A stretch of 64,000 bases of DNA from an uncultured Aeromonadales bacterium (GTDB lineage: Bacteria > Pseudomonadota > Gammaproteobacteria > Enterobacterales > Succinivibrionaceae). Every line of letters starts with the position of its first letter. The first letter of the stretch is position 1. The translations under genes were made by a program, and so were the position numbers. The stretch spans positions 1 through 64,000 of the forward strand of contig CACZLZ010000002.1 in assembly GCA_902782145.1 (NCBI GenBank), given 5' to 3'. The notes under the pieces were generated by a model. It saw only the letters and a program-made list of their open reading frames with translations. It was not told the DNA's origin and made no database searches. Below, piece after piece: positions 1 to 64,000 of the stretch.

Positions 1-1407
1 GCCATTCCCGGCTCCCAGTTGCCTCCAAGGACATTCCCGGAGACCGACTTCCTGTTCAAAACCTCCATGAGCCTTGAGGACATGGTCAGTATCCTTGTCT
101 TGTGGCTTGTGCTGCAGGTTCCTCTGGCCAGGATAAGCCGCTACAGGACTGGTCTGGGCTTCAGCTGTACCAAGCAGCAGCTTTACTCCTATGTTGAGGA
201 GACCGGCTATATGATAAAGCCCCTCTTCCTGCACATGATGAAGGCCTTGGGAGACTCCAATAGGCTCTTCATCGATGAAACCTTCTGGTCCTGCCGGGAA
301 AAGCTCAAAATCTCTCCTGATGATGTCCTGGATATAGGCGGTGACACCGAAGGTGGCATCAACTGGCTCCAGAACGGTGTCGTAGGCACCGTTGGGGGCG
401 CTCCGCCGCCAGACAAGAGGAAGAAAGGCTCGGGAAACAGCCACAATAAGCAGCAGACTGAAGCCAAGTCTATGCGGAGTTATATCTTCGCCATAGTGTG
501 TGACCATGCGGCCTTCTACTTCCACTCCGTCGTGCGGGACTCAATGCTCCCCCTGAAGATCCTGGCAGAGAACGACATGAACGAAGATGCGTTCATCATG
601 TCGGACGCCTTCTACAAGTACTTCAAGAAGATGGAGGAAGACGGCTGCCTGAAACTGGATGATGACGTCAGGCTCATGATTTACCATGGTCTTTGCTGGG
701 TGCATGCGAAGAGGTACTTCAACGTCATCATCAACCTTGGCAAGGACGACTCCGGCCAAATCATCCAGTCCTTCAAGGAGCAGGGCTGGGAGGCTGATGT
801 CTTCGATGCCGAAGAACTCAGGGACCTGATCTCCGCCTGCTTCCACAAGTTCAACGAGATCCTCAAGCGGTGCGAAGAGAACCCTGAACTGGATGTGGTG
901 GCTCTCAAGAATGAAGAGCTCAAGCCTATGATTGACCGCTTCTTTGAAAAGTGCCGAATGATCATGAGCGCCATTAAGAAGGATGCAGCCACCGGGCTGA
1001 GGAACTGCTCCAAGAAGTTCTGGGAGGCCCTCCACTATGCAGTGAACAACGAGGCTGGCCTCAGAGCCTTTCTGGACAGCCCCTACGGAGTGATGCACAA
1101 CAACCCGTGCGAATCCAAGTTCCGGTCCCTGGACATCCTCAGGAACTCCATGAAGGCCAATGACACCATCCATGGAGCCGAGACCCAGGCCCTGTTCTAC
1201 TCCTTCTACGTGACCTGCGAAATGAACGGCGTAAACTTTGAGGAGTTCCTCACCAGGGCTCTCACCACCCTGACGAGGCACAAGGACAAAATCGAGTTTT
1301 TAAAGAACGATCGGGGCTCTGTCATCGGATACAAATCCCACTGTATCCCCGACGAAATCCTTGACGGCCTCCTCCCATGGAATATGCCTAAGGGCCAGGA
1401 GGGTTAG
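1..1407 (+). CDS. IS66-family transposase (TnpC), 5' end outside window
   Basis: DDE transposase of the IS66 type, which moves its insertion sequence by cut-and-paste chemistry. The reading frame is already open at base 1, so the true start lies upstream; a TTG at 19 is only the first start-like codon. The visible part shows the expected acidic triad: Asp in LFIDETFW, Asp in IMSDAFYKYF and Glu in NNPCESKFRS. The C-terminal half matches the DDE_Tnp_IS66 fold. The usual partners TnpA and TnpB are not in the window. The gene ends with TAG just before a perfect hairpin at 1410-1433. Family call is firm; completeness of the element cannot be judged. Confidence 0.9.
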   Translation, partial: AIPGSQLPPRTFPETDFLFKTSMSLEDMVSILVLWLVLQVPLARISRYRTGLGFSCTKQQLYSYVEETGYMIKPLFLHMMKALGDSNRLFIDETFWSCREKLKISPDDVLDIGGDTEGGINWLQNGVVGTVGGAPPPDKRKKGSGNSHNKQQTEAKSMRSYIFAIVCDHAAFYFHSVVRDSMLPLKILAENDMNEDAFIMSDAFYKYFKKMEEDGCLKLDDDVRLMIYHGLCWVHAKRYFNVIINLGKDDSGQIIQSFKEQGWEADVFDAEELRDLISACFHKFNEILKRCEENPELDVVALKNEELKPMIDRFFEKCRMIMSAIKKDAATGLRNCSKKFWEALHYAVNNEAGLRAFLDSPYGVMHNNPCESKFRSLDILRNSMKANDTIHGAETQALFYSFYVTCEMNGVNFEEFLTRALTTLTRHKDKIEFLKNDRGSVIGYKSHCIPDEILDGLLPWNMPKGQEG

Positions 1408-1409
1408 GG

Positions 1410-1433
1410 GGTTCTGAAAATCATTTCAGAACC
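1410..1433. repeat. 10-bp perfect inverted repeat after the IS66 transposase
   Basis: GGTTCTGAAA and TTTCAGAACC flank a 4-base loop, immediately after the transposase stop codon. No T-run follows, so it is not a standard terminator. A near copy (TCTGAAAAACATTTCAGA, followed by CCTTATAC rather than ACCTATAC) occurs at 44724-44741. It may be part of an IS end or a shared mobile hairpin. Confidence 0.6.
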
Positions 1434-1609
1434 TATACAGCCAGATGAAGATTGCCCGGAAATTTCGCCGGAAAAGTTAAAGGATATGGTGGTAGTAACG
1501 AAAGCAGAACGGTAAAGAAACCAAAAGGAAAGATCTTAAGCAGATGATTATCATCAGCAGCAACAATAATACTGAGCCAATACATCGAGGAATGTGAGCA
1601 ATTTAGGGC

Positions 1610-2599
1610 TCAAGACTTTAACCGGTACTTCTGATTTCGGCTTCTGGGTTTGTCCGGAATGGTCATTTCGATGATGCCCTGACTTAACGCCGGGTTAAGA
1701 TAGTCCCGCCTGAAAGAAGCTCTGTTAGATAATCCCAGCCGTTCCATTATCTCTGCAGCGGAAAGAATATCATTTCCCATGGCTGATTTCAGTCTGTCAA
1801 TCAGAGAAACGGCATAACTCTGAACATCGGAGGTGCCAACAAACATCGTCTGCTGCATGGTATCAAGGATCACCTGCAGTATAAACTCCACAAATACACT
1901 GCTGTCAGCATCACTGCTGGATTTACCAAGAGCACTGTAATATTCCTCCTGGCGGTTTCTTATAAGTTCTTCCACAGGCAGCCAGTAGAAAATTTCATTC
2001 CAGTGCCCCAGAAGCAGACTGTGCCACATGCGACCCATACGCCCATTTCCGTCAACAAACGGATGAATGAATTCAAATTCATAGTGAAATATGGCAGATC
2101 TGATCAACGGATGGATTTCAGAGTTTTGGTACCAGGTGAAAAGATCCTGGATCTGTCCGGGAACCATATCTGCCGGCGGAGCCAAGTGTACAAGAGTTTT
2201 ACCCTTGAAAACGCCGACGCCACAGTTTCGGAACTTCCCATTCTCGGAAATCAACTCATTCATCATTGCTTTATGGGCTTTAAGCAGATCAGTAATGGAA
2301 TACGGATCTAAAGTAAGCATCATCTCATAAGCAGCGAATGCGTTTTTAACTTCTCTGATTTCTACCGGATGTCCCCAAATACGCTTTCCTTCAAAAATCG
2401 CCGTTACCTGCTCTAAAGAAAGTGAATTACTCTCAATGGCCAGTGAGGAATGTATTGTCTTAATGCGGTTCTCTTTTCTAAGGTGAGGAGTAAGACTGCC
2501 TTTGGACAGAACTTTGATCTGCCCTAACAATTCACTGATTGCAACCGCCAAATTTGTTATTTTGTCCGTCATGTGAAACGGAGGAATATACTTACTCAC
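1610..2599 (-). CDS. Fic domain protein (AMPylase-like) with C-terminal winged helix
   Basis: 329 residues from a GTG start; TAA lies just upstream in frame and no good Shine-Dalgarno is visible. The Fic active-site motif HPFVDGNGRMGR is intact at about residues 179-190, so nucleotidyl transfer to a protein hydroxyl is plausible. An N-terminal inhibitory-helix-like motif SSLAIESN (about 51-58) places it with Fic proteins that carry their own inhibitory helix, although Ser stands where Gly or Asn is usual after the Glu. Residues about 275-329 form a winged-helix-like tail ending DKPRSRNQKYRLKS, closely resembling the tail encoded at 42766-42972. The target protein is unknown. Confidence 0.88.
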   Translation of the reverse strand: MSKYIPPFHMTDKITNLAVAISELLGQIKVLSKGSLTPHLRKENRIKTIHSSLAIESNSLSLEQVTAIFEGKRIWGHPVEIREVKNAFAAYEMMLTLDPYSITDLLKAHKAMMNELISENGKFRNCGVGVFKGKTLVHLAPPADMVPGQIQDLFTWYQNSEIHPLIRSAIFHYEFEFIHPFVDGNGRMGRMWHSLLLGHWNEIFYWLPVEELIRNRQEEYYSALGKSSSDADSSVFVEFILQVILDTMQQTMFVGTSDVQSYAVSLIDRLKSAMGNDILSAAEIMERLGLSNRASFRRDYLNPALSQGIIEMTIPDKPRSRNQKYRLKS

Positions 2600-2638
2600 C
2601 TGTTTTTTTTAGATCTTCACCTGACTGCAAACTACCCT

Positions 2639-2881
2639 CAGTCCTTTGTACCACGTTTTTCCGGTGTAGGGATTGACGTTGTCACGGACGACATGTTATT
2701 AAGGTAGCCGTCTCTGCCTGAACAGTAATGGGGGTAAAATATAGGGGCGTTGAGCTTGAAATAACCATGTGCGAAGGAAAATAAATGTAATCGGCACTGT
2801 GGCCCCAGAGTGGGTCATGGTCAAAAATCCACCTGCAGGCATGTCCACCAGCACGCAACTCACATTTACTAAACTTAGCAA
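2639..2881 (-). pseudogene. Decayed copy of the small secreted protein gene at 3876-4124
   Basis: Reading the minus strand, 2639-2790 encodes HGYFKLNAPIFYPHYCSGRDGY and then, one frame over, VRDNVNPYTGK. This parallels HGYYRSNGTYVSPHYRSGRDGY and VRGNVNPYTGK of the intact gene. A small deletion near 2692-2700 shifts the frame, and Arg codons of the core are altered. The segment up to 2881 aligns with the signal-peptide region. It is therefore a frameshifted paralogue lying about 1.2 kb from the intact gene and on the same strand. No copy of the small membrane-protein gene follows it. Confidence 0.75.
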
Positions 2882-3014
2882 TAGATTAAGTAATACACCG
2901 TGAAGTTGCTGGATAACTCCAAAGAGCAGTGTTGGTACAGATATGACTGGATCTTACTGGAAATCCGTGTACCATCAAGTATTTCCTTTACTTTATCTAA
3001 TCCTAAATCAACTA

Positions 3015-3200
3015 TTACTTTTGATAATTTAACAAGTAATTGTTTAATCTTTTAACACCTTCTTCATAAGAATTGTCAATAGTTAAATAACTAGGATTTT
3101 TTTCTTGCTTTTTTTTAGATGCTCTAAGAGCTTTAGCAAGTGCAAGACAGGTTTTTTCGTCTTGAATTACAAATCTCTTTGTAATAGATGATGTAGCCAT
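3015..3200 (-). CDS. Small protein beginning MATSSITK, function unknown
   Basis: 61 residues if translation starts at the ATG at 3200; an upstream extension to 3263 is possible but has no better signal. The sequence starts MATSSITKRFVIQDEKTC, is followed by a Lys-rich stretch (RASKKKQEK), and ends in a predicted helix. Short proteins with this type of N-terminus occur in accessory regions and some resemble antitoxins, but I cannot name a family. The base composition is much more AT-rich than the backbone. No toxin-like partner is visible beside it. Confidence 0.45.
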   Translation of the reverse strand: MATSSITKRFVIQDEKTCLALAKALRASKKKQEKNPSYLTIDNSYEEGVKRLNNYLLNYQK

Positions 3201-3678
3201 AGCACACCCCACAGAATAACAGAATATCAACAATGGTTTTATTCCATTTTCGCAAAACAGCAAACATTTCCTTAAGTTTATATCAAAATTATGATGTTCA
3301 TCACAAATTTCATTTAAACAAAGTCTTTTTCATCGTTTAGAAGCATAACTTCTTCTTCAGATTTTTCCGAGTTGTTTCAAATTATCCATAGCAAGCCAAT
3401 GAACTTGAACTTATGCTGAGTCGTTCTGAGCCACCAACAGTCTTGGTCCAGAAGGTAACTTCTGGTTCATCGGGCAAGGTGGGACATCTATCATAGAGTC
3501 TCCATGTTAAAAGCATCCCTTGTCTCGGTCATTTTGAAAGGAATGTATCCACAGTTGAACCGGTCGATCGTCTCATCATTTGTGAATACGGCTGAGATAG
3601 CCACCAAAGCAGAACTGACCTTGTTCTGCCAACTCAAGGTTCTCTTGGCGCAGGTGAGTCAAGTGAGCATACCACTTT
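3201..3678. other. Intergenic stretch without a supported gene
   Basis: A plus-strand open frame at 3504-3779 has no recognisable family and overlaps the real gene at 3679-3849. A minus-strand fragment around 3430-3620 (containing DETIDRFNCGYIPFKMTE) is interrupted by stops and may be gene debris, but I cannot identify it. Confidence 0.4.
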
Positions 3679-3849
3679 CTAAAGATGGAAAACGACAAGC
3701 GAAAAAATGGCACCCGCAAAAAAGCCAACAAAACTGCCAAGAAGTTTGGCTATGTTGGGATGATTGGGCATGGCCTTGATGATCAGCATCCCGCCGATCA
3801 AATGCCATCCAACAAAGTAGGTCCACAAAATGACCGCTAGCATATTCAT
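3679..3849 (-). CDS. Two-helix small membrane protein (56 residues)
   Basis: Starts at ATG 3849, with GAGGAT about seven bases upstream as a ribosome-binding site, and ends with TAG. It encodes two hydrophobic segments: LAVILWTYFVGWHLIGGMLI near the N-terminus and LLGSFVGFFAGAIFSLVVFHL at the C-terminus, separated by a short polar loop (KAMPNHPNIAK). The start lies 26 bases downstream of the stop of the secreted-protein gene, so both are probably one transcript. An open frame on the opposite strand is treated as the shadow because it lacks these signals. I recognise no family; a role linked to the envelope or to its secreted neighbour is inference. Confidence 0.65.
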   Translation of the reverse strand: MNMLAVILWTYFVGWHLIGGMLIIKAMPNHPNIAKLLGSFVGFFAGAIFSLVVFHL

Positions 3850-3875
3850 GACTTTATCCTCACAGAACTCGTTAA

Positions 3876-4124
3876 CTACCAGCGGTTCTTTGTGCCCGAC
3901 TTTCCGGTGTAAGGATTGACGTTGCCCCGGACGGACCAGTTGTTGTTATGATAGCCGTCTCTGCCTGAACGGTAGTGGGGGGAAACGTAGGTTCCGTTAC
4001 TTCGGTAATAGCCATGCACATGGGAAGATGAATGGGACCCTCCCCGATGACCGCGGGCATCGGCCGTGGTCATACAAGCCACGGCAAACATGCACACCAG
4101 CACGCATAAACCCACTTTTTGCAA
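3876..4124 (-). CDS. Small secreted protein with NNWSVRGNVNPYTGK core
   Basis: 82 residues from a TTG start preceded by GAGGTG at good spacing. A signal peptide spans about residues 1-23 (hydrophobic VGLCVLVCMFAVACM, likely cleavage after TADA). The mature part has a Gly/His/Ser-rich start, then HGYYRSNGTYVSPHYRSG and NNWSVRGNVNPYTGKSG. This tail is typical of a widespread family of short exported proteobacterial proteins of unknown function. It heads a two-gene unit with the small membrane protein, and a decayed paralogue lies at 2639-2881. Confidence 0.8.
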   Translation of the reverse strand: MQKVGLCVLVCMFAVACMTTADARGHRGGSHSSSHVHGYYRSNGTYVSPHYRSGRDGYHNNNWSVRGNVNPYTGKSGTKNRW

Positions 4125-4241
4125 AATAGCACCTCAATTTTGAAGAAAACCCTGGTCATACTGTCGCCAACATCGGCTGCTGACAGTTAGGTCAGAAAAG
4201 TTTCTACCGTGACTCAAGTTCAGCCACACCCAGCCCAGATC

Positions 4242-5273
4242 TCACAGATTCTCCGCCAGCAGCCGGATCAGCCGGGGACCGTGGTAAATAAACCCGGTGT
4301 AGATCTGCACCAGTTTCGCCCCGGCATCCATTTTCTCCCGGGCGGCGGACACGGAGTCAATGCCCCCGGCACCGATGATGGGAATACGATCCTGGAGGAT
4401 CCCGTGAAGTTTCCGGATCACCGAGGTGCTCAGGCTCTGCAGGGGCCTGCCGCTGAGTCCTCCTGTCTCATAGGAATGAGGCATGTCAAACACCTCCTTC
4501 CGGCTCACCGTGGTGTTGGTGGCAATAACCGCGTCAATGCCGTTTTTCAGCAGTCCCTCGGCAATGAAGCCCAGCTCCTCATCCGTGAGATCCGGGGCGA
4601 TCTTCACTGCCAGGGGGACATGGCGTCCGTGGAGCCGTTCCAGATCCCCCTGCTTGGCCTTAAGCCCCGCCAGGAGTTCGTCAAACTGGGCGCCGAACTG
4701 GAGTTTCCGGAGATCCGGGGTGTTGGGTGAGGAGATGTTCACCGTAATATAATCCGCATGACGGTAGACCCGATCCATGCAGATCAGATAGTCGTCCAGG
4801 CTCTTCTCCAGGGGCGTCACCTTGTTCTTGCCAATGTTGATCCCCAGGATCCCGCCCTTCTGGCGGTAATTGCTGAGCTCAACATTCCGCACCAGGGCAT
4901 CCACCCCGTCATTGTTAAAACCCATGCGGTTGATGATCCCCTCCGCCGGAATTATCCGGAAGAGCCGCTTTTTAGGATTACCGCTCTGGGGGAGCGGAGT
5001 CACTGTGCCCACTTCAATGAAGCCGAAACCCAGTCCCCCCAGACCATCCACCGCCACGGCGTTTTTGTCCAGCCCTGCGGCCAGTCCCACCGGGTTCCTG
5101 AACCGCAGACCCATAACCTCCACCGGATGATCCGGGACCTTCTGGGCAAACATGAAGGCACAGCGGGATCGGCCAGCCGCCCCCAGCATCTTCAGCGTCA
5201 GCTCGTGCACTGCCTCGGGATCAAACCGGAAAAACACCGGCCGCACCAGGGACTCATAAAAACTGTAAAGCAT
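4242..5273 (-). CDS. pyrD: Dihydroorotate dehydrogenase (quinone), class 2
   Basis: Oxidises dihydroorotate to orotate in pyrimidine synthesis, passing electrons from FMN to membrane quinone. I chose ATG 5273, which follows GGGGGAGG by eight bases and gives [12 protein letters not shown], the usual class 2 N-terminus; an ATG at 5291 is less likely. It is 343 residues long, close to the E. coli enzyme (336). The active-site motif [15 protein letters not shown] carries the catalytic Ser, and the FMN-binding segments [10 protein letters not shown] and GAGGIDS are present. It is the last gene of a pepN-DUF2835-pyrD set on the minus strand. The fit with menaquinone production nearby is general, not specific. 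Confidence 0.95.
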
Positions 5274-5321
5274 TTCAGCAGCCTCCCCCATCAAAGCCTG
5301 TTGTCAAAACGTCGCCCCGGC

Positions 5322-5546
5322 TCACCGGATCCGCTCCAGGGAGACAAAGGAACTGCCCTCCAGTTCCAGGCGGAACTCACCCTGGATCCCCTCATGGGTG
5401 ACAAATTTCTGGAAATGGGCAATGGGCAGTTCCAGCCGCAGCCCTTCCCTGGTCATCACCGAAAGTCTCTTCACCGGTGATGAGTACATGATGTTCCTGA
5501 CCCTCTCCGCATCAATGCTGAGGGCGAAAGTGAAAGTACGGCTCAA
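5322..5546 (-). CDS. DUF2835 family protein
   Basis: 74 residues from a TTG start with GGGGAG five bases upstream. It has the family pattern: a beta-rich N-terminus, then RLELPIAHFQKFVTHEGIQGEFRLELE and a C-terminal SLERI. DUF2835 proteins are small, function unknown, and in many gammaproteobacteria lie between pepN and pyrD, exactly as here. The gene is 48 bases upstream of pyrD and about 120 bases downstream of pepN, so co-transcription is likely. No signal peptide or membrane segment is seen. Confidence 0.85.
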   Translation of the reverse strand: MSRTFTFALSIDAERVRNIMYSSPVKRLSVMTREGLRLELPIAHFQKFVTHEGIQGEFRLELEGSSFVSLERIR

Positions 5547-5664
5547 AGCGTCTCCCCATCTGCTCAGTGTTCATATTCCCCGGTGGGCAGCAGCTCTGTT
5601 CCGCACCACCAGCTCCTGCCGGCAGCTTCCCTTCCCCTGGCACTCCAGAAAGCCCGGATCCGGA

Positions 5665-8316
5665 TCAGCTGCCCCGGATCGGTGCCGCCGGCTTCAGGGC
5701 CCGGGAGATTTTTTCATACAGATCCGGCGCCAGATCCGGCAGGGCGGCAAGTTTCTCCAGTTCCAGGCGCATCAGTTCCCCCTTCCCGCCATGCAGGCGC
5801 CTGAACTGCAGCATCGGATCCACCAGCACAGAGGCAATCTGGGGATTCCGGGCATTCAGACAGGCCACCGTCTCACCCAGGAACCGGTAGGTCTCCTGCC
5901 AGCGGACATGGAAGGCATAAGGGTTGGCCCGGGTAAAGACCCCCACCAGAGACCGGATCCGGTTGGGGTTGGTGAAGTCAAACACGTCACTCTTCATCAG
6001 TTCCCGCACATTGTCCAGGGTTTTCTCCGAGGCCACCTGGGCCTGCAGGGCCAGCCACTTGTCCATCACCGTCTTCCTTCCCTGCCAGCGCTCCCGGAAG
6101 CTCTTCAGCATGATCCCGCCCTCAGGCAGCTCCGCCAGCACCGCTGCCTGCATAGCCGCCATGGTGTCGGTCATGCAGGTGGATGCCTCAAACTGAGCCA
6201 GGGCGAGCTGCCCGGCCTGGGGACGGCCGCCCAGGCACAGGAACCGCAGGGCCAGAGCCGAAAGCTCCCGGGCATTCAGACCGGCCCTGCCGGGAAGGGA
6301 GGCCTGCCGCCGCCCTTCGTGATAAACCCGGAGCCAGATGGCTTCCAGTTCACCTGCCAGAAGGATCCACAGTTCCCGGCAGACGCGGTGGATCCGCTCC
6401 GCCTCCACCTCCGGGAAAGAAACTGCCAGCTGCTGCTCCGAGGGGATCTCCAGAAGCATTGCCAGATATTCACCGTCGTGATCAGTTGCCTCCAGGATCC
6501 GGCGGTAGCAGCGGATCAGCGCTTCTGGCGGCTCCGGTTTCCGGTCCACGTCCCCCAGGAGGGTCCGGGCAAAGTGATCCGCCAGAAGTTCATTCAGGGC
6601 CTCATAGCGGTTGAAGCCGTCCCGGCTGAAGGATGCGATCCGTTCCAGGAGGGCATACTCCGGCTTCCGCTCCAGGATCACAGGAGCAGAGAAGCCTGTC
6701 AGGTAGCTCACCGCCGGCCTGGAAGGGATATCCGTAAACTCCAGGGTGGCCTCAGGGGAATCCAGGAGAAACAGTCCGTCCGCCGCAACCCTGCCGTCTG
6801 CCAGGTGAGCCGGAGTGCCGTCCTCCAGCAGCAGCTCAAACTTCAGGGGGATGCACAGGGGAGGATAGGCGCTCCGATCCGTGTAATCATCGCTCCGGTG
6901 GCGCTGCCGGAGCCTGACGGTGAGAACCTTCCTGACAGGATCATACTCCTCCTCCGCCGCCACCAGGGGAGTTCCCGAGCAGGAGTACCAGCGGCGGAAC
7001 ACGCTGAGATCAATGCCACTGCCCGCAGTGTCCTGCATGGCGTCCACAAAGTCCTCACAGGTGGCACAGGATCCGTCAAACCTGGAAAGATAGCATGCCA
7101 GGCCCTCCCGGAAACACTGCCGACCAAGGATAACCTGGAGCATGCGCACCACCTCGGCCCCCTTTTCATACACCGTGGCAGAATAGAAGTTGTTCTGCTC
7201 AATGACCTTGTCCGGACGTACCGGATGGGCCATGGGACCGGCGTCCTCAGGATACTGCACAGTGCGCAGAGTCCTGACCTGGCGGATCCGTTCCGCTGCC
7301 GGTGAGCCCATGTCGGCAGAGAACTCCTGATCCCGGAACACCGTCAGCCCCTCCTTCAGGCTCAGCTGAAACCAGTCGCGGCAGGTGACCCGGTTGCCGG
7401 TCCAGTTGTGAAAATATTCATGGCCGATGACATTCTCGATGCTCCGGCAGTCCCCGTCCGTAGCCGTGTCCCGGTTTGCCAGCACATATTTGGAGTTGAA
7501 GATGTTCAGCCCCTTGTTCTCCATGGCCCCCATGTTGAAGAAGTCCACGGCCACCACCTGGAACAGATCCAGATCGCACTCCAGGCCGAAGCGGTCCTCA
7601 TCCCATTTCATGGCCCGCTTCAGGGAGGCCATGGCATGGCCGGCCAGATCCAGATCACCACGGTTCACGAAGAACTCCAGATCCACCTTCCGCCCCCCGG
7701 CGGTGACAAAGGTGTCGGCCAGCACATCAAAACGGCCGGCCACCAGAGCAAAGAGATAACTGGGTTTGGCAAAGGGATCCTTCCGCACCGCATAGTGCCG
7801 TCCGCCACCCAGATCACCCTGCTCCGCCCGGTTGCCATTGGACAGAAGATGGGGGAAGGCATCCCGATCAGCCTCCATCCGCACAGTGAAACGGGAAGAC
7901 ACATCCGGCCGGTCCAGGTAATAGGTGATCTTCCGGAAGCCCTCGGCCTCGCACTGGGTGCACAGGATCCCCTCGGACATGTAAAGCCCCTCATAGTCCG
8001 TGACCTTAGCCGGGGCAAGATAATTCACCACCCGGAGATCAAACTCGGCGGGAACATCCGGCAGCGTCATGCTCACGCTGTCCAGGATGTGCTCCGCTGG
8101 AGCACCGTTGATCTCCACGCTCTCCAGCTCCAGGCGCACGCCGTCCAGCACCAGAGGCCGGGTGTGACTGCCGTTACGCCGGATGTGAAGCACCGCCTCC
8201 ACCCGGGTGCGCTCCGGATCCAGGCTGAAGCAGAGAAAGGTGTCAGTGATAAGGTAGTCCGGAGCCCGGTAGTCCTTCCGGTATTTGGGCTGTCTTTCGT
8301 TTGCGCTGTTGTCCAT
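5665..8316 (-). CDS. pepN: Aminopeptidase N (M1 zinc metallopeptidase)
   Basis: Cytosolic zinc aminopeptidase that removes N-terminal residues from peptides during protein turnover. 883 residues, close to the 870 of E. coli. The substrate-binding GAMEN motif is at 263-267 and the zinc site HEYFHNWTGNR at 299-309, with the third ligand Glu at 322 (HExxH plus 18). The ERAP1/DUF3458-like C-terminal helical region is complete. Start ATG 8316 has GGAAG six bases upstream. Large plus-strand open frames across the gene are shadows produced by GC-rich codon use. Confidence 0.96.
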   Translation of the reverse strand: MDNSANERQPKYRKDYRAPDYLITDTFLCFSLDPERTRVEAVLHIRRNGSHTRPLVLDGVRLELESVEINGAPAEHILDSVSMTLPDVPAEFDLRVVNYLAPAKVTDYEGLYMSEGILCTQCEAEGFRKITYYLDRPDVSSRFTVRMEADRDAFPHLLSNGNRAEQGDLGGGRHYAVRKDPFAKPSYLFALVAGRFDVLADTFVTAGGRKVDLEFFVNRGDLDLAGHAMASLKRAMKWDEDRFGLECDLDLFQVVAVDFFNMGAMENKGLNIFNSKYVLANRDTATDGDCRSIENVIGHEYFHNWTGNRVTCRDWFQLSLKEGLTVFRDQEFSADMGSPAAERIRQVRTLRTVQYPEDAGPMAHPVRPDKVIEQNNFYSATVYEKGAEVVRMLQVILGRQCFREGLACYLSRFDGSCATCEDFVDAMQDTAGSGIDLSVFRRWYSCSGTPLVAAEEEYDPVRKVLTVRLRQRHRSDDYTDRSAYPPLCIPLKFELLLEDGTPAHLADGRVAADGLFLLDSPEATLEFTDIPSRPAVSYLTGFSAPVILERKPEYALLERIASFSRDGFNRYEALNELLADHFARTLLGDVDRKPEPPEALIRCYRRILEATDHDGEYLAMLLEIPSEQQLAVSFPEVEAERIHRVCRELWILLAGELEAIWLRVYHEGRRQASLPGRAGLNARELSALALRFLCLGGRPQAGQLALAQFEASTCMTDTMAAMQAAVLAELPEGGIMLKSFRERWQGRKTVMDKWLALQAQVASEKTLDNVRELMKSDVFDFTNPNRIRSLVGVFTRANPYAFHVRWQETYRFLGETVACLNARNPQIASVLVDPMLQFRRLHGGKGELMRLELEKLAALPDLAPDLYEKISRALKPAAPIRGS

Positions 8317-8377
8317 GACAATCTTCCACCCATGATCCCGGAAAGTCCTCTGAGGAACCCTCCGGGACCGGAAACAT

Positions 8378-8405
8378 AAAAAAGGCGGACAAGGAGATGC
8401 CCGCC
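8378..8405 (-). terminator. Rho-independent terminator downstream of prc
   Basis: On the minus strand GGCGGGC and GTCCGCC form a 7-bp stem (one G-U pair) around an 8-base loop, followed by six T. It lies about 25 bases after the prc stop codon and before pepN, so it ends the proQ-prc transcript. Confidence 0.85.
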
Positions 8406-8429
8406 GGAGACCGGAACCGCTGTCCGGCG

Positions 8430-10496
8430 CTACTGCTTTCTGCTGCCCGAAACGTTCCGGGCTGTGCCGCTGCCGGCATCCCGGACCGGCTCCAGGGCCC
8501 GGACCAGATCGGCGGCAATGGCCGCCGCCTCATTCTTCCAGGGATCTGGCAGCTTCACCTTGTCGGGAAGATCTGCCACCTTCTTCACCGGCGGCTCACC
8601 AATCTCGGTCAGTTTGAGGTTCAGACGCCGCAGTTCCCGGGCCTCGTCATCCTTCTGCCTGGCCTGGCGTTCCTCCAGGTTCAGGGACACAGTGGTCTTG
8701 TCCTGAAGCTTCCGGGCCTCCTCCACCTCCTCCAGCAGGAGCTTGAAGTCCAGCTGATCCTTGGTGCGGTTCCGGTGGCACTCGGTCAGGTAGGGGATAT
8801 AGTCCGCCAGGGCTCCCTCGGCGGTGAACTTGTCTGCCGGCACCGAGTCCCAGGGAAGGGCGTTGTCCATGTCCTTCTCCCCGAACTTCATGTAGGCATA
8901 GGAGGAAGGCAGGGTGATGTCCGGGGTCACCCCCCTGAGCTGAGTGCTGCCGCCGTTGACCCGGTAGAACTTGGCAATGGTGTAGGACAGCTGCCCCATG
9001 TCCTTGTTGAACAGATCATAGAACCTGGCCAGGGGGGTCACCTGCTGCACCGTGCCCTTGCCGAAGGAGTTGCCTCCCACCACCACGGCCCGGCCGTAGT
9101 CCTGCATGGCGGCGGCGAAGATCTCCGAGGCGGAGGCGCTGAAACGGTCAATTAGCACCACCAGGGGACCGTCATAGTCCCGGCCGCTGTCGGTGTCCCG
9201 GGCGGAGTTCAGGTCCAGGCTCCGATCCCGCACCTGCACCACCGGCCCCTTGTTGATGAACAGACCGGTGAAGGAGGTGGCCTCAGTCACCAGTCCCCCG
9301 CCGTTGCCCCGGAGATCAATCACCACAGCCTCAACACCGTCCTTCCGGAGCTTCTCCAGCTCCCGGCGGGAATCCTCAGTCAGCCCCCGGTAAAAACTGG
9401 AGACCTTCAGCACACCCACCCGGACGTCGCCGCTCTGGATCACCTCCGAGGAGGCCACCCGGTCGGCCATCTTGATCTTGTCCCGGACCAGGGGGAGGAC
9501 AAAGATCTTGGAGGCCTCGCCCTCACCCCGCTGCACCTGCAGGTACACCGTGGAGCCCTTGGGCCCCCGGATGAGCTTCACGGCCTCGTCCAGACGGACA
9601 CCCACAATGTCCACCAGCTTCTTGGGGGAGGTGCCCACACCAATGATCTTGTCCTTGGGCTTCAGCTGCCCGGACTTCTCCGCCGGTCCCCCGGGGATGA
9701 GATCCACCACGGTGACGGTGTCATCTTCGCTGTTGAGGGTGGCCCCGATCCCTTCCAGGGAGAGGTTGATATCGTTGAGGAACTCCTCGGAGACCACCGG
9801 CGACATGTAGTTGGAGTGGGGATCATAGGCATGGGCGAAGGTATTCTCAAAAAGGCTGAACACATCCTCGCTCTGGCTCTGGGACAGGAAGTTCAGGTTG
9901 GAGCGGTAGCGCTTGATCAGCTGCTTGGAGGCAGCCGCCTGATCTTTCCCGCTGAGGATCAGCTTGATGAGATCATACTTGACCACCTTCTCCCACAGGG
10001 CGCTGCGCTCCTCAGCCGTGGCCGGCCACTTCTCCTTGGAGCGGTCATACTGGAACTCCTCCTTGAGGGTGAGATCCAGCTTGCCCTCGGAGAGCATGTC
10101 AATGGAGGCGGAAAGCTGCTGGAACTTCAGCTTCTCATAGTCGTTGAAGATGCTGAAGGGCAGCGCCAGGTCACAGCCCACCACAGCCCTCTTCAGCTGC
10201 CGGACATCTTTGAGATAGTTGTCCACATCCCTCTGGAGAAAAATGATCTTGTAGGGATCCATGGCCTTCAGGTAGTCATTGAAGAACTGCCCCATGAAGG
10301 CGTCGTCAATGATCAGATCCTGCCGGTAATGAGCCTCGGTGAACTCCCGGAAAACCCGCTTGCAGGAGACCTTGTGATGGGTCTCTTGGCTGAGCTCCGG
10401 CAGATCCTTCAGGGACACGCTGGCCCTTTCGGCGGCCATGGCCCCTGATCCCCCCAGAAAGGCGCAGAGAAGAAGCGCTGCGGAAAACCTGTTCAT
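8430..10496 (-). CDS. prc: Tail-specific periplasmic protease Prc (S41)
   Basis: Periplasmic processing protease acting on proteins with nonpolar C-termini, including envelope enzymes. 688 residues (E. coli 682). A signal peptide covers residues 1-21 (FSAALLLCAFLGGSGAMA). A PDZ domain lies about 240-325. The S41 catalytic core has Ser 455 in FSASASE and Lys 480 in FGKGTVQ, with the same 25-residue spacing as in E. coli. The C-terminal DUF3340-like region is present. The start is eight bases after the proQ stop, so the two genes form one operon, as in enterobacteria. Confidence 0.95.
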   Translation of the reverse strand: MNRFSAALLLCAFLGGSGAMAAERASVSLKDLPELSQETHHKVSCKRVFREFTEAHYRQDLIIDDAFMGQFFNDYLKAMDPYKIIFLQRDVDNYLKDVRQLKRAVVGCDLALPFSIFNDYEKLKFQQLSASIDMLSEGKLDLTLKEEFQYDRSKEKWPATAEERSALWEKVVKYDLIKLILSGKDQAAASKQLIKRYRSNLNFLSQSQSEDVFSLFENTFAHAYDPHSNYMSPVVSEEFLNDINLSLEGIGATLNSEDDTVTVVDLIPGGPAEKSGQLKPKDKIIGVGTSPKKLVDIVGVRLDEAVKLIRGPKGSTVYLQVQRGEGEASKIFVLPLVRDKIKMADRVASSEVIQSGDVRVGVLKVSSFYRGLTEDSRRELEKLRKDGVEAVVIDLRGNGGGLVTEATSFTGLFINKGPVVQVRDRSLDLNSARDTDSGRDYDGPLVVLIDRFSASASEIFAAAMQDYGRAVVVGGNSFGKGTVQQVTPLARFYDLFNKDMGQLSYTIAKFYRVNGGSTQLRGVTPDITLPSSYAYMKFGEKDMDNALPWDSVPADKFTAEGALADYIPYLTECHRNRTKDQLDFKLLLEEVEEARKLQDKTTVSLNLEERQARQKDDEARELRRLNLKLTEIGEPPVKKVADLPDKVKLPDPWKNEAAAIAADLVRALEPVRDAGSGTARNVSGSRKQ

Positions 10497-10504
10497 CTGG
10501 CTGA

Positions 10505-11671
10505 CTAGGCCCCCTTGTTTTCGGATCCCGAGTTGGCTGCGTTCTCCGCTGCCGGTATGGCCAGCTTCACCGCCTCGATGATGGTATGGACGATAATGCC
10601 GTTGGGTGTCTTCACCTGGACATCGTCGCCAGTGAACTTGTCCACATAGCCGAAGACATAGCCATTGGCGGTGCTCACCCGCACCAGGGAGCCGCGGCGC
10701 AGAGAACCGGCGTCCACCGGCAGGAAGTCATAAGTGATGTGGGGATTGAAGGGACGGCGGGGAGGCCGGGACTGGAAGTTCCTGCCCTGGTAGCCGCCCT
10801 GGCCGGGACGGCGCTGATAGCCTCCCTGACCCTGGCCCGGTCCCTGGCGTCTCTGATAGCCTCCAGGGCCCGGACGTCTCTGGTAGCCCTGGTTCTGGTT
10901 CTGTCCCTGATCCTGGCTACCCTCCTGGCCCTCGGGGGCACCCTCGACCCTGCCCTGGCCGGGACGGCCGTGCCAGCCCTGGCGCTTCTGATAGCCGCCC
11001 TGGCCGGGACGGCGCTGATAGCCGCCCTGGCGCTTCTGGTAGCCGCCATGGGGCTTGCTGCCCGGCTCTCGCTGCTGCTCACCTTCGGCGGCACCGGTCT
11101 CACCGGCGGCTGCCCGGGCCTGCTCCTGCTCCTGCTGGGCCTTCTTCCGGGCGGCATACTCCTCGGCGCGCTTCCTCATCTTCTCCTGGACCACCGCCAT
11201 CTTTTCCACAGCGTACTGGGCCTGATCAGCGGTGATGATCTCATCGGTGTCATTGCCGTCCAGATCCACCCGGACAGCGCCCTCCTTGCAGGCCTGCAGG
11301 TAGTTGATGGTGGCGGCGTAAAGTTTGATCCCCTGGCGGATGGCGGTCTTGGAATAGACGCCGTCAGGCTTGATCTCATCGGGCAGGCGGGCCACCACAT
11401 CCTCCAGGATGCCGATCTTCAGGGGACGGACATCGGTGGTGGTGATATCAAAGAAGCATTTGGGGAACTTCTGCATCAGGTAGGCGATGATGTCCTTGGC
11501 ACGGTACTTCTTCTCGGAGACCGGCTGGTTTTTGACCTTAGCGGTCTGGCCCTTGGGGGCAGGTCCCTTCTTCTGCTCCTGGGCAGGTGCGGGTGCTGCT
11601 GCCGCTACCTGCTCCGCATCAGATCCGGTGACAGCGGGATTCTGATTTTCAGTATTAGTGATTTCGCTCAT
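10505..11671 (-). CDS. proQ: RNA chaperone ProQ with expanded GYQ-RR linker
   Basis: FinO/ProQ-family RNA-binding protein that stabilises small RNAs and mRNA 3' ends. The FinO-like domain spans about residues 52-170 (KDIIAYLMQKFPKCFF, VYSKTAIRQGIKLY). A Tudor-like C-terminal domain spans about 315-372 (GSLRRGSLVRVSTANGYVFGY). The linker is far longer than in E. coli (388 versus 232 residues in total). It contains a charged Gln/Glu/Ala helix (160-200) and then seven GYQ(R/K)R-type units (209-299). The gene heads the proQ-prc operon. Both folded ends are convincing; the effect of the repeat linker is unknown. Confidence 0.93.
   Translation of the reverse strand: MSEITNTENQNPAVTGSDAEQVAAAAPAPAQEQKKGPAPKGQTAKVKNQPVSEKKYRAKDIIAYLMQKFPKCFFDITTTDVRPLKIGILEDVVARLPDEIKPDGVYSKTAIRQGIKLYAATINYLQACKEGAVRVDLDGNDTDEIITADQAQYAVEKMAVVQEKMRKRAEEYAARKKAQQEQEQARAAAGETGAAEGEQQREPGSKPHGGYQKRQGGYQRRPGQGGYQKRQGWHGRPGQGRVEGAPEGQEGSQDQGQNQNQGYQRRPGPGGYQRRQGPGQGQGGYQRRPGQGGYQGRNFQSRPPRRPFNPHITYDFLPVDAGSLRRGSLVRVSTANGYVFGYVDKFTGDDVQVKTPNGIIVHTIIEAVKLAIPAAENAANSGSENKGA
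10775..11047 (-). repeat. GGYQ(R/K)RPGQ repeat region in proQ
   Basis: Seven copies of a GYQ-(K/R/G)-R motif, mostly GGYQRRPGQ or GGYQKRQG, are encoded here, interrupted by an Asn/Gln/Glu segment (about residues 242-261). The arginine-, glycine- and tyrosine-rich composition resembles RGG/YG low-complexity RNA-binding regions of eukaryotic proteins. Confidence 0.85.
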
Positions 11672-12250
11672 AGCAACTCTTCTTCAACTCTTCAAGTAAG
11701 ACACCGGCAGTGCCGGAAAATGCCCGCCGGAGAAAGCCGGAAAGCCGGCATCCTGGACGCCTGCCCCGGGAGGGGATGCGCCCTAAATGGCGCCAGGCTC
11801 ACCCCCGGCCGGACGGAACAGACCTCCCGGGGGATCGGACAGGAAAGCGTGTCCAGGGTTTGTCCCCAGGGTGCGGAGCCTCAGGCCCGGCCGGCACTGG
11901 CGGAAAAACAGACACAGATCAACCGTCTGATTATAGCAGATTTGGCATTCAGATCAGCAGTCCCTACACAGGGCCGTTTCCGAAATGAGCCCTGGGACAT
12001 CTTTTGCCGGAAAAGGCTGTACTTTCCGGGGCACCGGAAAGGGGCACCGATCTGCGGGAAGGCCGGAAAAGGTAGAGGGAAACAAGGGCTCGGGTGAGAA
12101 AAGGAAGACTGGCGGCGGCGTCCGGGAAAATGCCGGCGAGGAGGATCTGTCTGCCGGGGATCTGTGTCTCAGCCGTAGAGCCGGCCTATCCGCAGGCCTG
12201 ATGAACAGGGATCCCGGAAGAACTGCCGGCAGACGCCTGCCCCGGAAACC
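11672..12250. other. Intergenic region upstream of proQ, no gene seen
   Basis: GC-rich, with plus-strand open frames that match nothing and have no ribosome-binding site. The AT-richer patch around 11925-11955 is the most likely site of the proQ promoter (minus strand), but no clear -35/-10 pair was found. Confidence 0.4.
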
Positions 12251-12274
12251 AAAAACCCCGGCACAGAGCCGGGG
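12251..12274 (-). terminator. Terminator downstream of the acyltransferase gene
   Basis: On the minus strand GCCCCGGC-TCTGT-GCCGGGG forms a 7-bp GC stem with a 5-base loop, followed by five T and GG. It lies about 35 bases after the stop codon of the acyltransferase. Confidence 0.85.
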
Positions 12275-12309
12275 CGTTTGGCAAAAGCATCTCTCAGCCG
12301 GAAGGCCTG

Positions 12310-13392
12310 CTAGCCGTAGAGTTTGGCCAGCAGAGGAACCTTGACGGAAACGCTCTTGATGGCGGCGGCGGTGCGCACTGCCAGGGCGCTGAGAAGCAGG
12401 GTGATGATCCAGGCGGTGATCACGTAGAGCAGATCAGAGTCAATCACCTTCTTGAAGGGCTCATACAGGTACATGGCGCACACCACGGGAATGGGCATGT
12501 GGTAGATGTAAAAACCCATGAAGTTGGCGTCAAAATACCGCACAGCCCGCAGCCGGAACATCAGTTCCACCGCCCTGTCGGCCACCAGCCGGGCAAAGCT
12601 CAGGGCAAAGACGCACACGGAGCCGTCCACAGCCACGCTGTTGATCTCCCTGAGCAGGGTGCCCTTCTCCGGTGAGAGGTTGTAGGTGGTGAAGAAGATG
12701 ACGCCGCTGACAGCCATGATGATCCAGTTGGCGCTGGACTTGAAGTAACTGAACCAGCGGAAGGCCGCGCCGCCCAGGACAAAGAGGAACAGGTTGTCAC
12801 TCATGGAGCACAGGCTCATGAAGAAGATGTCACCCAGATAGCGGTTGAACACAAAGGTCATGAGGAAGCAGCCCACAAGGAGGGGCAGGAAGAACCTTTT
12901 GAAGGCGTTGTTCAGCAGGAGCACGATCACGGTGATCACCAGCATGATCTGGAGGAACCACATGTGGTCGCTGAAATGCATGGTCAGGAACTCCCAGTAT
13001 CCGGCCCACAGGCTGTCATTGGCCTGGTGAACGCCGCTGGGGACGCTGAAGATGGTGTACAGAGGAACAAAGTACAGCAGGCCCACCGTCAGATAAGGCA
13101 CAATTATGCGCCGGGATCTGCGGATCAGCTGCTCCAGCACGGTTCTGGTTCCTGATGACATGGTCATGAAATACAGGAAGCCGGAGCAGAAGAAGAGGCA
13201 GTGGACATCAAACACCTTGTTGAAGGTGTACAGATGGCTGAGCCAGTCCACCAGTGTGGGGTTGCCGTCGGGGATCACCACCTTCCAGTGGATCCCCTCT
13301 CCCAGAAAGGGACGGTAGCAGTGAAAAAACAGCACTGAGGCCAGTGCCAGGATTTTCAGCAGCGTCATTTCGTTATACTTAACCTTGCCCAT
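12310..13392 (-). CDS. Acyltransferase 3 family membrane protein
   Basis: Integral membrane O-acyltransferase of the kind that acetylates surface polysaccharides or lipids using an inner-membrane acyl donor. Start chosen at ATG 13392 (MGKVKYNEMTLLKILALAS), giving 360 residues; a GGAGG lies 14 bases upstream, which is long. About ten hydrophobic segments are visible. The family's early His sits in VLFFHCYRPF (about residue 24), and arginine-rich motif RRSRRIIVPYLTVGLLYF follows the third segment. It stands alone between proQ and purT with its own terminator. The acceptor substrate cannot be told from sequence. Confidence 0.85.
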   Translation of the reverse strand: MGKVKYNEMTLLKILALASVLFFHCYRPFLGEGIHWKVVIPDGNPTLVDWLSHLYTFNKVFDVHCLFFCSGFLYFMTMSSGTRTVLEQLIRRSRRIIVPYLTVGLLYFVPLYTIFSVPSGVHQANDSLWAGYWEFLTMHFSDHMWFLQIMLVITVIVLLLNNAFKRFFLPLLVGCFLMTFVFNRYLGDIFFMSLCSMSDNLFLFVLGGAAFRWFSYFKSSANWIIMAVSGVIFFTTYNLSPEKGTLLREINSVAVDGSVCVFALSFARLVADRAVELMFRLRAVRYFDANFMGFYIYHMPIPVVCAMYLYEPFKKVIDSDLLYVITAWIITLLLSALAVRTAAAIKSVSVKVPLLAKLYG

Positions 13393-13671
13393 GGTCTGTA
13401 AAAAAACCTCCAGTCGTTGGCGCAAGCAGAAAAAAGAATGCAAAAGAAAAGCGGCGTGACCGTCCGATCCTGCGGAAAAAGGTCTCTGCACACCGGCAAA
13501 AAGCGTCTCCTGGGCCGGGCTAGGTCACCGTCGGTCCCGGCCATGATACCCGCATGGGGGACAGGCGTCAAAAAATCCGGCTAAAAAGCGCACATCCTGC
13601 CGGGCATGGGGGATCCCCAGAACTCCGTCCCGGTGGAAGCAGGATCCGGTGGCAGGTGAATACCCGACCTA

Positions 13672-13712
13672 TCCTTCCTTCCCTTCCCTTCCCTTTCCTC
13701 TCTTTTCTTCCC
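13672..13712. other. 41-base uninterrupted polypyrimidine tract
   Basis: Every base from 13672 to 13712 on the plus strand is C or T, in repeated CCTT/CCCTT units, and pyrimidine richness continues to about 13740 with single G interruptions. It lies in the 685-base gap between the acyltransferase and purT, which otherwise contains no gene. Confidence 0.8.
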
Positions 13713-13794
13713 GTCCTTTTGCTTCCCTGCACTTCTGTTCCCGCGTTCCGGAAGAGATCGTCAGCAGGACACGTCCCGGGAACACTGTGCCCGA

Positions 13795-13824
13795 TTGGAA
13801 CAAACATCTGTGTTTTGGTAAAAT
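13795..13824 (+). promoter_or_regulatory. Candidate sigma-70 promoter for purT
   Basis: TTGGAA, an 18-base spacer and TAAAAT form the best -35/-10 pair in the gap, leaving a leader of roughly 245 bases before purT. No clear PurR operator was recognised. Prediction by eye only. Confidence 0.45.
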
Positions 13825-14077
13825 TCAGCCATATCTGAGGCGTCACCAGACCAAGTTCAGACGCCGTCTGCAGCTGAGGGCTCCCGCAGTCCCGCCATCT
13901 GTTCCGCAGCGCTCTTCCTGACACCCCCGCCGGATCTGCTGGCGGCAACGCCCGGGGAACACACGATGCCACAGCCGCACTGCCCCGCAGCCTGCATTCT
14001 GACGAACAGATCTGATCTCCAAAGACACACCGGATCCCCGGTGTTTATTAGTTAGCCGTCACAGGAATTCACACATC

Positions 14078-15262
14078 ATGATGATTGGAACACCCCTCCG
14101 CCCCGGTGCCACCAGGGCTGTGCTTCTCGGTTCCGGGGAACTGGGAAAGGAAATCGCCATTGAGCTCCAGAGGCTCGGCATTGAGACCGTTGCCGTAGAC
14201 CGCTATGCCGGTGCGCCGGCCATGCAGGTGGCCCACAGCCACCGGGTGGCGGACATGCTCAATCCCCAGGAGCTGCGCTCCCTGCTGAATGAGCTCAAAC
14301 CCGATCTGATCATCCCCGAGATCGAGGCCATAGCCACTGATGTGCTGGCAGAATTCGAGCAGGCCGGCACCCATGTGGTTCCCTGCAGCTCCGCCGCGCT
14401 GATCACCATGGATCGGGAGCGGATCCGCACCCTGGCCGCCGAAAAGCTCGGTCTGCCCACCTCCAAATATGCCTTTGCGGACACCCTGGAGGAATTCAGA
14501 GAGGGTATCGCCCGGATCGGCATGCCCTGTGTCGTCAAACCCGTGATGAGTTCCTCCGGCAAGGGACAGTCAGTGATCCGCTCAGCGGAACAGATTGAAA
14601 AGGCCTGGGACTACGCCCACAACGAGGGAAGGGGTAAGAAGAACCGGGTTATCATCGAGGAGTTCCTGAACTTTGATTATGAGATCACCATGCTCACAGT
14701 CAGCGCCGTAGACGGGATCAAATTCTGCGAGCCCATCGGACACCGGCAGGAAGACGGTGATTACCGTGAGTCCTGGCAGCCCAGGATCATGACGGACAAA
14801 CTGAAAAAGGAAGCCCAGGAGACTGCCCGGAAAGTGGTGGAGGCCCTGGGCGGTCACGGGATCTTCGGCGTAGAGCTGTTTGTGTGCCAAGATCGGGTGG
14901 TGTTCTCCGAAGTGTCACCCCGCCCCCATGACACCGGGCTGGTCACCCTCATCTCCCAGAACCTGTCAGAGTTTGCCCTTCATGTCAGGGCGGTTCTGGG
15001 ACTGCCTGTGGGAGAGATTGTGCAGTACGGCCCCAGCGCCTCAGCGGTGATCCTGGGTGACGGCAAATCAGACAACCTGTCCTATGATGGTGTCTCTGAA
15101 GCCCTGGCCACCTGCCCCCAGTGCCAGGTAAGGCTGTTCGGCAAGCCGGAGATCAACGGACATCGGCGCCTGGGAGTGGTGCTCACCCGGGGAGCCAGCA
15201 CCGACGAGGCGGTGACCTGCGCCAAGGAAGCAGCCGGAAAGATCCGGATCAGCTACAACTGA
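14078..15262 (+). CDS. purT: Formate-dependent GAR transformylase
   Basis: Makes formyl-GAR in purine synthesis from GAR, ATP and formate, an alternative to the folate-dependent PurN. 394 residues, almost the E. coli length (392). The N-terminus [19 protein letters not shown] is characteristic. The ATP-grasp domain includes [17 protein letters not shown], and the metal/ATP-binding region [12 protein letters not shown] is intact. Start ATG 14078 follows AGGA at suitable spacing. Use of formate suits an anaerobe that ferments via formate, which is inference. It converges on the GH84 gene 36 bases downstream. Confidence 0.96.
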
Positions 15263-15298
15263 GAACCGGAAAGCCGGCCTGATCTGATCCCGGGGATC

Positions 15299-16363
15299 TC
15301 ACCCCGTGAGGCACGCCGGATCAAACCGGTAGCCACCCCGGAGATAGGTGGCGATCTCCTGCCCGGCGGCGGTGCCCAGTTCCTGGTATTCCGCCGCCAG
15401 GCTCTCCGCCTGCTCCGGAGCCATAGAGCCCAACCCCCGGTGGGCAAAGAGCTCAAAGTCCCGGAGCACCAGATCGGCGGTTTCCCGCCCCAGAAGTTTT
15501 TCCGCCAGACGGCGGTACTCAGAAGACGCTTCCGTCAGAGGAGCTCCGTCATAGGCCCAGGGAAGGGTTGCCAGCACCAGCCGGTTCACCAGGGGTTCCC
15601 GCATGGGATTGATCCCGTGGCCGGAGGTCAGCTGATCAAGTTCCGGTCCCCGGTCAGAGAAGGGCCTGAGATAAAGGAAATCCGCCATTTTCCGGCCGTC
15701 ATTCACCGGATAGTTGTCCCAGAGGAAAGGCTTCCGGCCCAAAACATCGGCGGCCCGCTCCAGATCTTCCCGGGTATAGCCCGGAGAGCACACCCTGTTC
15801 CCCGTCCAAAACACATCCACCGCCGGATCCAGTCCTACCGCATACTCCTTCCAGTATCCCGCCGGCATGGCGCCAAACACCTTCTCCAATACCGGATCAA
15901 AGGAATAATAACTGGGACACACCACATGACAGGGCACGGAGGATGAAGCCTCCAGAAACAGATCGGTCACTGCCAGTTGAAAAGAGGCAAGTTTATCCCG
16001 GTCATTGTTGGTCAGATCATCAAAAAGAAGGGCAAAAATATCCAGAGGAAGCAGGGATGCAATCTCCCGGATCCGTCTGGACAGAAGTGAGCCAGATGCC
16101 AGCACCTCGGATGCGTCACCATGGGGGGTGAAGCCGATGCCAAACCGGATCCCCCGGCGGTGGAAAGCCTGAGCCAGATCCAGGAGATAGCAGACATAGT
16201 CCTCAGTCCATTCGTCCTGCCAGCGGCGGCGCAGGAAAGGATCGTTCTTAGGAGCGTAAATATAGAAAGAAAGGCCGCACTCACTCATGAAAGAGGCGTA
16301 GGAAAGACGCATTTCACGCTCCCATGGAGTGCCGTAAAAGCCTTCGATAATACCCGCATTTCT
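15299..16363 (-). CDS. GH84-like beta-N-acetylglucosaminidase (NAGidase domain)
   Basis: About 354 residues from ATG 16363 (MRNAGIIEGFYGTPW); upstream ATGs exist, no strong Shine-Dalgarno decides between them. The opening GIIEGFYGTPW and the catalytic acid pair in ALLFDDLTNN are hallmarks of the beta-N-acetylglucosaminidase domain of glycoside hydrolase family 84, which contains O-GlcNAcases and hyaluronidase-like enzymes using substrate-assisted catalysis. Further family blocks are FWTGNRVCSPGY and FLWDNYPVNDG. No signal peptide or carbohydrate-binding domain is seen, so it appears to be a stand-alone cytosolic catalytic domain. It sits at the edge of the AT-rich island. The natural substrate is unknown. 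Confidence 0.85.
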   Translation of the reverse strand, partial: RNAGIIEGFYGTPWEREMRLSYASFMSECGLSFYIYAPKNDPFLRRRWQDEWTEDYVCYLLDLAQAFHRRGIRFGIGFTPHGDASEVLASGSLLSRRIREIASLLPLDIFALLFDDLTNNDRDKLASFQLAVTDLFLEASSSVPCHVVCPSYYSFDPVLEKVFGAMPAGYWKEYAVGLDPAVDVFWTGNRVCSPGYTREDLERAADVLGRKPFLWDNYPVNDGRKMADFLYLRPFSDRGPELDQLTSGHGINPMREPLVNRLVLATLPWAYDGAPLTEASSEYRRLAEKLLGRETADLVLRDFELFAHRGLGSMAPEQAESLAAEYQELGTAAGQEIATYLRGGYRFDPACLTG

Positions 16364-16625
16364 CATAAACATCACATCATAATTCATGCACTTGTGGACG
16401 TTCCAAAACAATCCACAAGCAACAAATCGAGCGAAAACCTGTCAGCAAGTAAACAACAGTGCTGGAGTAATTGACAGTCAGATTTAGAAATAAAACAAGA
16501 GAGTTATACTTTTGATTATCTGACAAAAAAAATCTGCAATTTAATGTCATCCCGCATAAGGCTAACATGATTCTGTAGAAATCTATGGTACCTTCGATCA
16601 AAAAAAACACACAGCAACATAAAAA
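16364..16625. other. Boundary between GC-rich backbone and AT-rich island
   Basis: Base composition falls sharply here. No gene is supported. The left-hand side belongs to the GH84 upstream region and the right-hand side to the end of the island transcript; no integrase, tRNA or attachment-site repeat was recognised. Confidence 0.5.
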
Positions 16626-17483
16626 CTACTTAAAAATTATAGCAACTGCTAAAAGCACAGTTATAAAACATAATAATTTAAACCACTTATTAAGGTTTTT
16701 GTAGTTCTTTTCAAGATTTTGTAATAACACTGTTTGTTCATCAAAACCATTTTTAACTTCTTTATCGAGTAGTTTAAGAATTGATTTGTCATCACTTAGT
16801 TTGTCTTCTGCAGCGCCAAGTTTCAAAATGTAACCATCAACCTGCTCGCCAATCTCTGTAAACTTGTCTGCAATTGTGGTTGCATCACTAGAGGTTTTTG
16901 AGATCTGCTCATTAAACTTATCAATTATAATTTTTAGTTTTGACAAATCACTTACAATACCTTTATTTAGCGTTAATAGTTGTTCGTTATAATCCTCCGC
17001 AATTCTTTTCACCAGAAGTCTGGAATCATTTTCTATTGCATCTGAAATACCCGACATTGTTTTTCTTGATAAAGCAAGTATAGAGTCAAACTTTTGTCCA
17101 ACTTCAACCAATAAATCTTTATTACCTGAATTTAAACTATTGAAAGATTCACTTAATTTACTGTTTGCTTCAGCTGTAAAATCATCAATTATAGCCTTAG
17201 TATCCGAGACAATTGCTTTTGATCTTGAATCTAACTCGTTAAGCAGACTTTTATGAAAAGAATCAGCTTCTTCAAAGATATTTCTATATTGTTCATCTGA
17301 GTTTATACAAAATTCTTTTAATTGAACTTTAATTTCTAAAAGTTCTTTACAATAGTTTTCTACTTGTTGCTGAAGTCTAGCATATGAATCTGTATTCTTT
17401 TGAACCATTTCATTAGCCGAAGCTATATTTTTGAGACTTTCTTCTAACTTTGTTAATGACTGAAAAATTTCATTCTGATTCAT
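16626..17483 (-). CDS. Coiled-coil protein with C-terminal membrane anchor
   Basis: 285 residues, nearly all predicted helix with heptad-like hydrophobic spacing, ending in one hydrophobic segment (WFKLLCFITVLLAVAIIF) and a Lys. This predicts a tail-anchored, rod-like protein facing the cytosol. It starts at ATG 17483, inside the last codons of the helicase reading frame (14-base overlap), with GGGGA upstream, so translation is probably coupled to the helicase. Composition is AT-rich like the helicase. I recognise no named family. Tight coupling suggests the two proteins act together, with the membrane anchor a possible effector or sensor. That role is inference. Confidence 0.75.
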   Translation of the reverse strand: MNQNEIFQSLTKLEESLKNIASANEMVQKNTDSYARLQQQVENYCKELLEIKVQLKEFCINSDEQYRNIFEEADSFHKSLLNELDSRSKAIVSDTKAIIDDFTAEANSKLSESFNSLNSGNKDLLVEVGQKFDSILALSRKTMSGISDAIENDSRLLVKRIAEDYNEQLLTLNKGIVSDLSKLKIIIDKFNEQISKTSSDATTIADKFTEIGEQVDGYILKLGAAEDKLSDDKSILKLLDKEVKNGFDEQTVLLQNLEKNYKNLNKWFKLLCFITVLLAVAIIFK

Positions 17484-17811
17484 AGTTATTTCCCCATTTA
17501 TCTAAAAACGAATATATTATATTATTAATTGACTCGACATGAATATAAGATTCAGCTACAAAGGAAAGTTTATGAAAAAGTAACATTTCTTGTTGAGATA
17601 TAATTTTTAAATTTTTAGGTCCCAGTTCATTTAAGAACCACTGTAAAATGCGTTTATTTTCATCTAGGCTATCTGTTTTTCCAAAAAGAGCAATAGCAGC
17701 ATCAATATAACTACTTTCAATTTCTTCCTGCTGATGTTTATTAAGTTGAGGATTGAGATAGAGAATACAAAATACATTAAGCAAATTCAAAGATGGGTTT
17801 GTATCGGTCAC
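17470..17811 (-). CDS. Helicase segment 3: C-terminal remnant
   Basis: The frame continues from segment 2 after TGA (17953-17955) with no ATG; a GTG at 17811 is the first start-like codon and lacks a Shine-Dalgarno. The whole stretch 17470-17952 encodes about 160 residues, including HLQGSIRLIRRAVTDTNPSLNLLNVFCIL. It reads as the natural C-terminus of the helicase rather than an independent gene. Its 3' end overlaps the coiled-coil gene. Confidence 0.6.
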   Translation of the reverse strand: MTDTNPSLNLLNVFCILYLNPQLNKHQQEEIESSYIDAAIALFGKTDSLDENKRILQWFLNELGPKNLKIISQQEMLLFHKLSFVAESYIHVESINNIIYSFLDKWGNNYESE

Positions 17812-17952
17812 CGCACGACGGATCAGCCGAATAGAGCCTTGTAAATGCTTTACATTATCATTTGGCGAACCATCTTGACATACTTTTTCATCAATAACAG
17901 CTAAATACTTTTTCAGTATCTCAAATGAACTAATAAGTCCATGATTTGTGTC

Positions 17953-19035
17953 TCAAGTCAAAGAATAATCCAACCCGCTTGGTGTTACATAAGTCTCACG
18001 GGAGAATTTTGAATTAAAATAATAATATAGATAATCTTTAAGGTATTCATTTGTTTTAAGCCAATCTTCGTTGGATATCCCAATCCTGCAGAATTCTTCC
18101 ATATCAGAGATTGCTTGTCGGCGCTTGTTTGCAATTTTAGTGTAGATAAAATCAGTTAAAAATCCCAGACATTTTTGAATTTCATTATCTCCCCTGAAGC
18201 TCTTAGCCCTTGAAACTTCTGATCTTGCTTTATCTTTATTGTAGTAACGCGATAAAAAGCACTCCAAATTATCGAAATATCCTCCATCTGGCAATTTACA
18301 GACAGTGAGATAAAATTTATTTAGAGTGTAATCCTGTGTAAAATCAGAGATCAGCCCTATACAATTCATTCTGTATATTGACTTAGACAATGCGTTTTTG
18401 AAGTTTTCAAATGTGATATGTCTCTCATTGTATTTATCAAGAAAAGTGTTTATATCCTTAAAATTACGAGCATCAGCAGAATAATTCAGGGTTAATCTAA
18501 CCGAATCGTTTGGATTAAGAAGTTTTATACAACTCATAATCCCTTTGAATTCTTTCGTCCAAGAGTTATAATTTTCTTTTTCAGTTGTTGCTATTATATC
18601 GAGAAATTCCAACATATAATACATAATAGTCTTTTCCTGGTGTTTCCCCGGAAAACTATTTTCATAAAAATACTTGTGTATGCTATAATCAACTGTCCCT
18701 GTGTTATTTAAACTACCTCCTCTTTCATGAAAATCACTGTAAAGGATAACTGCCAGTGCAAGTTTTCTGTCCCTTCCAGCTCGACCGGCTTCTTGTACAA
18801 ATGCTTCAGGTGATCCTGAATGGTTGATGTTGACTGTAAATCGGATATTAGATTTGTCTATACCCATGCCAAAGGCTTTGGTAGCCACCATAATACTGGT
18901 GCAATTATTAATGAAATCATCAGGATTGTTTTGTGAATTATTCCTGTCACTTCCCGTAAATGTACTTATCTTAGTACCAATAATTCTTGTTAGCCTAGAT
19001 GCAATACCAAGATCTTTTTTGTCATTTACACCCAT
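17953..19035 (-). CDS. Helicase segment 2: RecA2 domain and helical C-terminal part
   Basis: 360 residues from an ATG that overlaps the previous stop (TGATG). It supplies helicase motifs V and VI: MVATKAFGMGIDKSNIRFTV and EAFVQEAGRAGRDRK. The rest is a helical region with no clear RecQ zinc or HRDC domain. The residues before the ATG, in the same frame, continue helicase-like sequence, so the ATG is probably fortuitous. A separate polypeptide could only restore helicase activity by associating with segment 1. Confidence 0.75.
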   Translation of the reverse strand: MGVNDKKDLGIASRLTRIIGTKISTFTGSDRNNSQNNPDDFINNCTSIMVATKAFGMGIDKSNIRFTVNINHSGSPEAFVQEAGRAGRDRKLALAVILYSDFHERGGSLNNTGTVDYSIHKYFYENSFPGKHQEKTIMYYMLEFLDIIATTEKENYNSWTKEFKGIMSCIKLLNPNDSVRLTLNYSADARNFKDINTFLDKYNERHITFENFKNALSKSIYRMNCIGLISDFTQDYTLNKFYLTVCKLPDGGYFDNLECFLSRYYNKDKARSEVSRAKSFRGDNEIQKCLGFLTDFIYTKIANKRRQAISDMEEFCRIGISNEDWLKTNEYLKDYLYYYFNSKFSRETYVTPSGLDYSLT

Positions 19036-21761
19036 CAGTCCAGTGGTGTGTGGACAAATATTATTGCAGAATAATTATGATCTGGATCCTGATACCAAAG
19101 CTGTGGTAAATCAATATTGAGATTTGCTTTCTCGACAAATTTGACTAGTTCCTTATCTGTACAGTTTTCACGTTCCAAGAATTGTTTCTTTATTCTTTCA
19201 ATTGAACTTTCTTTTGATAGTTCTGTAAATGAGTTATAAAGTATTTCCTTGACGATAGTGCCCACATAATCAGCCTTTCTCTTGTATATATCCCATTTGT
19301 TCTCTGTCATACTAAAAGAGGGAATCTTAATTACTCGGTACTGAAGTTCTAATCGATTAGTATTTTCAAACCGAACAATTGAATCTGGTTCGAGGGGAAA
19401 TTTGTTGTTTACTGAAAGTTCACGCTCAACATCAATTAGAACATCAAATGACGCGGTAGCTGTAAGACCGAAAAGGCTTATACGTTCATCCTGCATTCCT
19501 TTTCTCGCAAGAGGTCGGACATACTCATAAAGATTTCTGCCCAAATGAAGATAAGTAAATCTAAAATCATGTCCCCACTCTGATACACAATGAACCTCAT
19601 CAATCACGCCATAACTAAAATAAACTCCTGCATGACCAATGTTTTTAAGACAGGAACGGAATTCATCAATGCATAGTCTTTCAGGAGTTACAAAAAAATA
19701 TAGAAATTCTGAATTTGCAAGACGGTCGCAAACTTCCTGCTTTTTATCTTTGGTCTGTGTGGAGTTGATGAAATTGCAACAGTCGATACCATATCTTATG
19801 AGTCCTTTGACCTGGTCCGACATTAGAGAAACAAGCGGATCAACTATCAGAGTCACTCCCGGCTGAAGCATAGCAGCCAACTGGTATGTTAGAGATTTTC
19901 CTCCTCCCGTGGGCAAAAGACCAATGACACTTTTTAAACGCAAGGCACGGTCTAAAATTGGTAACTGGCCTGGACGGAAGTCCCTTTTGCGAAAAAGAAG
20001 TTTAAGAAAGTATCTCAGATTGTCATGTAAACTCAGAGCATGTTTTTCTGACTTTGAAGCCGCAGTCTTATGTGATCGGAACATACTTAAGTATTCTATC
20101 CGCTCTCCCATGATCATTTTTCTGCAACCTTTAAATGAATATGAAGAGCGGATTATAAAATAACACTGGTTTGAGACTGAATACCGTGAAAAATCAGCCT
20201 TAATTGGATCACAGAAAGATGTAATGGCAATATCAAGGACAAGATCATAAACTGTTTTGCTGTTTTTGCTAAAACATTTTTCTTCATTTTTATAAACATC
20301 GGCACCAAAGTGAAATGCAGATTCAGAATAATTTGGTGAAACGATTTCAATCTTAATCTTGGGGAATCTTAGTTTTCGGTATTCCACTGACATCTCAGTC
20401 AGATTATCAAACATTTCCTCTAGATCTTTCATAGCTAGTACACAACAGGGAACATCGCGCTCCATGGCTAGAATACGCCACTCCTTTTTTAGCGCGAGTC
20501 TGTTATACAACATAGCCTGAATAACTGTTTTCTGTATTCTTGCTACACAAAGGCAGATCTTAGTCATTAGTTGCTTTTTATCGTAATTTGCGCAAAAACT
20601 ACTTAACGCATGATCTTCGAATTGAAGAAGAGGCTTTTTTAATTTTTTTTCTTGCAACACTTCGAAAAATACGTCATCTGGATCTTCACATTCCTTTGTG
20701 ATCTCTATTATGCTGGCAAAATTTCTTTCAAGGAAAGGACTTGACTTGGACGGCAGACCTCGGCAGACAATGTTGTTTAAAACAGCCAGTACAGGATGGG
20801 GCTCAGGACAGCATTCAGCCGCCATGTCGAATGGTGCGAGAACTTCAAAAGAACATGGATATGACAATCCACTAACATCCTTTAGTTGCTCAACCTTAAG
20901 AATATCAGGACAGTAGCCACAGTAAAATTGTACCGGAGGATAATATGGGTACCACTGTTTAATATCTTCTGATAGTTGACAGTCAGCCCTGAATCCCAAA
21001 ATTGAGCAGGTGTACGCATACTCATTTTCCAATTGTTTGAACTGGGGGGTATGGCATCTATTAAAAATTACCGAAGGAGACAGTTTGAAGTAATTACTGA
21101 AAGCCTCAATCCGTTTCTCACCAGCATTACAAGGACCCACACATAAAAAGTAATGACATACCTTTTTTGAAGTTATGTACCCTGCCAATTTTTTTAGATC
21201 AATGTCAGGCACATCCAAAACATTCGAAAACAGATGTACTGCAACAGGAAAATCCTCACTGATAACAGAACTGTCTATTTCTGGGCCGGAAGTTTTGTTG
21301 GTAACAGTAGGCAGGTAACACTCAATCGCCCTGATTTTGGTGTTTGAACCAAACATGGGAATTGAACCGATATACTGAACTGCTCGTATTAAGGCTAAAC
21401 CAGAAGGTTCAACTAAGGTTATACGGTTTGGTTTTGCAATTCGTGATGATAATAGATTCAGACGGTGAAGAAACTCAATTGTGGCCAGTCCCTGGCCACA
21501 TCCCCAGTCGTAAAGTTCGTAAGTGCTTGGCAGTTCATCAAATGGGAAACTATCGAGTGCAAATTGAATTTTTACACTGTGCATTATGCCATATGCTGCC
21601 ATGTAACAGTCCAAGGCCTCCTCACTCGATAGCGGAAACAGTCCATGACGAAGTTCTGGGTGGGACCAGGGATTATTTTTTAGCGATGGCGGTAATCTCT
21701 TCTGGGCCTGGGCAACAAGGTACTGAATTTGACTACTTACATTAACATCAGGGTAAGGCAT
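19035..21761 (-). CDS. Helicase segment 1: methyltransferase-like domain plus RecQ-type RecA1 domain
   Basis: 908 residues. Near residues 60-110 a Rossmann/methyltransferase-like motif is visible (YELYDWGCGQGLATIEFLHRL) with a later VEPSGLALIRAVQY. The middle is uncharacterised and Cys-rich. From about residue 595 a RecQ-like superfamily 2 helicase begins: RKRDFRPGQ, Walker A LLPTGGGKSLTYQL (about 616-629), VDPLVSLMSDQVKG, DEVHCVSEWGHDFR (about 721-734) and LFGLTATAS. The frame ends at motif IV (AIIFVHTP). Its TGA shares a base with the ATG of the next segment. AT-rich, unlike the backbone, which suggests horizontal transfer. Confidence 0.85.
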   Translation of the reverse strand: MPYPDVNVSSQIQYLVAQAQKRLPPSLKNNPWSHPELRHGLFPLSSEEALDCYMAAYGIMHSVKIQFALDSFPFDELPSTYELYDWGCGQGLATIEFLHRLNLLSSRIAKPNRITLVEPSGLALIRAVQYIGSIPMFGSNTKIRAIECYLPTVTNKTSGPEIDSSVISEDFPVAVHLFSNVLDVPDIDLKKLAGYITSKKVCHYFLCVGPCNAGEKRIEAFSNYFKLSPSVIFNRCHTPQFKQLENEYAYTCSILGFRADCQLSEDIKQWYPYYPPVQFYCGYCPDILKVEQLKDVSGLSYPCSFEVLAPFDMAAECCPEPHPVLAVLNNIVCRGLPSKSSPFLERNFASIIEITKECEDPDDVFFEVLQEKKLKKPLLQFEDHALSSFCANYDKKQLMTKICLCVARIQKTVIQAMLYNRLALKKEWRILAMERDVPCCVLAMKDLEEMFDNLTEMSVEYRKLRFPKIKIEIVSPNYSESAFHFGADVYKNEEKCFSKNSKTVYDLVLDIAITSFCDPIKADFSRYSVSNQCYFIIRSSYSFKGCRKMIMGERIEYLSMFRSHKTAASKSEKHALSLHDNLRYFLKLLFRKRDFRPGQLPILDRALRLKSVIGLLPTGGGKSLTYQLAAMLQPGVTLIVDPLVSLMSDQVKGLIRYGIDCCNFINSTQTKDKKQEVCDRLANSEFLYFFVTPERLCIDEFRSCLKNIGHAGVYFSYGVIDEVHCVSEWGHDFRFTYLHLGRNLYEYVRPLARKGMQDERISLFGLTATASFDVLIDVERELSVNNKFPLEPDSIVRFENTNRLELQYRVIKIPSFSMTENKWDIYKRKADYVGTIVKEILYNSFTELSKESSIERIKKQFLERENCTDKELVKFVEKANLNIDLPQLWYQDPDHNYSAIIFVHTPLD

Positions 21762-22011
21762 TGACAGCGTGTCCTTCTATGTGCCAGAAAGGGGTCAAGT
21801 AATTGTTGGTTTCTTTTGTTCTGATTGCCGTCAAGATAACGAATGGCATGAGGGATAATGAAATGCGAACCGAAATATCCCAATATCAGTGAATACGTAC
21901 ACCATCTCAGCAGTGCCAGGGCTCGACGTAAGCTGGCACCTGATCGTACAGCTCTTCAGCAAATCCACTGGCGATGTACACCCGTTTGAGTTCTTCGAGC
22001 GTTCCGTCAAC

Positions 22012-23595
22012 CTAGTACTTCCTTGTCTTCTGGCCGTAGTTAATCGTGGTTCCAGTGGTGATCTCTATGATGTCGGTAACGCTGTAAGCTTTTCCCGGGA
22101 TTGGCTTTTTCCTCTTGTCCTCAAAGGACCGTTCTTTGGCCAGCTGTGCCTTCAGTTCAGCCAGGATGCTCAGTGCCACGAAGGCCACAATGAAACGTCC
22201 TTCCATGGTATCTTGTCTGTGTGATCTGGCTGTATCCAGCTTAAAGCCCATCTTCCCAGACTTGAAGCACTTTTCGATATTGTCCCTTCTTCTGTAGATG
22301 TCGTATGCCTGGGCAGCGGTCATCTCCTTCAGAGACACGTTCGCAAAGAAGCCAAAATCCTTGGTATAGTCGTTTAGAACATCGTCATCCCGGACGAGAT
22401 CGCCCTTCAGATCGGGGCAATCCTTGTAGAACCGTGAGCGTTCGTCCTCCAGCAGTTTGCGCCTTTCCAGCCTTGAAGCAGTCTTCCAGCGGCTTTCGTA
22501 TTTGTTCAGCATATCGTTGAAGGCACCGCTCTCCAGAGTGTTCTTCACATCACTCCGGAACACATGCACCCAGACATCAAATTCCTGTCCGCGGTGTTTT
22601 ATCTTCACCTTGTCCGTATGGCCATGCACACGTGTTCCAGGGATGACTGAAGAGGCATCCCAGAAGTCTGCGTACTTATCCCTGACCTCTCTGATGTATT
22701 TGCGCTCAAGGCTTGCTGCGGCCATGAGGCATTTCTTCTGATGCAGCGAACACTGCTGCAGATTGTCCCTGGTTTCGTACCCACGGTCAAAGACAAACAG
22801 CAGATCATTTTTTCCGAAAAGTTCCTCTATCCGCTTTATGAGATCGACTATGGTGACGCAATCTGGTGTGTTGCCGCTGAACAACCGGTACATCAGTGGC
22901 ACCCCCGTCTCCTGCTCCACCAGCAGTGACAGGTGCATCATGGGCTCAATGATCCCATACTCTGAATTGGAGAACTTCGGGCAGTAGAAGTCACTTGCCT
23001 TGACGGGGATGGAAGTTGAGTCGTAGTTCACACAGGCCTGAGGATGAAGATGTTCGCACCGCAAGGCAAACAGTTTGCTGATGCTGACCTTGTCTTTCCC
23101 AAGATGACTGTAGAGTCTTGCCAGTTGCTCTTCATCGATATGTCCATGAAATGGCAGGGCAAAGACTTCTGAAAACGTGAAGAATCTGCGTGCCCCGTTG
23201 TCCAGATCCTGGATCCAGTGAATGGCCAGGGAAAGGATCTCCTGGGCCACAGTGCCGTCATAAACCTTCTTAAGATCTTCAACCATTCCGCAGTTTACCG
23301 CCGATCCGTAAAGGATAGGGACGGCACCAAGCATCCGCTGGAAAATCGCTCCCGATCCCTGCTCCTGTGCGGCCGGACTGACGTCAGTCTCCGGCGCCTC
23401 TTCACTGCCGGCTTCAGGGTGCTTTACCCGCACAAATCCGCGCTTGGTGTATTTGGATCGGTACTCCTGGCTGGTCATGAACTTGTCATCAATGACGACA
23501 CCAAGGAAGATTTTCTGATTGGCACTCCTCTTTTTCTCCGGATGATAAGTATAGACCCTGGTAAAGATCCTATAACCATTGGAGACAGAGAGCAA
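22012..23595 (-). CDS. IS1634-type DDE transposase, C-terminus cut by an amber codon
   Basis: 527 residues from a TTG at 23595; the frame is open further upstream but has no ATG, so the start is uncertain. Catalytic residues fit the IS4-superfamily pattern: Asp in VNYDSTSIPV, Asp in FVFDRGYETRD and Glu in YRRRDNIEKCFKSG. The frame stops at TAG (22012-22014), yet it continues in phase for 34 codons to TGA at 21907-21909 (VDGTLEELKRVYIASGF). The TAG therefore may be a mutation that trims the C-terminus. Terminal inverted repeats could not be identified. It separates the helicase locus from the AAA ATPase. Confidence 0.85.
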   Translation of the reverse strand: MLSVSNGYRIFTRVYTYHPEKKRSANQKIFLGVVIDDKFMTSQEYRSKYTKRGFVRVKHPEAGSEEAPETDVSPAAQEQGSGAIFQRMLGAVPILYGSAVNCGMVEDLKKVYDGTVAQEILSLAIHWIQDLDNGARRFFTFSEVFALPFHGHIDEEQLARLYSHLGKDKVSISKLFALRCEHLHPQACVNYDSTSIPVKASDFYCPKFSNSEYGIIEPMMHLSLLVEQETGVPLMYRLFSGNTPDCVTIVDLIKRIEELFGKNDLLFVFDRGYETRDNLQQCSLHQKKCLMAAASLERKYIREVRDKYADFWDASSVIPGTRVHGHTDKVKIKHRGQEFDVWVHVFRSDVKNTLESGAFNDMLNKYESRWKTASRLERRKLLEDERSRFYKDCPDLKGDLVRDDDVLNDYTKDFGFFANVSLKEMTAAQAYDIYRRRDNIEKCFKSGKMGFKLDTARSHRQDTMEGRFIVAFVALSILAELKAQLAKERSFEDKRKKPIPGKAYSVTDIIEITTGTTINYGQKTRKY

Positions 23596-23840
23596 CGGTT
23601 CAACAGACCATTCCTGGTTCCATACTGTGGCTAAAATGCGCCATTTTTCTTCTGTTCTTTGACCTTTCTTAGACGTCCATAAATAAAGGCAAAGACCTTA
23701 AATAAATCTCAATTTGTTTATATGGTGCGTCTTTTGAAGACAAATTAAAGGAGAAATTAAAGGCTTATAAAAAATTTATTTAGGAGATGAAGTAAGTTTG
23801 AAGATAGACCACCATGAAGAGGCGGAGGGTTACAGGAGTT
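23596..23840. other. AT-rich gap between transposase and AAA ATPase
   Basis: No gene supported. The upstream part of the transposase frame and one end of the insertion sequence probably lie here. If the ATPase at 23841-25178 once had a downstream partner, it is not recognisable. Confidence 0.4.
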
Positions 23841-25178
23841 TTAATCAAGAGTGTTAGGATCAGATCCTGTAACAATTTCTTCTATAATGTCAGTGAAGTC
23901 TATATCTTCAATGGCACCATACCTGCATGCGAAATAATTCTTCATATAATCGCTGGTATTGCGGACGCTTGCTCTGTCGTTCGCTCTGAAGTCAGACAAA
24001 GCATAGAGTGAACTTGACTTAGTCCTTTTGTCACGCTCTACAAATTTGATCTCATCCCTCCTTAACAGCTTGTTGTTGAGGTAAATGGGATTCTGGGTAT
24101 TGAAAATAAGCTGCGCTCCTTTCTTGTTTACCCTGGAGTTGTGAAATAAGGTTATCAGATTCATTGTTATCATAGGATGGAGTGATGTGTCAAATTCGTC
24201 CATCACAATAACTGCACCCCTTTTGAGTGCAGCGATAATTATAGGGATTATGGAAATAAACCTGATGGTTCCGGCGGATTCTATCGCTGATACATCCATA
24301 CCAAATAGTTTGTCATCATTTCTTCTGATCACAGAGATAAGTTTGGCAAACTTGCTGTCATTATCGGTATCATAGGCAAAACTGGTGCCAATTATTCCTG
24401 CTTCCTTTACAATGCGGTTGATATATTTTTTAATTAAATCCAACTCAGAGCAGATCTTATTTCCAGAATGATAAGACAGCGTTATGGGTTGATTGAAAAT
24501 TATGAACTTCTCCTTAAACCATGAAGTAATTTCCCTTACAATTTTTTTGCTACAGAAGGAGTTGAAGTCTGTTGTGAGGAGCAGACAGTCATGGACGAGA
24601 TTATTACTCATAAGCCTACGTGTGTTCTCTTCAGTGCTGATTTCATAGCCAACATTCAGCCATTCTGAAACCGTGGTCAATCGTAGTTCAGCAACCTGGT
24701 CCCTGTTCCGGTCAAAAATCAGATCATCATTGACATAAAGCAGTTCCCGGCTGACATACCGTTCTGCAGTCTCATCATGAAAGAGGCCGAGCATCATGGC
24801 CAGAACATAACGGTACTTAAACCCATTGTTAGTGAAGGTCACATCAAATTCAACTGGCGCAGTTTCATCACTGAAGGCAAAGGGGCATGAATTCATGCAC
24901 CTGTTTACACGATCTCCGCTGATTCCTCCGGCAGCATCCTGAATATTTCCCCACATTACGATCTGACGGAGGCATGACATGGCATTCACAACGGAGGTTT
25001 TGCCAGCGGCATTAGGACCGTAAATGACTGATGCTGCAATGGCTTCTTCATCAAGGTTAGGCGCATTCTCCTTCAAAATTGAGTCTTTCAGTTCATTCAT
25101 GCGTTTTTCCGGCTTCATGCTGAAGTCAAAACCATCTCTGAAGGACTTGAAGTTTTTGCAGGAAAATTTTAGCAGCAT
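23841..25178 (-). CDS. AAA family (OLD/RloA-like) ATPase
   Basis: 445 residues. An SMC-like N-terminus MLLKFSCKNFKSFRD is followed by Walker A GPNAAGKT (residues 54-61), a signature-like ESAGTIRF, Walker B AVIVMDEFDTSLHP and a switch-region TQNP. This matches the AAA_15/AAA_21 ATPases found in OLD-, RloA- and AbiL-type defence loci. Such proteins commonly work with a Toprim or RloB partner, but none is visible next to it; an insertion sequence lies directly downstream. Composition is moderately AT-rich. A defence role is inference from family and island context. Confidence 0.85.
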   Translation of the reverse strand: MLLKFSCKNFKSFRDGFDFSMKPEKRMNELKDSILKENAPNLDEEAIAASVIYGPNAAGKTSVVNAMSCLRQIVMWGNIQDAAGGISGDRVNRCMNSCPFAFSDETAPVEFDVTFTNNGFKYRYVLAMMLGLFHDETAERYVSRELLYVNDDLIFDRNRDQVAELRLTTVSEWLNVGYEISTEENTRRLMSNNLVHDCLLLTTDFNSFCSKKIVREITSWFKEKFIIFNQPITLSYHSGNKICSELDLIKKYINRIVKEAGIIGTSFAYDTDNDSKFAKLISVIRRNDDKLFGMDVSAIESAGTIRFISIIPIIIAALKRGAVIVMDEFDTSLHPMITMNLITLFHNSRVNKKGAQLIFNTQNPIYLNNKLLRRDEIKFVERDKRTKSSSLYALSDFRANDRASVRNTSDYMKNYFACRYGAIEDIDFTDIIEEIVTGSDPNTLD

Positions 25179-25618
25179 AACGACACATCTATTCCAAGTT
25201 AATGCTTAACCTGCTGATCATCCTTCTTTTGCAGGTGATGATCAAGTGATCGGCACCACTAAATGACATTTAGTTCTGGTTTTAGATTTGTCCGCAAAAT
25301 GATTTCTAGAAAACATCCGACGGCAATATAAATCTGATATGATCAAAAACATGCTTAAGATTTTACCTGCAGTTTCAGCAGCGTTCAGTCAAAGCGGAAC
25401 AAAGCAGATCTGTCAAAACTGGGATATTCATTACAATTCTACCATCATTTTATTGCTTTTTTTTCAGAAGATAGGATTATAAACAAAAATTTCTCAGAAT
25501 CAATTTTAAAAACTCAAAAGTTATGATTTATTCCAAAATATCCGGTTTAATATAATTCTCTCTACCCAACAACACAAAACCCCAACCAACATTATTCAAA
25601 TTTTTCACCAGCACCAAG
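25179..25618. other. AT-rich intergenic region with divergent promoters
   Basis: No gene supported. It must hold the promoters of the leftward ATPase and of the rightward orphan gene. The AT content is the highest in the window. Confidence 0.4.
25551..25556 (+). promoter_or_regulatory. Candidate -10 element for the gene at 25619
   Basis: TATAAT, 62 bases upstream of the ATG at 25619. The expected -35 position carries only a weak TTATTC match. Confidence 0.35.
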
Positions 25619-25978
25619 ATGAACACAGACTTTCTTAAAAATTATTCCAAAGCCGAATTAGACTGTTATTGTAGTTGTGCACTTTTCAACTTGTTTGAAG
25701 CAACCTGCTGTGCAGAAGATGAAAAAGAATATTATCAAATGATGTCTGAGGTTACATCAGACTTAAAGGGTTATTTAAATGTCTTATCGGTCATGCTTAG
25801 ATATATGGACGTATCATGCAGCGGACTCCAAGATAAAACTGAATTCGATATGAAAAACGAAGAATTCTTTGAGTCGATCCTTGACAGACTCGGAGAGCGA
25901 AATTCTACGGAGCGCGAGAAAGTTAGTCCTGAATTCCGGGAACAAGCATATAAATGTGATTTGTCAAAATTTGGCTGA
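25619..25978 (+). CDS. Small acidic Cys-containing protein, unknown function
   Basis: 119 residues, acidic and predicted helical, with cysteines in DCYCSCALF, ATCCAEDE and VSCSG near the N-terminal half. No signal peptide, membrane segment or known motif. Codon use is AT-rich like the neighbouring island genes. A candidate -10 box lies 60 bases upstream and a good plus-strand terminator lies 250 bases downstream. I do not recognise the family. Confidence 0.55.
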   Translation: MNTDFLKNYSKAELDCYCSCALFNLFEATCCAEDEKEYYQMMSEVTSDLKGYLNVLSVMLRYMDVSCSGLQDKTEFDMKNEEFFESILDRLGERNSTEREKVSPEFREQAYKCDLSKFG

Positions 25979-26227
25979 TTAGTAAGCCAATCAGGTTACA
26001 ACCCAAGTTTCACTTACCGTTGCTGAGTCAAGTTAACCTGCATGGCAATCGTCTTAGGGTTCGTCCCCATCCGGACTTTGCAACGATCTGCCCCTGGAGA
26101 AAGCCCTGGACGGCCAGCCATAGCACGAAACCGGATCCTGGCCCATGTCCTTTGCGAGAAGGTGTCCACTGAAGGCAGGGACACCGTGCTACGCCACATA
26201 CAGTTTCCTGCTCATGAGGCAGACTTC

Positions 26228-26261
26228 AAGAGCCAGAGTTCATTGCTGGCTCTTCCTTTTT
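26228..26261 (+). terminator. Rho-independent terminator, plus strand
   Basis: AAGAGCCAG and CTGGCTCTT form a perfect 9-bp stem around a 9-base loop, followed by CCTTTTT. The nearest supported upstream gene is 25619-25978. The 250-base separation leaves room for a long 3' end or an unrecognised transcript. Confidence 0.75.
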
Positions 26262-26594
26262 GTGATCAGCCTCTTCCAGTATCTGCCGGATACCTCAGAT
26301 CTGATCGCACGGCTAACTGCCGCTGAGTGAGAGAGCACTCTCAGGCGGGATCATTAGCAGGCTGGCAGCTCCTGGCAATTCCTGGCAGCATCAGCGTCAA
26401 GTTGACAGCATGAGCATGAGCAGGATCATGACTGGACTGACAGGACCGTGCAAAAGGTTGAACTGTGCCTCAAGCCTGGAGACGGGCAACTCCGGATCTG
26501 TAGCAGGATCCCCAAAGGAATGTTCAGGAGATCCGGATCCGGAGCATGAAAGGATCCGGGTCCAGCGAAGATCTGCGGCCACAACCTGCGGTCT
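26262..26594. other. Intergenic region, no gene seen
   Basis: Transition back to GC-rich backbone. Repeated CTGGCAG/CTCCTGGCA words occur around 26358-26392, but nothing that forms a recognisable element. Confidence 0.4.
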
Positions 26595-27968
26595 CTACCG
26601 TGCCCTCAGGATCACAATACCCACAAACAGGGCAAGGACAAACTGGTAGAACAGCCAGGGGACAATGGAAATGCTGCTGATCCCCATGATGCCGGCGGCA
26701 ACCAGCAACTGCGCCCCGTAGGGAATGATCCCCTGCATGATGCAGGAGCAGGTGTCCAGAAGAGATGCGGTGATCCGCGGGGAAACCCCGAACTCCCTGC
26801 TGATATCCCTGGCCACGGGCGCAGCGGCCACTATGGCCACCGTGTTGTTGGCCGTGGAAATATCCATGAACGAAGTGACCATGGCGATGCCGGCCATGCC
26901 GCCCCTCCGGCTGTTGAAGTGCCTCCGGATGAAGGCCAGGATGGACGCAAAGCCGCCGTGGACCCGGATCAGGGCGGCAATGGACGCCACCAGGATGGTG
27001 ACTATCATGGTCTCAAACATGGAGGATGTACCCCGGCCCATGGCCTCAAAGGCCAGGGCATAACTGACACTCCCGAAAAACAGCCCGAAGATCAGGAACA
27101 GGAAGGTGCCTATGAGGAGCACCACAAACACGTTCATCCCCAGCAGTGCCAGCACAAACACCAGAAAGTATGGCAATGCCAGGAGAAAGTTGAAGTCATG
27201 CCCGTCCGACGGCAATGGTTCATGTCCCATGGACAGGCCAATGAGAATGGCCACCGTCACCGCTGCCGCCGGCAGGGCTATCTTGATGTTGGTCAGGAAC
27301 TTGTCCTTCATGGCCACCCCCTGGGTCTTGGTGGCCGCAATGGTGGTGTCTGAAATGAAGGACAGGTTGTCCCCGAACATGGCCCCGCCCACCACGCTGG
27401 CAGCGCAGAGGGGAACGGAGAAGCCGCTGCCCTGGGACACCGTCAGGGCGATGGGTGCCAGAACCGAAATGGTGCCCACGCTGGTGCCCATGGCCATGGA
27501 GATGACGCAGCCGGTGATGAACAGCCCCAGGACAGCATAGTTCTCGGGAATGATGTTCAGCAGCATGTTGGCGGTGCTCTCCGCGCCGCCGGTAGCGCTG
27601 GCGATCCCGCTGAAGGCTCCGGCCAGCAGGAAGATCAGCAACATGATAGTGATGTTGCTGTCGCCTATGCCCCGGGCACAGACACTGATCTTCTCATCAA
27701 AGGACAGTTTCCGGTTCTGGAAAAAGGCCACTGTCAGGGCTATGCCGAAGGACACCACCACCGAGGTGATGTAGAAGCCCATCTTGCCGTCAATGGGATG
27801 GATGTACTCAAAGTAGATGCCGCTGCCCAGATAGATGATAAGGAAAACCGCAATGGGCAGAAGGGCCAGGACATTGGGTGCCGGAGCGCCTGCTGCCCGG
27901 GCTCCCTGGGTGGCCCCGCCGCCGTCTGCCGCAGCGGTGCTGTTCTGGCTGTCAAGGGTACTGCTCAT
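26595..27968 (-). CDS. NhaC-family Na+/H+ antiporter
   Basis: 457 residues with about twelve hydrophobic segments; ATG 27968 has GGAGG eight bases upstream. Family motifs include LLAGAFSGIASATGG, MAMGTSVGTISVLAPIA and GGAMFGDNLSFISDTTIAATKTQG, the last typical of NhaC/MleN carriers. Such proteins exchange sodium for protons, or lactate/malate coupled to these ions, at the inner membrane. A Gly/Ala-rich polar N-terminus of about 33 residues precedes the first segment. The substrate among these options cannot be decided from sequence. Divergent from the secreted-protein gene at 28153. Confidence 0.88.
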   Translation of the reverse strand: MSSTLDSQNSTAAADGGGATQGARAAGAPAPNVLALLPIAVFLIIYLGSGIYFEYIHPIDGKMGFYITSVVVSFGIALTVAFFQNRKLSFDEKISVCARGIGDSNITIMLLIFLLAGAFSGIASATGGAESTANMLLNIIPENYAVLGLFITGCVISMAMGTSVGTISVLAPIALTVSQGSGFSVPLCAASVVGGAMFGDNLSFISDTTIAATKTQGVAMKDKFLTNIKIALPAAAVTVAILIGLSMGHEPLPSDGHDFNFLLALPYFLVFVLALLGMNVFVVLLIGTFLFLIFGLFFGSVSYALAFEAMGRGTSSMFETMIVTILVASIAALIRVHGGFASILAFIRRHFNSRRGGMAGIAMVTSFMDISTANNTVAIVAAAPVARDISREFGVSPRITASLLDTCSCIMQGIIPYGAQLLVAAGIMGISSISIVPWLFYQFVLALFVGIVILRAR

Positions 27969-28078
27969 GGTGGTTTCCTCCGGGTGCTAAGTCCAACTGC
28001 GGACAGGGAAATTATACACCAGGGGATCGGGGGATCGGGGGATCAGGCAAGCGTGAGACTTCCAGGGACTTCCAGGGA

Positions 28079-28094
28079 CTGCCAGATCTGGCAG
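28079..28094. promoter_or_regulatory. 16-bp perfect palindrome in divergent promoter region
   Basis: CTGCCAGATCTGGCAG reads the same on both strands and lies between the divergent nhaC-like and 28153 genes. It is flanked by two tandem ACTTCCAGGG units (28058-28077) and three GGGGATC units (28022-28044). Candidate operator for a dimeric regulator; no regulator gene is adjacent. Confidence 0.5.
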
Positions 28095-28152
28095 ATCCCG
28101 GAAACCGGGTTTATGATAGACACCAGTTCCGGACCAATCCGGAGACGGTAGC

Positions 28153-29307
28153 ATGTCAGGAACCACCAGCAAAGGAAAAAAAACAACCATGAAATCAGAC
28201 AAGTCACTTCTCGCCGCCCTGCCCCTGCTACTCCTGCCCGTCACCGCTCCATGCCTGGATCTGGGAGAGGCGATGAGCTGCGGCAGCAACGGCTTTGCCG
28301 TGGAAACCGGAGGCCGTGATCCCACGGTGCTGGAGATCACCCGGCAGTTCAGCAAGCAATGCCCCTCACCCCTGCTAAGCCTCATCATCAGCATGGCAGA
28401 TGAGAAGAAGGCCAGCGGGAAGGAATCCGACTCCCTCTATTACAGCGATCAGGAGGGCATACTTGCCGGCACCGACCCCGCCGATGACGAGAGTCCCTCC
28501 CTGGCTTCCCGGCTCTTCAGGAAAAAGGACGGCAGCTACCTCTACATGCTCACCGCCACCATGGAGATGGGAGGACTCTATTCCGACATGTCACGGTTCT
28601 TCTCGGTGGACTGGCAGCAGGGCCGGATCACCCCCCTGAAGGACTATGCCCCCGAAAACTATCCCCAGCCCTTCAGATCCAACGGCACCGTGACTGAGTC
28701 CCACGGAGCCGAAAAAGACGGCAAGGTGGTTATCAGCTATGAGATCACCGACGGGATGCACATGCAGTTTGTCAGTTTCTTTTCCTGGGACGGCAGCACC
28801 CACACTTATCAGGGCAGCACCATTGACCTGCCCAGACAGAAGGTGCTCCCCCGCAGGATCACTTCAAAGAACATCCGCTTCTTTGCCTTTGCAGACGTGG
28901 ACGATGACGGCAATTCCGAACTGTTTCTGAGCACCGGGGATCATGAAACCGAGATCGCCGTAGGGATCAGAAGCTATGAGAAAAAGGAGCAGATCCTCCT
29001 GAGCCGCAGCGGGAACAGCAGATTCCGCCTCTTCGAAAAAGGTCTGGCCGTGGAGGCCGGATGCGGCTCCGGATGTGCCACCACAGACTATGTGATGCTG
29101 AAGGACAGCAGATACCTTGACCGGCTGAACGTCTACACCCTGACACCCCCGGACGGCAGTGCCCCTGAAGTGACCTACACCCTCCACACCACCGGGGGCG
29201 AGAAGGAGCTCACCCCGGTCCAGGGGGAGAAGTTCATCCGGGAGATGGGAGCCGAAAAGAAACTCAACCTGGACTGGCAGCCCCTGCTGAAGCTGGATCT
29301 CTCATGA
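28153..29307 (+). CDS. Exported protein of unknown function
   Basis: 384 residues from ATG 28153, which has GGAG eight bases upstream; an alternative ATG at 28189 (MKSDKSLLAALPLLLLPVTA) would give a tidier signal peptide. The mature protein has a beta-rich body, a Cys pair near the N-terminus (MSCGS, SKQCPSP) and a later GCGSGCATTD. The motif FADVDDDGNSELFLSTGD resembles a FG-GAP/EF-hand-like calcium-binding loop seen in beta-propeller or integrin-like exported proteins. No known domain is otherwise recognised. Probably periplasmic. Confidence 0.75.
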   Translation: MSGTTSKGKKTTMKSDKSLLAALPLLLLPVTAPCLDLGEAMSCGSNGFAVETGGRDPTVLEITRQFSKQCPSPLLSLIISMADEKKASGKESDSLYYSDQEGILAGTDPADDESPSLASRLFRKKDGSYLYMLTATMEMGGLYSDMSRFFSVDWQQGRITPLKDYAPENYPQPFRSNGTVTESHGAEKDGKVVISYEITDGMHMQFVSFFSWDGSTHTYQGSTIDLPRQKVLPRRITSKNIRFFAFADVDDDGNSELFLSTGDHETEIAVGIRSYEKKEQILLSRSGNSRFRLFEKGLAVEAGCGSGCATTDYVMLKDSRYLDRLNVYTLTPPDGSAPEVTYTLHTTGGEKELTPVQGEKFIREMGAEKKLNLDWQPLLKLDLS

Positions 29308-29317
29308 TCTGAGCTGC

Positions 29318-29358
29318 AAAAAAAAGGGAGCCGGCGCATCAGCACACACCAGCTCCCT
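29318..29358 (-). terminator. Minus-strand terminator downstream of the MotY-like gene
   Basis: On the minus strand AGGGAGC and GCTCCCT form a 7-bp stem with an inner GGTG/CGCC pairing, followed by eight T. It points toward transcripts coming from higher coordinates; the nearest such gene ends at 29703, 345 bases away. Confidence 0.65.
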
Positions 29359-29702
29359 GTCAGGGGATCTCCAGCTGGACACGCAGCCATGTGATGCCGA
29401 GCCCTCCCCCAAAAAACAGAGCCGGGAGAGGCTCCTGTCAGTTCAGATCACCGCTCCCGGCATTTCCCCTGCCGTCTTTTACCGATACGATACGGGGTAC
29501 ATTCAGTTCCAAGCCAAGCCAAGCCAATCCGCTCCATCCGGTCCGGATCCGGTTCCCGGAGCCCCCTTAAGCCGCTCCGGTCTTTCCCCCGCCCGGCCCC
29601 AGCTCCCTGCCGCAGGATCCCGCCCTGATCCGGCATTTCCGGCCCCAAAGTCTCCCGCCCCGCAGCTTCCGGAAAGATCAGCCGGAAAGCCTTTCAGCAG
29701 GG
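29359..29702. other. Intergenic region, no gene seen
   Basis: Contains a short CCAAG tandem (about 29509-29530) and GC-rich sequence without a supported gene. It would form the long 3' untranslated part of the MotY-like transcript if the terminator at 29318-29358 is used. Confidence 0.4.
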
Positions 29703-30824
29703 CTATTTGTTCAGATCTGGCAGTCCGCCCTCCCGGGCAGCCTGGGAGTTCATCTCTTTAGGTGTCATGGGCGGGGCAGGACGTCTGGCAGGAGACATCC
29801 CTGCCAGGCTCTTATCCACGGCATCCGCCTTTCCTTTGATCTCATCGGAGTTGATATCCTCCTCACTGCCGGCACTCATGTCATTGACGCCCTCCACACC
29901 GAAGGCGCTGAGATCTGCCGGGGAATCATAGCTGAACTTGGTCCGGACGCTGGTGGACGGCTTCACGCTGATCACCACCCGGCGGTTGGAGTTGCGCCCC
30001 TGGAGGGTGGCATTGGAGGCGATATGCTCCTTCTCACCGTAGGAGTTCCGGACGATTTTATCCCGGGGGATACTGCTCTGCTCGATATACTTGCTGATCA
30101 TGTTGGCCCGGCGGGCAGAGGCCTCCCGGTTATGCTCCGTGGTGCCGAAACTGTCACTGTAGGAGTCGATGACCAGCTCCTGGACACTGGGATCATAGGA
30201 CAGGTAAGTAACCAGCCGATCCAGGCGGATCTTTGACTCCGGCGTCAAATCACTGGTGTCATCGTCAAAGGTGAGGACAGTGAAGGCCACATCCTCAAAA
30301 CTGTAGGGAAGCAGGTTGTTCATGCACTCCGTGAACTGCCGGAAGCTCTTTTTGAAATTGATGGCGGTGACCGTCACCTGCACCGGACGGTTCTGGTAGT
30401 ACCAGTCGTTGTAGAAGAAACCCAGGTTCCGGCCCTGGCTCAGAGCCGAGGTCAATGTCCAGGCGTTCTGATCCGACAGCTCACCGGAAAAGTACTTGTA
30501 GTTCTTCATGGTGGACAGGGGATTGTCCGGGATCCCGGGACGGTAACTGGGAGCTATGGCCCGGACGTCCACATCATGGGTGTTTTTGGACTCCAGGGCG
30601 GGGAGCATGTTGAAATACAGGTTGCGGTTCTTGGACGCGCTGGAGGTGAAGGACACCCGGCCGTAATCCGGGATCTCATGAACCAGGCGGCAGGTCAGCC
30701 GTGACTGCTCCTCCAGGTTCCACACCGAGTGGCTGATGGGCGCCTTGAACTCATATTCAGCACCGCTGGCAGCTCCCCCGGCCAGCAGGAGCAAAGCCAT
30801 GCAGCTCATCATTCCCGTCTTCAT
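29703..30824 (-). CDS. MotY-like OmpA-domain protein
   Basis: 373 residues from ATG 30824, preceded by GGGGAG six bases upstream; the frame is open further but without signals. A signal peptide ends near GGAASGA. The N-terminal domain (YEFKAPISHSVWNLEEQSRLTCRLVHEIPDYG, about 22-55) resembles that of sodium-type flagellar MotY, and an OmpA-like peptidoglycan-binding domain follows (VLTFDDDTSDLTPESKIRLDRL, IDSYSDSFGTTEHNREASARRA). A polar tail of about 80 residues goes beyond typical MotY length. MotY forms the T-ring that stabilises Na+-driven stators, but no flagellar gene is in the window. It could instead be an envelope anchor. Confidence 0.78.
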   Translation of the reverse strand: MKTGMMSCMALLLLAGGAASGAEYEFKAPISHSVWNLEEQSRLTCRLVHEIPDYGRVSFTSSASKNRNLYFNMLPALESKNTHDVDVRAIAPSYRPGIPDNPLSTMKNYKYFSGELSDQNAWTLTSALSQGRNLGFFYNDWYYQNRPVQVTVTAINFKKSFRQFTECMNNLLPYSFEDVAFTVLTFDDDTSDLTPESKIRLDRLVTYLSYDPSVQELVIDSYSDSFGTTEHNREASARRANMISKYIEQSSIPRDKIVRNSYGEKEHIASNATLQGRNSNRRVVISVKPSTSVRTKFSYDSPADLSAFGVEGVNDMSAGSEEDINSDEIKGKADAVDKSLAGMSPARRPAPPMTPKEMNSQAAREGGLPDLNK

Positions 30825-31040
30825 ACCCGACTCCCCATAAGCACATCCCAGGATCTGTGATCCCCTACCGGAAACCGCATGCGGACTCCCCTGGGCAGCA
30901 CACCCGGTCTCCGGAGAGAACATAGCATAAACAATGCCAGAACGTCCCAGTCCTTTGCCCGGGATCCGTCCCGCCGAACCCAGGGGAGGATGGGAGCTTC
31001 CGGAATGCCGGCAAAACCCGACAGCAGGATCAGTCAGTGA

Positions 31041-31736
31041 TCAGTTGGGTCCCAGGTAAATATCCTGGCTCCGGGCCTGCTCCATGAAGGCGGCCAGGCG
31101 GCCGTCCTCCAGGATCAGGCTGCCCGAGGAGGGGAACAGTGCGGCCACCTGCCCCGGAGTCATCTTCCGGAAAAAATCCGGTTCCAGTGGCTTGAAGAAG
31201 GTGCCGCCAAAGGTGTTTCCCGCCGCAGATCCGGAGGAACTCACTTCCTGCCGGACAGCAACACTGCCGTCCCGCCCCCACACCAGGGTCATGTAGGTGA
31301 GCTCGTCCCCGTGGCCGGGGATCCGGGCAAAATACAGATCAGAGGGCCTAAAGTGCAGCCCCGCCTTCCGGGCAAACTCCTGGACGAAGGAGCCCAGGGA
31401 GCCCCGGATCAGGGTGCTGTTGCCCCTGAAGATCCCCTCCAGGGCCGGCGTCACCTCCAGCCTGGTCACCGACGAGGGCAGGATCAGCTCCTTCAGGGCG
31501 GTCAACTCTTCCAGAAAGGCAGGATCCACCTCCGTGAAGCGGTGGCCCCGAGCCCGGGTGTTCTCCAGCTCCAGGGAAATATCCCGGGGAAGACGGTCAT
31601 ACTCCTCCCGGAAGGCCTCCAGGGCCTCCCCAGGCTGCTGCTCATCCTCAAAGCAGTCCGCAGACAGACGCCCCCGGCCACTGGCCACGAGCATCAGTTC
31701 ATAATCGCTGTCAAATTCATAGTCCAGCAGGCACAT
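31041..31736 (-). CDS. Hypothetical protein with LRR-like segment
   Basis: 231 residues; ATG 31736 follows GAGGAGGTGA, the best ribosome-binding site in the window. The stretch LTALKELILPSSVTRLEV resembles one BspA-type leucine-rich repeat. The C-terminal half contains ARIPGHGDELTYMTLVWGRDG and a Gly/Ser-rich loop. No signal peptide, so probably cytosolic. It lies downstream of the SNF2 helicase on the same strand, but a 250-base gap with repeats separates them. I do not recognise a family. Confidence 0.65.
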   Translation of the reverse strand: MCLLDYEFDSDYELMLVASGRGRLSADCFEDEQQPGEALEAFREEYDRLPRDISLELENTRARGHRFTEVDPAFLEELTALKELILPSSVTRLEVTPALEGIFRGNSTLIRGSLGSFVQEFARKAGLHFRPSDLYFARIPGHGDELTYMTLVWGRDGSVAVRQEVSSSGSAAGNTFGGTFFKPLEPDFFRKMTPGQVAALFPSSGSLILEDGRLAAFMEQARSQDIYLGPN

Positions 31737-31785
31737 AAGTCACCTCCTCTGCCGTGGGTCCGGACGTTCATCAGATCCGGAGGCA

Positions 31786-31977
31786 CCGGTTCAGTTCGCA
31801 GGGCAGCACAGAGAAACCGGTTCAGTTCCCCGATCAGCCCCATAGTTCACCATCAGCCCGTAAGCGCCAACACAGTTTCCCGTACAGCCGGAAAACACCC
31901 AATCAGTTCCCAGTTCCCCCGGCAGCCAGGATGACCGGTCCTGTTCCCTGACAGACCCAGGATCCGGTTCAGTTCCC
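31786..31977. repeat. Dispersed CCGGTTCAGTTC repeats
   Basis: Three exact CCGGTTCAGTTC units (31786-31797, 31817-31828, 31964-31975) and two or three degenerate ones (AATCAGTTCCC near 31900, CCGGTCCTGTTCCC near 31940) fill the gap between the SNF2 gene and the LRR-like gene, all in the same orientation. Confidence 0.65.
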
Positions 31978-31987
31978 TGTGCAGCTC

Positions 31988-34900
31988 CTATTCCGCCGCA
32001 ACGTTTTCAGCTTCCATCTCCGGAGCAGAGTCCGCCGGTGGCGTCTGCTCCCCCTGGCGCTCCCGGGCGGCCCGCTCCTCCATGGCGGCCTCTGTGGAAA
32101 GGGTGAAGATCTCTTCGATCTGGCGGTTGGACAGATCGCCGATCCAGCTCTCGCCCACATTCACCGCCACATCCGCCAGATCCTTCTTGCTGCGGATGAT
32201 CTCGTTGATCTTCTCCTCAAAGGTGTTGGCGCAGATCAGGCGGTACACCTGGACATTCTGGGTCTGACCGATGCGGTAGGCCCGGTCGGTGGCCTGATCC
32301 TCCACCGCCGGGTTCCACCACAGATCAAAGTGGATCACGGCAGAGGCTGCCGTCAGTGTCAGGCCGGTGCCTGCCGCCTTCAGGGACAGGATCATGCACC
32401 GCTCCTCCCGGCGGGTCTGGAAGCGCTCCACCATGAGGGCCCGCTGATCGGCGGGAACACCCCCGTGGATGAACTGGGGCTTAAAGCCCGTGTGCTCCTC
32501 AATCCAGGACTGGAGCAGATCCCCCATGACCCTGAACTGGGTGAAGATCAGGCACTGACGGCTGTTCTCCCGCATCTCCTCCAGCAGTTCAAACAGCACC
32601 TCCATCTTGCCGGAGAAGTCCGGCCCCTGATGAGGATCCTCCTGGGAGAAATGTGAGGGTGCATTGCAGATCTGCTTGAGATCCTGGATCAGGCTCAGGA
32701 CCATGGCGCAGCGCATTTCTCCTTTCACGGTCTTCATCGCCTGCATGGTCTGCTGGACCTTGGCCTCATACAGGGCAGCCTGCACCGGAGTCAGGGAGCA
32801 GTATTTGTCCACCACAATCTTGTCCGGCAGATCGCTTATCACCGACTTGTCAGTCTTGAGCCGGCGCATGATGAAGGGCGCCGTGACCCGGCGGAAGGAG
32901 CGCACCGCCTCAGGATCCCGGTTCTTCTCAATGGGATTGGCGTACTCCCGCTGGAAGAGTTCCGGGGTGCCCAGCAGACCAGGATTGGTGAAGTCCATAA
33001 TGGACCAGTACTCCATGAGGCGGTTCTCCACCGGAGTGCCCGACAGGGCGATCATGGAATCCGCCTTCACGGATCTGACCGCATGGAACACCTTGGACTT
33101 GTGGTTCTTGATGTTCTGAGCCTCGTCTATGATCACCAGGCGGAAGTTCTTTTTCCGGAACAGCGCAATGTCCGATCGCAGGACGCCGTAGGTGGTGATG
33201 ATCAGGTGGGCGGGGATCCCCAGATCCCGCTCCTTGTAATAGACGTTGCAGGTGAGCTCCGGGGCAAACCGGGCAACCTCCTTCTGCCAGTTGATCACCA
33301 GGGAGGTGGGCACCACCACCAGAGCCTGGCGCTGATCCAGCTCACCGTCGGCCCGCAACTTCTCCAGGGCGGCGATGACCTGCAAGGTCTTGCCCAGACC
33401 CATGTCATCAGCCAGGATGGAGCCCATCATGGTCCGCAGGTTCCGGATAAGCCAGCTGTAGCCCCGGATCTGGTAAGGCCTGAGATCCGCCCTGAGGGAT
33501 CCGGGAAGGGCTGTGCTGTCCTCGGACAGCAGGCGGGACAGTGCGTCCTTCAGCTCCCGGGTGATGCGCACATTGTCCTCACCGAAGCGCCCGGTAAGGG
33601 CCGCCGCCATCAGCCGCTGCTTCGAGGGCGCCCCCTGGCTGAGCATCAGCTTTTTGGCAATGCGGGAAGTCAGGGAGGGATCCACATAGACAAAGCTGCT
33701 GCCAAAGCGCACCACCTTGCCCTCATGGCGCCGCAGCTCCGCAAACTCCTCCGCCGTGATATTGTGATCCCCCAGTGCGATGTCCCAGCGGAAGCGCATG
33801 AGTTCCTCAAGTCCCAGGCAGCCTGAGCCCTCATCCCAGGAGTTCTTCAGACTCAGAGTCATGGAGGAGCGGGGATAAATCACCTTTCTCAGGGATCGGG
33901 GCACGATCAGCCGCACCCCCAGCAGTTTCATGGCGGGAATGGTGGAGAGGATCATCTCCGCCATGTCCTTCAGGGCAATGGTGCCCTCGCCGCCCCGGGT
34001 CTCCAGCAGCTCTGTCAGGGCCGGGCACACGGCACTCAGCCGGGAGGTGGTGCGCAGGCACTCAAACTTGATCTTGCCGTACTCAGGCTTCTCGATAATG
34101 TCCGCCAGGGGGATGAACACATCCTCCGGGGTGCCGGTGATATCCAGGCGGTTGAAGCCCATGGAGATCCCCACCCCGGTGTCATTGTCAAACAGACCCT
34201 TCCGGGGGGCGTCCCCGGCCTTGCCGGATCCGGCTCCACTGTCAGTCTCCCCAGGATCATTCTCCCGGGCCGCCTCATCATCGTCGTCCGTCACCGGGGC
34301 CAGGGAGATCCCCTCCCCGGGCTCAGTCTCCTCCTCCAATGCGTCAAAGTCCACATAGAAGGAGCCGGAGTCCTCCCCGGAGCGCACCGCCTTCACCACA
34401 TTCTCCAGCTGGCAGAAGGAGCGATCCTCCAGGATGATCACCGGCTGCACCTGGAGATCCTGCAGGTAGATGGGGGCGATCCAGGACTCCATGCCCATCC
34501 TGACACTGCTGCCGGCAAGCAGCTCCTGGGTATCCACCATCTGCCCCAGGAACAGGCTGGACATCTCAGGCGGCAGGGACTCACCCTCGTAATGGGTCAG
34601 GGCAATGAAGGCCTTGACCACATAGCTGCCGATGAAGAAGCTTAAGATCATCTCGCCCAGGACCCGGGGGTTCATCACCTCCGGCCGGCGGTCAATTTTG
34701 ACCACAGTGTCCGGCACCCGGAGGAAGGCGGCACCCACCGCGTCCGTCAGTTCCCGGACTCCCGGATCCATCACCGCGGGGATCCAGCGGACGGTGAACA
34801 GATCGTCCACCGGCTCGTAGATCTGGGGGATCACCGCCCCCTGGCGCACCAGCTTGGTGGCGGCAAACCAGGCGTGGTACAGAAGCTCTGTCTCCACCGG

Positions 34901-35914
34901 GGCAGTTTCCAGAAGGCGCTGATCCATGGATCCGGAAAACATTTCATGAAAGCCGGCCCCCTCCAGGCATTTGCCGTCAGCCGGGGAGAAGGGACGCACG
35001 GTTACCGGCTCCCCGGAGTTGGCGGCGGAATGGATCCTCCAGGAAAGATCCGGTCCAGGCCGCGCCTGGCCCCAGGAGTCAAAGGCCAGGGCCGGGCCCT
35101 CGCTGCCCCACTCGGGCAGATCCCGGTCAGTCCGGTCCCGCATCTGCTGATCGGCCAGACGCATGGCCTTGGCCAGGCACTTGCGCATCCGGTCCCTGAG
35201 ATCCCCGTGGACATAGCCGGCCGGGGAGGGCTTGAACAGTCCGGTGACTGAATCCAGCAGCTCCGGGATCTCTCTGAAGGTCGCCTTCTTCAGTTCCTCG
35301 GCAGTCAGGGGCTGGAGCACCCGCCCCTTCTCCTCCAGCAGCTGCCTCCAGGTGGGCATCTCACTCTGCTCCGCCTGCTCAAAGTTCACATTGAGCCGGG
35401 CCAGCTCTGACACGATGTCAAAGCCCCTCATGTCAAAGAAAACAAAGGGATTGGCATCGATCTCCTGGCTGAGCTTGTAGATCACCGCCGCAATGTGCTT
35501 GCAGGGAACCGCATGATCCGGGCAGGAGCAGGTGGTGTGCAGATCAGACCATTTCCGGGGGAAGACATGGATCCCCAGGCCGTCGGCCAGGGAGTCAATC
35601 TCCGGGGCCAGTTCCCGGGAGGAGAGCTTGGCCAGGATCACCGGAGAGTTGGCAATTTCCCGGAGCAGCTCCTCCTTCTCATCCCCGGAAAAGCGGGGGA
35701 ACTCGATCTTCACCGAATAGAAGGGATCGCACTGGCCCTTCACCCGGGCCTTAACACAGCCTTTGGCAGGATCCATGATCACGGAGAAAACCTTGCCCTG
35801 GGAGGCATAACTGAATCCCCGGGGGATCCGGTTGGCGTAGTCAATGCCCTTCAGGGCGTCCAGCCAGCGGGTTCCCCACCAGGTTGTGCCGTACTCGTCT
35901 GTGTTTTTTGCCAT
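31988..35914 (-). CDS. SNF2-family helicase with N-terminal SWIM zinc finger
   Basis: 1308 residues from ATG 35914 (MAKNTDEYGTTWWGTRWLDAL); the frame is open 145 codons further upstream but only because of GC-rich sequence. A SWIM zinc finger (CSCPDHAVPCKH) lies near residue 126. The SNF2 ATPase starts near 800: LADDMGLGKTLQVI, DEAQNIKN, LSGTPVENRLMEYW. The C-terminal helicase half holds FIHGGVPADQRALM and FDLWWNPAVEDQATDRAYRIGQT. Bacterial SWIM/SNF2 proteins are DNA or RNA translocases of uncertain role in transcription or repair. An acidic insert (EEETEPGEG, DDDDEAARE) lies mid-protein. Transcribed divergently from rnt. Confidence 0.92.
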   Translation of the reverse strand: MAKNTDEYGTTWWGTRWLDALKGIDYANRIPRGFSYASQGKVFSVIMDPAKGCVKARVKGQCDPFYSVKIEFPRFSGDEKEELLREIANSPVILAKLSSRELAPEIDSLADGLGIHVFPRKWSDLHTTCSCPDHAVPCKHIAAVIYKLSQEIDANPFVFFDMRGFDIVSELARLNVNFEQAEQSEMPTWRQLLEEKGRVLQPLTAEELKKATFREIPELLDSVTGLFKPSPAGYVHGDLRDRMRKCLAKAMRLADQQMRDRTDRDLPEWGSEGPALAFDSWGQARPGPDLSWRIHSAANSGEPVTVRPFSPADGKCLEGAGFHEMFSGSMDQRLLETAPVETELLYHAWFAATKLVRQGAVIPQIYEPVDDLFTVRWIPAVMDPGVRELTDAVGAAFLRVPDTVVKIDRRPEVMNPRVLGEMILSFFIGSYVVKAFIALTHYEGESLPPEMSSLFLGQMVDTQELLAGSSVRMGMESWIAPIYLQDLQVQPVIILEDRSFCQLENVVKAVRSGEDSGSFYVDFDALEEETEPGEGISLAPVTDDDDEAARENDPGETDSGAGSGKAGDAPRKGLFDNDTGVGISMGFNRLDITGTPEDVFIPLADIIEKPEYGKIKFECLRTTSRLSAVCPALTELLETRGGEGTIALKDMAEMILSTIPAMKLLGVRLIVPRSLRKVIYPRSSMTLSLKNSWDEGSGCLGLEELMRFRWDIALGDHNITAEEFAELRRHEGKVVRFGSSFVYVDPSLTSRIAKKLMLSQGAPSKQRLMAAALTGRFGEDNVRITRELKDALSRLLSEDSTALPGSLRADLRPYQIRGYSWLIRNLRTMMGSILADDMGLGKTLQVIAALEKLRADGELDQRQALVVVPTSLVINWQKEVARFAPELTCNVYYKERDLGIPAHLIITTYGVLRSDIALFRKKNFRLVIIDEAQNIKNHKSKVFHAVRSVKADSMIALSGTPVENRLMEYWSIMDFTNPGLLGTPELFQREYANPIEKNRDPEAVRSFRRVTAPFIMRRLKTDKSVISDLPDKIVVDKYCSLTPVQAALYEAKVQQTMQAMKTVKGEMRCAMVLSLIQDLKQICNAPSHFSQEDPHQGPDFSGKMEVLFELLEEMRENSRQCLIFTQFRVMGDLLQSWIEEHTGFKPQFIHGGVPADQRALMVERFQTRREERCMILSLKAAGTGLTLTAASAVIHFDLWWNPAVEDQATDRAYRIGQTQNVQVYRLICANTFEEKINEIIRSKKDLADVAVNVGESWIGDLSNRQIEEIFTLSTEAAMEERAARERQGEQTPPADSAPEMEAENVAAE

Positions 35915-36491
35915 TGTGCTCACCGTTTTCCAACTGCGCGAAAACTGCCGCCGGGAAGGCGCTCCTCCCGGAACATGTCCGGCAGCACAGCAATGCCCCT
36001 GGCGCCCGGGGCAGGACGCCCCCCGGGGCGGCACGGAATACCATCTGCCGGATGAGAAAAAAACAAAATCCCTTAAAACCGGACCTGATCCGGGACCGGG
36101 CACCCTGTCGATAGCAGGGTGGATCCGGAAGGCGGCAGGCGGTATGGTCGGGATCTGATCTCCGGAATTGTCACACAGAACATGTCTCAGTGCAAGAAAA
36201 CACAACATATTGTGGCAGAGTTCCGCTGGAAACATCACATGTGCGCTGCCCGGAAGCCGGGGCTCAGTTCCCCGGCATGCCAGGATCCAGGACGGCGGCA
36301 TACAGGCATCATGGTTCCCGGACTTGCCGGATGACGGTTCTCCCGGCAAAAGGTGTCACTCTTGGCATGCGCCGGCGTCAACTTCTCACCTCTGATCCGC
36401 CGGAGGGTGAATGGGGCATGCTATAATCATCTTTGGTCAGCGGGGAGAGCCCGGGGGGGAGCCCGGCCGCATTTCAAGATGGTGAGAAACT
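35915..36491. other. Divergent intergenic region between SNF2 gene and rnt
   Basis: 577 bases without a supported gene. Open frames here are short or are extensions of the SNF2 frame. The right end carries the rnt promoter candidate. Confidence 0.45.
36418..36427 (+). promoter_or_regulatory. Extended -10 promoter candidate for rnt
   Basis: ATGCTATAAT contains an extended -10 (TG, one base, TATAAT) about 65 bases upstream of the rnt ATG. No good -35 match is present, which extended -10 promoters tolerate. Confidence 0.5.
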
Positions 36492-37235
36492 ATGAGCACA
36501 AAAAATCTGCTGCTGTCAAAACGGATGGCTGAGCGGTTCCGGGGATTCTATCCGGTGGTGGTTGATCTGGAGACGGCGGGGTTCAACAGCCAGGAGAACG
36601 CCCTCCTGGAAGTGGGTGCCTGCCTCCTCCGCCTGGACGAAGACGGGATCCTGCACCCCGGTGAGGTGCTGGACTACCATATCCGGCCCTTCGAGGGAGC
36701 GGTGATCAATGAGAAGTCCTGCCGGTTCATCAATGTGGATCCCTATGATCCCGCCCGGCAGGCCGAAGCGGAGGCCCCGGCCCTCAGGGACTTCTTCAAA
36801 AGGGTGACCTCGGAGATGAAGCTCGCCCACTGCCGCCGGGCAGTAATGGTGGCCCACAACGCCGCCTTTGATCAGGGCTTCCTGAATGCTGCTGTGGAGC
36901 GGAACCATCTCAGGAACCGCTGTCCCTTCCATCCCTTCTCCACCTTTGACACCTCCGCCCTGTCCGGGATCTTCCTGGGTCACACGGTGCTGGCCAACGC
37001 CTGCGCCCTGGCGGGGATCGAATATGACAATGCCCAGGCCCACGGGGCCCGGTATGACGCCGAAGTCACCGCCAAGCTCTTCTGCGCCATTGCCAACGGC
37101 TACCGCAGCCTGCTTCTGGGGGAGGACTCCTTCCCGCCGATCCCCCTGCCCGCCTCCGAGGCTCCCGGTGAGGAGCAGGACGCCGGCAGTCCGGCGGAGG
37201 ACTCCGCTGACAGCCAGGACAGCACCGCCCGGTAA
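36492..37235 (+). CDS. rnt: Ribonuclease T
   Basis: 3'-5' exoribonuclease of the DEDDh group that trims tRNA and other stable RNA ends. ATG 36492 follows GGTGAG. The motif GFYPVVVDLETAGFN carries the first DxE pair, MVAHNAAFDQGFL the second Asp, and QAHGARYDAEVTAKLF the His and last Asp. HPFSTFDTSALSG is also typical. 247 residues versus 215 in E. coli: the excess is an acidic, disordered-looking tail after residue 215 (EAPGEEQDAGSPAEDS). Confidence 0.95.
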   Translation: MSTKNLLLSKRMAERFRGFYPVVVDLETAGFNSQENALLEVGACLLRLDEDGILHPGEVLDYHIRPFEGAVINEKSCRFINVDPYDPARQAEAEAPALRDFFKRVTSEMKLAHCRRAVMVAHNAAFDQGFLNAAVERNHLRNRCPFHPFSTFDTSALSGIFLGHTVLANACALAGIEYDNAQAHGARYDAEVTAKLFCAIANGYRSLLLGEDSFPPIPLPASEAPGEEQDAGSPAEDSADSQDSTAR

Positions 37236-37410
37236 CCACCCTCAGGCGCTGCCCGGATCTGGCCTTCATCCGGATCCTGCCGCCCCGCGGCAAGTCCACC
37301 CAAACCCGCCGAAAGCCGCCGGACAGCATCTGGGCGCCCCTTCTGTTTCCCACGGGGATTTTCCGGGCACCCGGCGCTCCCCGGTCCCGGAATCATTTCA
37401 GGAACAGAAC

Positions 37411-38292
37411 ATGATCTCCTTCAGAACCCCCGGTCTCCTCCTGGCCGCCGCCCTTCTCTGTGCCCTCACCCCCGCAGCTGTGGCTGGGGATAGCAGCAGC
37501 CCGGAAAGTCCCCGGACAGTGCTGCTGGATCCCGGTCACGACTACAAGTCCACGGGGGCCTACTCCAGCAGCAACGTCCCGGAATACCGGTTCAACCTGA
37601 GGATCGCTGATGAACTGAAAGCCAAGCTAGAAAGCCGGGGCTACCGGGTTATGGTCACCCACGGCGCAGACGAACTGAGTTCCCTGGCAGATCGGACCAG
37701 GTTTACCAACTATGATATCTTTGTGTCCCTGCACCACGATTCCATTGATGAGGAATACTGCCTCCACGGCATAAAGCCCTGCACCACCTACAGCGCCTAC
37801 GGCTATTCCCTGTGGGTTTCACCGGAAAACCCCCAGTACAGCAAGTCCTACCGTCTGGCCGATCTCATCGGCACCCGGCTGACCGAGGATCATTTCATCC
37901 ACAGCGTACACCATGTGATGGTCACCCGCCGGGAGGTGCTGGACCGGGCAAAGGGCATTTTCTCCTTTCCCCACTGTTATGTGCTGCGCCACAACAAGAA
38001 GCCCGCCATTCTCATCGAAGTGGCGGTGATCACCAATCCCCTGGACGAGCAGAATGCTGAGAGTGCCGATTTCAGGAGCAGGTTTCTGGAAAATGTGGCC
38101 GGGGGAATAGACGACTACTTCCAGGACACTTCAGGGGCCGTCCCGCCCCCTCCGCAGCCGGAGTCGGCAAACAACAGAACCGGAGCACGGTCCGGAAAGA
38201 TCCAGGCCCGCAGCCGGGGCACCGCCTCCGGGAGGACGGCAGCTAGGGGGAAAAAGGGAAGCCGGCAGCACCGGAACGGAAAACGCGGCTGA
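37411..38292 (+). CDS. N-acetylmuramoyl-L-alanine amidase (Amidase_3)
   Basis: Cleaves the amide bond between muramic acid and the stem peptide in the periplasm, usually for daughter-cell separation. 293 residues from ATG 37411 with AGGA upstream; the longer open frame to 36886 is a shadow of rnt. A signal peptide spans about residues 1-24 (LLLAAALLCALTPAAVAG). Zinc and catalytic residues are present: VLLDPGHDYKSTG, Glu in VPEYRFNL, His in VSLHHDSID, and Glu in AILIEVAVITNP. The C-terminus is a basic Arg/Lys/Gly-rich tail (about 250-293) without a LysM or SPOR domain. Confidence 0.9.
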   Translation: MISFRTPGLLLAAALLCALTPAAVAGDSSSPESPRTVLLDPGHDYKSTGAYSSSNVPEYRFNLRIADELKAKLESRGYRVMVTHGADELSSLADRTRFTNYDIFVSLHHDSIDEEYCLHGIKPCTTYSAYGYSLWVSPENPQYSKSYRLADLIGTRLTEDHFIHSVHHVMVTRREVLDRAKGIFSFPHCYVLRHNKKPAILIEVAVITNPLDEQNAESADFRSRFLENVAGGIDDYFQDTSGAVPPPPQPESANNRTGARSGKIQARSRGTASGRTAARGKKGSRQHRNGKRG

Positions 38293-38460
38293 TCCCATGA
38301 GTCCGGAGAGGGGCCAGGCCAGCCAGAGACCAGCCAGTGCAGACGCCAGGAGCTTACCCTGGAACAGCAAGATCAACGGCACACAGATCCTCACAGGAAC
38401 CGGCACTCTCCCCGGAGCGGGGGATGGTGACAGAAGGCCTTGGCAGATGACGCCGTCGAA

Positions 38461-38590
38461 GAAATTGTGCCATCAGTGAGGCCACAATCTCACCACCGCC
38501 CGTCCCCAAAAGATTGTGCCATCAGTGAGACCACAATCTCCGCCGCCCTCCCTTCCCCAAAGGATTGTGCCATCAGTGAGACCACAATCC
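38461..38590. repeat. Three 29-bp hairpin repeats, period 50-51 bp
   Basis: Three direct repeats share TTGTGCCATCAGTGAG, an A or G, and CCACAATC. Each folds: copy 1 (38461-38490) ATTGTG/CACAAT, copy 2 (38511-38539) AGATTGTG/CACAATCT, copy 3 (38562-38590) GGATTGTG/CACAATCC. The A-T pair of copy 2 is a G-C pair in copy 3 on both arms, a compensatory change. Spacers are only 21-22 bases and resemble each other (both end CCCCAAA), so this is not a CRISPR array. It lies about 240 bases upstream of sodB. Confidence 0.85.
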
Positions 38591-38681
38591 CGCGGCCTCA
38601 GGATCTCCCGGCTTTCCCGGATCAGCAAAGCACGGATCGCAAAATTGCAGACTGCTCCCGGTTTGTATCCGCCCAGGGACT

Positions 38682-38687
38682 TATAAT
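38682..38687 (+). promoter_or_regulatory. Candidate -10 element for sodB
   Basis: TATAAT, 145 bases upstream of sodB, downstream of the hairpin repeats. The -35 region is weak (TTTGTA with a short spacer). No Fur box was recognised. Confidence 0.35.
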
Positions 38688-38831
38688 GACAGTGTTTTCC
38701 GCCGGGCTGTGCCGGGAAGTTCCTGGGACTCCGCCCCTTAAGCAGAGGCGCCCCGGCGGCAACATTCCTCCCTTTGGGAAAATCCGTCCCGGCTGTGAAG
38801 CCGCAGCCGCCAACAGCAACAGGAGTTAATC

Positions 38832-39443
38832 ATGTTTGAACTGCCGCCCCTCCCCTATGAGAAAACCGCTCTGGCTCCCTTCCTTTCAGAAGAGACCCTG
38901 ACCTTTCACCATGACAAGCATTTCAACGCCTATGTCACCACCCTGAACAGCCTCATCAAAGACACTCCCTACGCAGAACTGTCTCTGGAGGAGATCATCC
39001 GCAAGGCTGCCGCCGAAGACAACAAGCCGATCTTCAACAATGCCGGCCAGGTGTTCAACCACGATTTCTACTTCAAATGTCTGGGACCAGCACACAAGGA
39101 AGGTGAGGGAGACGCATGCCCCCTGGACGGCTGTGCACTGAAAAAAATGGTGGGTGAGACCTTCGGCGGGCGGGAGAAATTCTGGGAAAGCCTGGTGAAG
39201 GCCGCCACTGGCAATTTCGGCTCCGGCTGGACATGGCTGGTGCAGGAAAACGGCAAACTGGAGATCCTGAACTACTCCAATGCTGACAGTCCGGTGAGGG
39301 ACCGCCCCTCCGCCACGCCCCTGCTGTGCATTGACGTCTGGGAGCATGCCTACTACATTGACTACCGCAATGACCGGAAGAAGTATGTGGAGCAGATGCT
39401 GCAGCACGTCAACTGGGTGCAGGTAGCCTCCAGGGTGTCCTGA
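38832..39443 (+). CDS. sodB: Iron superoxide dismutase
   Basis: Converts superoxide to oxygen and hydrogen peroxide in the cytosol. 203 residues with an AGGAGTTAATC leader just before the ATG. Metal ligands are visible: His in FHHDKHFNAYV, His in QVFNHDFYF, and Asp and His in DVWEHAYYIDYRN. AGQVFN and the FGSGWTWLV block favour the iron form. A short Cys-containing insertion (GEGDACPLDGCAL) at about residues 91-103 is unusual for SodB. The M20 gene follows after three bases. Confidence 0.95.
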   Translation: MFELPPLPYEKTALAPFLSEETLTFHHDKHFNAYVTTLNSLIKDTPYAELSLEEIIRKAAAEDNKPIFNNAGQVFNHDFYFKCLGPAHKEGEGDACPLDGCALKKMVGETFGGREKFWESLVKAATGNFGSGWTWLVQENGKLEILNYSNADSPVRDRPSATPLLCIDVWEHAYYIDYRNDRKKYVEQMLQHVNWVQVASRVS

Positions 39444-39446
39444 CAG

Positions 39447-40751
39447 TTGGCTGGCACCAGAAACGAGGCGGCGGCGCTGATCCGCCTCAGAAGGGATCTG
39501 CACCGCCATCCGGAAGCCGCATGGCAGGAATACCGGACCACCGCCCTGGTGGAAAGGATCCTCAGGGATGCGGGGCTTGCGATCCTGCGCCTTGGGGATC
39601 TCCTGCCGGATCCCGGGAAGGACGCCCCGGGATGCCAGGAATACGCCGCCCAGGCGAAGGACAGGGCCCTGGCTGAGGACGCTCCGCCGGAGATCATCCG
39701 TAAGCTCCGGCTGTCCGGTCTGCTGGCCGTCCTGGACACCGGACGTCCCGGTCCCCGCCGGGGACTGAGATGCGATCTGGACGCCGTGCCGGTTCAGGAG
39801 GCAGAGGACGCTGGTCACCGGCCTTTCAGGGAAGGCTTTGCCTCAGCGCATCCGGGGATCAGCCACGCCTGCGGCCATGACGGACACACCGCCCTGGCCG
39901 TCCACACTGCCCTGAGGCTTGCCGCCAGAAGGTACAGCCTCCGAGGCTCCTGGGTGTTCATCTTCCAGCCCGCCGAGGAGGGTTGCCGCGGTGCCTGGGC
40001 GCTGCGGAGCCTGCCCCAGATCAGGGAGCTTGACGAGCTGTACGGCTTTCACCTGGGGATCTGCGCCCGGGACGGGGAAATCGTCTCCGACCCTGATCAC
40101 TTCCTTGTCTCAACCAAATTTGACGTCACCATCCGGGGACTCAGCGCCCATGCCGGGATCGAGCCGGAAAAGGGGATCAACGCCCTCAGGTGCGCCTGTG
40201 AGTCCGCCCTCAGGCTTTTTGAACTGGGATCCCTCCGCCCCTCAGCACGGTTCAACATCGGCATGTTCAGCAGCCCCAATCCCCGGAACGCCGTGGCCGA
40301 TCATGTCACCTTCCAGTGCGAGTGCCGGGATCTCACCGAAAAAGGCAATGATGAGATCCTTGAGCGGGCCCGGGAAATACTCCGGGAAACCTGCTCCCGC
40401 CACGGCTGCGGTCTGGACACGGTGATCACCGGACGGGCGGCATCCATCACCAACAGCCCCACTCTTGCCGCCGCCGTGGCCAGGGCCGGCGCCGCTGCAG
40501 GACTTAAGGAAGGAGCCTACCGCCATTTCAATGCCTGCGAGGACTGCGGACATCTCATCCGCGCTGTCCAGGATGCAGGCGGTGAGGGAGCCTATTTTGT
40601 CATCGGCAACTCAATCGCCGCCGGGCACCACAGCAGCCGCTTCGATCTCAGTGAGGAAAGCCTGCCCAGGGCCCTGGATCTGCTGACCTGTCTTCTCACG
40701 GCGGACAGCAACAGTGAAGCACCGGATCAGCCTCCTCAGATCAGGGGGTAA
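39447..40751 (+). CDS. M20 family amidohydrolase (AbgA-like)
   Basis: Zinc-dependent amidohydrolase of the type that releases amino acids from N-acyl or p-aminobenzoyl conjugates. 434 residues, near AbgA length. It begins at TTG three bases after the sodB stop, so it probably relies on translational coupling; the start is the least certain point. Motifs: DLHRHPEAAWQEYRT, HACGHDGHTALAVH (metal site), FQPAEEGCRGAW (catalytic Glu pair), and SAHAGIEPEKGINAL. A Pro/Asp insert LPDPGKDAPGCQEY near residue 55 is also seen in AbgA-like enzymes. The physiological substrate is unknown. Confidence 0.88.
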   Translation: MAGTRNEAAALIRLRRDLHRHPEAAWQEYRTTALVERILRDAGLAILRLGDLLPDPGKDAPGCQEYAAQAKDRALAEDAPPEIIRKLRLSGLLAVLDTGRPGPRRGLRCDLDAVPVQEAEDAGHRPFREGFASAHPGISHACGHDGHTALAVHTALRLAARRYSLRGSWVFIFQPAEEGCRGAWALRSLPQIRELDELYGFHLGICARDGEIVSDPDHFLVSTKFDVTIRGLSAHAGIEPEKGINALRCACESALRLFELGSLRPSARFNIGMFSSPNPRNAVADHVTFQCECRDLTEKGNDEILERAREILRETCSRHGCGLDTVITGRAASITNSPTLAAAVARAGAAAGLKEGAYRHFNACEDCGHLIRAVQDAGGEGAYFVIGNSIAAGHHSSRFDLSEESLPRALDLLTCLLTADSNSEAPDQPPQIRG

Positions 40752-40914
40752 GCTGCCGCCTCCGTAAGCCAGCCGGATCCCTGGTAGTCTTCAGGACGCC
40801 GGTCTCCTGAAGGCTGTCACCCGCATGGGGTACTGCTCACCAGCGTACTTCCTGCCGAGGACATGACAGTCCCCCTCAGGAGACGATAAACCTAAAGACA
40901 CACCAACGAAGATC

Positions 40915-41904
40915 ATGAAGCCAAGCAGCACCCCCGGATCATCTCCGGCAGACAGCAGCCGAAAAGCACCCAACCCGACAGGTGCTCAAAACAATCCAAA
41001 GCCACAGGACGTTGCCGTCCTGCCCGGGGAAGTTCCTGAGAGTATCCTCAATTCAGATGCCGCCGATCATGAGACTCCCCGAAGACGCTTCCGGAAAGCC
41101 CTGGAGCAGGTGATCCAGGATCCAGGCGGACTGCTGATCTTTCTCCACGGCTTTCTGGGCTGCGGAGCCGAATGGCATGACGCCCTGTCACTGCTCAAAG
41201 ATCAGGTGCGCTGCGCCCTGGCTGCCCCGGATCTGCCCGGTCACGGAGCGTGTTCCCTTCCGGTGACCCGGGATTTTCACCTGGAGGATGCAGTACCCGA
41301 GATGTCCTCCTGCAACGGATGCGTGATCTGGGGCTATTCCCTGGGAGGCCGCATCGCCATGATGACGGCAGCCAGAATGCTGGCTCAGGCTGACAGCCAG
41401 GGGGAGCCCTGCCAGATCCGGGGGCTGGTCATCGAAAGCTCCCATCCAGGACTCACTGACAGCAAGGCAAGGCAGCAGCGGCTTGAAAACGACAGCAACT
41501 GGGCCAGGAAGTTTGAGGAAGAGCAGCCTGAGGAGGTGCTCAGACAGTGGTATATGCAACCCGTGTTCAGTTCCCTGACCACTGAACAGAAGGCACTCCT
41601 TGCTGCGGAAAAAATGTTCACTGACGGCCGGCGCACCGGGGCCGCACTTAGGGCATTCAGCCTGGGATCCCAGGAAGATCTGACTCCGGTTCTCCAGCGC
41701 CTGCCGTCCCTGTACCTTTACGGCACGGGAGACACCCGCTTTGCCACGGTGGCCCGGGATGTGGGCAGGAAAGCACCAGGTGCCTGGATCCTGCCCGTGG
41801 CCGGGGGAGATCACAATCTCCACCGTTTCCATCTGCGGCAGATCCTGGAGGATGCGGGACTGCCTCTCGCCACCAAGCTGTCCGCAAAGGAGCTTGAAAT
41901 GTAG
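40915..41904 (+). CDS. menH: SHCHC synthase (alpha/beta hydrolase)
   Basis: Eliminates pyruvate from SEPHCHC to give SHCHC in menaquinone synthesis. 329 residues, longer than E. coli MenH (252), because of a polar N-terminal extension of about 65 residues. The alpha/beta-hydrolase core shows LLIFLHGFLGCGAEW, nucleophile Ser in WGYSLGGRIAMM, the MenH-typical LVIESSHPGL and the catalytic His in GGDHNLHRFH. It lies on the same strand as menBCE, menF and menD but 6.5 kb upstream of them, separated by accessory DNA. Confidence 0.88.
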   Translation: MKPSSTPGSSPADSSRKAPNPTGAQNNPKPQDVAVLPGEVPESILNSDAADHETPRRRFRKALEQVIQDPGGLLIFLHGFLGCGAEWHDALSLLKDQVRCALAAPDLPGHGACSLPVTRDFHLEDAVPEMSSCNGCVIWGYSLGGRIAMMTAARMLAQADSQGEPCQIRGLVIESSHPGLTDSKARQQRLENDSNWARKFEEEQPEEVLRQWYMQPVFSSLTTEQKALLAAEKMFTDGRRTGAALRAFSLGSQEDLTPVLQRLPSLYLYGTGDTRFATVARDVGRKAPGAWILPVAGGDHNLHRFHLRQILEDAGLPLATKLSAKELEM

Positions 41905-41939
41905 CGCCTTGCACAACTTTCTACAGGATTCAAATTTAT

Positions 41940-42972
41940 AACCAAGAACGTTATGATGACAGAGATGTTATTGATCCGACAAATTTACTTGATTCATATG
42001 ATCGAATGTTTGACTTTGGTCAGAAGCACTTAAACGATCTGTTTGTTCTTGATGGAATCCAAAGTGTAAGTGCAAGAGATGCTATCCTTCGCGAGATTAT
42101 AACCAACAGTTTGGCTCACAGAGATTTAGTAGTGGCTTTGTCGCCAAAATGATAATTGAGAAAGAGAGGATACTCATTGAAAATGGCAACAAGGCTCACG
42201 GAATCGGAATTCTAGACATCAAAAATTTCACACCCTTCGCAAAAAATCCTCCTATTTCCGAGAAATTGGCCTTGCTGATGAACTTGGTAGCGGCATGCGT
42301 AATAGTTTGAAGTACTCAATTCTATACAGCGGCAAAGCACCAGAATTTACAGAAGGAGACATTTTCAGAATCGTAATTCCTCTGACTACAGGCGCACTGA
42401 CTAAAGTTGGTCCATTAACAGCATCATCATGTGTAAATCAAAATGATTAAAAAAATATCAGATCTCCTGATGCGGTAGGTGATATCAATACTGAGGCAGG
42501 TGGTGAAGTCAGCACCGGAGCAGGTGGTGAAATCAGCACGGGAGCAGGTGGTGAAATCAGCACGGGAGCAGGTGGTGAAGTCAGTGCCGGAGCAGGTGGT
42601 GAAGTCAGCGCCGGAGCAGGTGGTGAAGTCAGCGCCGGAGCAGGTGGTGAAGTCAGCGCCGGAGCAGGTGGTGAAGTCAGCGCAGGACCAGGTGGTGAAG
42701 TCAGTGCAGGACCAGGTGGTGAAGTCAGTGCCGGAGCAGGTGGTGAAGTCAGCAACATTTCAAATGTGAAACTTAATCCGGATCGACTGAGAGCACTGCT
42801 GCAGCACTGCCTTGAAGCAAGAACCCGGGCTGAAATGCGGGAATTCTGCGGGATAAGATCACAGGACTATTTCCGGCGGAACATACTGCTCCCTCTTCTG
42901 GAAAGCGGACTGCTGAAACGCACGGTACCTGACAAGCCCATCAGCCGGATTCAAAAATACATCAGAGCATAA
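41940..42972 (+). pseudogene. Decayed RecG-like ATP-binding regulator (AlbA_2/HATPase_c_4 type)
   Basis: C-terminal half of a protein of the AlbA_2 plus HATPase_c_4 type. Fragments in shifting frames read DAILREIITNSLAHRD, SSGFVAKMIIEKERILIENGNKAHG, NFTPFAKNPP, LADELGSGMRNSLKYS and EGDIFRIVIPL, all in the order usual for the family. TAA interrupts the frame near 42450. The same frame then runs through a 24-bp tandem repeat into a winged-helix tail (42766-42972) ending LKRTVPDKPISRIQKY. The N-terminal DNA-binding domain is missing. At least two frame changes and one stop make it non-functional as one polypeptide. The last 68 codons could be expressed from a GTG at 42766. Confidence 0.8.
42496..42753 (+). 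repeat. 24-bp tandem repeat, ten full copies plus a partial
   Basis: Units of GCAGGTGGTGAAGTCAGC followed by a variable RCCGGA start at 42496, 42520, 42544, 42568, 42592, 42616, 42640, 42664, 42688 and 42712, with a partial unit at 42736. In the frame of the flanking domains each unit encodes AGGEVSAG-like octapeptides; another open frame encodes QVVKSAPE octapeptides. All frames are open. The unit length is a multiple of three and the variants are mostly silent or conservative. Confidence 0.95.
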
Positions 42973-43327
42973 AAAATGCGCCCGACGATCTCAGCCTCAC
43001 GCCCTGCTCACAATCCTGCCTGAAAACACCGAAAGGCAGACTTCGGCCGGATCTGCCGGCTGTGTCTGCCGGACTTTGCGGGATAATTCACCGCTGTGAA
43101 ATTTCAGTCAGTCCGGCACACTGATCATTCCTGCCATGTGACTGACACGGAAAACCGCAAGGATCTCCCAGATCTCCGCCGTCTGAGAGATGAAAACAGG
43201 CTGAAACAGCAGATGAACCCCATTGCGGGAGGAGCCTGACACTTCAGACAGATCCCTCAGGCACAGTCTTTTCCACAGGCTCTGCACCAGACCACAGAAC
43301 AATCCTGAAAGCCGCTAAGAACTTACC
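42973..43327. other. Intergenic region, no gene seen
   Basis: A 64-codon minus-strand frame at 43108-43302 has no recognisable motif or ribosome-binding site. Nothing else is supported. Confidence 0.4.
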
Positions 43328-44458
43328 ATGAACAGCACCTTGTCCAGCCTTCTCTCCGCCCTGGGGACCCTTCTGCTCCCCCTGGTAACCGGGTATGTCC
43401 TACACCGGCGGGGACTCATGTCCGACCGGCTCACCAATTTCCTCATCAAACTGAACGTGCGCTTGGTCTACGGACTGCTGACACTGCTGAGCTTCTGGGT
43501 TCTGCCCCTGAACCGGGATCTGGTAATCCTGCTGCCCTTTGGCATTCTCTATGTGGCTGTTCCCGGACTGGCCGGAATGCTCCTCACCCGAGGAAAGCTA
43601 CCGGATCCAGCCGAAAGGGGTGCCAGCCTGATGAGTTCCATGCTATCCAACATCGGCACCCTAAGCGGTGTGTGCGCCTTCATCCTCTACGCAGATCCCG
43701 GCTTCGCCTACTGCCAGATCATAGCCGCCTACCAGAACATCCTGCTGATGCTGGTGTGCTTTCCCCTGGCGGCGCACTATCAGGATCTGAAACAGAAGGA
43801 AGATCTGCCGGAAGATCCCGACGGAATGAGAAGCGACCTGGAAGAGAAAGTCAGCGCAAGATCCCGATCTGTGGCGGATAAAGCCGGTGAGCACGTCTCC
43901 GGAAGCGGCGGGACGGCCGGAACTGACGGCAGGAGTCTCACTCAGGGTGCGGCAAAGGCCCCTGCTCCGGAACACCGCAGAGCTGAACGCAACAGATCCG
44001 CCTTCCGCTGGAGAAGGCTGTTTGGGTGGAACCAGGTGAGCCTGCTGGGCATTGGGGCCGGACTCCTGCTGAACGCCGCCGGAGTCGGACGGCCGGAGAT
44101 CCTGGGAGACATCTTCCCTGCCCTGGTCCATGCCGGAGCATGGATCGCCCTGCTGCCGGTGGGCTGTCTCATAAGTTTTCGGAAAGCCCGCAGTTACCTG
44201 GGAAAAGTCAGGGAGATCACCCTGCTGCGCTTTGTCCTTATGCCCCTGTTCATCTGGTGTGCTGCCCGCTTCTTCTTCACCGATCCCGTGCTCCTGGACA
44301 CCATGCTCCTGTGCGCTCTGGCACCCACTGCCATCAACGCCGTGCTGACCTCCAGGCTTTACGAGCTGAACACCGATCTGGCAGTCAGCTCCTTTGTGAG
44401 CACCACCGCCCTCTACCTTCTGGTGATCTTTCCCCTGTTTGTGCTGCTGCATGGCTGA
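43328..44458 (+). CDS. AEC family transporter
   Basis: 376 residues, about ten hydrophobic segments in two blocks (residues 1-155 and 230-376), typical of auxin-efflux-carrier-type permeases that move organic acids or malonate/malate. Motif SNIGTLSGVCAFILY corresponds to the conserved Asn-Gly region of the first block, and LCALAPTAINAVLTSRLYELNTDLA that of the second. The central cytosolic loop (about 157-225) is long, charged and low in complexity (EDPDGMRSDLEEKVSARSR). The substrate is unknown. GC-rich, so native although surrounded by accessory DNA. Confidence 0.85.
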   Translation: MNSTLSSLLSALGTLLLPLVTGYVLHRRGLMSDRLTNFLIKLNVRLVYGLLTLLSFWVLPLNRDLVILLPFGILYVAVPGLAGMLLTRGKLPDPAERGASLMSSMLSNIGTLSGVCAFILYADPGFAYCQIIAAYQNILLMLVCFPLAAHYQDLKQKEDLPEDPDGMRSDLEEKVSARSRSVADKAGEHVSGSGGTAGTDGRSLTQGAAKAPAPEHRRAERNRSAFRWRRLFGWNQVSLLGIGAGLLLNAAGVGRPEILGDIFPALVHAGAWIALLPVGCLISFRKARSYLGKVREITLLRFVLMPLFIWCAARFFFTDPVLLDTMLLCALAPTAINAVLTSRLYELNTDLAVSSFVSTTALYLLVIFPLFVLLHG

Positions 44459-44723
44459 GACAGCCCAGAGCCGGAGGTGGTTCCGCAGCAACGCCGGCAG
44501 ATTGCAGGCGGCAATCATACGCCGACGGCTGAGATCAGGATCCGCCCGACCAACACCGGGACACCTGCGGCAGGGATCCGGCAGATCAGAAAAAAGGCGG
44601 GAAATGCAGGACACTCCGATAGCGAGCCGATCTTTTACAAGGACACTTCGAGTTGACAATCGGGCCACATCGGTAGGGGCGGCATAGGTTGGAGCGGATG
44701 CCAGGGTGGGTGGATTACCACCC
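44459..44723. other. Junction region between backbone and AT-rich insert
   Basis: GC-rich up to about 44720 and AT-rich beyond. No gene supported. It ends at the hairpin shared with the IS66 flank. Confidence 0.45.
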
Positions 44724-44741
44724 TCTGAAAAACATTTCAGA
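44724..44741. repeat. Hairpin repeat similar to that at 1410-1433
   Basis: TCTGAAA-AACA-TTTCAGA, followed by CCTTATAC. The IS66-flanking copy has TCTGAAA-ATCA-TTTCAGA and ACCTATAC. The similarity extends about 26 bases and coincides with the point where composition changes and where the small ORF below is cut off. Confidence 0.55.
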
Positions 44742-44743
44742 CC

Positions 44744-44872
44744 TTATACCATACTTTCGTCAAAATGTTGCTTTATCTCTTTTAAAGAAAAATGTACTGG
44801 TGGCGTAACTTCATGAGAATCTCTATTCTTTATCTTGCGATTATTTAAGGAGAGATCAATATTTGATAACAT
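44744..44872 (-). CDS. Truncated 42-codon ORF downstream of the AAA ATPase
   Basis: Starts with ATG at 44872, preceded by GGAG at eight bases, 14 bases after the ATPase stop codon. It encodes 42 polar residues beginning MLSNIDLSLNNRKIKNR and stops at the hairpin repeat. The tight spacing and good ribosome-binding site suggest it is the 5' end of a former second gene of the ATPase operon, cut off by insertion or deletion at 44724-44745. Too short to assign a family. Confidence 0.5.
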   Translation of the reverse strand: MLSNIDLSLNNRKIKNRDSHEVTPPVHFSLKEIKQHFDESMV

Positions 44873-44886
44873 GCTATATTCTCCAC

Positions 44887-46134
44887 TCACATCTTAGAAA
44901 CGATGTTTGCGAAGTCAAGGTTTAGCATCGGAATGGATCCGTACTTTCCATCAATATAACCCTTCTCGAAGTTCTCTTCCTTCCTTACATTTCTAATTTC
45001 AGCTAGAGAATAAAGATCTGTGGATCTATCGTTATTTCTAAGTTCAGTAAACCAAATCTGGTCCCGTCTAAAAAGATCAAGGTTCAACAATCCAGTGTCA
45101 TGTGTAGAAAACAGCAATTGTGAAAATTTATCTGATTTCGTATCCATAAAGAGTTTCACCAGACCGTAAACAAGGGATTCATGTAAACTCGATTCTAGTT
45201 CATCACAAATCAGTACTTTTCCGTTCACCATAATATCCACAAGGGGACTTAGCATTGCAAATAATTTCTTTATTCCTGACGACTCCTCGTGAAACAGGTC
45301 TGTTTCAAAAGACTTATATTCCACCTTTGCGGTAACTGCATCAACATTCTTTTTAAGTAGTATCGCCTTAAACTCATCTGAAAGGAACGGCGGAAGTTCA
45401 GCAGATTCCAATTTTTTCTTATCAATTGAAACTTTAATATCCTTGATCCCAGTTCCAAGTCCATTGAGAAACGCAATTGCAGAAGCTTTTATTTTGGGAT
45501 TAAGATTCATCTGATAAAGAGAATATTTCATCCAATTATCCTGGATCCCTGGACCGTAGATGACAAGTTCATCACTGAAAAACCGAAACGCTTCAGCGAC
45601 CTCCTGAACAGAACTGAAATTTGCAGCACAGGAAAGTAATAACCTATTTGGCTTTAGCACATCTTTGCATGAGGAAAATTTTCCTCTAAACTTGCTACCT
45701 TGGCTAAAGGTCTCACCAGATCTCTCAAAAATTTTGGTTTGCCTGTTATTGGGGAAATAATATAAATACTCTGACGACACTAACATGTTTCTTAATGTTA
45801 GTCCGTAAGCATATCTGATCCCGCCTATGACAAACTGAATTTTATAAGCAGTCTCCTTATCAAATCCCTCGAGTTTGTGAGGAACCTGAAGAATACCCTG
45901 TCCCGGCTGATGATTGATGCTGTTAATCACCAGCTGTTTCACAAAGGACAGAGCATCGATAAAATTACTTTTACCCGATCCATTTGCTCCATAGATAACT
46001 GCCGCTTTCAGCACTCTTATGCCATCCGCTTCATAAATTCTGTCCTCAAGCGTGCTGTCTGGTCCTGCCAGAGTTGAAAACAAAACTTTCCCCCGAATGG
46101 ACTTGTGGTTCGAGCATATGAATTCAAGCAACAT
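44887..46134 (-). CDS. AAA family (OLD/RloA-like) ATPase, second copy
   Basis: 415 residues; ATG 46134 has GGGGGAG eight bases upstream. N-terminus MLLEFICSNHKSIRG, Walker A GANGSGKS (residues 49-56), signature-like ESSGIKKLFAMLSP, Walker B VLICDELESSLHESL and switch STHDTGLL. Same overall family as the ATPase at 23841-25178 but clearly divergent, so not a recent duplicate. Family members act in phage-defence or anti-plasmid loci, often with a nuclease partner; here only a 42-codon stub follows. AT-rich relative to the backbone. Confidence 0.85.
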   Translation of the reverse strand: MLLEFICSNHKSIRGKVLFSTLAGPDSTLEDRIYEADGIRVLKAAVIYGANGSGKSNFIDALSFVKQLVINSINHQPGQGILQVPHKLEGFDKETAYKIQFVIGGIRYAYGLTLRNMLVSSEYLYYFPNNRQTKIFERSGETFSQGSKFRGKFSSCKDVLKPNRLLLSCAANFSSVQEVAEAFRFFSDELVIYGPGIQDNWMKYSLYQMNLNPKIKASAIAFLNGLGTGIKDIKVSIDKKKLESAELPPFLSDEFKAILLKKNVDAVTAKVEYKSFETDLFHEESSGIKKLFAMLSPLVDIMVNGKVLICDELESSLHESLVYGLVKLFMDTKSDKFSQLLFSTHDTGLLNLDLFRRDQIWFTELRNNDRSTDLYSLAEIRNVRKEENFEKGYIDGKYGSIPMLNLDFANIVSKM

Positions 46135-46552
46135 CAGAACTTCTCCCCCAAAAAACTCCCGGACTAAACCTTAACACCCTCACACCATTTAACAAGCAAA
46201 TTTGCGTCTTTTCTGCAAATCTATCCGTTAAATGGTAATATGCTAAGGGATTCCAGCCATGAACCCAGGATCCGCACCGCTTCCGAGAAGGCGGGTGCAG
46301 ATCATGAGTTCCGTGGGTAAATGAAAAATGCGATGCCAGGGATGCGGAAAGGACAATTTGAAACTTATAATGGGATCGCAGTCCCAGCAGCCATTCCTGC
46401 CTTCTCACTGCTGGAAGTGAAAAAACCGACCGGATCTGACTGTAACACCTCCGGAAGGGGAAAACATGACCAGTGACGGCTCCACTGCCGCCCCTTTTAC
46501 CCAGACGCCACTTCACCGTAACACCAAAGACATATCACACCAGAGGATCATC
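46135..46552. other. Intergenic region, no gene seen
   Basis: Contains the upstream regions of the leftward ATPase and the rightward secreted-protein gene. No convincing promoter pair or gene. Confidence 0.4.
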
Positions 46553-47002
46553 ATGAACAGACTCCTGGCAAAAACCGCCCTCGGCGCACTTCTTGCAGCC
46601 GCCACCCTTTCCTCAGCCGCCGCCGGCAGCCTGCCCCGAGGCTTTTACGTGGCAAACCAGGAAAGGGGCTCCATAGAGTTCCACCGGCAGGAAAACGGCC
46701 GGGTTTATGTGCGCATGACCACCCACGATATGGGCAGGCAGAGTTTCGCAGACATCGTCAACACCATAGCCCACGCCAGCGGCTCTTCCTCATGCACCAA
46801 GATGAAGGACAGCACCCCCATCGGCGGACCCCGCTTCCACTGCCAGTACAACATGGACCGAACGCCCTACACCCTCCACCTGATCCCGTACTATCAGGAT
46901 CACTTTGTCCTCTCGGTGGTCATTTCAGGGGACAACTACCCGGGCTTCGGGATCAGCTACGATGATGTGCAGGACATGATCGACTACTGGTTCAGTTACT
47001 GA
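46553..47002 (+). CDS. Small exported protein, unknown function
   Basis: 149 residues from ATG 46553 (AGAGGATC upstream). Signal peptide at residues 1-24 (LLAKTALGALLAAATLSSAAAG). The mature protein is small and probably beta-rich, with two cysteines (SSSCTKMK, FHCQYNMD) that could form a disulfide. The middle motif FADIVNTIAHASG and the end DVQDMIDYWFSY look conserved in type, but I recognise no family. Probably periplasmic. GC-rich, so likely native. Confidence 0.7.
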   Translation: MNRLLAKTALGALLAAATLSSAAAGSLPRGFYVANQERGSIEFHRQENGRVYVRMTTHDMGRQSFADIVNTIAHASGSSSCTKMKDSTPIGGPRFHCQYNMDRTPYTLHLIPYYQDHFVLSVVISGDNYPGFGISYDDVQDMIDYWFSY

Positions 47003-47101
47003 GCTCAGGTGCAACCGGAGCGCAAGGCCGGATAAGTTCTCCCCAAAACCCCTGAAAAGTGTCCCTTCCATAGATCCTGGAGCGGCTCTACCCCAGACGA
47101 G

Positions 47102-47610
47102 TCAGAAGCCCAGGGACTTAAGCCATTTGGTCACCTGTTTCCGAGCCTCATCCCGGTCATTCTGAGCCGCGTGTCCGAAAATGGCAAAGCCCTCCAGCAT
47201 GATCCCCCCTCCAGCATGATCCCACGGGTGGCAGCCTTATCCGTCTTTCCGCTCTACCCAGACCGCTGCCCTCATGGGTGCAGAAAGGAGCCACTTTTCG
47301 GCCGGCAAAATCGTAACTCTCCAGGAAGGTATAAACCGGCATGGGCACATCACCCCACCAGTTGGGATATCAGAGAAAGATCGTGTCATAGCCGTCAAAG
47401 CCGTCCACCACGCCTGTAAGGGCAGGCCGGGCACTCTCCTTCTTCTCCTGCTGGGCAAACCTGGTCAGTTCTGTGGATCCAGAAGGATACTGATCCTCTG
47501 CCACCCGGATCTCAAACACATCGCCGCCGGTTATGCTGGCGCTCATTCCCGCAATCACAGCGGTGTTGCCCTCAGTTGGATGGGGCTCAATCGGCCTCCA
47601 TTTCCCCTGC
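47102..47610 (-). pseudogene. Flavodoxin-like pseudogene
   Basis: The minus strand encodes flavodoxin pieces in order: GNTAVIAGMSASITGGDVFEI, ALTGVVDGFDGYDTIFL, then TGA where GGA (Gly) is expected, then YPNWWGDVPMPVYTFLESYDF and VAPFCTHEGSGLG in the same frame, and after a frameshift GFAIFGHAAQND and a C-terminal VTKWLKSLGF ending at 47102. The N-terminal phosphate-loop strand is not recognisable. One nonsense change (47370-47372) and at least one frameshift make it non-functional. Confidence 0.8.
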
Positions 47611-47656
47611 GTTCCCCCGGCATGAGACCAGCCAAACCTGCTGCGCCCACAGCCTG

Positions 47657-47881
47657 TCACTTCATGATGGAAGTGACATGCCCGCAGGAGCGGCAGCGGA
47701 CAAACCAGGTGCCTGCCAGGGGACCACTGGGGATCAGCAGATCCTTAAGTTTCCGCAGCTGGCTTCCGATGAACCCCTCATTCTCCCCAGGCATGCTGGA
47801 TGTCACCTCCAGATCCCGGGATCCGCACTCCGGGCATACAGACGTCTTCCTGATAAGTTCTCTCTCTTCGCTCTTCATCAT
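47657..47881 (-). CDS. Small zinc-ribbon-like protein
   Basis: 74 residues starting MMKSEERELI (either of two adjacent ATGs; GGGAAG just upstream). Two CxxC pairs, CPECG near residue 16 and CRSCG near residue 64, would bind one zinc ion. No other domain. It lies directly upstream of the flavodoxin pseudogene on the same strand. Function unknown; such ribbons often serve nucleic-acid or protein contacts. Confidence 0.65.
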   Translation of the reverse strand: MMKSEERELIRKTSVCPECGSRDLEVTSSMPGENEGFIGSQLRKLKDLLIPSGPLAGTWFVRCRSCGHVTSIMK

Positions 47882-48447
47882 CTTCCCTGCTCCCCACCCT
47901 GGCGCCCAGACACCGGCACAGCAGAGTGTTCACGGACAATCAAATTCCACTTCCGCCCGGAGAACTCCGGATCCTCACGGCCTCTCCCTCTCCTGACAGC
48001 CATGACCACATTGTAAGCCCCGGGACACCCGCTCCGCCCCCTTCCGCCTCACGTTTTCCACAACCGGCAAACGGTGTCCTGTCCGCATCCTCTATCCGGG
48101 CAACAGGAGGTGGGTGTTTTGGTCTGGGGCACTGACAGCAGCACTTCCAGCCACAGATGGGCCCTGATCTTGCACTTCCCCCGGAATTGCTCCTACAATC
48201 AGCCAGCAGGGAGCCGGCAGATCCCAGATCCACCTTTCCCGGTAGCAGACCGATGTGGGTATGAGCCGCTGAGAGGGTCTCACAAGAGATCATCCCAGCG
48301 GGCCGGGCAGCACCCCGGACAGATCCGTCTTCACACAGATCAGCCCTTCACGATCAGCATTGCCGGGGGAAACCCGGTCAGCTCGGGCCGGATCCCGGAT
48401 CCGGCATCCCGGATCGTCAAAGCAAGCACAGCATAAAGGAGCAGAAC
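47882..48447. other. Intergenic region upstream of menB, no gene seen
   Basis: 566 GC-rich bases. Open frames on both strands lack ribosome-binding sites and known motifs. The menB promoter should lie here but no clear -35/-10 pair was found. Confidence 0.4.
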
Positions 48448-49305
48448 ATGATCAGCATTCCCGAGGAGGAACTGTACGCCCCGGTCACCTGGGAGGACTG
48501 CAGCGCAGGATACACCGACATTCTCTACCACAAGTCCCCGGACGGGATCGCCCGGATCACCATCAACCGGCCCCAGGTGCGCAATGCCTTCCGCCCCCTG
48601 ACGGTCCAGGAGATGATCCGGGCCCTGAACGACGCCCACTATGATGAGCACATCGGCGCCGTCATCCTCACCGGAGCCGGGGACAAGGCCTTCTGCTCCG
48701 GAGGTGATCAGAAGATCCGGGGGGACTACGGCGGCTACCGGGATGAGAACGGCACCCACCATCTGAATGTGCTGGAGCTGCAGCGGCTCATCCGCACCTG
48801 CCCCAAGCCCGTGGTGGCCATGGTTGCCGGCTACGCCGTGGGAGGCGGCCATGTGCTCCACCTCATGTGCGATCTGACCATTGCGGCGGACAACGCCATG
48901 TTCGGCCAGACCGGACCCCGGGTGGGCTCCTTTGACGGCGGCTACGGAGCCGCATACATGGCCCGGATCGTGGGTCAGAAGAAAGCCCGGGAGATCTGGT
49001 TCCTGTGCCGGATGTACTCCGCCCGGGAGGCCCTGGACATGGGGCTGGTGAACACTGTGGTGCCCCTGGCGGATCTGGAAAAGGAGACTGTGCGCTGGTG
49101 CCGGGAGATCCTTGCCAACAGTCCCATGGCCATCCGCTGCATGAAGGCCGCCCTGAATGCGGACTGCGACGGCCAGGCGGGTCTCCAGGAGCTGGCGGGC
49201 AATGCCACCATGCTGTTCTACATGACACCCGAGGGTCAGGAGGGCCGGAACGCCTTCAACGAGAAGCGCCGCCCGGACTTCACCCGTTTTCCCCGGAACC
49301 CCTGA
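48448..49305 (+). CDS. menB: 1,4-Dihydroxy-2-naphthoyl-CoA synthase
   Basis: Crotonase-fold enzyme that closes the second ring of the naphthoquinone from o-succinylbenzoyl-CoA. 285 residues, exactly E. coli-like; AAGGAG six bases before the ATG. Motifs: [36 protein letters not shown] (oxyanion hole) and [16 protein letters not shown], the glycine-bearing form associated with bicarbonate-dependent MenB. First gene of a menB-menC-menE set with 17-base and 4-base-overlap junctions. Confidence 0.96.
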
Positions 49306-49322
49306 TCTCCGGGGCAATCTCC

Positions 49323-50348
49323 ATGCTTGCGGTGCGCTACAGCCTGCCCCTGGCAGGCAGGATCTGCCTCGGACCCGGAAGCATCACCTGCCGGCAGGGG
49401 CTGTACCTTCTCCAGGACAGCCTGGCCGCCGAATGCGCCCCCCTGCCCTTTTTCTCCCGGGAAAGCCTTCCCCCGCCCGGGGATGACACCCTGGCCGGTG
49501 GGCAGCCCTCCGCCGCCTTCCCCCTGTCCCTGCTGCGGCTGGGGCTGACACCTGTGCCGCCCCGCTCCTCCTACCCCCTGGCCGCCACCTCCGGCGATCT
49601 GGAGCACCTCGTCTCAGATCTCCGCCAAGATGATCTCCGCCGCGATCCCCCGGAAGATGAAGACGTGGCAGCCCCGCGGAGCACCGAACAGCCCGGTCTT
49701 CCCGTGTGCACCCGGATCTGCAAGATCAAGACCGGACGCCTGGACAGTGCCTTTGAAGCCCGGGCCATCCGAAAATTTCTGGAGGCGATCCCGGATATCA
49801 GGATCATCCTGGATCCCAACATGCGCTGGAGCCGGCGGGAAGCAGAGGACTTCATCAAAAGCCTCCCCCGGGAGCGGATCCTGTATGTGGAGGATCTCCT
49901 GCCGGATCCCCGGGAGGCAGCAGCAGCAGCCCGGAACTGCGGCGTCCGTCTGGGGCTGGATCAGCTCCTGCGGCAGACCGATCCCGCCTCCTGGGATCCC
50001 GGGATCCTGGGAGCTCTGGTGATCAAGCCCATGCTCACCGGCTCAGCGGATCAGTGCCGCAAACTGGTGGATCTTGCCCTGGAGGCGGACATCATCCCGG
50101 TGATCTCCTCCTCCATGGAGTCCCCCTGGGGCCTGGGACTGCTCACTGCCTGGGCGGACAGCCTGCCGGAGCCGATCAAAAGGCGGCTCCTGCTGGGCAC
50201 TGACACCTTGTCCGCATTCCCGGAAAAGATCCGCAAAGCCTTCAGGGCAGCAGAGCCCCGGGATCTCCGAAGCCTGCTCCGGGCGCCCGCCCTTCAGGGC
50301 TGCTTTTCCCCGCCCTTTCAGCTGAACATCACAGGAGAAGTCCCATGA
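49323..50348 (+). CDS. menC: o-Succinylbenzoate synthase
   Basis: Enolase-superfamily dehydratase that makes o-succinylbenzoate from SHCHC. 341 residues from ATG 49323; the longer frame to 49005 is a shadow of menB. Catalytic lysines lie in RICKIKTGRL (KxK) and ALVIKPMLTGS; metal ligands are Asp in ILDPNMRW, Glu in LYVEDLLPD and Asp in GLDQLLRQ. ISSSMESPWGLGLL also fits. A proline/acidic linker (about residues 65-120) makes it somewhat longer than E. coli MenC (320). Its stop overlaps the menE start (ATGA). Confidence 0.92.
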   Translation: MLAVRYSLPLAGRICLGPGSITCRQGLYLLQDSLAAECAPLPFFSRESLPPPGDDTLAGGQPSAAFPLSLLRLGLTPVPPRSSYPLAATSGDLEHLVSDLRQDDLRRDPPEDEDVAAPRSTEQPGLPVCTRICKIKTGRLDSAFEARAIRKFLEAIPDIRIILDPNMRWSRREAEDFIKSLPRERILYVEDLLPDPREAAAAARNCGVRLGLDQLLRQTDPASWDPGILGALVIKPMLTGSADQCRKLVDLALEADIIPVISSSMESPWGLGLLTAWADSLPEPIKRRLLLGTDTLSAFPEKIRKAFRAAEPRDLRSLLRAPALQGCFSPPFQLNITGEVP

Positions 50349-52072
50349 CCGCCACGGAGGATCTGCCGGTTAGGCAGCCAGCCAAGGCTCTGTCCCCGAT
50401 CCAGACCAGGATCCTGTCTCCATCACCGTCAACGGCACCGGCAACAATGCTGCCCCAGCCGGCGATCCCTGTGCCATCCCCTGCCAGCGCCGGGACACCA
50501 CCGCCGCTCCGGCTCCCGGGACAGCGGTACTCGGCCTATGCCGCCCAGCACCTGCCTGGAGGGCTCCCGGAAAAAGAGGTGATCAGTCCGGTGAGCTTCT
50601 ATGCCGCATGCACCCCGGATGCCCCCGCCCTGATCACCGCCCAGGGCGCCCTCTCCTACTGGCAGCTGGATCATCTTATCCGCTGGGAGGCGCCAGGCCT
50701 CAGGGCACTGGCAGAGGCCCGCCAAACCCAGAAGCCGGGATCGCTTCTCCCGGTGATCCTGCTGTCCGCCGGGGTGGCGCCTGGGGTGCTGCTGCTGATC
50801 TGGCTCGCTTTCCATGCAGGGGTTGCCGTATGCCCGGTAAATCCCCGGCTGCCCCCGGCACGCCTGGAGGAGATTGTCAGCCGGATCCGGCCCGCCGCGG
50901 TCCTTATCCAGGACGGCGGTGACACAAAAGCAGATCAGGCAAGGCGCCGGATCTGCGCCGGTATGGCAGATCTGGCACCCCTGGCAGATCGCCTTAGGCA
51001 GGAAATCCTGACCCCGGAGACAGATGAAGCCCGGGATCCTGACGCTCCCGCTAGGGCTCCCCTGCTCCTGGAAACAAGTCGGACCGCCGATCTCATCCTA
51101 ACCTCCGGCAGCTCCGGCACTCCCAAGGCCGCAGCCCACAGCCTTTCCTGCCTCCTGGCGGCAGTTGCTGACGGAGACATGCCCGAGAGCTCCGACATCA
51201 GCCTCCAGTCCCTGCCCCTGTTCCACATCGGCGGACTCATGATCTCCCTCAGAGCCTTGGCCTCTGGGAGTGCCGTGCTAATGCCGCCCCCGGGCATGGC
51301 CGCCCAGGAGGCGATCCTGGCCTTCCGCCCCTCAGTGGTGTCCCTGGTGCCCACCCAGATCCGCTCCCTGCTGGACACGGGCGCCGATCTGGCCCAGGCC
51401 GGGATCCGGAAGTTGCTCATCGGCGGCGGCGCCGTGACCCGCACCCTGCTCCGAGAATGCCTCAGCCGGGGTCTTGCTCCCTGGATCAGCTACGGCATGA
51501 CCGAAAGCAGCGCCCAGATGTGCGCCCGGCAGATCACCTCCCCGGAAGATCTGGCTAGCCTCACGGCCTCCCCCCTCCCCGGACGGGAGATCCGGATCCG
51601 GGAGGGTGAGATCCAGTTCAGGGGACAGATAATGTTCCGGGGCTATCTCCAGCCTGACGGCAGGCTGGATCTGCCCTTAACCGCTGACGGCTGGTTTCCC
51701 ACCGGGGATCAGGGATCATATGAGGACGGACAGCTCCGGGTTCTGGGCAGGAAGGACAGCATGTTTGTGTCCGGAGGGGAAAACATCCACCCGGAGACGG
51801 TGGAAAGGGCCATCAGCGAGATCACCGGCAGTCCCCGGTGCGCCGTGGTGGGAGTGCCGGATCCCCGGTGGGGCACGGCAGGGGTGGCCGTGGTGGACGG
51901 TCCGGCAGACGGACTCAGGGAAAAACTGAAGGCCTGCCTGGCCCCCCATGAGGTTCCCCGGCACTTCCTGCCCTGGCCGGAAGGCGGAAGCAGCGGCGGT
52001 CTCAAGTTCAGCCGGAAGGAGCTGGCAGCCTACGCCGCCAAGATCCTTGGCAGCCAGCACCAGGATGACTAG
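50345..52072 (+). CDS. menE: o-Succinylbenzoate-CoA ligase
   Basis: Adenylate-forming enzyme that activates o-succinylbenzoate with ATP and CoA. The P-loop-like motif LILTSGSSGTPKAAAHS lies near residue 252, YGMTESSAQM follows, and WFPTGDQG plus LGRKDSMFVSGGENIHPE mark the hinge. The catalytic Lys is probably in GGLKFSRKEL near the end. 575 residues versus 451 in E. coli; a Pro/Ala/Ser-rich N-terminal extension of about 75 residues accounts for most of the difference. Coupled to menC by a 4-base overlap. Confidence 0.92.
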   Translation: MTATEDLPVRQPAKALSPIQTRILSPSPSTAPATMLPQPAIPVPSPASAGTPPPLRLPGQRYSAYAAQHLPGGLPEKEVISPVSFYAACTPDAPALITAQGALSYWQLDHLIRWEAPGLRALAEARQTQKPGSLLPVILLSAGVAPGVLLLIWLAFHAGVAVCPVNPRLPPARLEEIVSRIRPAAVLIQDGGDTKADQARRRICAGMADLAPLADRLRQEILTPETDEARDPDAPARAPLLLETSRTADLILTSGSSGTPKAAAHSLSCLLAAVADGDMPESSDISLQSLPLFHIGGLMISLRALASGSAVLMPPPGMAAQEAILAFRPSVVSLVPTQIRSLLDTGADLAQAGIRKLLIGGGAVTRTLLRECLSRGLAPWISYGMTESSAQMCARQITSPEDLASLTASPLPGREIRIREGEIQFRGQIMFRGYLQPDGRLDLPLTADGWFPTGDQGSYEDGQLRVLGRKDSMFVSGGENIHPETVERAISEITGSPRCAVVGVPDPRWGTAGVAVVDGPADGLREKLKACLAPHEVPRHFLPWPEGGSSGGLKFSRKELAAYAAKILGSQHQDD

Positions 52073-52441
52073 ATCCGTGTGGAGCTTGAACTGGTTAGTG
52101 CTCACAATCACAGCCCTGGAGATCCCCGTTCCGGCACCATCGTCCCGAGATCCTGATCTGCCGTGCTGCTCCGTGCAGTCCATCAGGATCCGGCGCACAT
52201 ACCCGGACCGCAATGTCTGAATGAGGATTTCCAGTGGCAGGCACAGCATTCCCCGCCGGATCTCTTGAAAAACCAGAACAGCACCCTGATCACGACAGTG
52301 AAGGCCATAATGCGCCTATGATCCATGCGGGCAGATGCGCCCTCAGCCCCCTGCCCCACAGTCTGCTGTCTGTGGAGTTTATCCGGTCCCTGAATGCACT
52401 TCATGTCCCGGATCATCCGGGGAAAATGGCACATCCCGTTG

Positions 52442-52447
52442 TATAAT
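52442..52447 (+). promoter_or_regulatory. Candidate -10 element for menF
   Basis: TATAAT, 41 bases upstream of the menF ATG, in the 415-base gap after menE (52073-52487), which contains no supported gene. The -35 position is poor. It suggests that menF-menD can be transcribed separately from menBCE. Confidence 0.45.
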
Positions 52448-52487
52448 CCCCGGAAAGCACCGCCGGGGCCCATATCCGGATCGGCTC

Positions 52488-53888
52488 ATGCGGGACCGGT
52501 TCTTCTCCGGCGGAAGACTGGCAGGCATTTTGACGGAGGCGGCAGTGACAGTTCCCGGACTTGACGCATTGGCAAAACGTGTTTTGGCAGAGTGGCAGCA
52601 TGGAACGCTGATCCTCCAAGATCCGGGGATTGATCCGCCGGCTTTCCTGGCCGGGGCCTCCCTTTACCCACGGATCCTGAGCCGCACCAGGGAGAACGGA
52701 GAGATCCTGTGTGCCCTGGGGCTGACACCCCTGCCCCGGGACCGTGATGCCAGAGCAGGAGTTCCGGGACCGGTGTTCCAGGGCTGGGCCTTCCCCGGAC
52801 AGGGGGAGCTTCGGGATGAATGGGCCGGCTTCCCGGAGCATTTTGCCGGCACACCCATGCTGTTGCTCCGCTGGGGCGGCGGTGAAAAGGATCACACCTG
52901 CATTCTGGAAGTCCGGGCATCAGGATCGGAAGACGCCAGAAGGATCGCAGCAGAGCTGGAGCATCTCGCAGTTCACGCTGATCCGCATGCATCTGCCTCT
53001 CCGACAGGATCCTGGGCGGCTCCGACAGCCTGCACCGTTCCCCGTGAAGATGCCGGTTCCTGCCCCCGCCAGGATCCGGACCGAGAGCTTTATAAGCAGG
53101 CCTTCCGGAAAATCAAGCAGTTCATCGGTCAGGATCCCCAGCGCAAGGCGGTTCTGGGCCGACGCACTACTTTCCGGATCTGTTGTTCCCTGGAGCAGAT
53201 GGTACGGCAGATGATGACGGCACCCCGGGACCACAGCCTCTACCTTTATGCCCCCGCGGAGCATGTGTGCTACTGCGGGATGACGCCGGAACGTCTGTTC
53301 CGCCGCCAGGGCAACCGCATATGGACCGAGGCCGTCGCCGGCACCGCCGATGTGTCTGATCCCGTGCTGGCCGGCAAACTTCTCCAGAGCACCAAGAACA
53401 ACCTGGAGAACCGGATCGTCAGAGACTGGATCACCGTGATCCTGGCCCGGCGCTGCCGGTCTGTCACAGCCTCCGGCCCGGAGAAGATCCGCTATGGAAG
53501 CCTGGTGCACATCTGCCGGAAAATCGAAGGCGTGCTGCAGGGCTGTCCGGACGACGGAGACCTGGTGGCAGCATTGCACCCCACCCCCGCCCTGGCCGGA
53601 GAGCCCCGGGAGGAGGCCCTGGCGGTGATCAGGGACGCAGAAAACTTCCACCGTGGCTGGTACGGAGGGATCTTCGGCTGCCAGGAGAAGGGGGTCTCTG
53701 AGTACTGCGTCATGATCCGGGGCATGCTGACCCGAGAGGACAAGGCTTACATCTACACCGGCGGGGGTATTGTCCGGGATTCGGATGCGGAAGAAGAGTG
53801 GCAGGAACTCAACAGCAAGCTAAAGTGCATCCAGGACTCCTTTGATCCTAAGGGGATCCTGTTCACCGGCCGGGAGAACCGATCCTAA
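52488..53888 (+). CDS. menF: Isochorismate synthase
   Basis: Converts chorismate to isochorismate, the first menaquinone-specific step. 466 residues from ATG 52488; the frame extends upstream without signals. The chorismate-binding domain occupies the C-terminal half: general-base Lys in QRKAVLGRRTTFRI, Glu in GMTPERLFRRQG, TEAVAGTA, LHPTPALAGEP and ENFHRGWYGGIFG. The N-terminal half is the usual divergent domain. PabB/TrpE/EntC relatives are alternatives, but the LHPTPALAGEP block and men neighbours favour MenF. Confidence 0.92.
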   Translation: MRDRFFSGGRLAGILTEAAVTVPGLDALAKRVLAEWQHGTLILQDPGIDPPAFLAGASLYPRILSRTRENGEILCALGLTPLPRDRDARAGVPGPVFQGWAFPGQGELRDEWAGFPEHFAGTPMLLLRWGGGEKDHTCILEVRASGSEDARRIAAELEHLAVHADPHASASPTGSWAAPTACTVPREDAGSCPRQDPDRELYKQAFRKIKQFIGQDPQRKAVLGRRTTFRICCSLEQMVRQMMTAPRDHSLYLYAPAEHVCYCGMTPERLFRRQGNRIWTEAVAGTADVSDPVLAGKLLQSTKNNLENRIVRDWITVILARRCRSVTASGPEKIRYGSLVHICRKIEGVLQGCPDDGDLVAALHPTPALAGEPREEALAVIRDAENFHRGWYGGIFGCQEKGVSEYCVMIRGMLTREDKAYIYTGGGIVRDSDAEEEWQELNSKLKCIQDSFDPKGILFTGRENRS

Positions 53889-53972
53889 AGCCCACCTGGA
53901 CACACCCCGGATCCTCATATCCGGAGATCCTGAGATCCTGATCTTCAGACCCAGCCATAAGAACATGAACCC

Positions 53973-55745
53973 ATGACACCGAACATCAGCACACTCTGGG
54001 CGGAAGCCCTGGTCAACGAATTCATCTGCCAGGGGATCCGGGACTTCTGCATTGCGCCGGGATCCCGCTCCGCCCCCCTGGCACTGGCCTGCGCCGAAGC
54101 CGAGGCTAAGGCCCAGACTAGTTCCGGGAACAGTTCTGTGAAGATCCGGCTCCACATTCACTTTGACGAGCGGGGACTGGCCTACTTTGCCCTGGGCCTC
54201 GCCCGATCATCAGGCCGCCCCGCGGCACTGATCACCACCTCCGGCACCGCCGTGGCCAACCTCCTGCCGGCAGTCACCGAGGCCCACCTGACCCGTGTGC
54301 CCCTGATCCTGCTGACCGCAGACCGGCCGCCGGAACTTATCGGCTGCGGGGCCAACCAGGCCATCCGGCAGAACGGGATCTTCCGGGACTTCACCGCCGG
54401 GGCCTGGGATATGCCGGTTCCAACCGAGGAAGTGCCCCTGCGCTATGTCCAGGAGACTGCCGCCCGGGCCGTGTCCACCGCCGTCACTGCATCCCTCCCG
54501 GTTCACCTCAACTGCCCCTTCCGGGAGCCCCTGTACCCTGACCAAGGGGATCCGGCAGGGGAAAACCAGCAGGCAGCCCTGGAGCGTGCCCTTCGGATCG
54601 CAGCCCCGGCGGTCCCCCGGTTTTCCGGAAAGCCGGCGCCCCAGGAGATCACCGGCGAGCCCCTGGAGCTCCTCTCCAGGTGTCGTCTGATCATTGCCGG
54701 CGCCCACACCACCCGGGAGGATGGACAGGCGCTGCTGTCCCTGGCAGAGCACCTGGGGGCCCTGATCATCCCCGATGTCCAGTCCCAGATCTGCCAGGAT
54801 CCCCGGGTGCTGGCCCACAGTGATCTGCTGGAAGAGGAGGATTTCAGGATCCTGCTGGAGCATGCGGGAACATTGCTGATCTCCGGGGGGCACCTGGTGT
54901 CCGGAAGCCTGCTCCGGCGCCTCAGATCCCTGGGCGGCGCCTGCCGGATCCTCCTGGCGGAAAGCCACGGGGATCTGCTGGATCCCGCCTTCACTGCCAG
55001 CGGGCTGCTGACTGCCGCTCCCGGGGATCTTGCCCGGGCAGCCGCCGCCCTCCCCCGGGGATCCCGCCCCGGGGAATACCTTGCGATCCTCCGGAAGACA
55101 GCTGCCCTGGAGCGGGCCGTCCAGGAGGAGCTCCAAGGCGCTGAGAGCTTCACGGAAGCCCATGCCATAAGGCAGATCAGTTCCAGCGCCACCGGACTCC
55201 TCTTTCTGGGCAACAGCCTGCCCATCCGGCTCTACGGCACCCTGGCCGGCCCCCGGGAAGATCCCGCCCCCCGGATCCTGGCCAGCCGGGGAGCCTCCGG
55301 GATTGACGGCGTCATCGCCGCTGCCGCCGGGGCGGCTGCGGACACCACCGCTCCCGCTACCCTGATCATCGGCGATCTGTCAGCACTGCACGATCTCAAC
55401 AGCCTGGCCCTGGCAAAAAGTTCAGGCCTCTGCGTGGTGATCATGAATGATCACGGCGGCAACATCTTCAGCATGCTCCACGGAGCATCAGCCTCCGTCC
55501 ACCTGCAGCGGTGTTTCCGGCTGGATCACCACCATGACTTCGCCCCGGCGGCAGCCATGTTCGGTCTGGAGTACCGGCTCATCACCAGTGCAGCTGAACT
55601 AAAGGCCGCCTACCCGCCCCGGGAACGGCGCGGCATGCTGCTGGAATGCCGGATCCCTGGCTGGGAAGGATCAGCATCAGTCATGGAGCGGATCCGGAAA
55701 CATGCAGGAGTTCTGATCTCCGGCATGAACTGCGGCCATTCCTAA
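53973..55745 (+). CDS. menD: SEPHCHC synthase
   Basis: Thiamine-diphosphate enzyme that joins 2-oxoglutarate to isochorismate. 590 residues (E. coli 556). N-terminal pyrimidine-binding domain: IAPGSRSAPLALA and HIHFDERGLAYFALGLA, with the catalytic Glu in DERG; ITTSGTAVANLLPAV follows. The diphosphate motif GDLSALHDLNS and IMNDHGGNIFSMLH lie near residue 466 onward. It follows menF by 84 bases and is the last men gene of the window; menA and the DHNA-CoA thioesterase gene are not present here. Confidence 0.95.
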   Translation: MTPNISTLWAEALVNEFICQGIRDFCIAPGSRSAPLALACAEAEAKAQTSSGNSSVKIRLHIHFDERGLAYFALGLARSSGRPAALITTSGTAVANLLPAVTEAHLTRVPLILLTADRPPELIGCGANQAIRQNGIFRDFTAGAWDMPVPTEEVPLRYVQETAARAVSTAVTASLPVHLNCPFREPLYPDQGDPAGENQQAALERALRIAAPAVPRFSGKPAPQEITGEPLELLSRCRLIIAGAHTTREDGQALLSLAEHLGALIIPDVQSQICQDPRVLAHSDLLEEEDFRILLEHAGTLLISGGHLVSGSLLRRLRSLGGACRILLAESHGDLLDPAFTASGLLTAAPGDLARAAAALPRGSRPGEYLAILRKTAALERAVQEELQGAESFTEAHAIRQISSSATGLLFLGNSLPIRLYGTLAGPREDPAPRILASRGASGIDGVIAAAAGAAADTTAPATLIIGDLSALHDLNSLALAKSSGLCVVIMNDHGGNIFSMLHGASASVHLQRCFRLDHHHDFAPAAAMFGLEYRLITSAAELKAAYPPRERRGMLLECRIPGWEGSASVMERIRKHAGVLISGMNCGHS

Positions 55746-56047
55746 CATGGATCCAAAACCGGATCCTGCTTCCGCAGAAAAACGCCCAGCAGGAGACAGC
55801 AGCCTCCGGGGATCCCGGTGACAGTCAGCGGACAGCACCACTGGCGCCCTCTCCCCAGATCCAGGAAACCACCCTGGTTCCGAAGTAAGCCGGCAGGGTG
55901 GATCATCCCGTGTTCCCGGATCTGAAAAAATCCTTGAATTGCCGGAAAAAGTCTCCATATAGAGTACTGATAGACCGTCGTAACAGTCACGAACAACCCC
56001 TACAAGACACCCTGGCATTCCCGGGATGCCGCAGACAAGAGCAGGAT

Positions 56048-59000
56048 ATGGCAGAAAACGAAAACAAGGATCTTCCGTCACCGGAGGAGGCCAGAACTGA
56101 GGATCAGACCCAGGAAAACGCAGCCGCCCAGGACAGCGGCCAGGGGGAGACCGGCACCCCGGCGGAGGACAGCCGGAAAGCAGAGCCGGAAAGACCCCAG
56201 CCCGGGACAGACAGCAGCAGCACCACAACGATCATGAAACTCCCTCCTGCGGTCTCCTGGGGCGAAGCCACCCTCAAGGAGGGACAGGTCAAAGAGATCC
56301 CGGCACCTGCAGGGGATACTCCCCAGGATCAGGATCCCGCGGGATCTGCCCCCGCAGATGGCACCCCCCAGGATCCTGCTGGATCCTCCCCCGCCTCTGC
56401 CCCTGATGCCGGTCAGGCTTCCGGAGATCAGGCTCCCGCACCTGAAGGCAGCCAGGGGGCGGAAAGCGGCGGCACATTGATCGTTCCGGGAATGGAGGAG
56501 GCGGAGATCACCACCGACGGGGATCAGGTCTTTGCCGAAATTGAGACCGTGCTTCCCGACTCCCAGGGGATCCGCCCCACCCAGGCTTTCATTGTCCCGG
56601 TGTACGGTCGCCCCTTCCTGCCGGGGCTCATCCTGCCCGGACAGGTGGCCGCCAAGCCCTGGAAGAAGACCTTCCAGATGGCCCTGAAATCCCCCAACAA
56701 GACCCTGGGTCTGTTCTGCGTCACCCCGGAGAACGACAGCCAGCAGCCCCTGGTGGTAGAAAACGAGGGCGAACTGCTCCAGAAACTGCCACTCACCGGT
56801 TGCCTTATCCGGATCATCCACGCCCGGATCAACGACAATGACGTGCAGTTCATCGCTGAGGGCGTGGCCCGGATCCGGGTCAGCCGCTACATCACCGGCG
56901 ACAAGCCCCCCTTCCTGGCGGAGATCACCTACCCCGAAACCACCAATGAGACCGGTGCCTCGGATGCGGACATCAAGGCCCATGCCATGACCGTGGTGAA
57001 CACCATCCGGGAGCTGCTACCCCTGAACCACCTGTATTCCGAGGAGTTGAAGCACTTCACCATGCGCTTCTCCCCCAACAAGCCGGCGGAGCTGGCCGAC
57101 GGGGCTGCCTCCATTACCACCGCCACCGGCCGTGAACTGCAGGAGGTGCTGGACTCCACGGATCTCCTCACCCGGCTGAAGAAGTGCAACGAGTTGCTGC
57201 TGAAGGAGCTGGAGCTGGCCAAGCTGCAGAACAACATCCGCAACAGCGTGGAGGAGAAGATCCAGAAGCGCCAGCGCACCTACTTCCTGCGGGAGCAGTT
57301 GAAGGTGATCCAGAAGGAGCTGGGATCCACTGAAGCCGAACTCATGGAGACCGACAACAAGGCCCTCACCGACTTCATGCTGAAACTGGAGCAGCGGTGT
57401 CTGAACCTGAAGATGCCCGATGCCGTGAAGGAGCGTTATCAGGAGGAACTGACCAAACTGAAGCTGATCAATCCCAGTTCCCCGGAATATGAGGTGGTGT
57501 GCTCCTATCTGGACTGGGTGACCCAGCTGCCCTGGGGGATCGAAAAAGAAGAGAACTTGGATCTGAAGCATGCCAAACAGGTGCTGGACGAGGATCATGA
57601 CGCCCTGGACGAGGTCCGGGACCGGATCCTGGAGTTCATCGCCCTGGGTCAGAAGAAGGGGTCGGCCAATGGCTCCATCCTGCTGCTGGTAGGACCGCCC
57701 GGCGTGGGCAAGACCTCCGTGGGCAAGTCCGTGGCCCGGGCCCTGGATCGGCCCTTCTACCGCTTCAGCGTAGGCGGCCTCCGGGATGTCAGCGAGATCA
57801 AGGGACACCGGCGCACCTACATCGGCGCCATGCCCGGCAAGCTGATCATGGCCCTGAAGCAGAGCAAGTGCATGAACCCGGTGATCATGCTGGACGAGGT
57901 GGACAAGATCTCCAACAGTCACATGGGCAACCCCTCCGCTGCGTTGTTGGAGGCCCTGGATCCGGAGCAGAACAAGAACTTCATGGATCACTACATCGAC
58001 ATGGATGTGGATCTGTCCAAGTGCCTGTTCATCTGCACCGCCAACACCACCGAGACCATTCCCTCGGCCCTGCTGGACCGCATGGACACCATTGAGCTTA
58101 GCGGCTACCTTGCCAGCGAGAAGCTGTCCATTGCCCGGCACCACCTTCTCCCCCGTCTGATGAAGGAGGCCCATCTTGAAGACAGCGAGCTGACCATTCC
58201 AGATGACACCATCAAGGCGGTGATCGAGGACTATGCCCGGGAGGCCGGGGTGCGCCACCTGGAGAAACTTCTGGCAAAAATCATCCGCAAGGTGGTGGTG
58301 AAACTGCTAGAGGATCCGGAGAAGAAAGCCATCACCGTGACCCGGGACGATCTGAAGGACTACCTGAAGAGCCCCCTGTTCAAACCGGATGATCAGCTCA
58401 AGGGGGTGGGCATTGCCACGGGCCTGGCCTGGACCTCCATGGGAGGTGCCACCATCCCGGTGGAGGCCATGTCCACCGGCAGCTCCGGCCCCGGGATCAG
58501 GCTGACCGGCTCCCTGGGAGACGTGATGAAGGAATCGGCGGAAATCGCCTACAGCTACATCACCGCCAGCATCGGAAGGTTCATGCCCGAGAAGAAGAAA
58601 TTCTTTGACAAGGCCAAGATCCATCTGCATGTGCCCGAGGGCGCCACCCCCAAGGACGGACCATCCGCCGGCATCACCATGGCCTCGGCCCTGTTGTCCC
58701 TGGCCATGGACAAGGCCCCTGAGCCCGGTTATGCCATGACGGGCGAACTGACCCTCACCGGACGGGTCCTGGCCATCGGCGGGATCCGGGAGAAGACTGT
58801 GGCAGCCAAAAGGCTGGGGATCAGCAAGATCATCTGCCCCAAGCAGAATGAGAATGACGTGAAGGATCTCCCTGAATTTGTCACCGAGAACATGGAATAC
58901 CGTTTTGTGGAAACCTTCGACGAGGTGGCAGCGATCCTCTTCCCGGAAAACAAACCTGCCAAAAACACATCCCGCCCGGGGGCAAAGAAGAGCCGGAACG

Positions 59001-59218
59001 GGAAAACCGCCAAGGTGTCCGCTGAAGCCGGTGCCGGGCCAACAGACGGCGTAACCTCCCCGGCAAAGGAGGAGAAGCCTGCCAAGTCCGCACGGATCCC
59101 GAAAAAGGAAAAGGCCCCCGCCATCAAGGATGGGGAACCAGAAAAGAAGCCTGCCGCCAGAAAGCGCAAAAAAGCGGCTTCTGAGACCGGGGAGACTGGG
59201 GAACAGGCCGGAGCCTGA
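56048..59218 (+). CDS. lon: Lon protease with long N- and C-terminal extensions
   Basis: ATP-dependent cytosolic protease degrading misfolded and regulatory proteins. 1056 residues from ATG 56048 (AGGA just upstream). Walker A GPPGVGKT is at 549-556, Walker B VIMLDEVDK follows, and the proteolytic Ser is at 873 in DGPSAGIT with Lys in IREKTVAAK. Relative to E. coli (Walker A at 356, Ser 679) about 190 residues are added at the N-terminus, an acidic Pro/Gln/Ala-rich stretch before the LonN domain. About 80 residues are added at the C-terminus, a Lys/Ala-rich tail (AARKRKKAA). The core is canonical. Confidence 0.94.
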   Translation: MAENENKDLPSPEEARTEDQTQENAAAQDSGQGETGTPAEDSRKAEPERPQPGTDSSSTTTIMKLPPAVSWGEATLKEGQVKEIPAPAGDTPQDQDPAGSAPADGTPQDPAGSSPASAPDAGQASGDQAPAPEGSQGAESGGTLIVPGMEEAEITTDGDQVFAEIETVLPDSQGIRPTQAFIVPVYGRPFLPGLILPGQVAAKPWKKTFQMALKSPNKTLGLFCVTPENDSQQPLVVENEGELLQKLPLTGCLIRIIHARINDNDVQFIAEGVARIRVSRYITGDKPPFLAEITYPETTNETGASDADIKAHAMTVVNTIRELLPLNHLYSEELKHFTMRFSPNKPAELADGAASITTATGRELQEVLDSTDLLTRLKKCNELLLKELELAKLQNNIRNSVEEKIQKRQRTYFLREQLKVIQKELGSTEAELMETDNKALTDFMLKLEQRCLNLKMPDAVKERYQEELTKLKLINPSSPEYEVVCSYLDWVTQLPWGIEKEENLDLKHAKQVLDEDHDALDEVRDRILEFIALGQKKGSANGSILLLVGPPGVGKTSVGKSVARALDRPFYRFSVGGLRDVSEIKGHRRTYIGAMPGKLIMALKQSKCMNPVIMLDEVDKISNSHMGNPSAALLEALDPEQNKNFMDHYIDMDVDLSKCLFICTANTTETIPSALLDRMDTIELSGYLASEKLSIARHHLLPRLMKEAHLEDSELTIPDDTIKAVIEDYAREAGVRHLEKLLAKIIRKVVVKLLEDPEKKAITVTRDDLKDYLKSPLFKPDDQLKGVGIATGLAWTSMGGATIPVEAMSTGSSGPGIRLTGSLGDVMKESAEIAYSYITASIGRFMPEKKKFFDKAKIHLHVPEGATPKDGPSAGITMASALLSLAMDKAPEPGYAMTGELTLTGRVLAIGGIREKTVAAKRLGISKIICPKQNENDVKDLPEFVTENMEYRFVETFDEVAAILFPENKPAKNTSRPGAKKSRNGKTAKVSAEAGAGPTDGVTSPAKEEKPAKSARIPKKEKAPAIKDGEPEKKPAARKRKKAASETGETGEQAGA

Positions 59219-59247
59219 GTACCGGTCCGATCCCGGTGAATCCAAGC

Positions 59248-59334
59248 CTCCGGTGCGGCTCCGCAGAAGCCCACCGGAGCTAAGGCACTGAATCTGTCAG
59301 AGAGGCAGATCCGGTGCCTCTTGCATTTCATTCT
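59248..59334 (+). terminator. Tandem hairpins downstream of lon
   Basis: CTCCGGTG/CACCGGAG (59248-59255 and 59272-59279) is followed by AGGCAC...GTGCCT (59283-59288 and 59314-59319) with an inner ATCTG/CAGAT pairing and a weak T-rich tail (CTTGCATTTCATTCT). Likely the end of the lon transcript. Confidence 0.55.
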
Positions 59335-59453
59335 GCCCCCACACACCCTCCACCTTCACCCTTCCCGCCCTCTGCCATGCACTGCCCTGCCGGTCACTTT
59401 CCCTGCCCAGACCTTCCCTTTGCCTCCAGTGACACGGACAGTTCCGGAGATCG

Positions 59454-62105
59454 TCAGTCAGCACCGGATCCTTTCCGGAACTGCGCTTCCCAGAACTCCC
59501 GGCTCCGGAACACCGGCAGGGACTCCCGGTAGCGCCGCCTCAGGGACGGCAGGCTCAGGGCCAGATGGAGGGACAGGATCAGAAAGCGCAGCAGGTTCCG
59601 GAAATAATCCCCGGAATTCCGCCGCAGCACCAGCACCGTCCGGGCATCCTCATTCAGCACAGTGATCTGACGCCGGCCAAAGGCCAGCGCCTGGGAAGGC
59701 GCCTTCCGCCGGGGGATCATGTCCCCGGGGGTTCCCCGGAGGAGCACCGGGGGCAGCAGGTGGCCATTGAAGGTCAGACGCCGGAGGATCCGGCCCCAGA
59801 AGCCCCGGGCATAACCCCGGCACTCCTGGAGAGCAACAGGCTTATGATCCTGAGGATCCCAGGGCACCATCTTCTCCCGGGCGCTGATCCGGGCGATCTC
59901 CCCGAGGATCCCCTCAGGCACCATGTTCTCCTGCCAGAACTCCGGTCCCCTGAGCACATGCTCCAGGGCAAGGCACACACAGGCAGCAGAGCCGTAATAA
60001 TATGAGTTGTTGTGCCGGAGGAAACTGCGCTTCAGGATCCGGAAAAGGGCACCGTAGGATGAGCTCAGGAAGGTCACTGTCAGATGGTGCACCAGGTGGC
60101 TCCGGATCACCAGGTAAGTCACCATGGCACTATCCTTGGACCGGAAATCCTGCTGCCAGGATGCCACCCCGTTCAGGGTGATGATCCTGAAGTTATTGGC
60201 ATAGGAAAAGTCGATGTCATCCCCCCGAACAAAAAAGGGAAAGGGCAGGTTCAGTGCATGCTCCAGGGGAAAGAGAAAATACCACCAGGCCCCGTAGATC
60301 CGCAGATCCGTCTCCTGCTCATTGGCATACAGAGCGGTGGGAGACCGCAGATCCAGATCCCGGTGCAGGGAATGGCACCCGCCGTCAAACCAGGCGCCAT
60401 TCTCCCACTGAAGGTGCCGGATCCCCTCATACAGCATGGCACCGCTGATGGCAGCGGCAGGATCCAGGGCATGATCGGCAAAGGCCATGCTCCGGTAAAT
60501 TGCTCCCGGCTCACAACTGGCGTCATCATCCATGAAAAGGCAGTGGGTGCAATCTCCCCGGTCCCGGAAATGCAGCATCCCCCTGGTGAAGCCTCCGGTG
60601 CCACCCAGGTTGGGACTGGGAATAAGCTCTGCCCCGGGCAGATCCCCGGGCTTCAGTGTCCGGCCATTGTCCACCACCGCCAGGCTGATCCGGTCCCGGA
60701 GATGGGGATGAACGTCCAGGTCCCGAGTGAGACGGCTTACCGCCGCCTTAACTGCCGCCTCCCGGCGGAAGGTGGTGATGACCAGGCCCAGGCGCACTTC
60801 CCTTAGGGGCGGATCCCGGGTGAGCCAGCCGCCGCCCCAGATCACTGTGCATGCCCCGGCCGGGACGGCAACCATGTCAGCAGGTGATACGTTAGCCACC
60901 CCAGCGGGTGAGACGGCATCAGGGAAAGATGAGAACGGTCCGGCAACTGGCGATGAGGACGATCCGACAGGGGAAGAAGGCGGCGGATCGGTCGCAGAAG
61001 ATGATGATATGACCGCCGCCGGAGACGGGGATAGTGCCAGAGTTTGGAACGGAGCCGCCGCAGATCCGGCCTGTTCCGGGAACGGGGACGGGGACGGCGG
61101 CAGCAGGCACACCCGGGACGGATCCCCGGACAGATCCCTGATCACCACCCCTATCAGGGCAAAATGCCAGGCCTCCGGCACCGGCAGCACAAAGATCCCC
61201 CGCTCCGGAGCCTGGATCAGGTGCCGGCTCACAAGAAACGTCTCCTCCCCGTACTGGCCGGCAAGACAGATCTCCGCCAGCCCCCGGATATCCACATACA
61301 CCCTGAGATCCCGGACATTGGTGTGGCGCCGCCACTTCATGGCGCTGAAGGCGTTGAAATAAGTCAGGAAGTCCGCCCGGACTCCCGGCCCCAGGCGGAT
61401 CTGCCCTTTCTCAGCAGCCGATCGGCCACCGGATCCGGCTTGAAGCCGGCAGTAGAGATCCGCCCCGGTGCCAGCACTGCCGGGATCCGGAAGGATGAAG
61501 GAATAAAGGACACTGCCCTCTGCGGGCAGAGACGCCGCTGCCTCCTCCCCAGAGCCTATCCCGGTCCCGCCCGGGAGACCGACCAGAGGCTCCGCCGCCA
61601 TGCAGGGAACCAGGATCTCTGCATCCGTCAGCGCCTGGAAAGTGAACTCCAGGCGCCCGCTCTCAAAGGGCGCCAGATCCAACTGCAGGGAAACCTCCCG
61701 GGGATCCCCAGTCAGATCGTCTCCCTCTCCGCCGGTGACGGTCTCCGCCAGGAGATGCCTGGTGCTGAGATCTCCGCCTCCTCCACCATCCCTGGTTGCA
61801 GCGCCGTCCCCGGCTGCGGCACGGTTTCCGGCAGCGGTAATGTTTCCAGTGGCGGGGTTCTTTCCGGCACAAGTGGCGGCCTCATCAGCACCGCCGGTGG
61901 AGCCCCCGGCACCATGCAGGATCACCGCCACCTGGATCCGCACCCGGCCCCGGCACAGGAGATCTGCACGCCAGGATCCGCCGGGGGCGATCCGGCGGAT
62001 GGCGGCCACAGAAGTGCATGTCAGGAGACTTGCGTCAGGAGGTGTGAAGCTCTCCCCCGGCCGGAGACGGCACAGGGTGATGCCATAGCGGTTCACAGTC
62101 AGCAT
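59454..62105 (-). CDS. GlfT2-like GT2 glycosyltransferase with low-complexity inserts
   Basis: 883 residues; ATG 62105 has AGAGGA upstream. The C-terminal half is a GT-A transferase of the galactofuranosyltransferase GlfT2 type: LGLVITTFRREAAVKAAV, SPNLGGTGGFTRGM, metal motif LFMDDDASCEPG and YGAWWYFLFPLEHALNLPFPFFVRGDDIDFSYAN. The N-terminal beta-sandwich region is split by a Gly/Ala/Thr-rich insert near residues 65-115, and a Pro/Ser/Ala-rich insert precedes the catalytic domain. Likely transfers galactofuranose or a similar sugar to a surface glycan at the membrane. Downstream of another GT2 gene on the same strand. Confidence 0.85.
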   Translation of the reverse strand: MLTVNRYGITLCRLRPGESFTPPDASLLTCTSVAAIRRIAPGGSWRADLLCRGRVRIQVAVILHGAGGSTGGADEAATCAGKNPATGNITAAGNRAAAGDGAATRDGGGGGDLSTRHLLAETVTGGEGDDLTGDPREVSLQLDLAPFESGRLEFTFQALTDAEILVPCMAAEPLVGLPGGTGIGSGEEAAASLPAEGSVLYSFILPDPGSAGTGADLYCRLQAGSGGRSAAEKGQIRLGPGVRADFLTYFNAFSAMKWRRHTNVRDLRVYVDIRGLAEICLAGQYGEETFLVSRHLIQAPERGIFVLPVPEAWHFALIGVVIRDLSGDPSRVCLLPPSPSPFPEQAGSAAAPFQTLALSPSPAAVISSSSATDPPPSSPVGSSSSPVAGPFSSFPDAVSPAGVANVSPADMVAVPAGACTVIWGGGWLTRDPPLREVRLGLVITTFRREAAVKAAVSRLTRDLDVHPHLRDRISLAVVDNGRTLKPGDLPGAELIPSPNLGGTGGFTRGMLHFRDRGDCTHCLFMDDDASCEPGAIYRSMAFADHALDPAAAISGAMLYEGIRHLQWENGAWFDGGCHSLHRDLDLRSPTALYANEQETDLRIYGAWWYFLFPLEHALNLPFPFFVRGDDIDFSYANNFRIITLNGVASWQQDFRSKDSAMVTYLVIRSHLVHHLTVTFLSSSYGALFRILKRSFLRHNNSYYYGSAACVCLALEHVLRGPEFWQENMVPEGILGEIARISAREKMVPWDPQDHKPVALQECRGYARGFWGRILRRLTFNGHLLPPVLLRGTPGDMIPRRKAPSQALAFGRRQITVLNEDARTVLVLRRNSGDYFRNLLRFLILSLHLALSLPSLRRRYRESLPVFRSREFWEAQFRKGSGAD

Positions 62106-62309
62106 ATCAGTCCTCTACCGCCGGGAAGCCGAAAGATCGGGAGATCCCCTTGGTTCCGAATGCAGATCCGGGATCGGCAACAACAGGGACAGGCAGTTCG
62201 GAAGCGGAAGAAGGGAAAAGGGAGGAGATCACCGGCGCTGTCAGACACCGCTCGGACAGACTGTTCCCGGCGTCGGCATTTCCCCGGGAAAATGCGGTCA
62301 GACGCACCC

Positions 62310-63278
62310 TCAGCCGGGACGGCGCCGCGCACCCCGGCGGAAGCGCCGGGCCTTCAGGGAAAAATAAGACCAGGAGAGTTTCTCCTTAAGAGTGGAGATA
62401 GGCGGGAACCTGCGCATGCAGCGGTTGTTCAAGAGGCGCCGCACCGCCCGCATGGCCATGTCCCGGTCGATTTCCGGATTGACACTGAGGATGGCTCTGT
62501 ACTGCTTCACCATGCGGTAGTTGAAGAAGGAGAAATCCTCAACCCCCTGCTCACAAAGCCACTTCTTCTCCTTCATCCAGTTCTGGAAGACCAGGCGGAG
62601 ACGCTCCGGTGCGCCTTTGATGGACTGCAGGGGATGGTTGACGTAGGAGTACTTCACATCGTCAATGACCAGGATCCGTGGCTTGGCATAATACAGCGAG
62701 ACCATGAAGGTCACATCCTGGTAGGAGGCTTTGGGGGTGTCACAGAACTGGATCCGGCTGCGGGTGATGAAGTCCCGGCGGTACATGCCGTTGAACACGG
62801 AGGTGTGGGATTTCCAGAAGCGGGGATGGGCGTCGGCCTCCAGGATCCGGTTGGTGATCTCAGGATCCCAGGAATAAAGGGACTCCCGGGTGTTGTCGGA
62901 GATCTTGAAGACGCCACGGTAACGCAGGAGATCCGCCTCAGGAAACTTCAGGGCATAGTCCATGAGGGTGGAGTAGAAGTCATCGGCGATAAGATCGTCA
63001 GGCTCGTAAATCGAGACATAGTCCCCGGAGGCGATCCTGAAGCCCAGGTTGCAGGCGTTGCCGTAACCCTGGTTCTCGGTGGTCACCAGGCGGAAGCGGC
63101 TGTCCTGGTCAATATTCTGCTCCTGGATGATCTCCATGGTGCGGTCGGTGGAACCGTCATTGATGAGCAGAAATTCCAACTCCTGACCGACACCGCAGAT
63201 CTGGCTCCGCAGACAGGCGACAGTCTTGGCAATGAATTTCTCCATGTTGTAGATCGGCACAACGACTGACACCAGCAC
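62310..63278 (-). CDS. GT2 family glycosyltransferase
   Basis: 322 residues from a GTG at 63278; GGGAG lies about 12 bases upstream. The GT-A fold is clear: VSVVVPIYNMEKFI, LLINDGSTDRTMEII, GYGNACNLGFRIASGDYVSI and the metal motif YEPDDLI. The C-terminus is basic (ARRFRRGARRRPG), perhaps for membrane contact. Such enzymes add sugars to capsule, O-antigen or other envelope glycans. It probably works with the GlfT2-like enzyme 204 bases downstream; donor and acceptor are unknown. Confidence 0.88.
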   Translation of the reverse strand: MLVSVVVPIYNMEKFIAKTVACLRSQICGVGQELEFLLINDGSTDRTMEIIQEQNIDQDSRFRLVTTENQGYGNACNLGFRIASGDYVSIYEPDDLIADDFYSTLMDYALKFPEADLLRYRGVFKISDNTRESLYSWDPEITNRILEADAHPRFWKSHTSVFNGMYRRDFITRSRIQFCDTPKASYQDVTFMVSLYYAKPRILVIDDVKYSYVNHPLQSIKGAPERLRLVFQNWMKEKKWLCEQGVEDFSFFNYRMVKQYRAILSVNPEIDRDMAMRAVRRLLNNRCMRRFPPISTLKEKLSWSYFSLKARRFRRGARRRPG

Positions 63279-63654
63279 TTTTCAGTCAGACTCCCGGGAT
63301 AAACCAAACCACACAAGCAGGCCGCCGCAGTCCGGAGAAGGAGAAACCGGAACAGCTGCAGTCCCTGATCCCCTGCCGCCCTGGGGCGGACCGGAGAAAA
63401 TGCTCCAGACAAAGAAAAAACAGCGCCACAGCATAATAGGTACCACGGCTTTGTCCAGCAACCGCGCAGATCATAGCAAAAAAAGGACTCAAATCACACA
63501 CTTTCGCCCCGGAACTGTCCCAGGCAGGGAGCCGGAATGCTCCAGCCTCACCGGCACACGGCAGATCCGGAAGATCCGGAAGATCTCGTAAGTCACTGCC
63601 CCACAGCACCTTACTGGCTGCATACAGGGCACCGCCGCCAAGATCCCAGCCGGA
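63279..63654. other. Intergenic region, no gene seen
   Basis: 376 bases between the S66 peptidase end and the GT2 start. Short direct repeats of ATCCGGAAG occur near 63566-63584. No promoter pair is clear. Confidence 0.4.
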
Positions 63655-63999
63655 CTACAGGCGGGGAAAACGGTAGGAGGAGATGACCGGACGGCAGTAT
63701 TTCCCCTGGACCACATACTCCGCCCCCAGGATGACACCCCGGGAACCGGGATCGTGCCCCACCTCCCCGGTGCTGAACACGGGCAGCGTCTCCGGCAGAA
63801 AATGCCGGATCAGATCCTCAAAGACATCATAGCCCCGTGACTCCAGTTCGGTGAAAGTTCCCAGGATCAGGCCGGAGATCCGGTCAAAAACACCCATGAG
63901 CCGCAGCTGAGCCAGATGGGAGGTCAGCAGCTCCGCCGATCCGTGAAACTGCTCCAGTAGCAGGATCCTCCCGTCCAGGGGCGGGAAGAAGGGGGTGCC
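63655..63999 (-). CDS. S66 LD-carboxypeptidase, C-terminal part
   Basis: Partial: the frame is open to the window edge and the start lies beyond 64000. The visible 114 residues read GTPFFPPLDGRILLLEQF, QLRLMGVFDRISGLILGTF and LPVFSTGEVGHDPG. This is the C-terminal beta-barrel of serine peptidase family S66 (LdcA/MccF type), with the catalytic His in VGHDPG. LdcA removes the terminal D-alanine from recycled tetrapeptides in the cytosol; MccF-type members instead inactivate microcin C. The N-terminal nucleophile is outside the window. Confidence 0.85.
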   Translation of the reverse strand, partial: GTPFFPPLDGRILLLEQFHGSAELLTSHLAQLRLMGVFDRISGLILGTFTELESRGYDVFEDLIRHFLPETLPVFSTGEVGHDPGSRGVILGAEYVVQGKYCRPVISSYRFPRL

Positions 64000-64000
64000 G

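Follow-up and report, generated by a model that had tools for sequence, protein, structure and literature searches.

A probably decayed copy of a mobile RecQ-type helicase and tail-anchored coiled-coil gene pair with a likely role in defence

Does a very large helicase gene that overlaps a gene for a coiled-coil membrane protein form a two-component system, and would that system be one of defence? The question is raised by positions 16626-21761, on the minus strand, of the window, the whole stretch of 64,000 nucleotides from an uncultured Aeromonadales bacterium analysed here, where the original prediction had placed a candidate two-component defence locus. Our best explanation, to which we assign a probability of about 0.6, is that the locus is a decayed copy of a mobile two-protein module, consisting of a membrane-tethered RecQ-type helicase and a tail-anchored coiled-coil protein, which probably serves in defence against phages or plasmids. 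The gene pair is apparently unnamed and widespread in bacteria and, judged from sequence comparison, most likely protects them against phages or other foreign DNA.

The locus in the window and its lesions

The helicase and coiled-coil genes lie inside an AT-rich island, as had been predicted, with a GC content of 30-50% over about 16.4-26 kb against about 60% in the surroundings. The features of the locus are the following.

16480..26000, no strand: AT-rich island with the module, an insertion sequence (IS) and an AAA_21 ATPase, from the GC profile
16626..17483, minus strand: intact open reading frame (ORF) for the tail-anchored coiled-coil protein, 285 aa
16632..16688, minus strand: single predicted membrane helix at the C-terminus (residues 266-284; 19-residue hydropathy 2.22)
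17470..17952, minus strand: rest of the helicase C-terminus, in the frame of piece 2, with a 14-base overlap with the next gene
17953..17955, minus strand: in-frame TGA in the helicase C-terminal domain (SLT*DTN, against SLRDDTN in L021 and L024)
17953..19035, minus strand: helicase piece 2, 360 aa, with motifs V and VI and the start of the family-specific C-terminal domain
19008..19056, minus strand: frameshift region within the helicase, where tblastn of the intact L021 and L024 changes frame
19035..21761, minus strand: helicase piece 1, 908 aa, with the methyltransferase-fold N-terminus and the first half of the RecQ motor
21878..23668, minus strand: IS1634-family element (NCBIfam NF033559), transposase ORF 22012-23595

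The large helicase of the original prediction is indeed of RecQ type, with DEAD and Helicase_C domains detected, but it is not one gene, being interrupted by a frameshift at about 19035 and by the TGA at 17953-17955. In piece 1, the methyltransferase-fold domain occupies residues 1 to about 330, with the motif DWGCGQG at 85-91, and is followed by a linker with an RGxP motif (residues 334-337) and by the motor motifs Walker A PTGGGKS (about 617-623), DEVHC (721-725) and SEWGHDFR (727-734). This upstream frame stops at 19035-19037, directly past motif IV, and motifs V and VI (KAFGMGID and QEAGRAGRDR) are found in piece 2, so that the RecQ motor (motifs I-VI) is divided between two frames. The orthologues L021 and L024 are uninterrupted across both computed lesion sites, with a single frame of 1468 aa in L021. 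As originally stated, exactly 14 bases are shared between the coiled-coil gene and the last helicase ORF (17470-17811). The cysteines of the supposed Cys-rich middle, on the other hand, are not conserved in the clade, and a zinc-binding region there was rejected for that reason.

The IS1634-family element stops 117 bp ahead of the helicase start; its ends were placed by means of partial copies found at other sites of the genome, because inverted repeats were looked for and not recovered. The genes around the locus comprise the coiled-coil gene, the IS, the AAA_21 ATPase and metabolic genes. The ATPase, originally described as AAA/OLD-like, is real, with AbiLi as its best PADLOC model, but it lies outside the module. 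No tRNA was found in the window, and an empty site sought in relatives was not found; these relatives have an acyltransferase-PurT-GH84-like gene order in common at one flank, while the other flank differs.

A conserved and patchily distributed gene pair

The co-occurrence check that the original prediction had proposed was computed on two surveys. In a scan of public genomes, 30 of 31 family helicases had a coiled-coil gene immediately downstream (-29 to +15 bp) and the remaining one had frameshifted remains there, whereas no such neighbour accompanied any of 25 housekeeping-type RecQ controls (Fisher p about 5e-15); of these 30 downstream genes, 29 encode one C-terminal membrane helix. A separate search with a profile of the C-terminal domain gave a coiled-coil neighbour in 21/21 loci, three of which repeat loci of the first sets. 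Helicases standing mostly alone, the outcome that would have spoken against the original prediction, were thus not seen in either survey. The pairing is therefore conserved, and more than chance would give. Over both surveys, the junctions span -29 to +26 bp and often overlap, which suggests translational coupling. Being near absolute in at least six phyla, the pairing marks the coiled-coil protein as a near-obligate partner and the second defining gene. In automatic annotation, the helicase now appears as 'RecQ' or 'DpdF' and its partner as 'hypothetical'.

The window partner agrees with the predicted rod-like coil with one C-terminal membrane helix: it is proline-free, its 3.5-residue hydrophobic periodicity is strong (2.32, where the null mean is 0.80 and none of 200 shuffles reaches that value), and its N-terminal segment matches those of other family members, while the tail anchor is predicted from hydropathy alone. 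Across the family, the coil ranges from 84 to over 380 aa, whereas the tail anchor and, within clades, the first ~35 residues are kept; a tether that carries a docking site would be expected to show this pattern. A clear membrane helix is absent in four coil genes (L054, L151, L154 and L170), and no conserved pore or charged motif was seen in the coiled-coil protein.

The helicase profile matches E. coli RecQ (1oyw, 1e-90), and L021 exceeds the TIGR00614 cut-off with 228.7 against 219.8 bits, which identifies a RecQ-type motor. Against TIGR01389, the equivalog model of housekeeping RecQ, scores stay far below the cut-off of 640 bits, at 259 for L021 and 160 and 73 for the window pieces, and in the tree the family is a monophyletic clade apart from RecQ (support 100/100). 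A fold search with its C-terminal domain gave no significant structural relative. The computed distribution is patchy, with the family present in 22/396 Bacteroidota, 2/369 Gammaproteobacteria and 7/5426 E. coli, and the gammaproteobacterial copy is nested inside Bacteroidota, which indicates horizontal transfer. In E. coli, copies occur on plasmids and beside type I restriction-modification (R-M) genes; elsewhere, type I R-M, ZorB/ZorD, BrxC and LmuB genes are found in the flanks. In PADLOC scans of flanking genes, specific defence systems were more numerous around the family than around RecQ controls, a comparison taken qualitatively only, since many control matches are housekeeping paralogues.

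N-terminal enzymes and upstream genes

The N-terminal part of the helicase varies. Most family members carry a PD-(D/E)XK (DUF559) nuclease domain, whose motif (IEIDGxxH ... D..R) is absent from the window copy and from L021, L028-L031, L034 and L035; in the window's clade, a methyltransferase fold replaces or accompanies it. The methyltransferase-like motif noted in the original prediction belongs to a putative enzyme domain with a class I Rossmann SAM methyltransferase fold and the SAM-binding motif I. A PDB search with this domain gave 206 matches at E <= 0.001, most of them methyltransferases; its nearest folds are small-molecule and other methyltransferases, and no DNA-methyltransferase catalytic signature was recognised in it. 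DWGCGQG is invariant in the clade alignment, except for DWACGQG in L031.

A gene for DUF1848 (nine loci) or AlkB (two loci) lies immediately upstream and coupled in 11/11 intact methyltransferase members, against 0/24 of the others (p about 2e-9), although these loci are related by ancestry and the 11 are not independent events. AlkB was assigned by matches to ALKBH3/ALKBH2 (E about 1e-38); DUF1848 has a radical-SAM-like Cx3Cx2C motif, and no solved structural relative of it was found. The same methyltransferase domain also occurs with DUF1848 outside the helicase, fused in one case, and in one locus AlkB, DUF1848 and the methyltransferase follow one another. The methyltransferase clade thus has a three-gene operon, intact for example in Bacteroides An322 (L028), so that the core pair of the two-component locus originally proposed is conserved but is normally preceded in this clade by a third gene. 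That gene is absent from the window copy, where its position is taken by the IS1634-family element and where no DUF1848 remains were found; the frame of the methyltransferase domain is still open there. This computed association provides a testable rule, namely that the methyltransferase domain is found only where an AlkB or DUF1848 gene lies upstream, and a first functional lead for DUF1848.

Possible functions and comparison with named systems

In the mechanism that we infer, with its membrane tethering, DNA targets, enzymatic activities and defence function, the constant core would be the RecQ-type helicase, with its family C-terminal domain and an exchangeable enzyme at the N-terminus, together with the downstream tail-anchored coil. 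Anchored in the inner membrane through its C-terminal helix, the coiled-coil rod would keep the helicase at the membrane, where it may engage incoming or unusual DNA and then unwind it. The attached enzyme would act on the exposed strands, as a PD-(D/E)XK nuclease in most relatives or as the methyltransferase-fold domain in the window's clade. In that clade, the upstream DUF1848 or AlkB-type enzyme would share in this chemistry, the simplest possibility being that it would reverse or prevent the modification of bases in host nucleic acid. What points to defence is the patchy occurrence of the family, its spread by horizontal transfer, its presence on plasmids and its R-M, Zorya and BREX neighbours; members are seldom seen on phages and viral contigs, and we therefore only infer a direct conflict with phages. 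The island, plasmid and defence-gene contexts fit the original defence interpretation, which is nevertheless supported only in part, because the window copy is broken, its clade has three genes, most relatives bear a nuclease and no published activity or defence function for the pair was found in the open-access literature. If the module is a defence system, it would add a RecQ-based, membrane-tethered kind with exchangeable enzymes.

Other readings share parts of this evidence. It is possible, and we hold it tentatively, that the methyltransferase domain of this clade's helicases sets a harmful methyl-type mark on nucleic acid and that the product of the upstream DUF1848 or AlkB gene clears it from the DNA or RNA of the host, as a toxin and its antidote would. 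The 11/11 against 0/24 association argues for such an arrangement, as do the AlkB identity, the radical-SAM-like motif of DUF1848, and the standalone, fused and consecutive arrangements of these genes; both enzyme activities are predicted, however, DUF1848 lacks a solved relative, and the association is weakened by shared ancestry. Moreover, the window retains an open methyltransferase frame with no upstream partner, a combination expected to be toxic were the domain harmful by itself. Rather unlikely, in our estimate, is the fuller scheme in which a tethered RecQ helicase methyl-marks nucleic acid while repair by the AlkB or DUF1848 product of the same operon protects the host; as far as we could find, defence by damage combined with selective repair has no prior description. 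More doubtful than the first reading is an abortive variant in which the helicase would be the sensor and the coiled-coil protein a killing or growth-arresting effector that disturbs the inner membrane. The downstream position and near-obligate pairing fit a sensor-effector pair equally well, membrane effectors are common in defence, and the only resemblance of the coil is to ZorA tails; yet one helix, no pore or charged motif and a length of 84 to over 380 aa suggest a tether more than a channel, and most of the helicases already have a nuclease of their own.

A non-defence role, in which a membrane-held helicase would serve DNA repair, recombination, plasmid maintenance or DNA uptake, appears unlikely. 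It would accord with a motor closest to ordinary RecQ, with the plasmid location of some copies and with the transformation protein DprA encoded upstream in the enterobacterial branch (L020), but less well with a very patchy, horizontally spread family that has defence-gene neighbours and swapped accessory enzymes; in addition, published work describes the related DprA-RecQ-PRTase and DprA-PRTase pairs as toxin-antitoxin or defence systems (PMC4670107, PMC9122126). As for the window itself, both lesions could in principle be assembly errors of a draft genome in 93 contigs, leaving the locus intact in the real organism. We regard this as quite unlikely in view of a frameshift and a nonsense codon in one gene plus an IS at the site of the upstream partner, and the window copy is probably decayed and non-functional.

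No named system for the helicase-coiled-coil pair was found in the open-access literature, in keeping with the original prediction, which knew of none. Zorya, one of the analogies offered there, likewise combines a membrane-anchored coiled-coil partner with a DNA enzyme, but only the ZorA coil tail matches, weakly; the MotA/ExbB multi-helix domain and ZorB are missing, and the helicase family differs. Kiwa (KwaA/KwaB), the other, is a two-gene system of a membrane protein and a DNA-associated partner. The arrangement here is similar, but its membrane protein combines a long coil with a single helix at the C-terminus, and KwaA/KwaB gave no match in PADLOC. DpdF, a RecQ-like helicase, was seriously considered because many PADLOC 'DpdF' models match, one of which (PDLC02868) spans one family branch nearly over its full length. 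It was rejected because the window pieces reach 63.6 and 46.6 bits and L021 reaches 127.8, far under the curated NCBIfam cut-off of 550 and under the scores of ordinary RecQ (up to about 230 bits); the dpdA-C modification genes are not adjacent to the window locus either. The clade's upstream gene matches RTasDUF1848 (DRT-associated DUF1848, PADLOC PDLC03815), but the operons here have no reverse transcriptase, one being found upstream only in the viral contig L168.

PsyrTA / RqlHI, in which a RecQ-PRTase toxin is paired with a DprA-like antitoxin, resembles the module in its RecQ-type motor and in being a mobile pair of genes. The L020 branch goes further, with DprA upstream and N-terminal HAD and PRTase-like stretches, the latter judged by eye only. 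By contrast, the window's clade has neither PRTase nor DprA and has its own partner in the downstream tail-anchored coiled coil: a Pfam scan of the window pieces and 33 members gave no PRTase family, and DprA is adjacent only in the L020 branch, not in the window or the methyltransferase clade. A canonical PsyrTA-like locus (L025) occurs separately in a relative, with a RecQ-PRTase of 728 aa and a DprA of 354 aa. Complete DprA-bearing modules of the family are present in sequenced E. coli genomes and plasmids, as in strains PSS-10 and ET846, so that direct testing is possible in laboratory strains.

Conservation and spread of the helicase and coiled-coil pair

We scanned public genomes with an alignment covering the helicase core plus the C-terminal domain, made blind to the neighbouring gene, and retrieved 80 loci. 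Scored against a profile of the C-terminal domain that is specific to the family, these split cleanly into 31 family members above 79 bits and a remainder at or below 43 bits. A coiled-coil gene starts between -29 and +15 bp from the helicase stop in 30 of the 31, and in 29 of those 30 its product is predicted to have a single membrane helix at or close to the C-terminal end; the sole exception, L033, holds frameshifted remains of the coiled-coil gene. In a second search, conducted with the C-terminal domain alone, the family was found in 22 of 396 Bacteroidota genomes, and the coiled-coil gene came next in all 21 loci that could be read (one of them gammaproteobacterial, three of them repeats of loci already counted), with a tail anchor in 18. 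Against these values, the coiled-coil neighbour occurred in 0 of 25 housekeeping-type RecQ controls with an identifiable downstream frame. The gene pair, which the original prediction recognised from one broken example, is real and very strongly conserved. It also appears on plasmids of Haliscomenobacter, Salinibacter, Rhodothermus and Klebsiella and on viral contigs, and the family accordingly spans at least Bacteroidota, Bacillota, Pseudomonadota, Rhodothermota/Balneolota, Actinomycetota and Cryosericota. One relative, L023, has seemingly lost its partner; its island contains a further tail-anchored coiled-coil gene (7315-8220, plus strand, 301 aa) adjoining two genes that by eye are DUF262/GmrSD-like. 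On the viral contig L168 (2639-9913), the genes directly upstream of the pair encode a reverse transcriptase (RVT_1) and a 241-aa protein.

The distribution is patchy, with 2 of 369 Gammaproteobacteria, 22 of 396 Bacteroidota and 7 of 5426 E. coli (the last counted with the L020 sequence). Horizontal movement follows from the tree, in which the gammaproteobacterial L021 is placed inside the Bacteroidota copies. Copies are carried on plasmids; in E. coli, one setting immediately next to type I restriction genes is an island with an integrase and another is a plasmid; and components of type I R-M, Zorya, BREX and Lamassu flank others.

Domain make-up and the upstream DUF1848 or AlkB-type gene

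The motor is RecQ-type, and the family forms its own clade apart from RecQ (support 100/100). Most members carry a DUF559-like PD-(D/E)XK nuclease motif (IEIDGxxH) N-terminal of the motor. The C-terminal domain, modelled at pLDDT 81, had no counterpart among solved structures in a fold search. The Cys-rich middle described from the window copy is not conserved. The window helicase falls in a clade whose N-terminal domain has a class I methyltransferase fold (motif DWGCGQG); within this clade the nuclease is also kept in L032, L033 and L036 and is absent from the window copy, L021 and others.

Upstream of all 11 methyltransferase-bearing helicases examined outside the window, at a spacing of -31 to +43 bp, lies a gene for DUF1848 (nine loci), which has an invariant Cx3Cx2C motif as found in radical-SAM enzymes, or for an AlkB-type dioxygenase (L034 and L035); none of the 24 other family members has such a gene. 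When a further search used only the methyltransferase domain, against 393 genomes from the order that includes Bacteroides, the domain turned up in other proteins too, with DUF1848 adjacent in about half of those loci. The locus L256 (697-3393, minus strand) encodes DUF1848 fused to the methyltransferase domain in a single 898-aa frame, which supports a joint function of both, and L249 (G1189:C203) has an AlkB-type dioxygenase, DUF1848 and a methyltransferase-bearing gene in a row. The methyltransferase together with the repair-type enzyme is therefore a module in its own right. A different methyltransferase-domain protein of roughly 500 aa, without DUF1848, occurs at L254, L255, L257, L259, L260 and L261, in most cases with an unknown gene directly upstream, and the two are possibly another uncharacterised system.

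Proposed function and known relatives

Patchy spread, horizontal transfer, plasmid carriage and defence-gene neighbours are the usual profile of defence genes, and the family probably has a defence role. Its patchy, mobile, defence-flanked distribution favours a helicase that would be tethered at the membrane and survey DNA. The length of the coil varies and the anchor is constant, a combination that speaks for a tether and against a pore; we also infer enzymatic activity for the family proteins. Zorya and Kiwa, invoked in the original prediction, have only the general logic in common with the family.

PsyrTA/RqlHI shares the RecQ motor (PMC4670107, PMC9122126) and, with one branch of the family, the DprA neighbour, whereas the window clade has neither PRTase nor DprA. 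A PsyrTA-like pair (L025, 8318-11592, G004:C138), comprising a 728-aa RecQ-PRTase, assigned by eye, and a 354-aa DprA-like protein, occurs in the same-genus genome from which the intact operon L021 (helicase plus coiled-coil gene) comes. The PADLOC-DB model PDLC02868, named DpdF, covers the L020/L049 branch nearly full length; the family fails the curated DpdF model, and automatic annotation may consequently call Dpd where it is absent. No paper naming the helicase/coiled-coil pair was found among the open-access papers, with few preprints, that were searched.

The window locus and its lesions

The features of the window locus are as follows.

21761-16626, minus strand: multidomain helicase, then coiled-coil gene
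IS1634-family element, stopping 117 bp ahead of the helicase start

The stretch holding both genes has a GC content of 30-50%, compared with about 60% for the window. The helicase is interrupted: the frame opening at 21761 ends at a stop (19035-19037) immediately past motif IV, motifs V and VI lie in a different register (homologous frame 19035-17953), and an in-frame TGA follows at 17953-17955, with homology running on towards 17470. By comparison, the intact orthologue L021 is a single 1468-aa open frame, and the orthologue L024, whose start is truncated by a contig end, is open across both lesion sites. Having two distinct lesions makes a pseudogene the most likely reading of the window copy, with assembly error a less likely one. 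The predicted 14-base overlap between the last helicase ORF and the coiled-coil gene is present, and the latter encodes 285 aa with zero proline, strong heptad-like periodicity and one hydrophobic helix at the extreme C-terminus. Neither DUF1848 remains nor an AlkB-like frame was seen in the window. The window copy is a relic, and interest rests with the family, above all the methyltransferase clade with its AlkB/DUF1848 rule.

Elsewhere in the window, an intact AAA_21 ATPase (23841-25178, minus strand; top PADLOC model AbiLi, E 9e-69) has no recognised partner gene up to the IS located just downstream. A second ATPase (44887-46134, minus strand), by eye OLD/AAA_21-like at its N-terminus, lies in another AT-rich patch at 45-46 kb. 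Within 1-2600, a transposase-like ORF (1-1407) and a Fic-like protein (1610-2599), both assigned by eye, mark the beginning of a lower-GC stretch along the window edge.

Follow-up and report, generated by a model that had tools for sequence, protein, structure and literature searches.

The region studied here lies on contig C2 of the 3.18-Mb genome of an uncultured Aeromonadales bacterium, a member of the Succinivibrionaceae, of which a stretch of 64,000 nt, hereafter the window, was analysed. On the forward strand, an N-acetylmuramoyl-L-alanine amidase ORF (Amidase_3; 36886-38292), the true start of which is probably further in, is followed by sodB (38832-39443), encoding an Fe/Mn superoxide dismutase with the Pfam domains Sod_Fe_N and Sod_Fe_C, and the intergenic region between the two genes carries an array of three repeats. 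A TATAAT hexamer on the same strand (38682-38687), located 93 nt downstream of the third repeat, is the likely -10 element of sodB, and ATATAAT is present at the corresponding place in two congeners; the sodB TATAAT was not supported by the promoter scan. The window also contains an unrelated tandem repeat at 42496-42753 (24 bp, 10.8 copies, 94% matches).

The three hairpin repeats upstream of sodB that a preliminary description had noticed are real. Unit 1, AATTGTGCCATCAGTGAGGCCACAATC, occupies 38463-38489 within a 29-nt dyad at 38462-38490; unit 2, GATTGTGCCATCAGTGAGACCACAATC, occupies 38512-38538 (dyad at 38511-38539); and unit 3, with the same core as unit 2, occupies 38563-38589 (dyad at 38562-38590), none of them being assigned to a strand. 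The core common to the 27-nt units is GATTGTG-CCATCAGTGAGAC-CACAATC. The units follow each other at 49 and then 51 nt, not at the 50-51 bp period given earlier, and TRF returned a period of 51 with 2.7 copies and a score of 198. Spacer 1 (38490-38511, 22 nt) and spacer 2 (38539-38562, 24 nt), likewise without strand, are identical at 17/22 positions with a 2-nt gap. Since the two spacers are related to each other, they are not CRISPR spacers, and a CRISPR array is ruled out, in agreement with the first description.

Each unit forms an odd-centred dyad of about 29 bp with 11/14 complementary pairs, the threshold for such dyads being at least 11/14, with the mismatches at pairs 4-6 and the symmetry running through the centre (TCA-G-TGA), a feature absent from the preliminary description. 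The loop CCATCAGTGAG, described before as invariant, is indeed identical in all three units. The pair just outside the core is G-C in copy 3 and A-T in copy 2, whereas in copy 1 the next pair is broken, reading A.C on the + strand and G.U on the - strand. The A-T/G-C swap between copies 2 and 3, previously interpreted as compensatory change, was therefore observed, but it cannot bear the weight placed on it, because covariation within the window amounts to a single covarying pair alongside a broken pair in copy 1. A better sign of constraint than the covariation of the end pair is the conservation of the core above the spacers (Fisher p = 0.003 and 0.047), the cores being identical at 27/27 positions between copies 2 and 3 and at 25/27 between copies 1 and 2. 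Lone dyads with at least 11/14 pairs are not rare, occurring well over 100 times in 475 kb of the same genome; three near-identical dyads within 130 bp, unlike single ones, are rare.

The exact unit occurs in three copies at this single locus. It was absent from the rest of the genome, from the 56 other family genomes of the comparison set (whose members include Ruminobacter amylophilus, Succinimonas amylolytica and a Succinivibrionaceae MAG), from GTDB r220 and from IMG/VR, and the complete intergenic region had no blastn match among plasmids and phages. The preliminary description had proposed a genome-wide search as a check and had taken confinement of the unit to this site as evidence against its reading; the exact unit is confined here and absent in close relatives, while the class of site to which it appears to belong is not confined. 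The congeners G051 and G050 conserve the amidase-sodB order with shorter intergenic regions, and the array was not found before their sodB. Because two congeners keep this gene order without the array, its location before sodB is probably incidental, and any effect of the array on sodB would be secondary and is putative.

Looser searches were of mixed value. A dyad pattern with 3 mismatches was drowned in chance matches within coding DNA, and relaxed blastn gave weak matches (E 0.003-0.06) that were first taken for chance. Three of these loci (L057, L063 and L064) are chance matches, and those in loci L058-L062 led to real relatives of the array.

A covariance model built from the three window units (R1) matched palindromes of Ruminobacter and Succinimonas with E ~1e-5 per genome in the 57 genomes, as well as a palindrome inside a DUF1016 gene of R. 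amylophilus (E 6e-4). The palindromes found share the length and centre of the window units, and a T-A pair of the stem is replaced by A-T: GATAGTGGCTTCAGTGAGGCCACTATC. A DUF1016/YhcG nuclease ORF of R. amylophilus contains two such palindromes, GATTGTGATCTCAGTGAATTCACAATC and, at a distance of 48 nt, a variant; upstream in this gene there is an in-frame TAG. Two-palindrome arrays with a spacing of 49 nt are also present outside any gene seen in R. amylophilus and in G052, a genome of the same genus as ours, and these match the palindromes of DUF1016 genes at up to 31/32 nt. In addition, a conserved element of about 300 bp with 1-2 palindromes was found in Ruminobacter, Succinimonas and a congener (L058-L062, L143 and L151). 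The possibility that the Ruminobacter elements are an IS or MITE was rejected, since the conserved flanks of about 300 bp exist but the palindromes also recur without them. The element once adjoins an IS256-like transposase gene. At an R. amylophilus locus (L142:940-4967), AlbA_2-like, DUF1016 and tyrosine integrase genes stand in a row, which suggests a mobile or invertible neighbourhood.

The palindromes of DUF1016/YhcG genes were analysed in 58 nonredundant DUF1016_N genes of Pseudomonadota and in an independent set of 57 from IMG/VR. The best in-domain palindrome had at least 12/14 pairs in 36/58 genes of the first set (codon-shuffle mean best 9.4) and in 37/57 of the second (codon-shuffle mean 9.5), so that synonymous-codon shuffling fails to reproduce these coding palindromes of about 29 bp. 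The two arms covary, with 398 complementary pairs observed against 238 expected and a maximum of 261 after arm shuffling; as the sequences used in that comparison were preselected as palindromes, the codon shuffle is the unbiased test. The coding palindrome usually sits 12 nt upstream of the LSW/LPW codons and is gene-specific in sequence, for example CAATTGTCCAACAGGCTGTTGGACAATTG, CAATTCGAGAGACACTGTCTCTCGAATTG and AGATAGTTGCGACAGTGTCGCAACTATCT. It is symmetric up to the centre base, and its mismatches on the sense strand are G.T in 30 cases and A.C in 37, that is, without a G.U excess. In three loci (L220, L258 and L294), a palindrome was seen at a second in-domain place, about 108-111 nt upstream, after a YG motif.

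Some palindromes of DUF1016_N genes immediately precede the start codon or lie past the stop, and extragenic palindromes with at least 12/14 pairs have a density of 0.21 per kb at distances of up to 300 bp from DUF1016 genes compared with 0.06 per kb farther away. In E. coli K-12 (NC_000913.3), yhcG itself contains three coding palindromes 39 nt apart (L230:6129-6235), and a fourth lies 14 nt past the stop (L230:6969-6997). Alleles of E. coli have 1, 2 or 3 coding copies, with the post-stop copy conserved; some strains have a truncated yhcG. A viral scan with E. coli YhcG as the lone query returned nothing, whereas an alignment query did match. The DUF1016/YhcG papers found in the open-access literature are silent on palindromes within the gene, and the arrangement of a palindrome within the gene of its own presumed binder seems to be undescribed so far.

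The window units share with the DUF1016 palindromes their length, the central CAGTG, the ATTGTG/CACAAT ends, the register and the clustering at about 50 nt. A strict register pattern, ATTGTGNNNNCASTGNNNNCAC, gave 20 rows in the 57 genomes and 0 for the reversed control; most rows came from the window array, a five-unit array on contig C11 of the same genome, the DUF1016 gene of R. amylophilus and a Succinimonas DUF1016 leader in which the palindrome ends about 18 nt upstream of the ATG. A model built from 41 DUF1016 gene palindromes without the window sequence (R2) placed the three window units ahead of every other site in the 64 kb, unit 1 scoring best with E 0.023, which becomes a non-significant 1.1 when taken genome-wide. 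The best identities of the three units to DUF1016 palindromes were 24, 22 and 22 of 29 (20-21 when R. amylophilus was left out), the highest being that of unit 2 to the coding palindrome of R. amylophilus (24/29), whereas 446 background palindromes reached a maximum of 21/29 with a next best of 19. Most in-gene DUF1016 palindromes are more perfect than the window units, the R. amylophilus one being likewise imperfect, at pairs 4-5. In similarity and register, the window units exceed the background palindromes, and it is quite likely that they belong to the DUF1016-associated class.

Three intact DUF1016 genes are present in the genome, on contigs C54, C83 and C11, and the window palindrome is in none of them. 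The C54 palindrome has five copies in the genome, all on C54: one in the gene, one directly before the start codon and three at a 66-bp period, the latter forming an array that follows an hsdS-like gene and runs into a DUF1016 fragment. This contig (L186) carries two hsdS-like genes together with the intact DUF1016 gene and the fragment behind the three palindromes. On C11 (27863-28080; L311), the five-unit array, AGATTGTG[A/T]CAGCA[G/C]TGCTG[A/T]CAC at 45-48-bp spacing, occupies the intergenic region that separates a UvrD-like from a zinc-ribbon/HNH gene. Its units share the exact register of the window units and resemble the palindrome that precedes the ATG of the Succinimonas DUF1016 gene.

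Near the window array itself, no DUF1016 gene was detected, contig C2 having no PF17761 match, and none of the tblastn matches listed indicated a DUF1016 remnant at 38293-38831. The array thus lies neither inside nor beside a DUF1016 gene, and we call it an orphan of the class because no cognate gene adjoins it. Reading the array as translated sequence was rejected: the + frames yield E/KIVPSVRPQS, which is similar to DUF1016 peptides, yet there is no coding sign, and units 1 and 2, spaced 49 nt, are out of frame with each other.

Concerning the protein, DUF1016/YhcG corresponds to PADLOC PDC-S02, a candidate phage-defence family, and a PD-(D/E)XK nuclease is predicted for its C-terminal domain; this prediction has been reported, without a fold match for the N-terminal domain (PMC1189080). 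In the current study, the DUF1016 protein of the same genome matched Pfam HTH_ParB with 24.2 bits (cut-off 22.6). An AlphaFold2 model of the N-terminal domain (pLDDT 91.5) had only ParB/Noc/Spo0J proteins among its top 19 Foldseek matches in the PDB (probability 0.85-1.0; E 0.04-0.4, all above 0.001), including Noc and Spo0J bound to their own DNA sites, and a sequence search of the PDB found no DUF1016 relative. By the alignment, the coding palindrome would therefore encode the stretch directly after the putative recognition helix.

Taken together, these data point to the window array as a cluster of three parS-like sites of the class accompanying DUF1016/YhcG genes, with putative binding by such a protein, a reading to which we assign a probability of roughly 0.55. 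Dimers of a DUF1016-type protein may bind each palindrome in the fashion of ParB on parS, and a cluster of sites would favour cooperative loading. Loading at the protein's own gene could result in autoregulation, and loading elsewhere in marking or in partition-like and defence functions. The orphan array of the window may be a remnant of a lost DUF1016 locus or may have been copied out of one, and was possibly enlarged by tandem duplication. More generally, and only tentatively, DUF1016/YhcG proteins might be ParB-like nucleases with their own putative recognition palindrome in the coding sequence, site and protein co-evolving gene by gene and the clusters serving as centromere-like loading arrays in a self-addressed, possibly antiphage system widespread in bacteria and phages. 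For DUF1016, a candidate defence family (PDC-S02) of unknown function, this provides a concrete and cheap hypothesis of a ParB-like nuclease with self-encoded sites, since E. coli K-12 yhcG itself offers three coding palindromes and one after the gene. The window array adds that such sites also occur in orphan clusters remote from the gene, which are natural targets for questions of binding, spreading and influence on adjacent genes. What looked like an ordinary repeat is probably a member of a so far undescribed class of site.

The preliminary description had left open a repeated RNA structure, a REP-like element and a protein-binding array, and the evidence favours the last. That the units are repeated RNA hairpins, serving as an sRNA, a 3' UTR structure or an mRNA stabiliser, is very unlikely. 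The single units do fold, with energies of -7.8 to -12.6 kcal/mol when both strands are considered, the whole array has a fold z of -3.3, and the - strand keeps all stem pairs when G.U is allowed; however, the window has no Rfam match, no promoter or terminator frames the array, and the related palindromes are symmetric up to the centre base, like a DNA site, and lack a G.U excess (30 vs 37), for which reasons the RNA reading is disfavoured. Being DNA palindromes of a type that recurs inside and beside DUF1016/YhcG genes, the repeats would most likely serve as protein-binding sites and not as an RNA structure. A REP-like origin, in which a selfish element would use the palindromes as its recognition hairpins, with DUF1016 in the role of RAYT, and the array would be a BIME-like cluster that was copied in, agrees with the layout, namely palindromes inside and beside a nuclease gene, clustering, variable copy number and the recurring element of about 300 bp. 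Its distribution does not fit, as genome-wide dispersal is lacking: REPs usually number more than 100 copies per genome (PMC2817692), compared with three copies at one locus for the exact unit and five on one contig for the C54 palindrome. Moreover, the linked enzyme is not RAYT, no tyrosine transposase is linked, and the coding palindrome mostly has a constant position within the gene, where it evolves instead of being inserted. We regard this origin as unlikely.

Two local explanations are also improbable. The dyads, 93-220 bp upstream of the sodB TATAAT and with a core conserved above the spacers, could be local operators through which an unrelated transcription factor controls sodB or the end of the amidase gene, their likeness to DUF1016 palindromes being due to chance or convergence; against this stand the congeners with the same gene order and no array at sodB, the similarity and register, and the companion arrays in the same genome. 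Even less is to be expected of a neutral minisatellite that contains a dyad by chance: an intergenic, tandem and species-specific repeat with related spacers would suit it, but not the conservation of the core over the spacers, nor the match of the units to palindromes that are kept elsewhere by paired changes.

The cluster of parS-like sites that we prefer has parallels in known systems. The F plasmid centromere, sopC, consists of tandem 43-bp repeats, and in Bacillus subtilis a parS site lies inside spo0J. As in ParB-parS and Noc-NBS, DUF1016_N has a ParB-type HTH; as in these and F sopC, its sites are dyads, with clusters at about 40-66 bp, and as in ParB-parS they lie beside, and often within, the gene of the presumed binder. 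In contrast to ParB, DUF1016 carries a nuclease domain, and no ParA partner was noticed; its sites of about 29 bp vary by gene and are bound only putatively, parS being a short, conserved sequence. It is the palindromes of the PADLOC PDC-S02 family that the window units resemble, although the window locus lacks such a gene. REP/RAYT systems and BIMEs are similar in having short palindromes adjoining the gene of a DNA-processing enzyme, clusters and paired changes that preserve the palindrome (PMC2817692), and differ in that DUF1016 palindromes have few copies per genome, lie in coding DNA and accompany a PD-(D/E)XK enzyme rather than a tyrosine transposase. Rickettsia palindromic elements, which are about 100-150 nt long and inserted in intergenic regions, RNAs and coding sequences (PMC4316617), likewise show that in-frame palindromes are tolerated in protein genes, whereas the DUF1016 palindromes are mostly restricted to one position within a single gene family and vary in sequence by gene.
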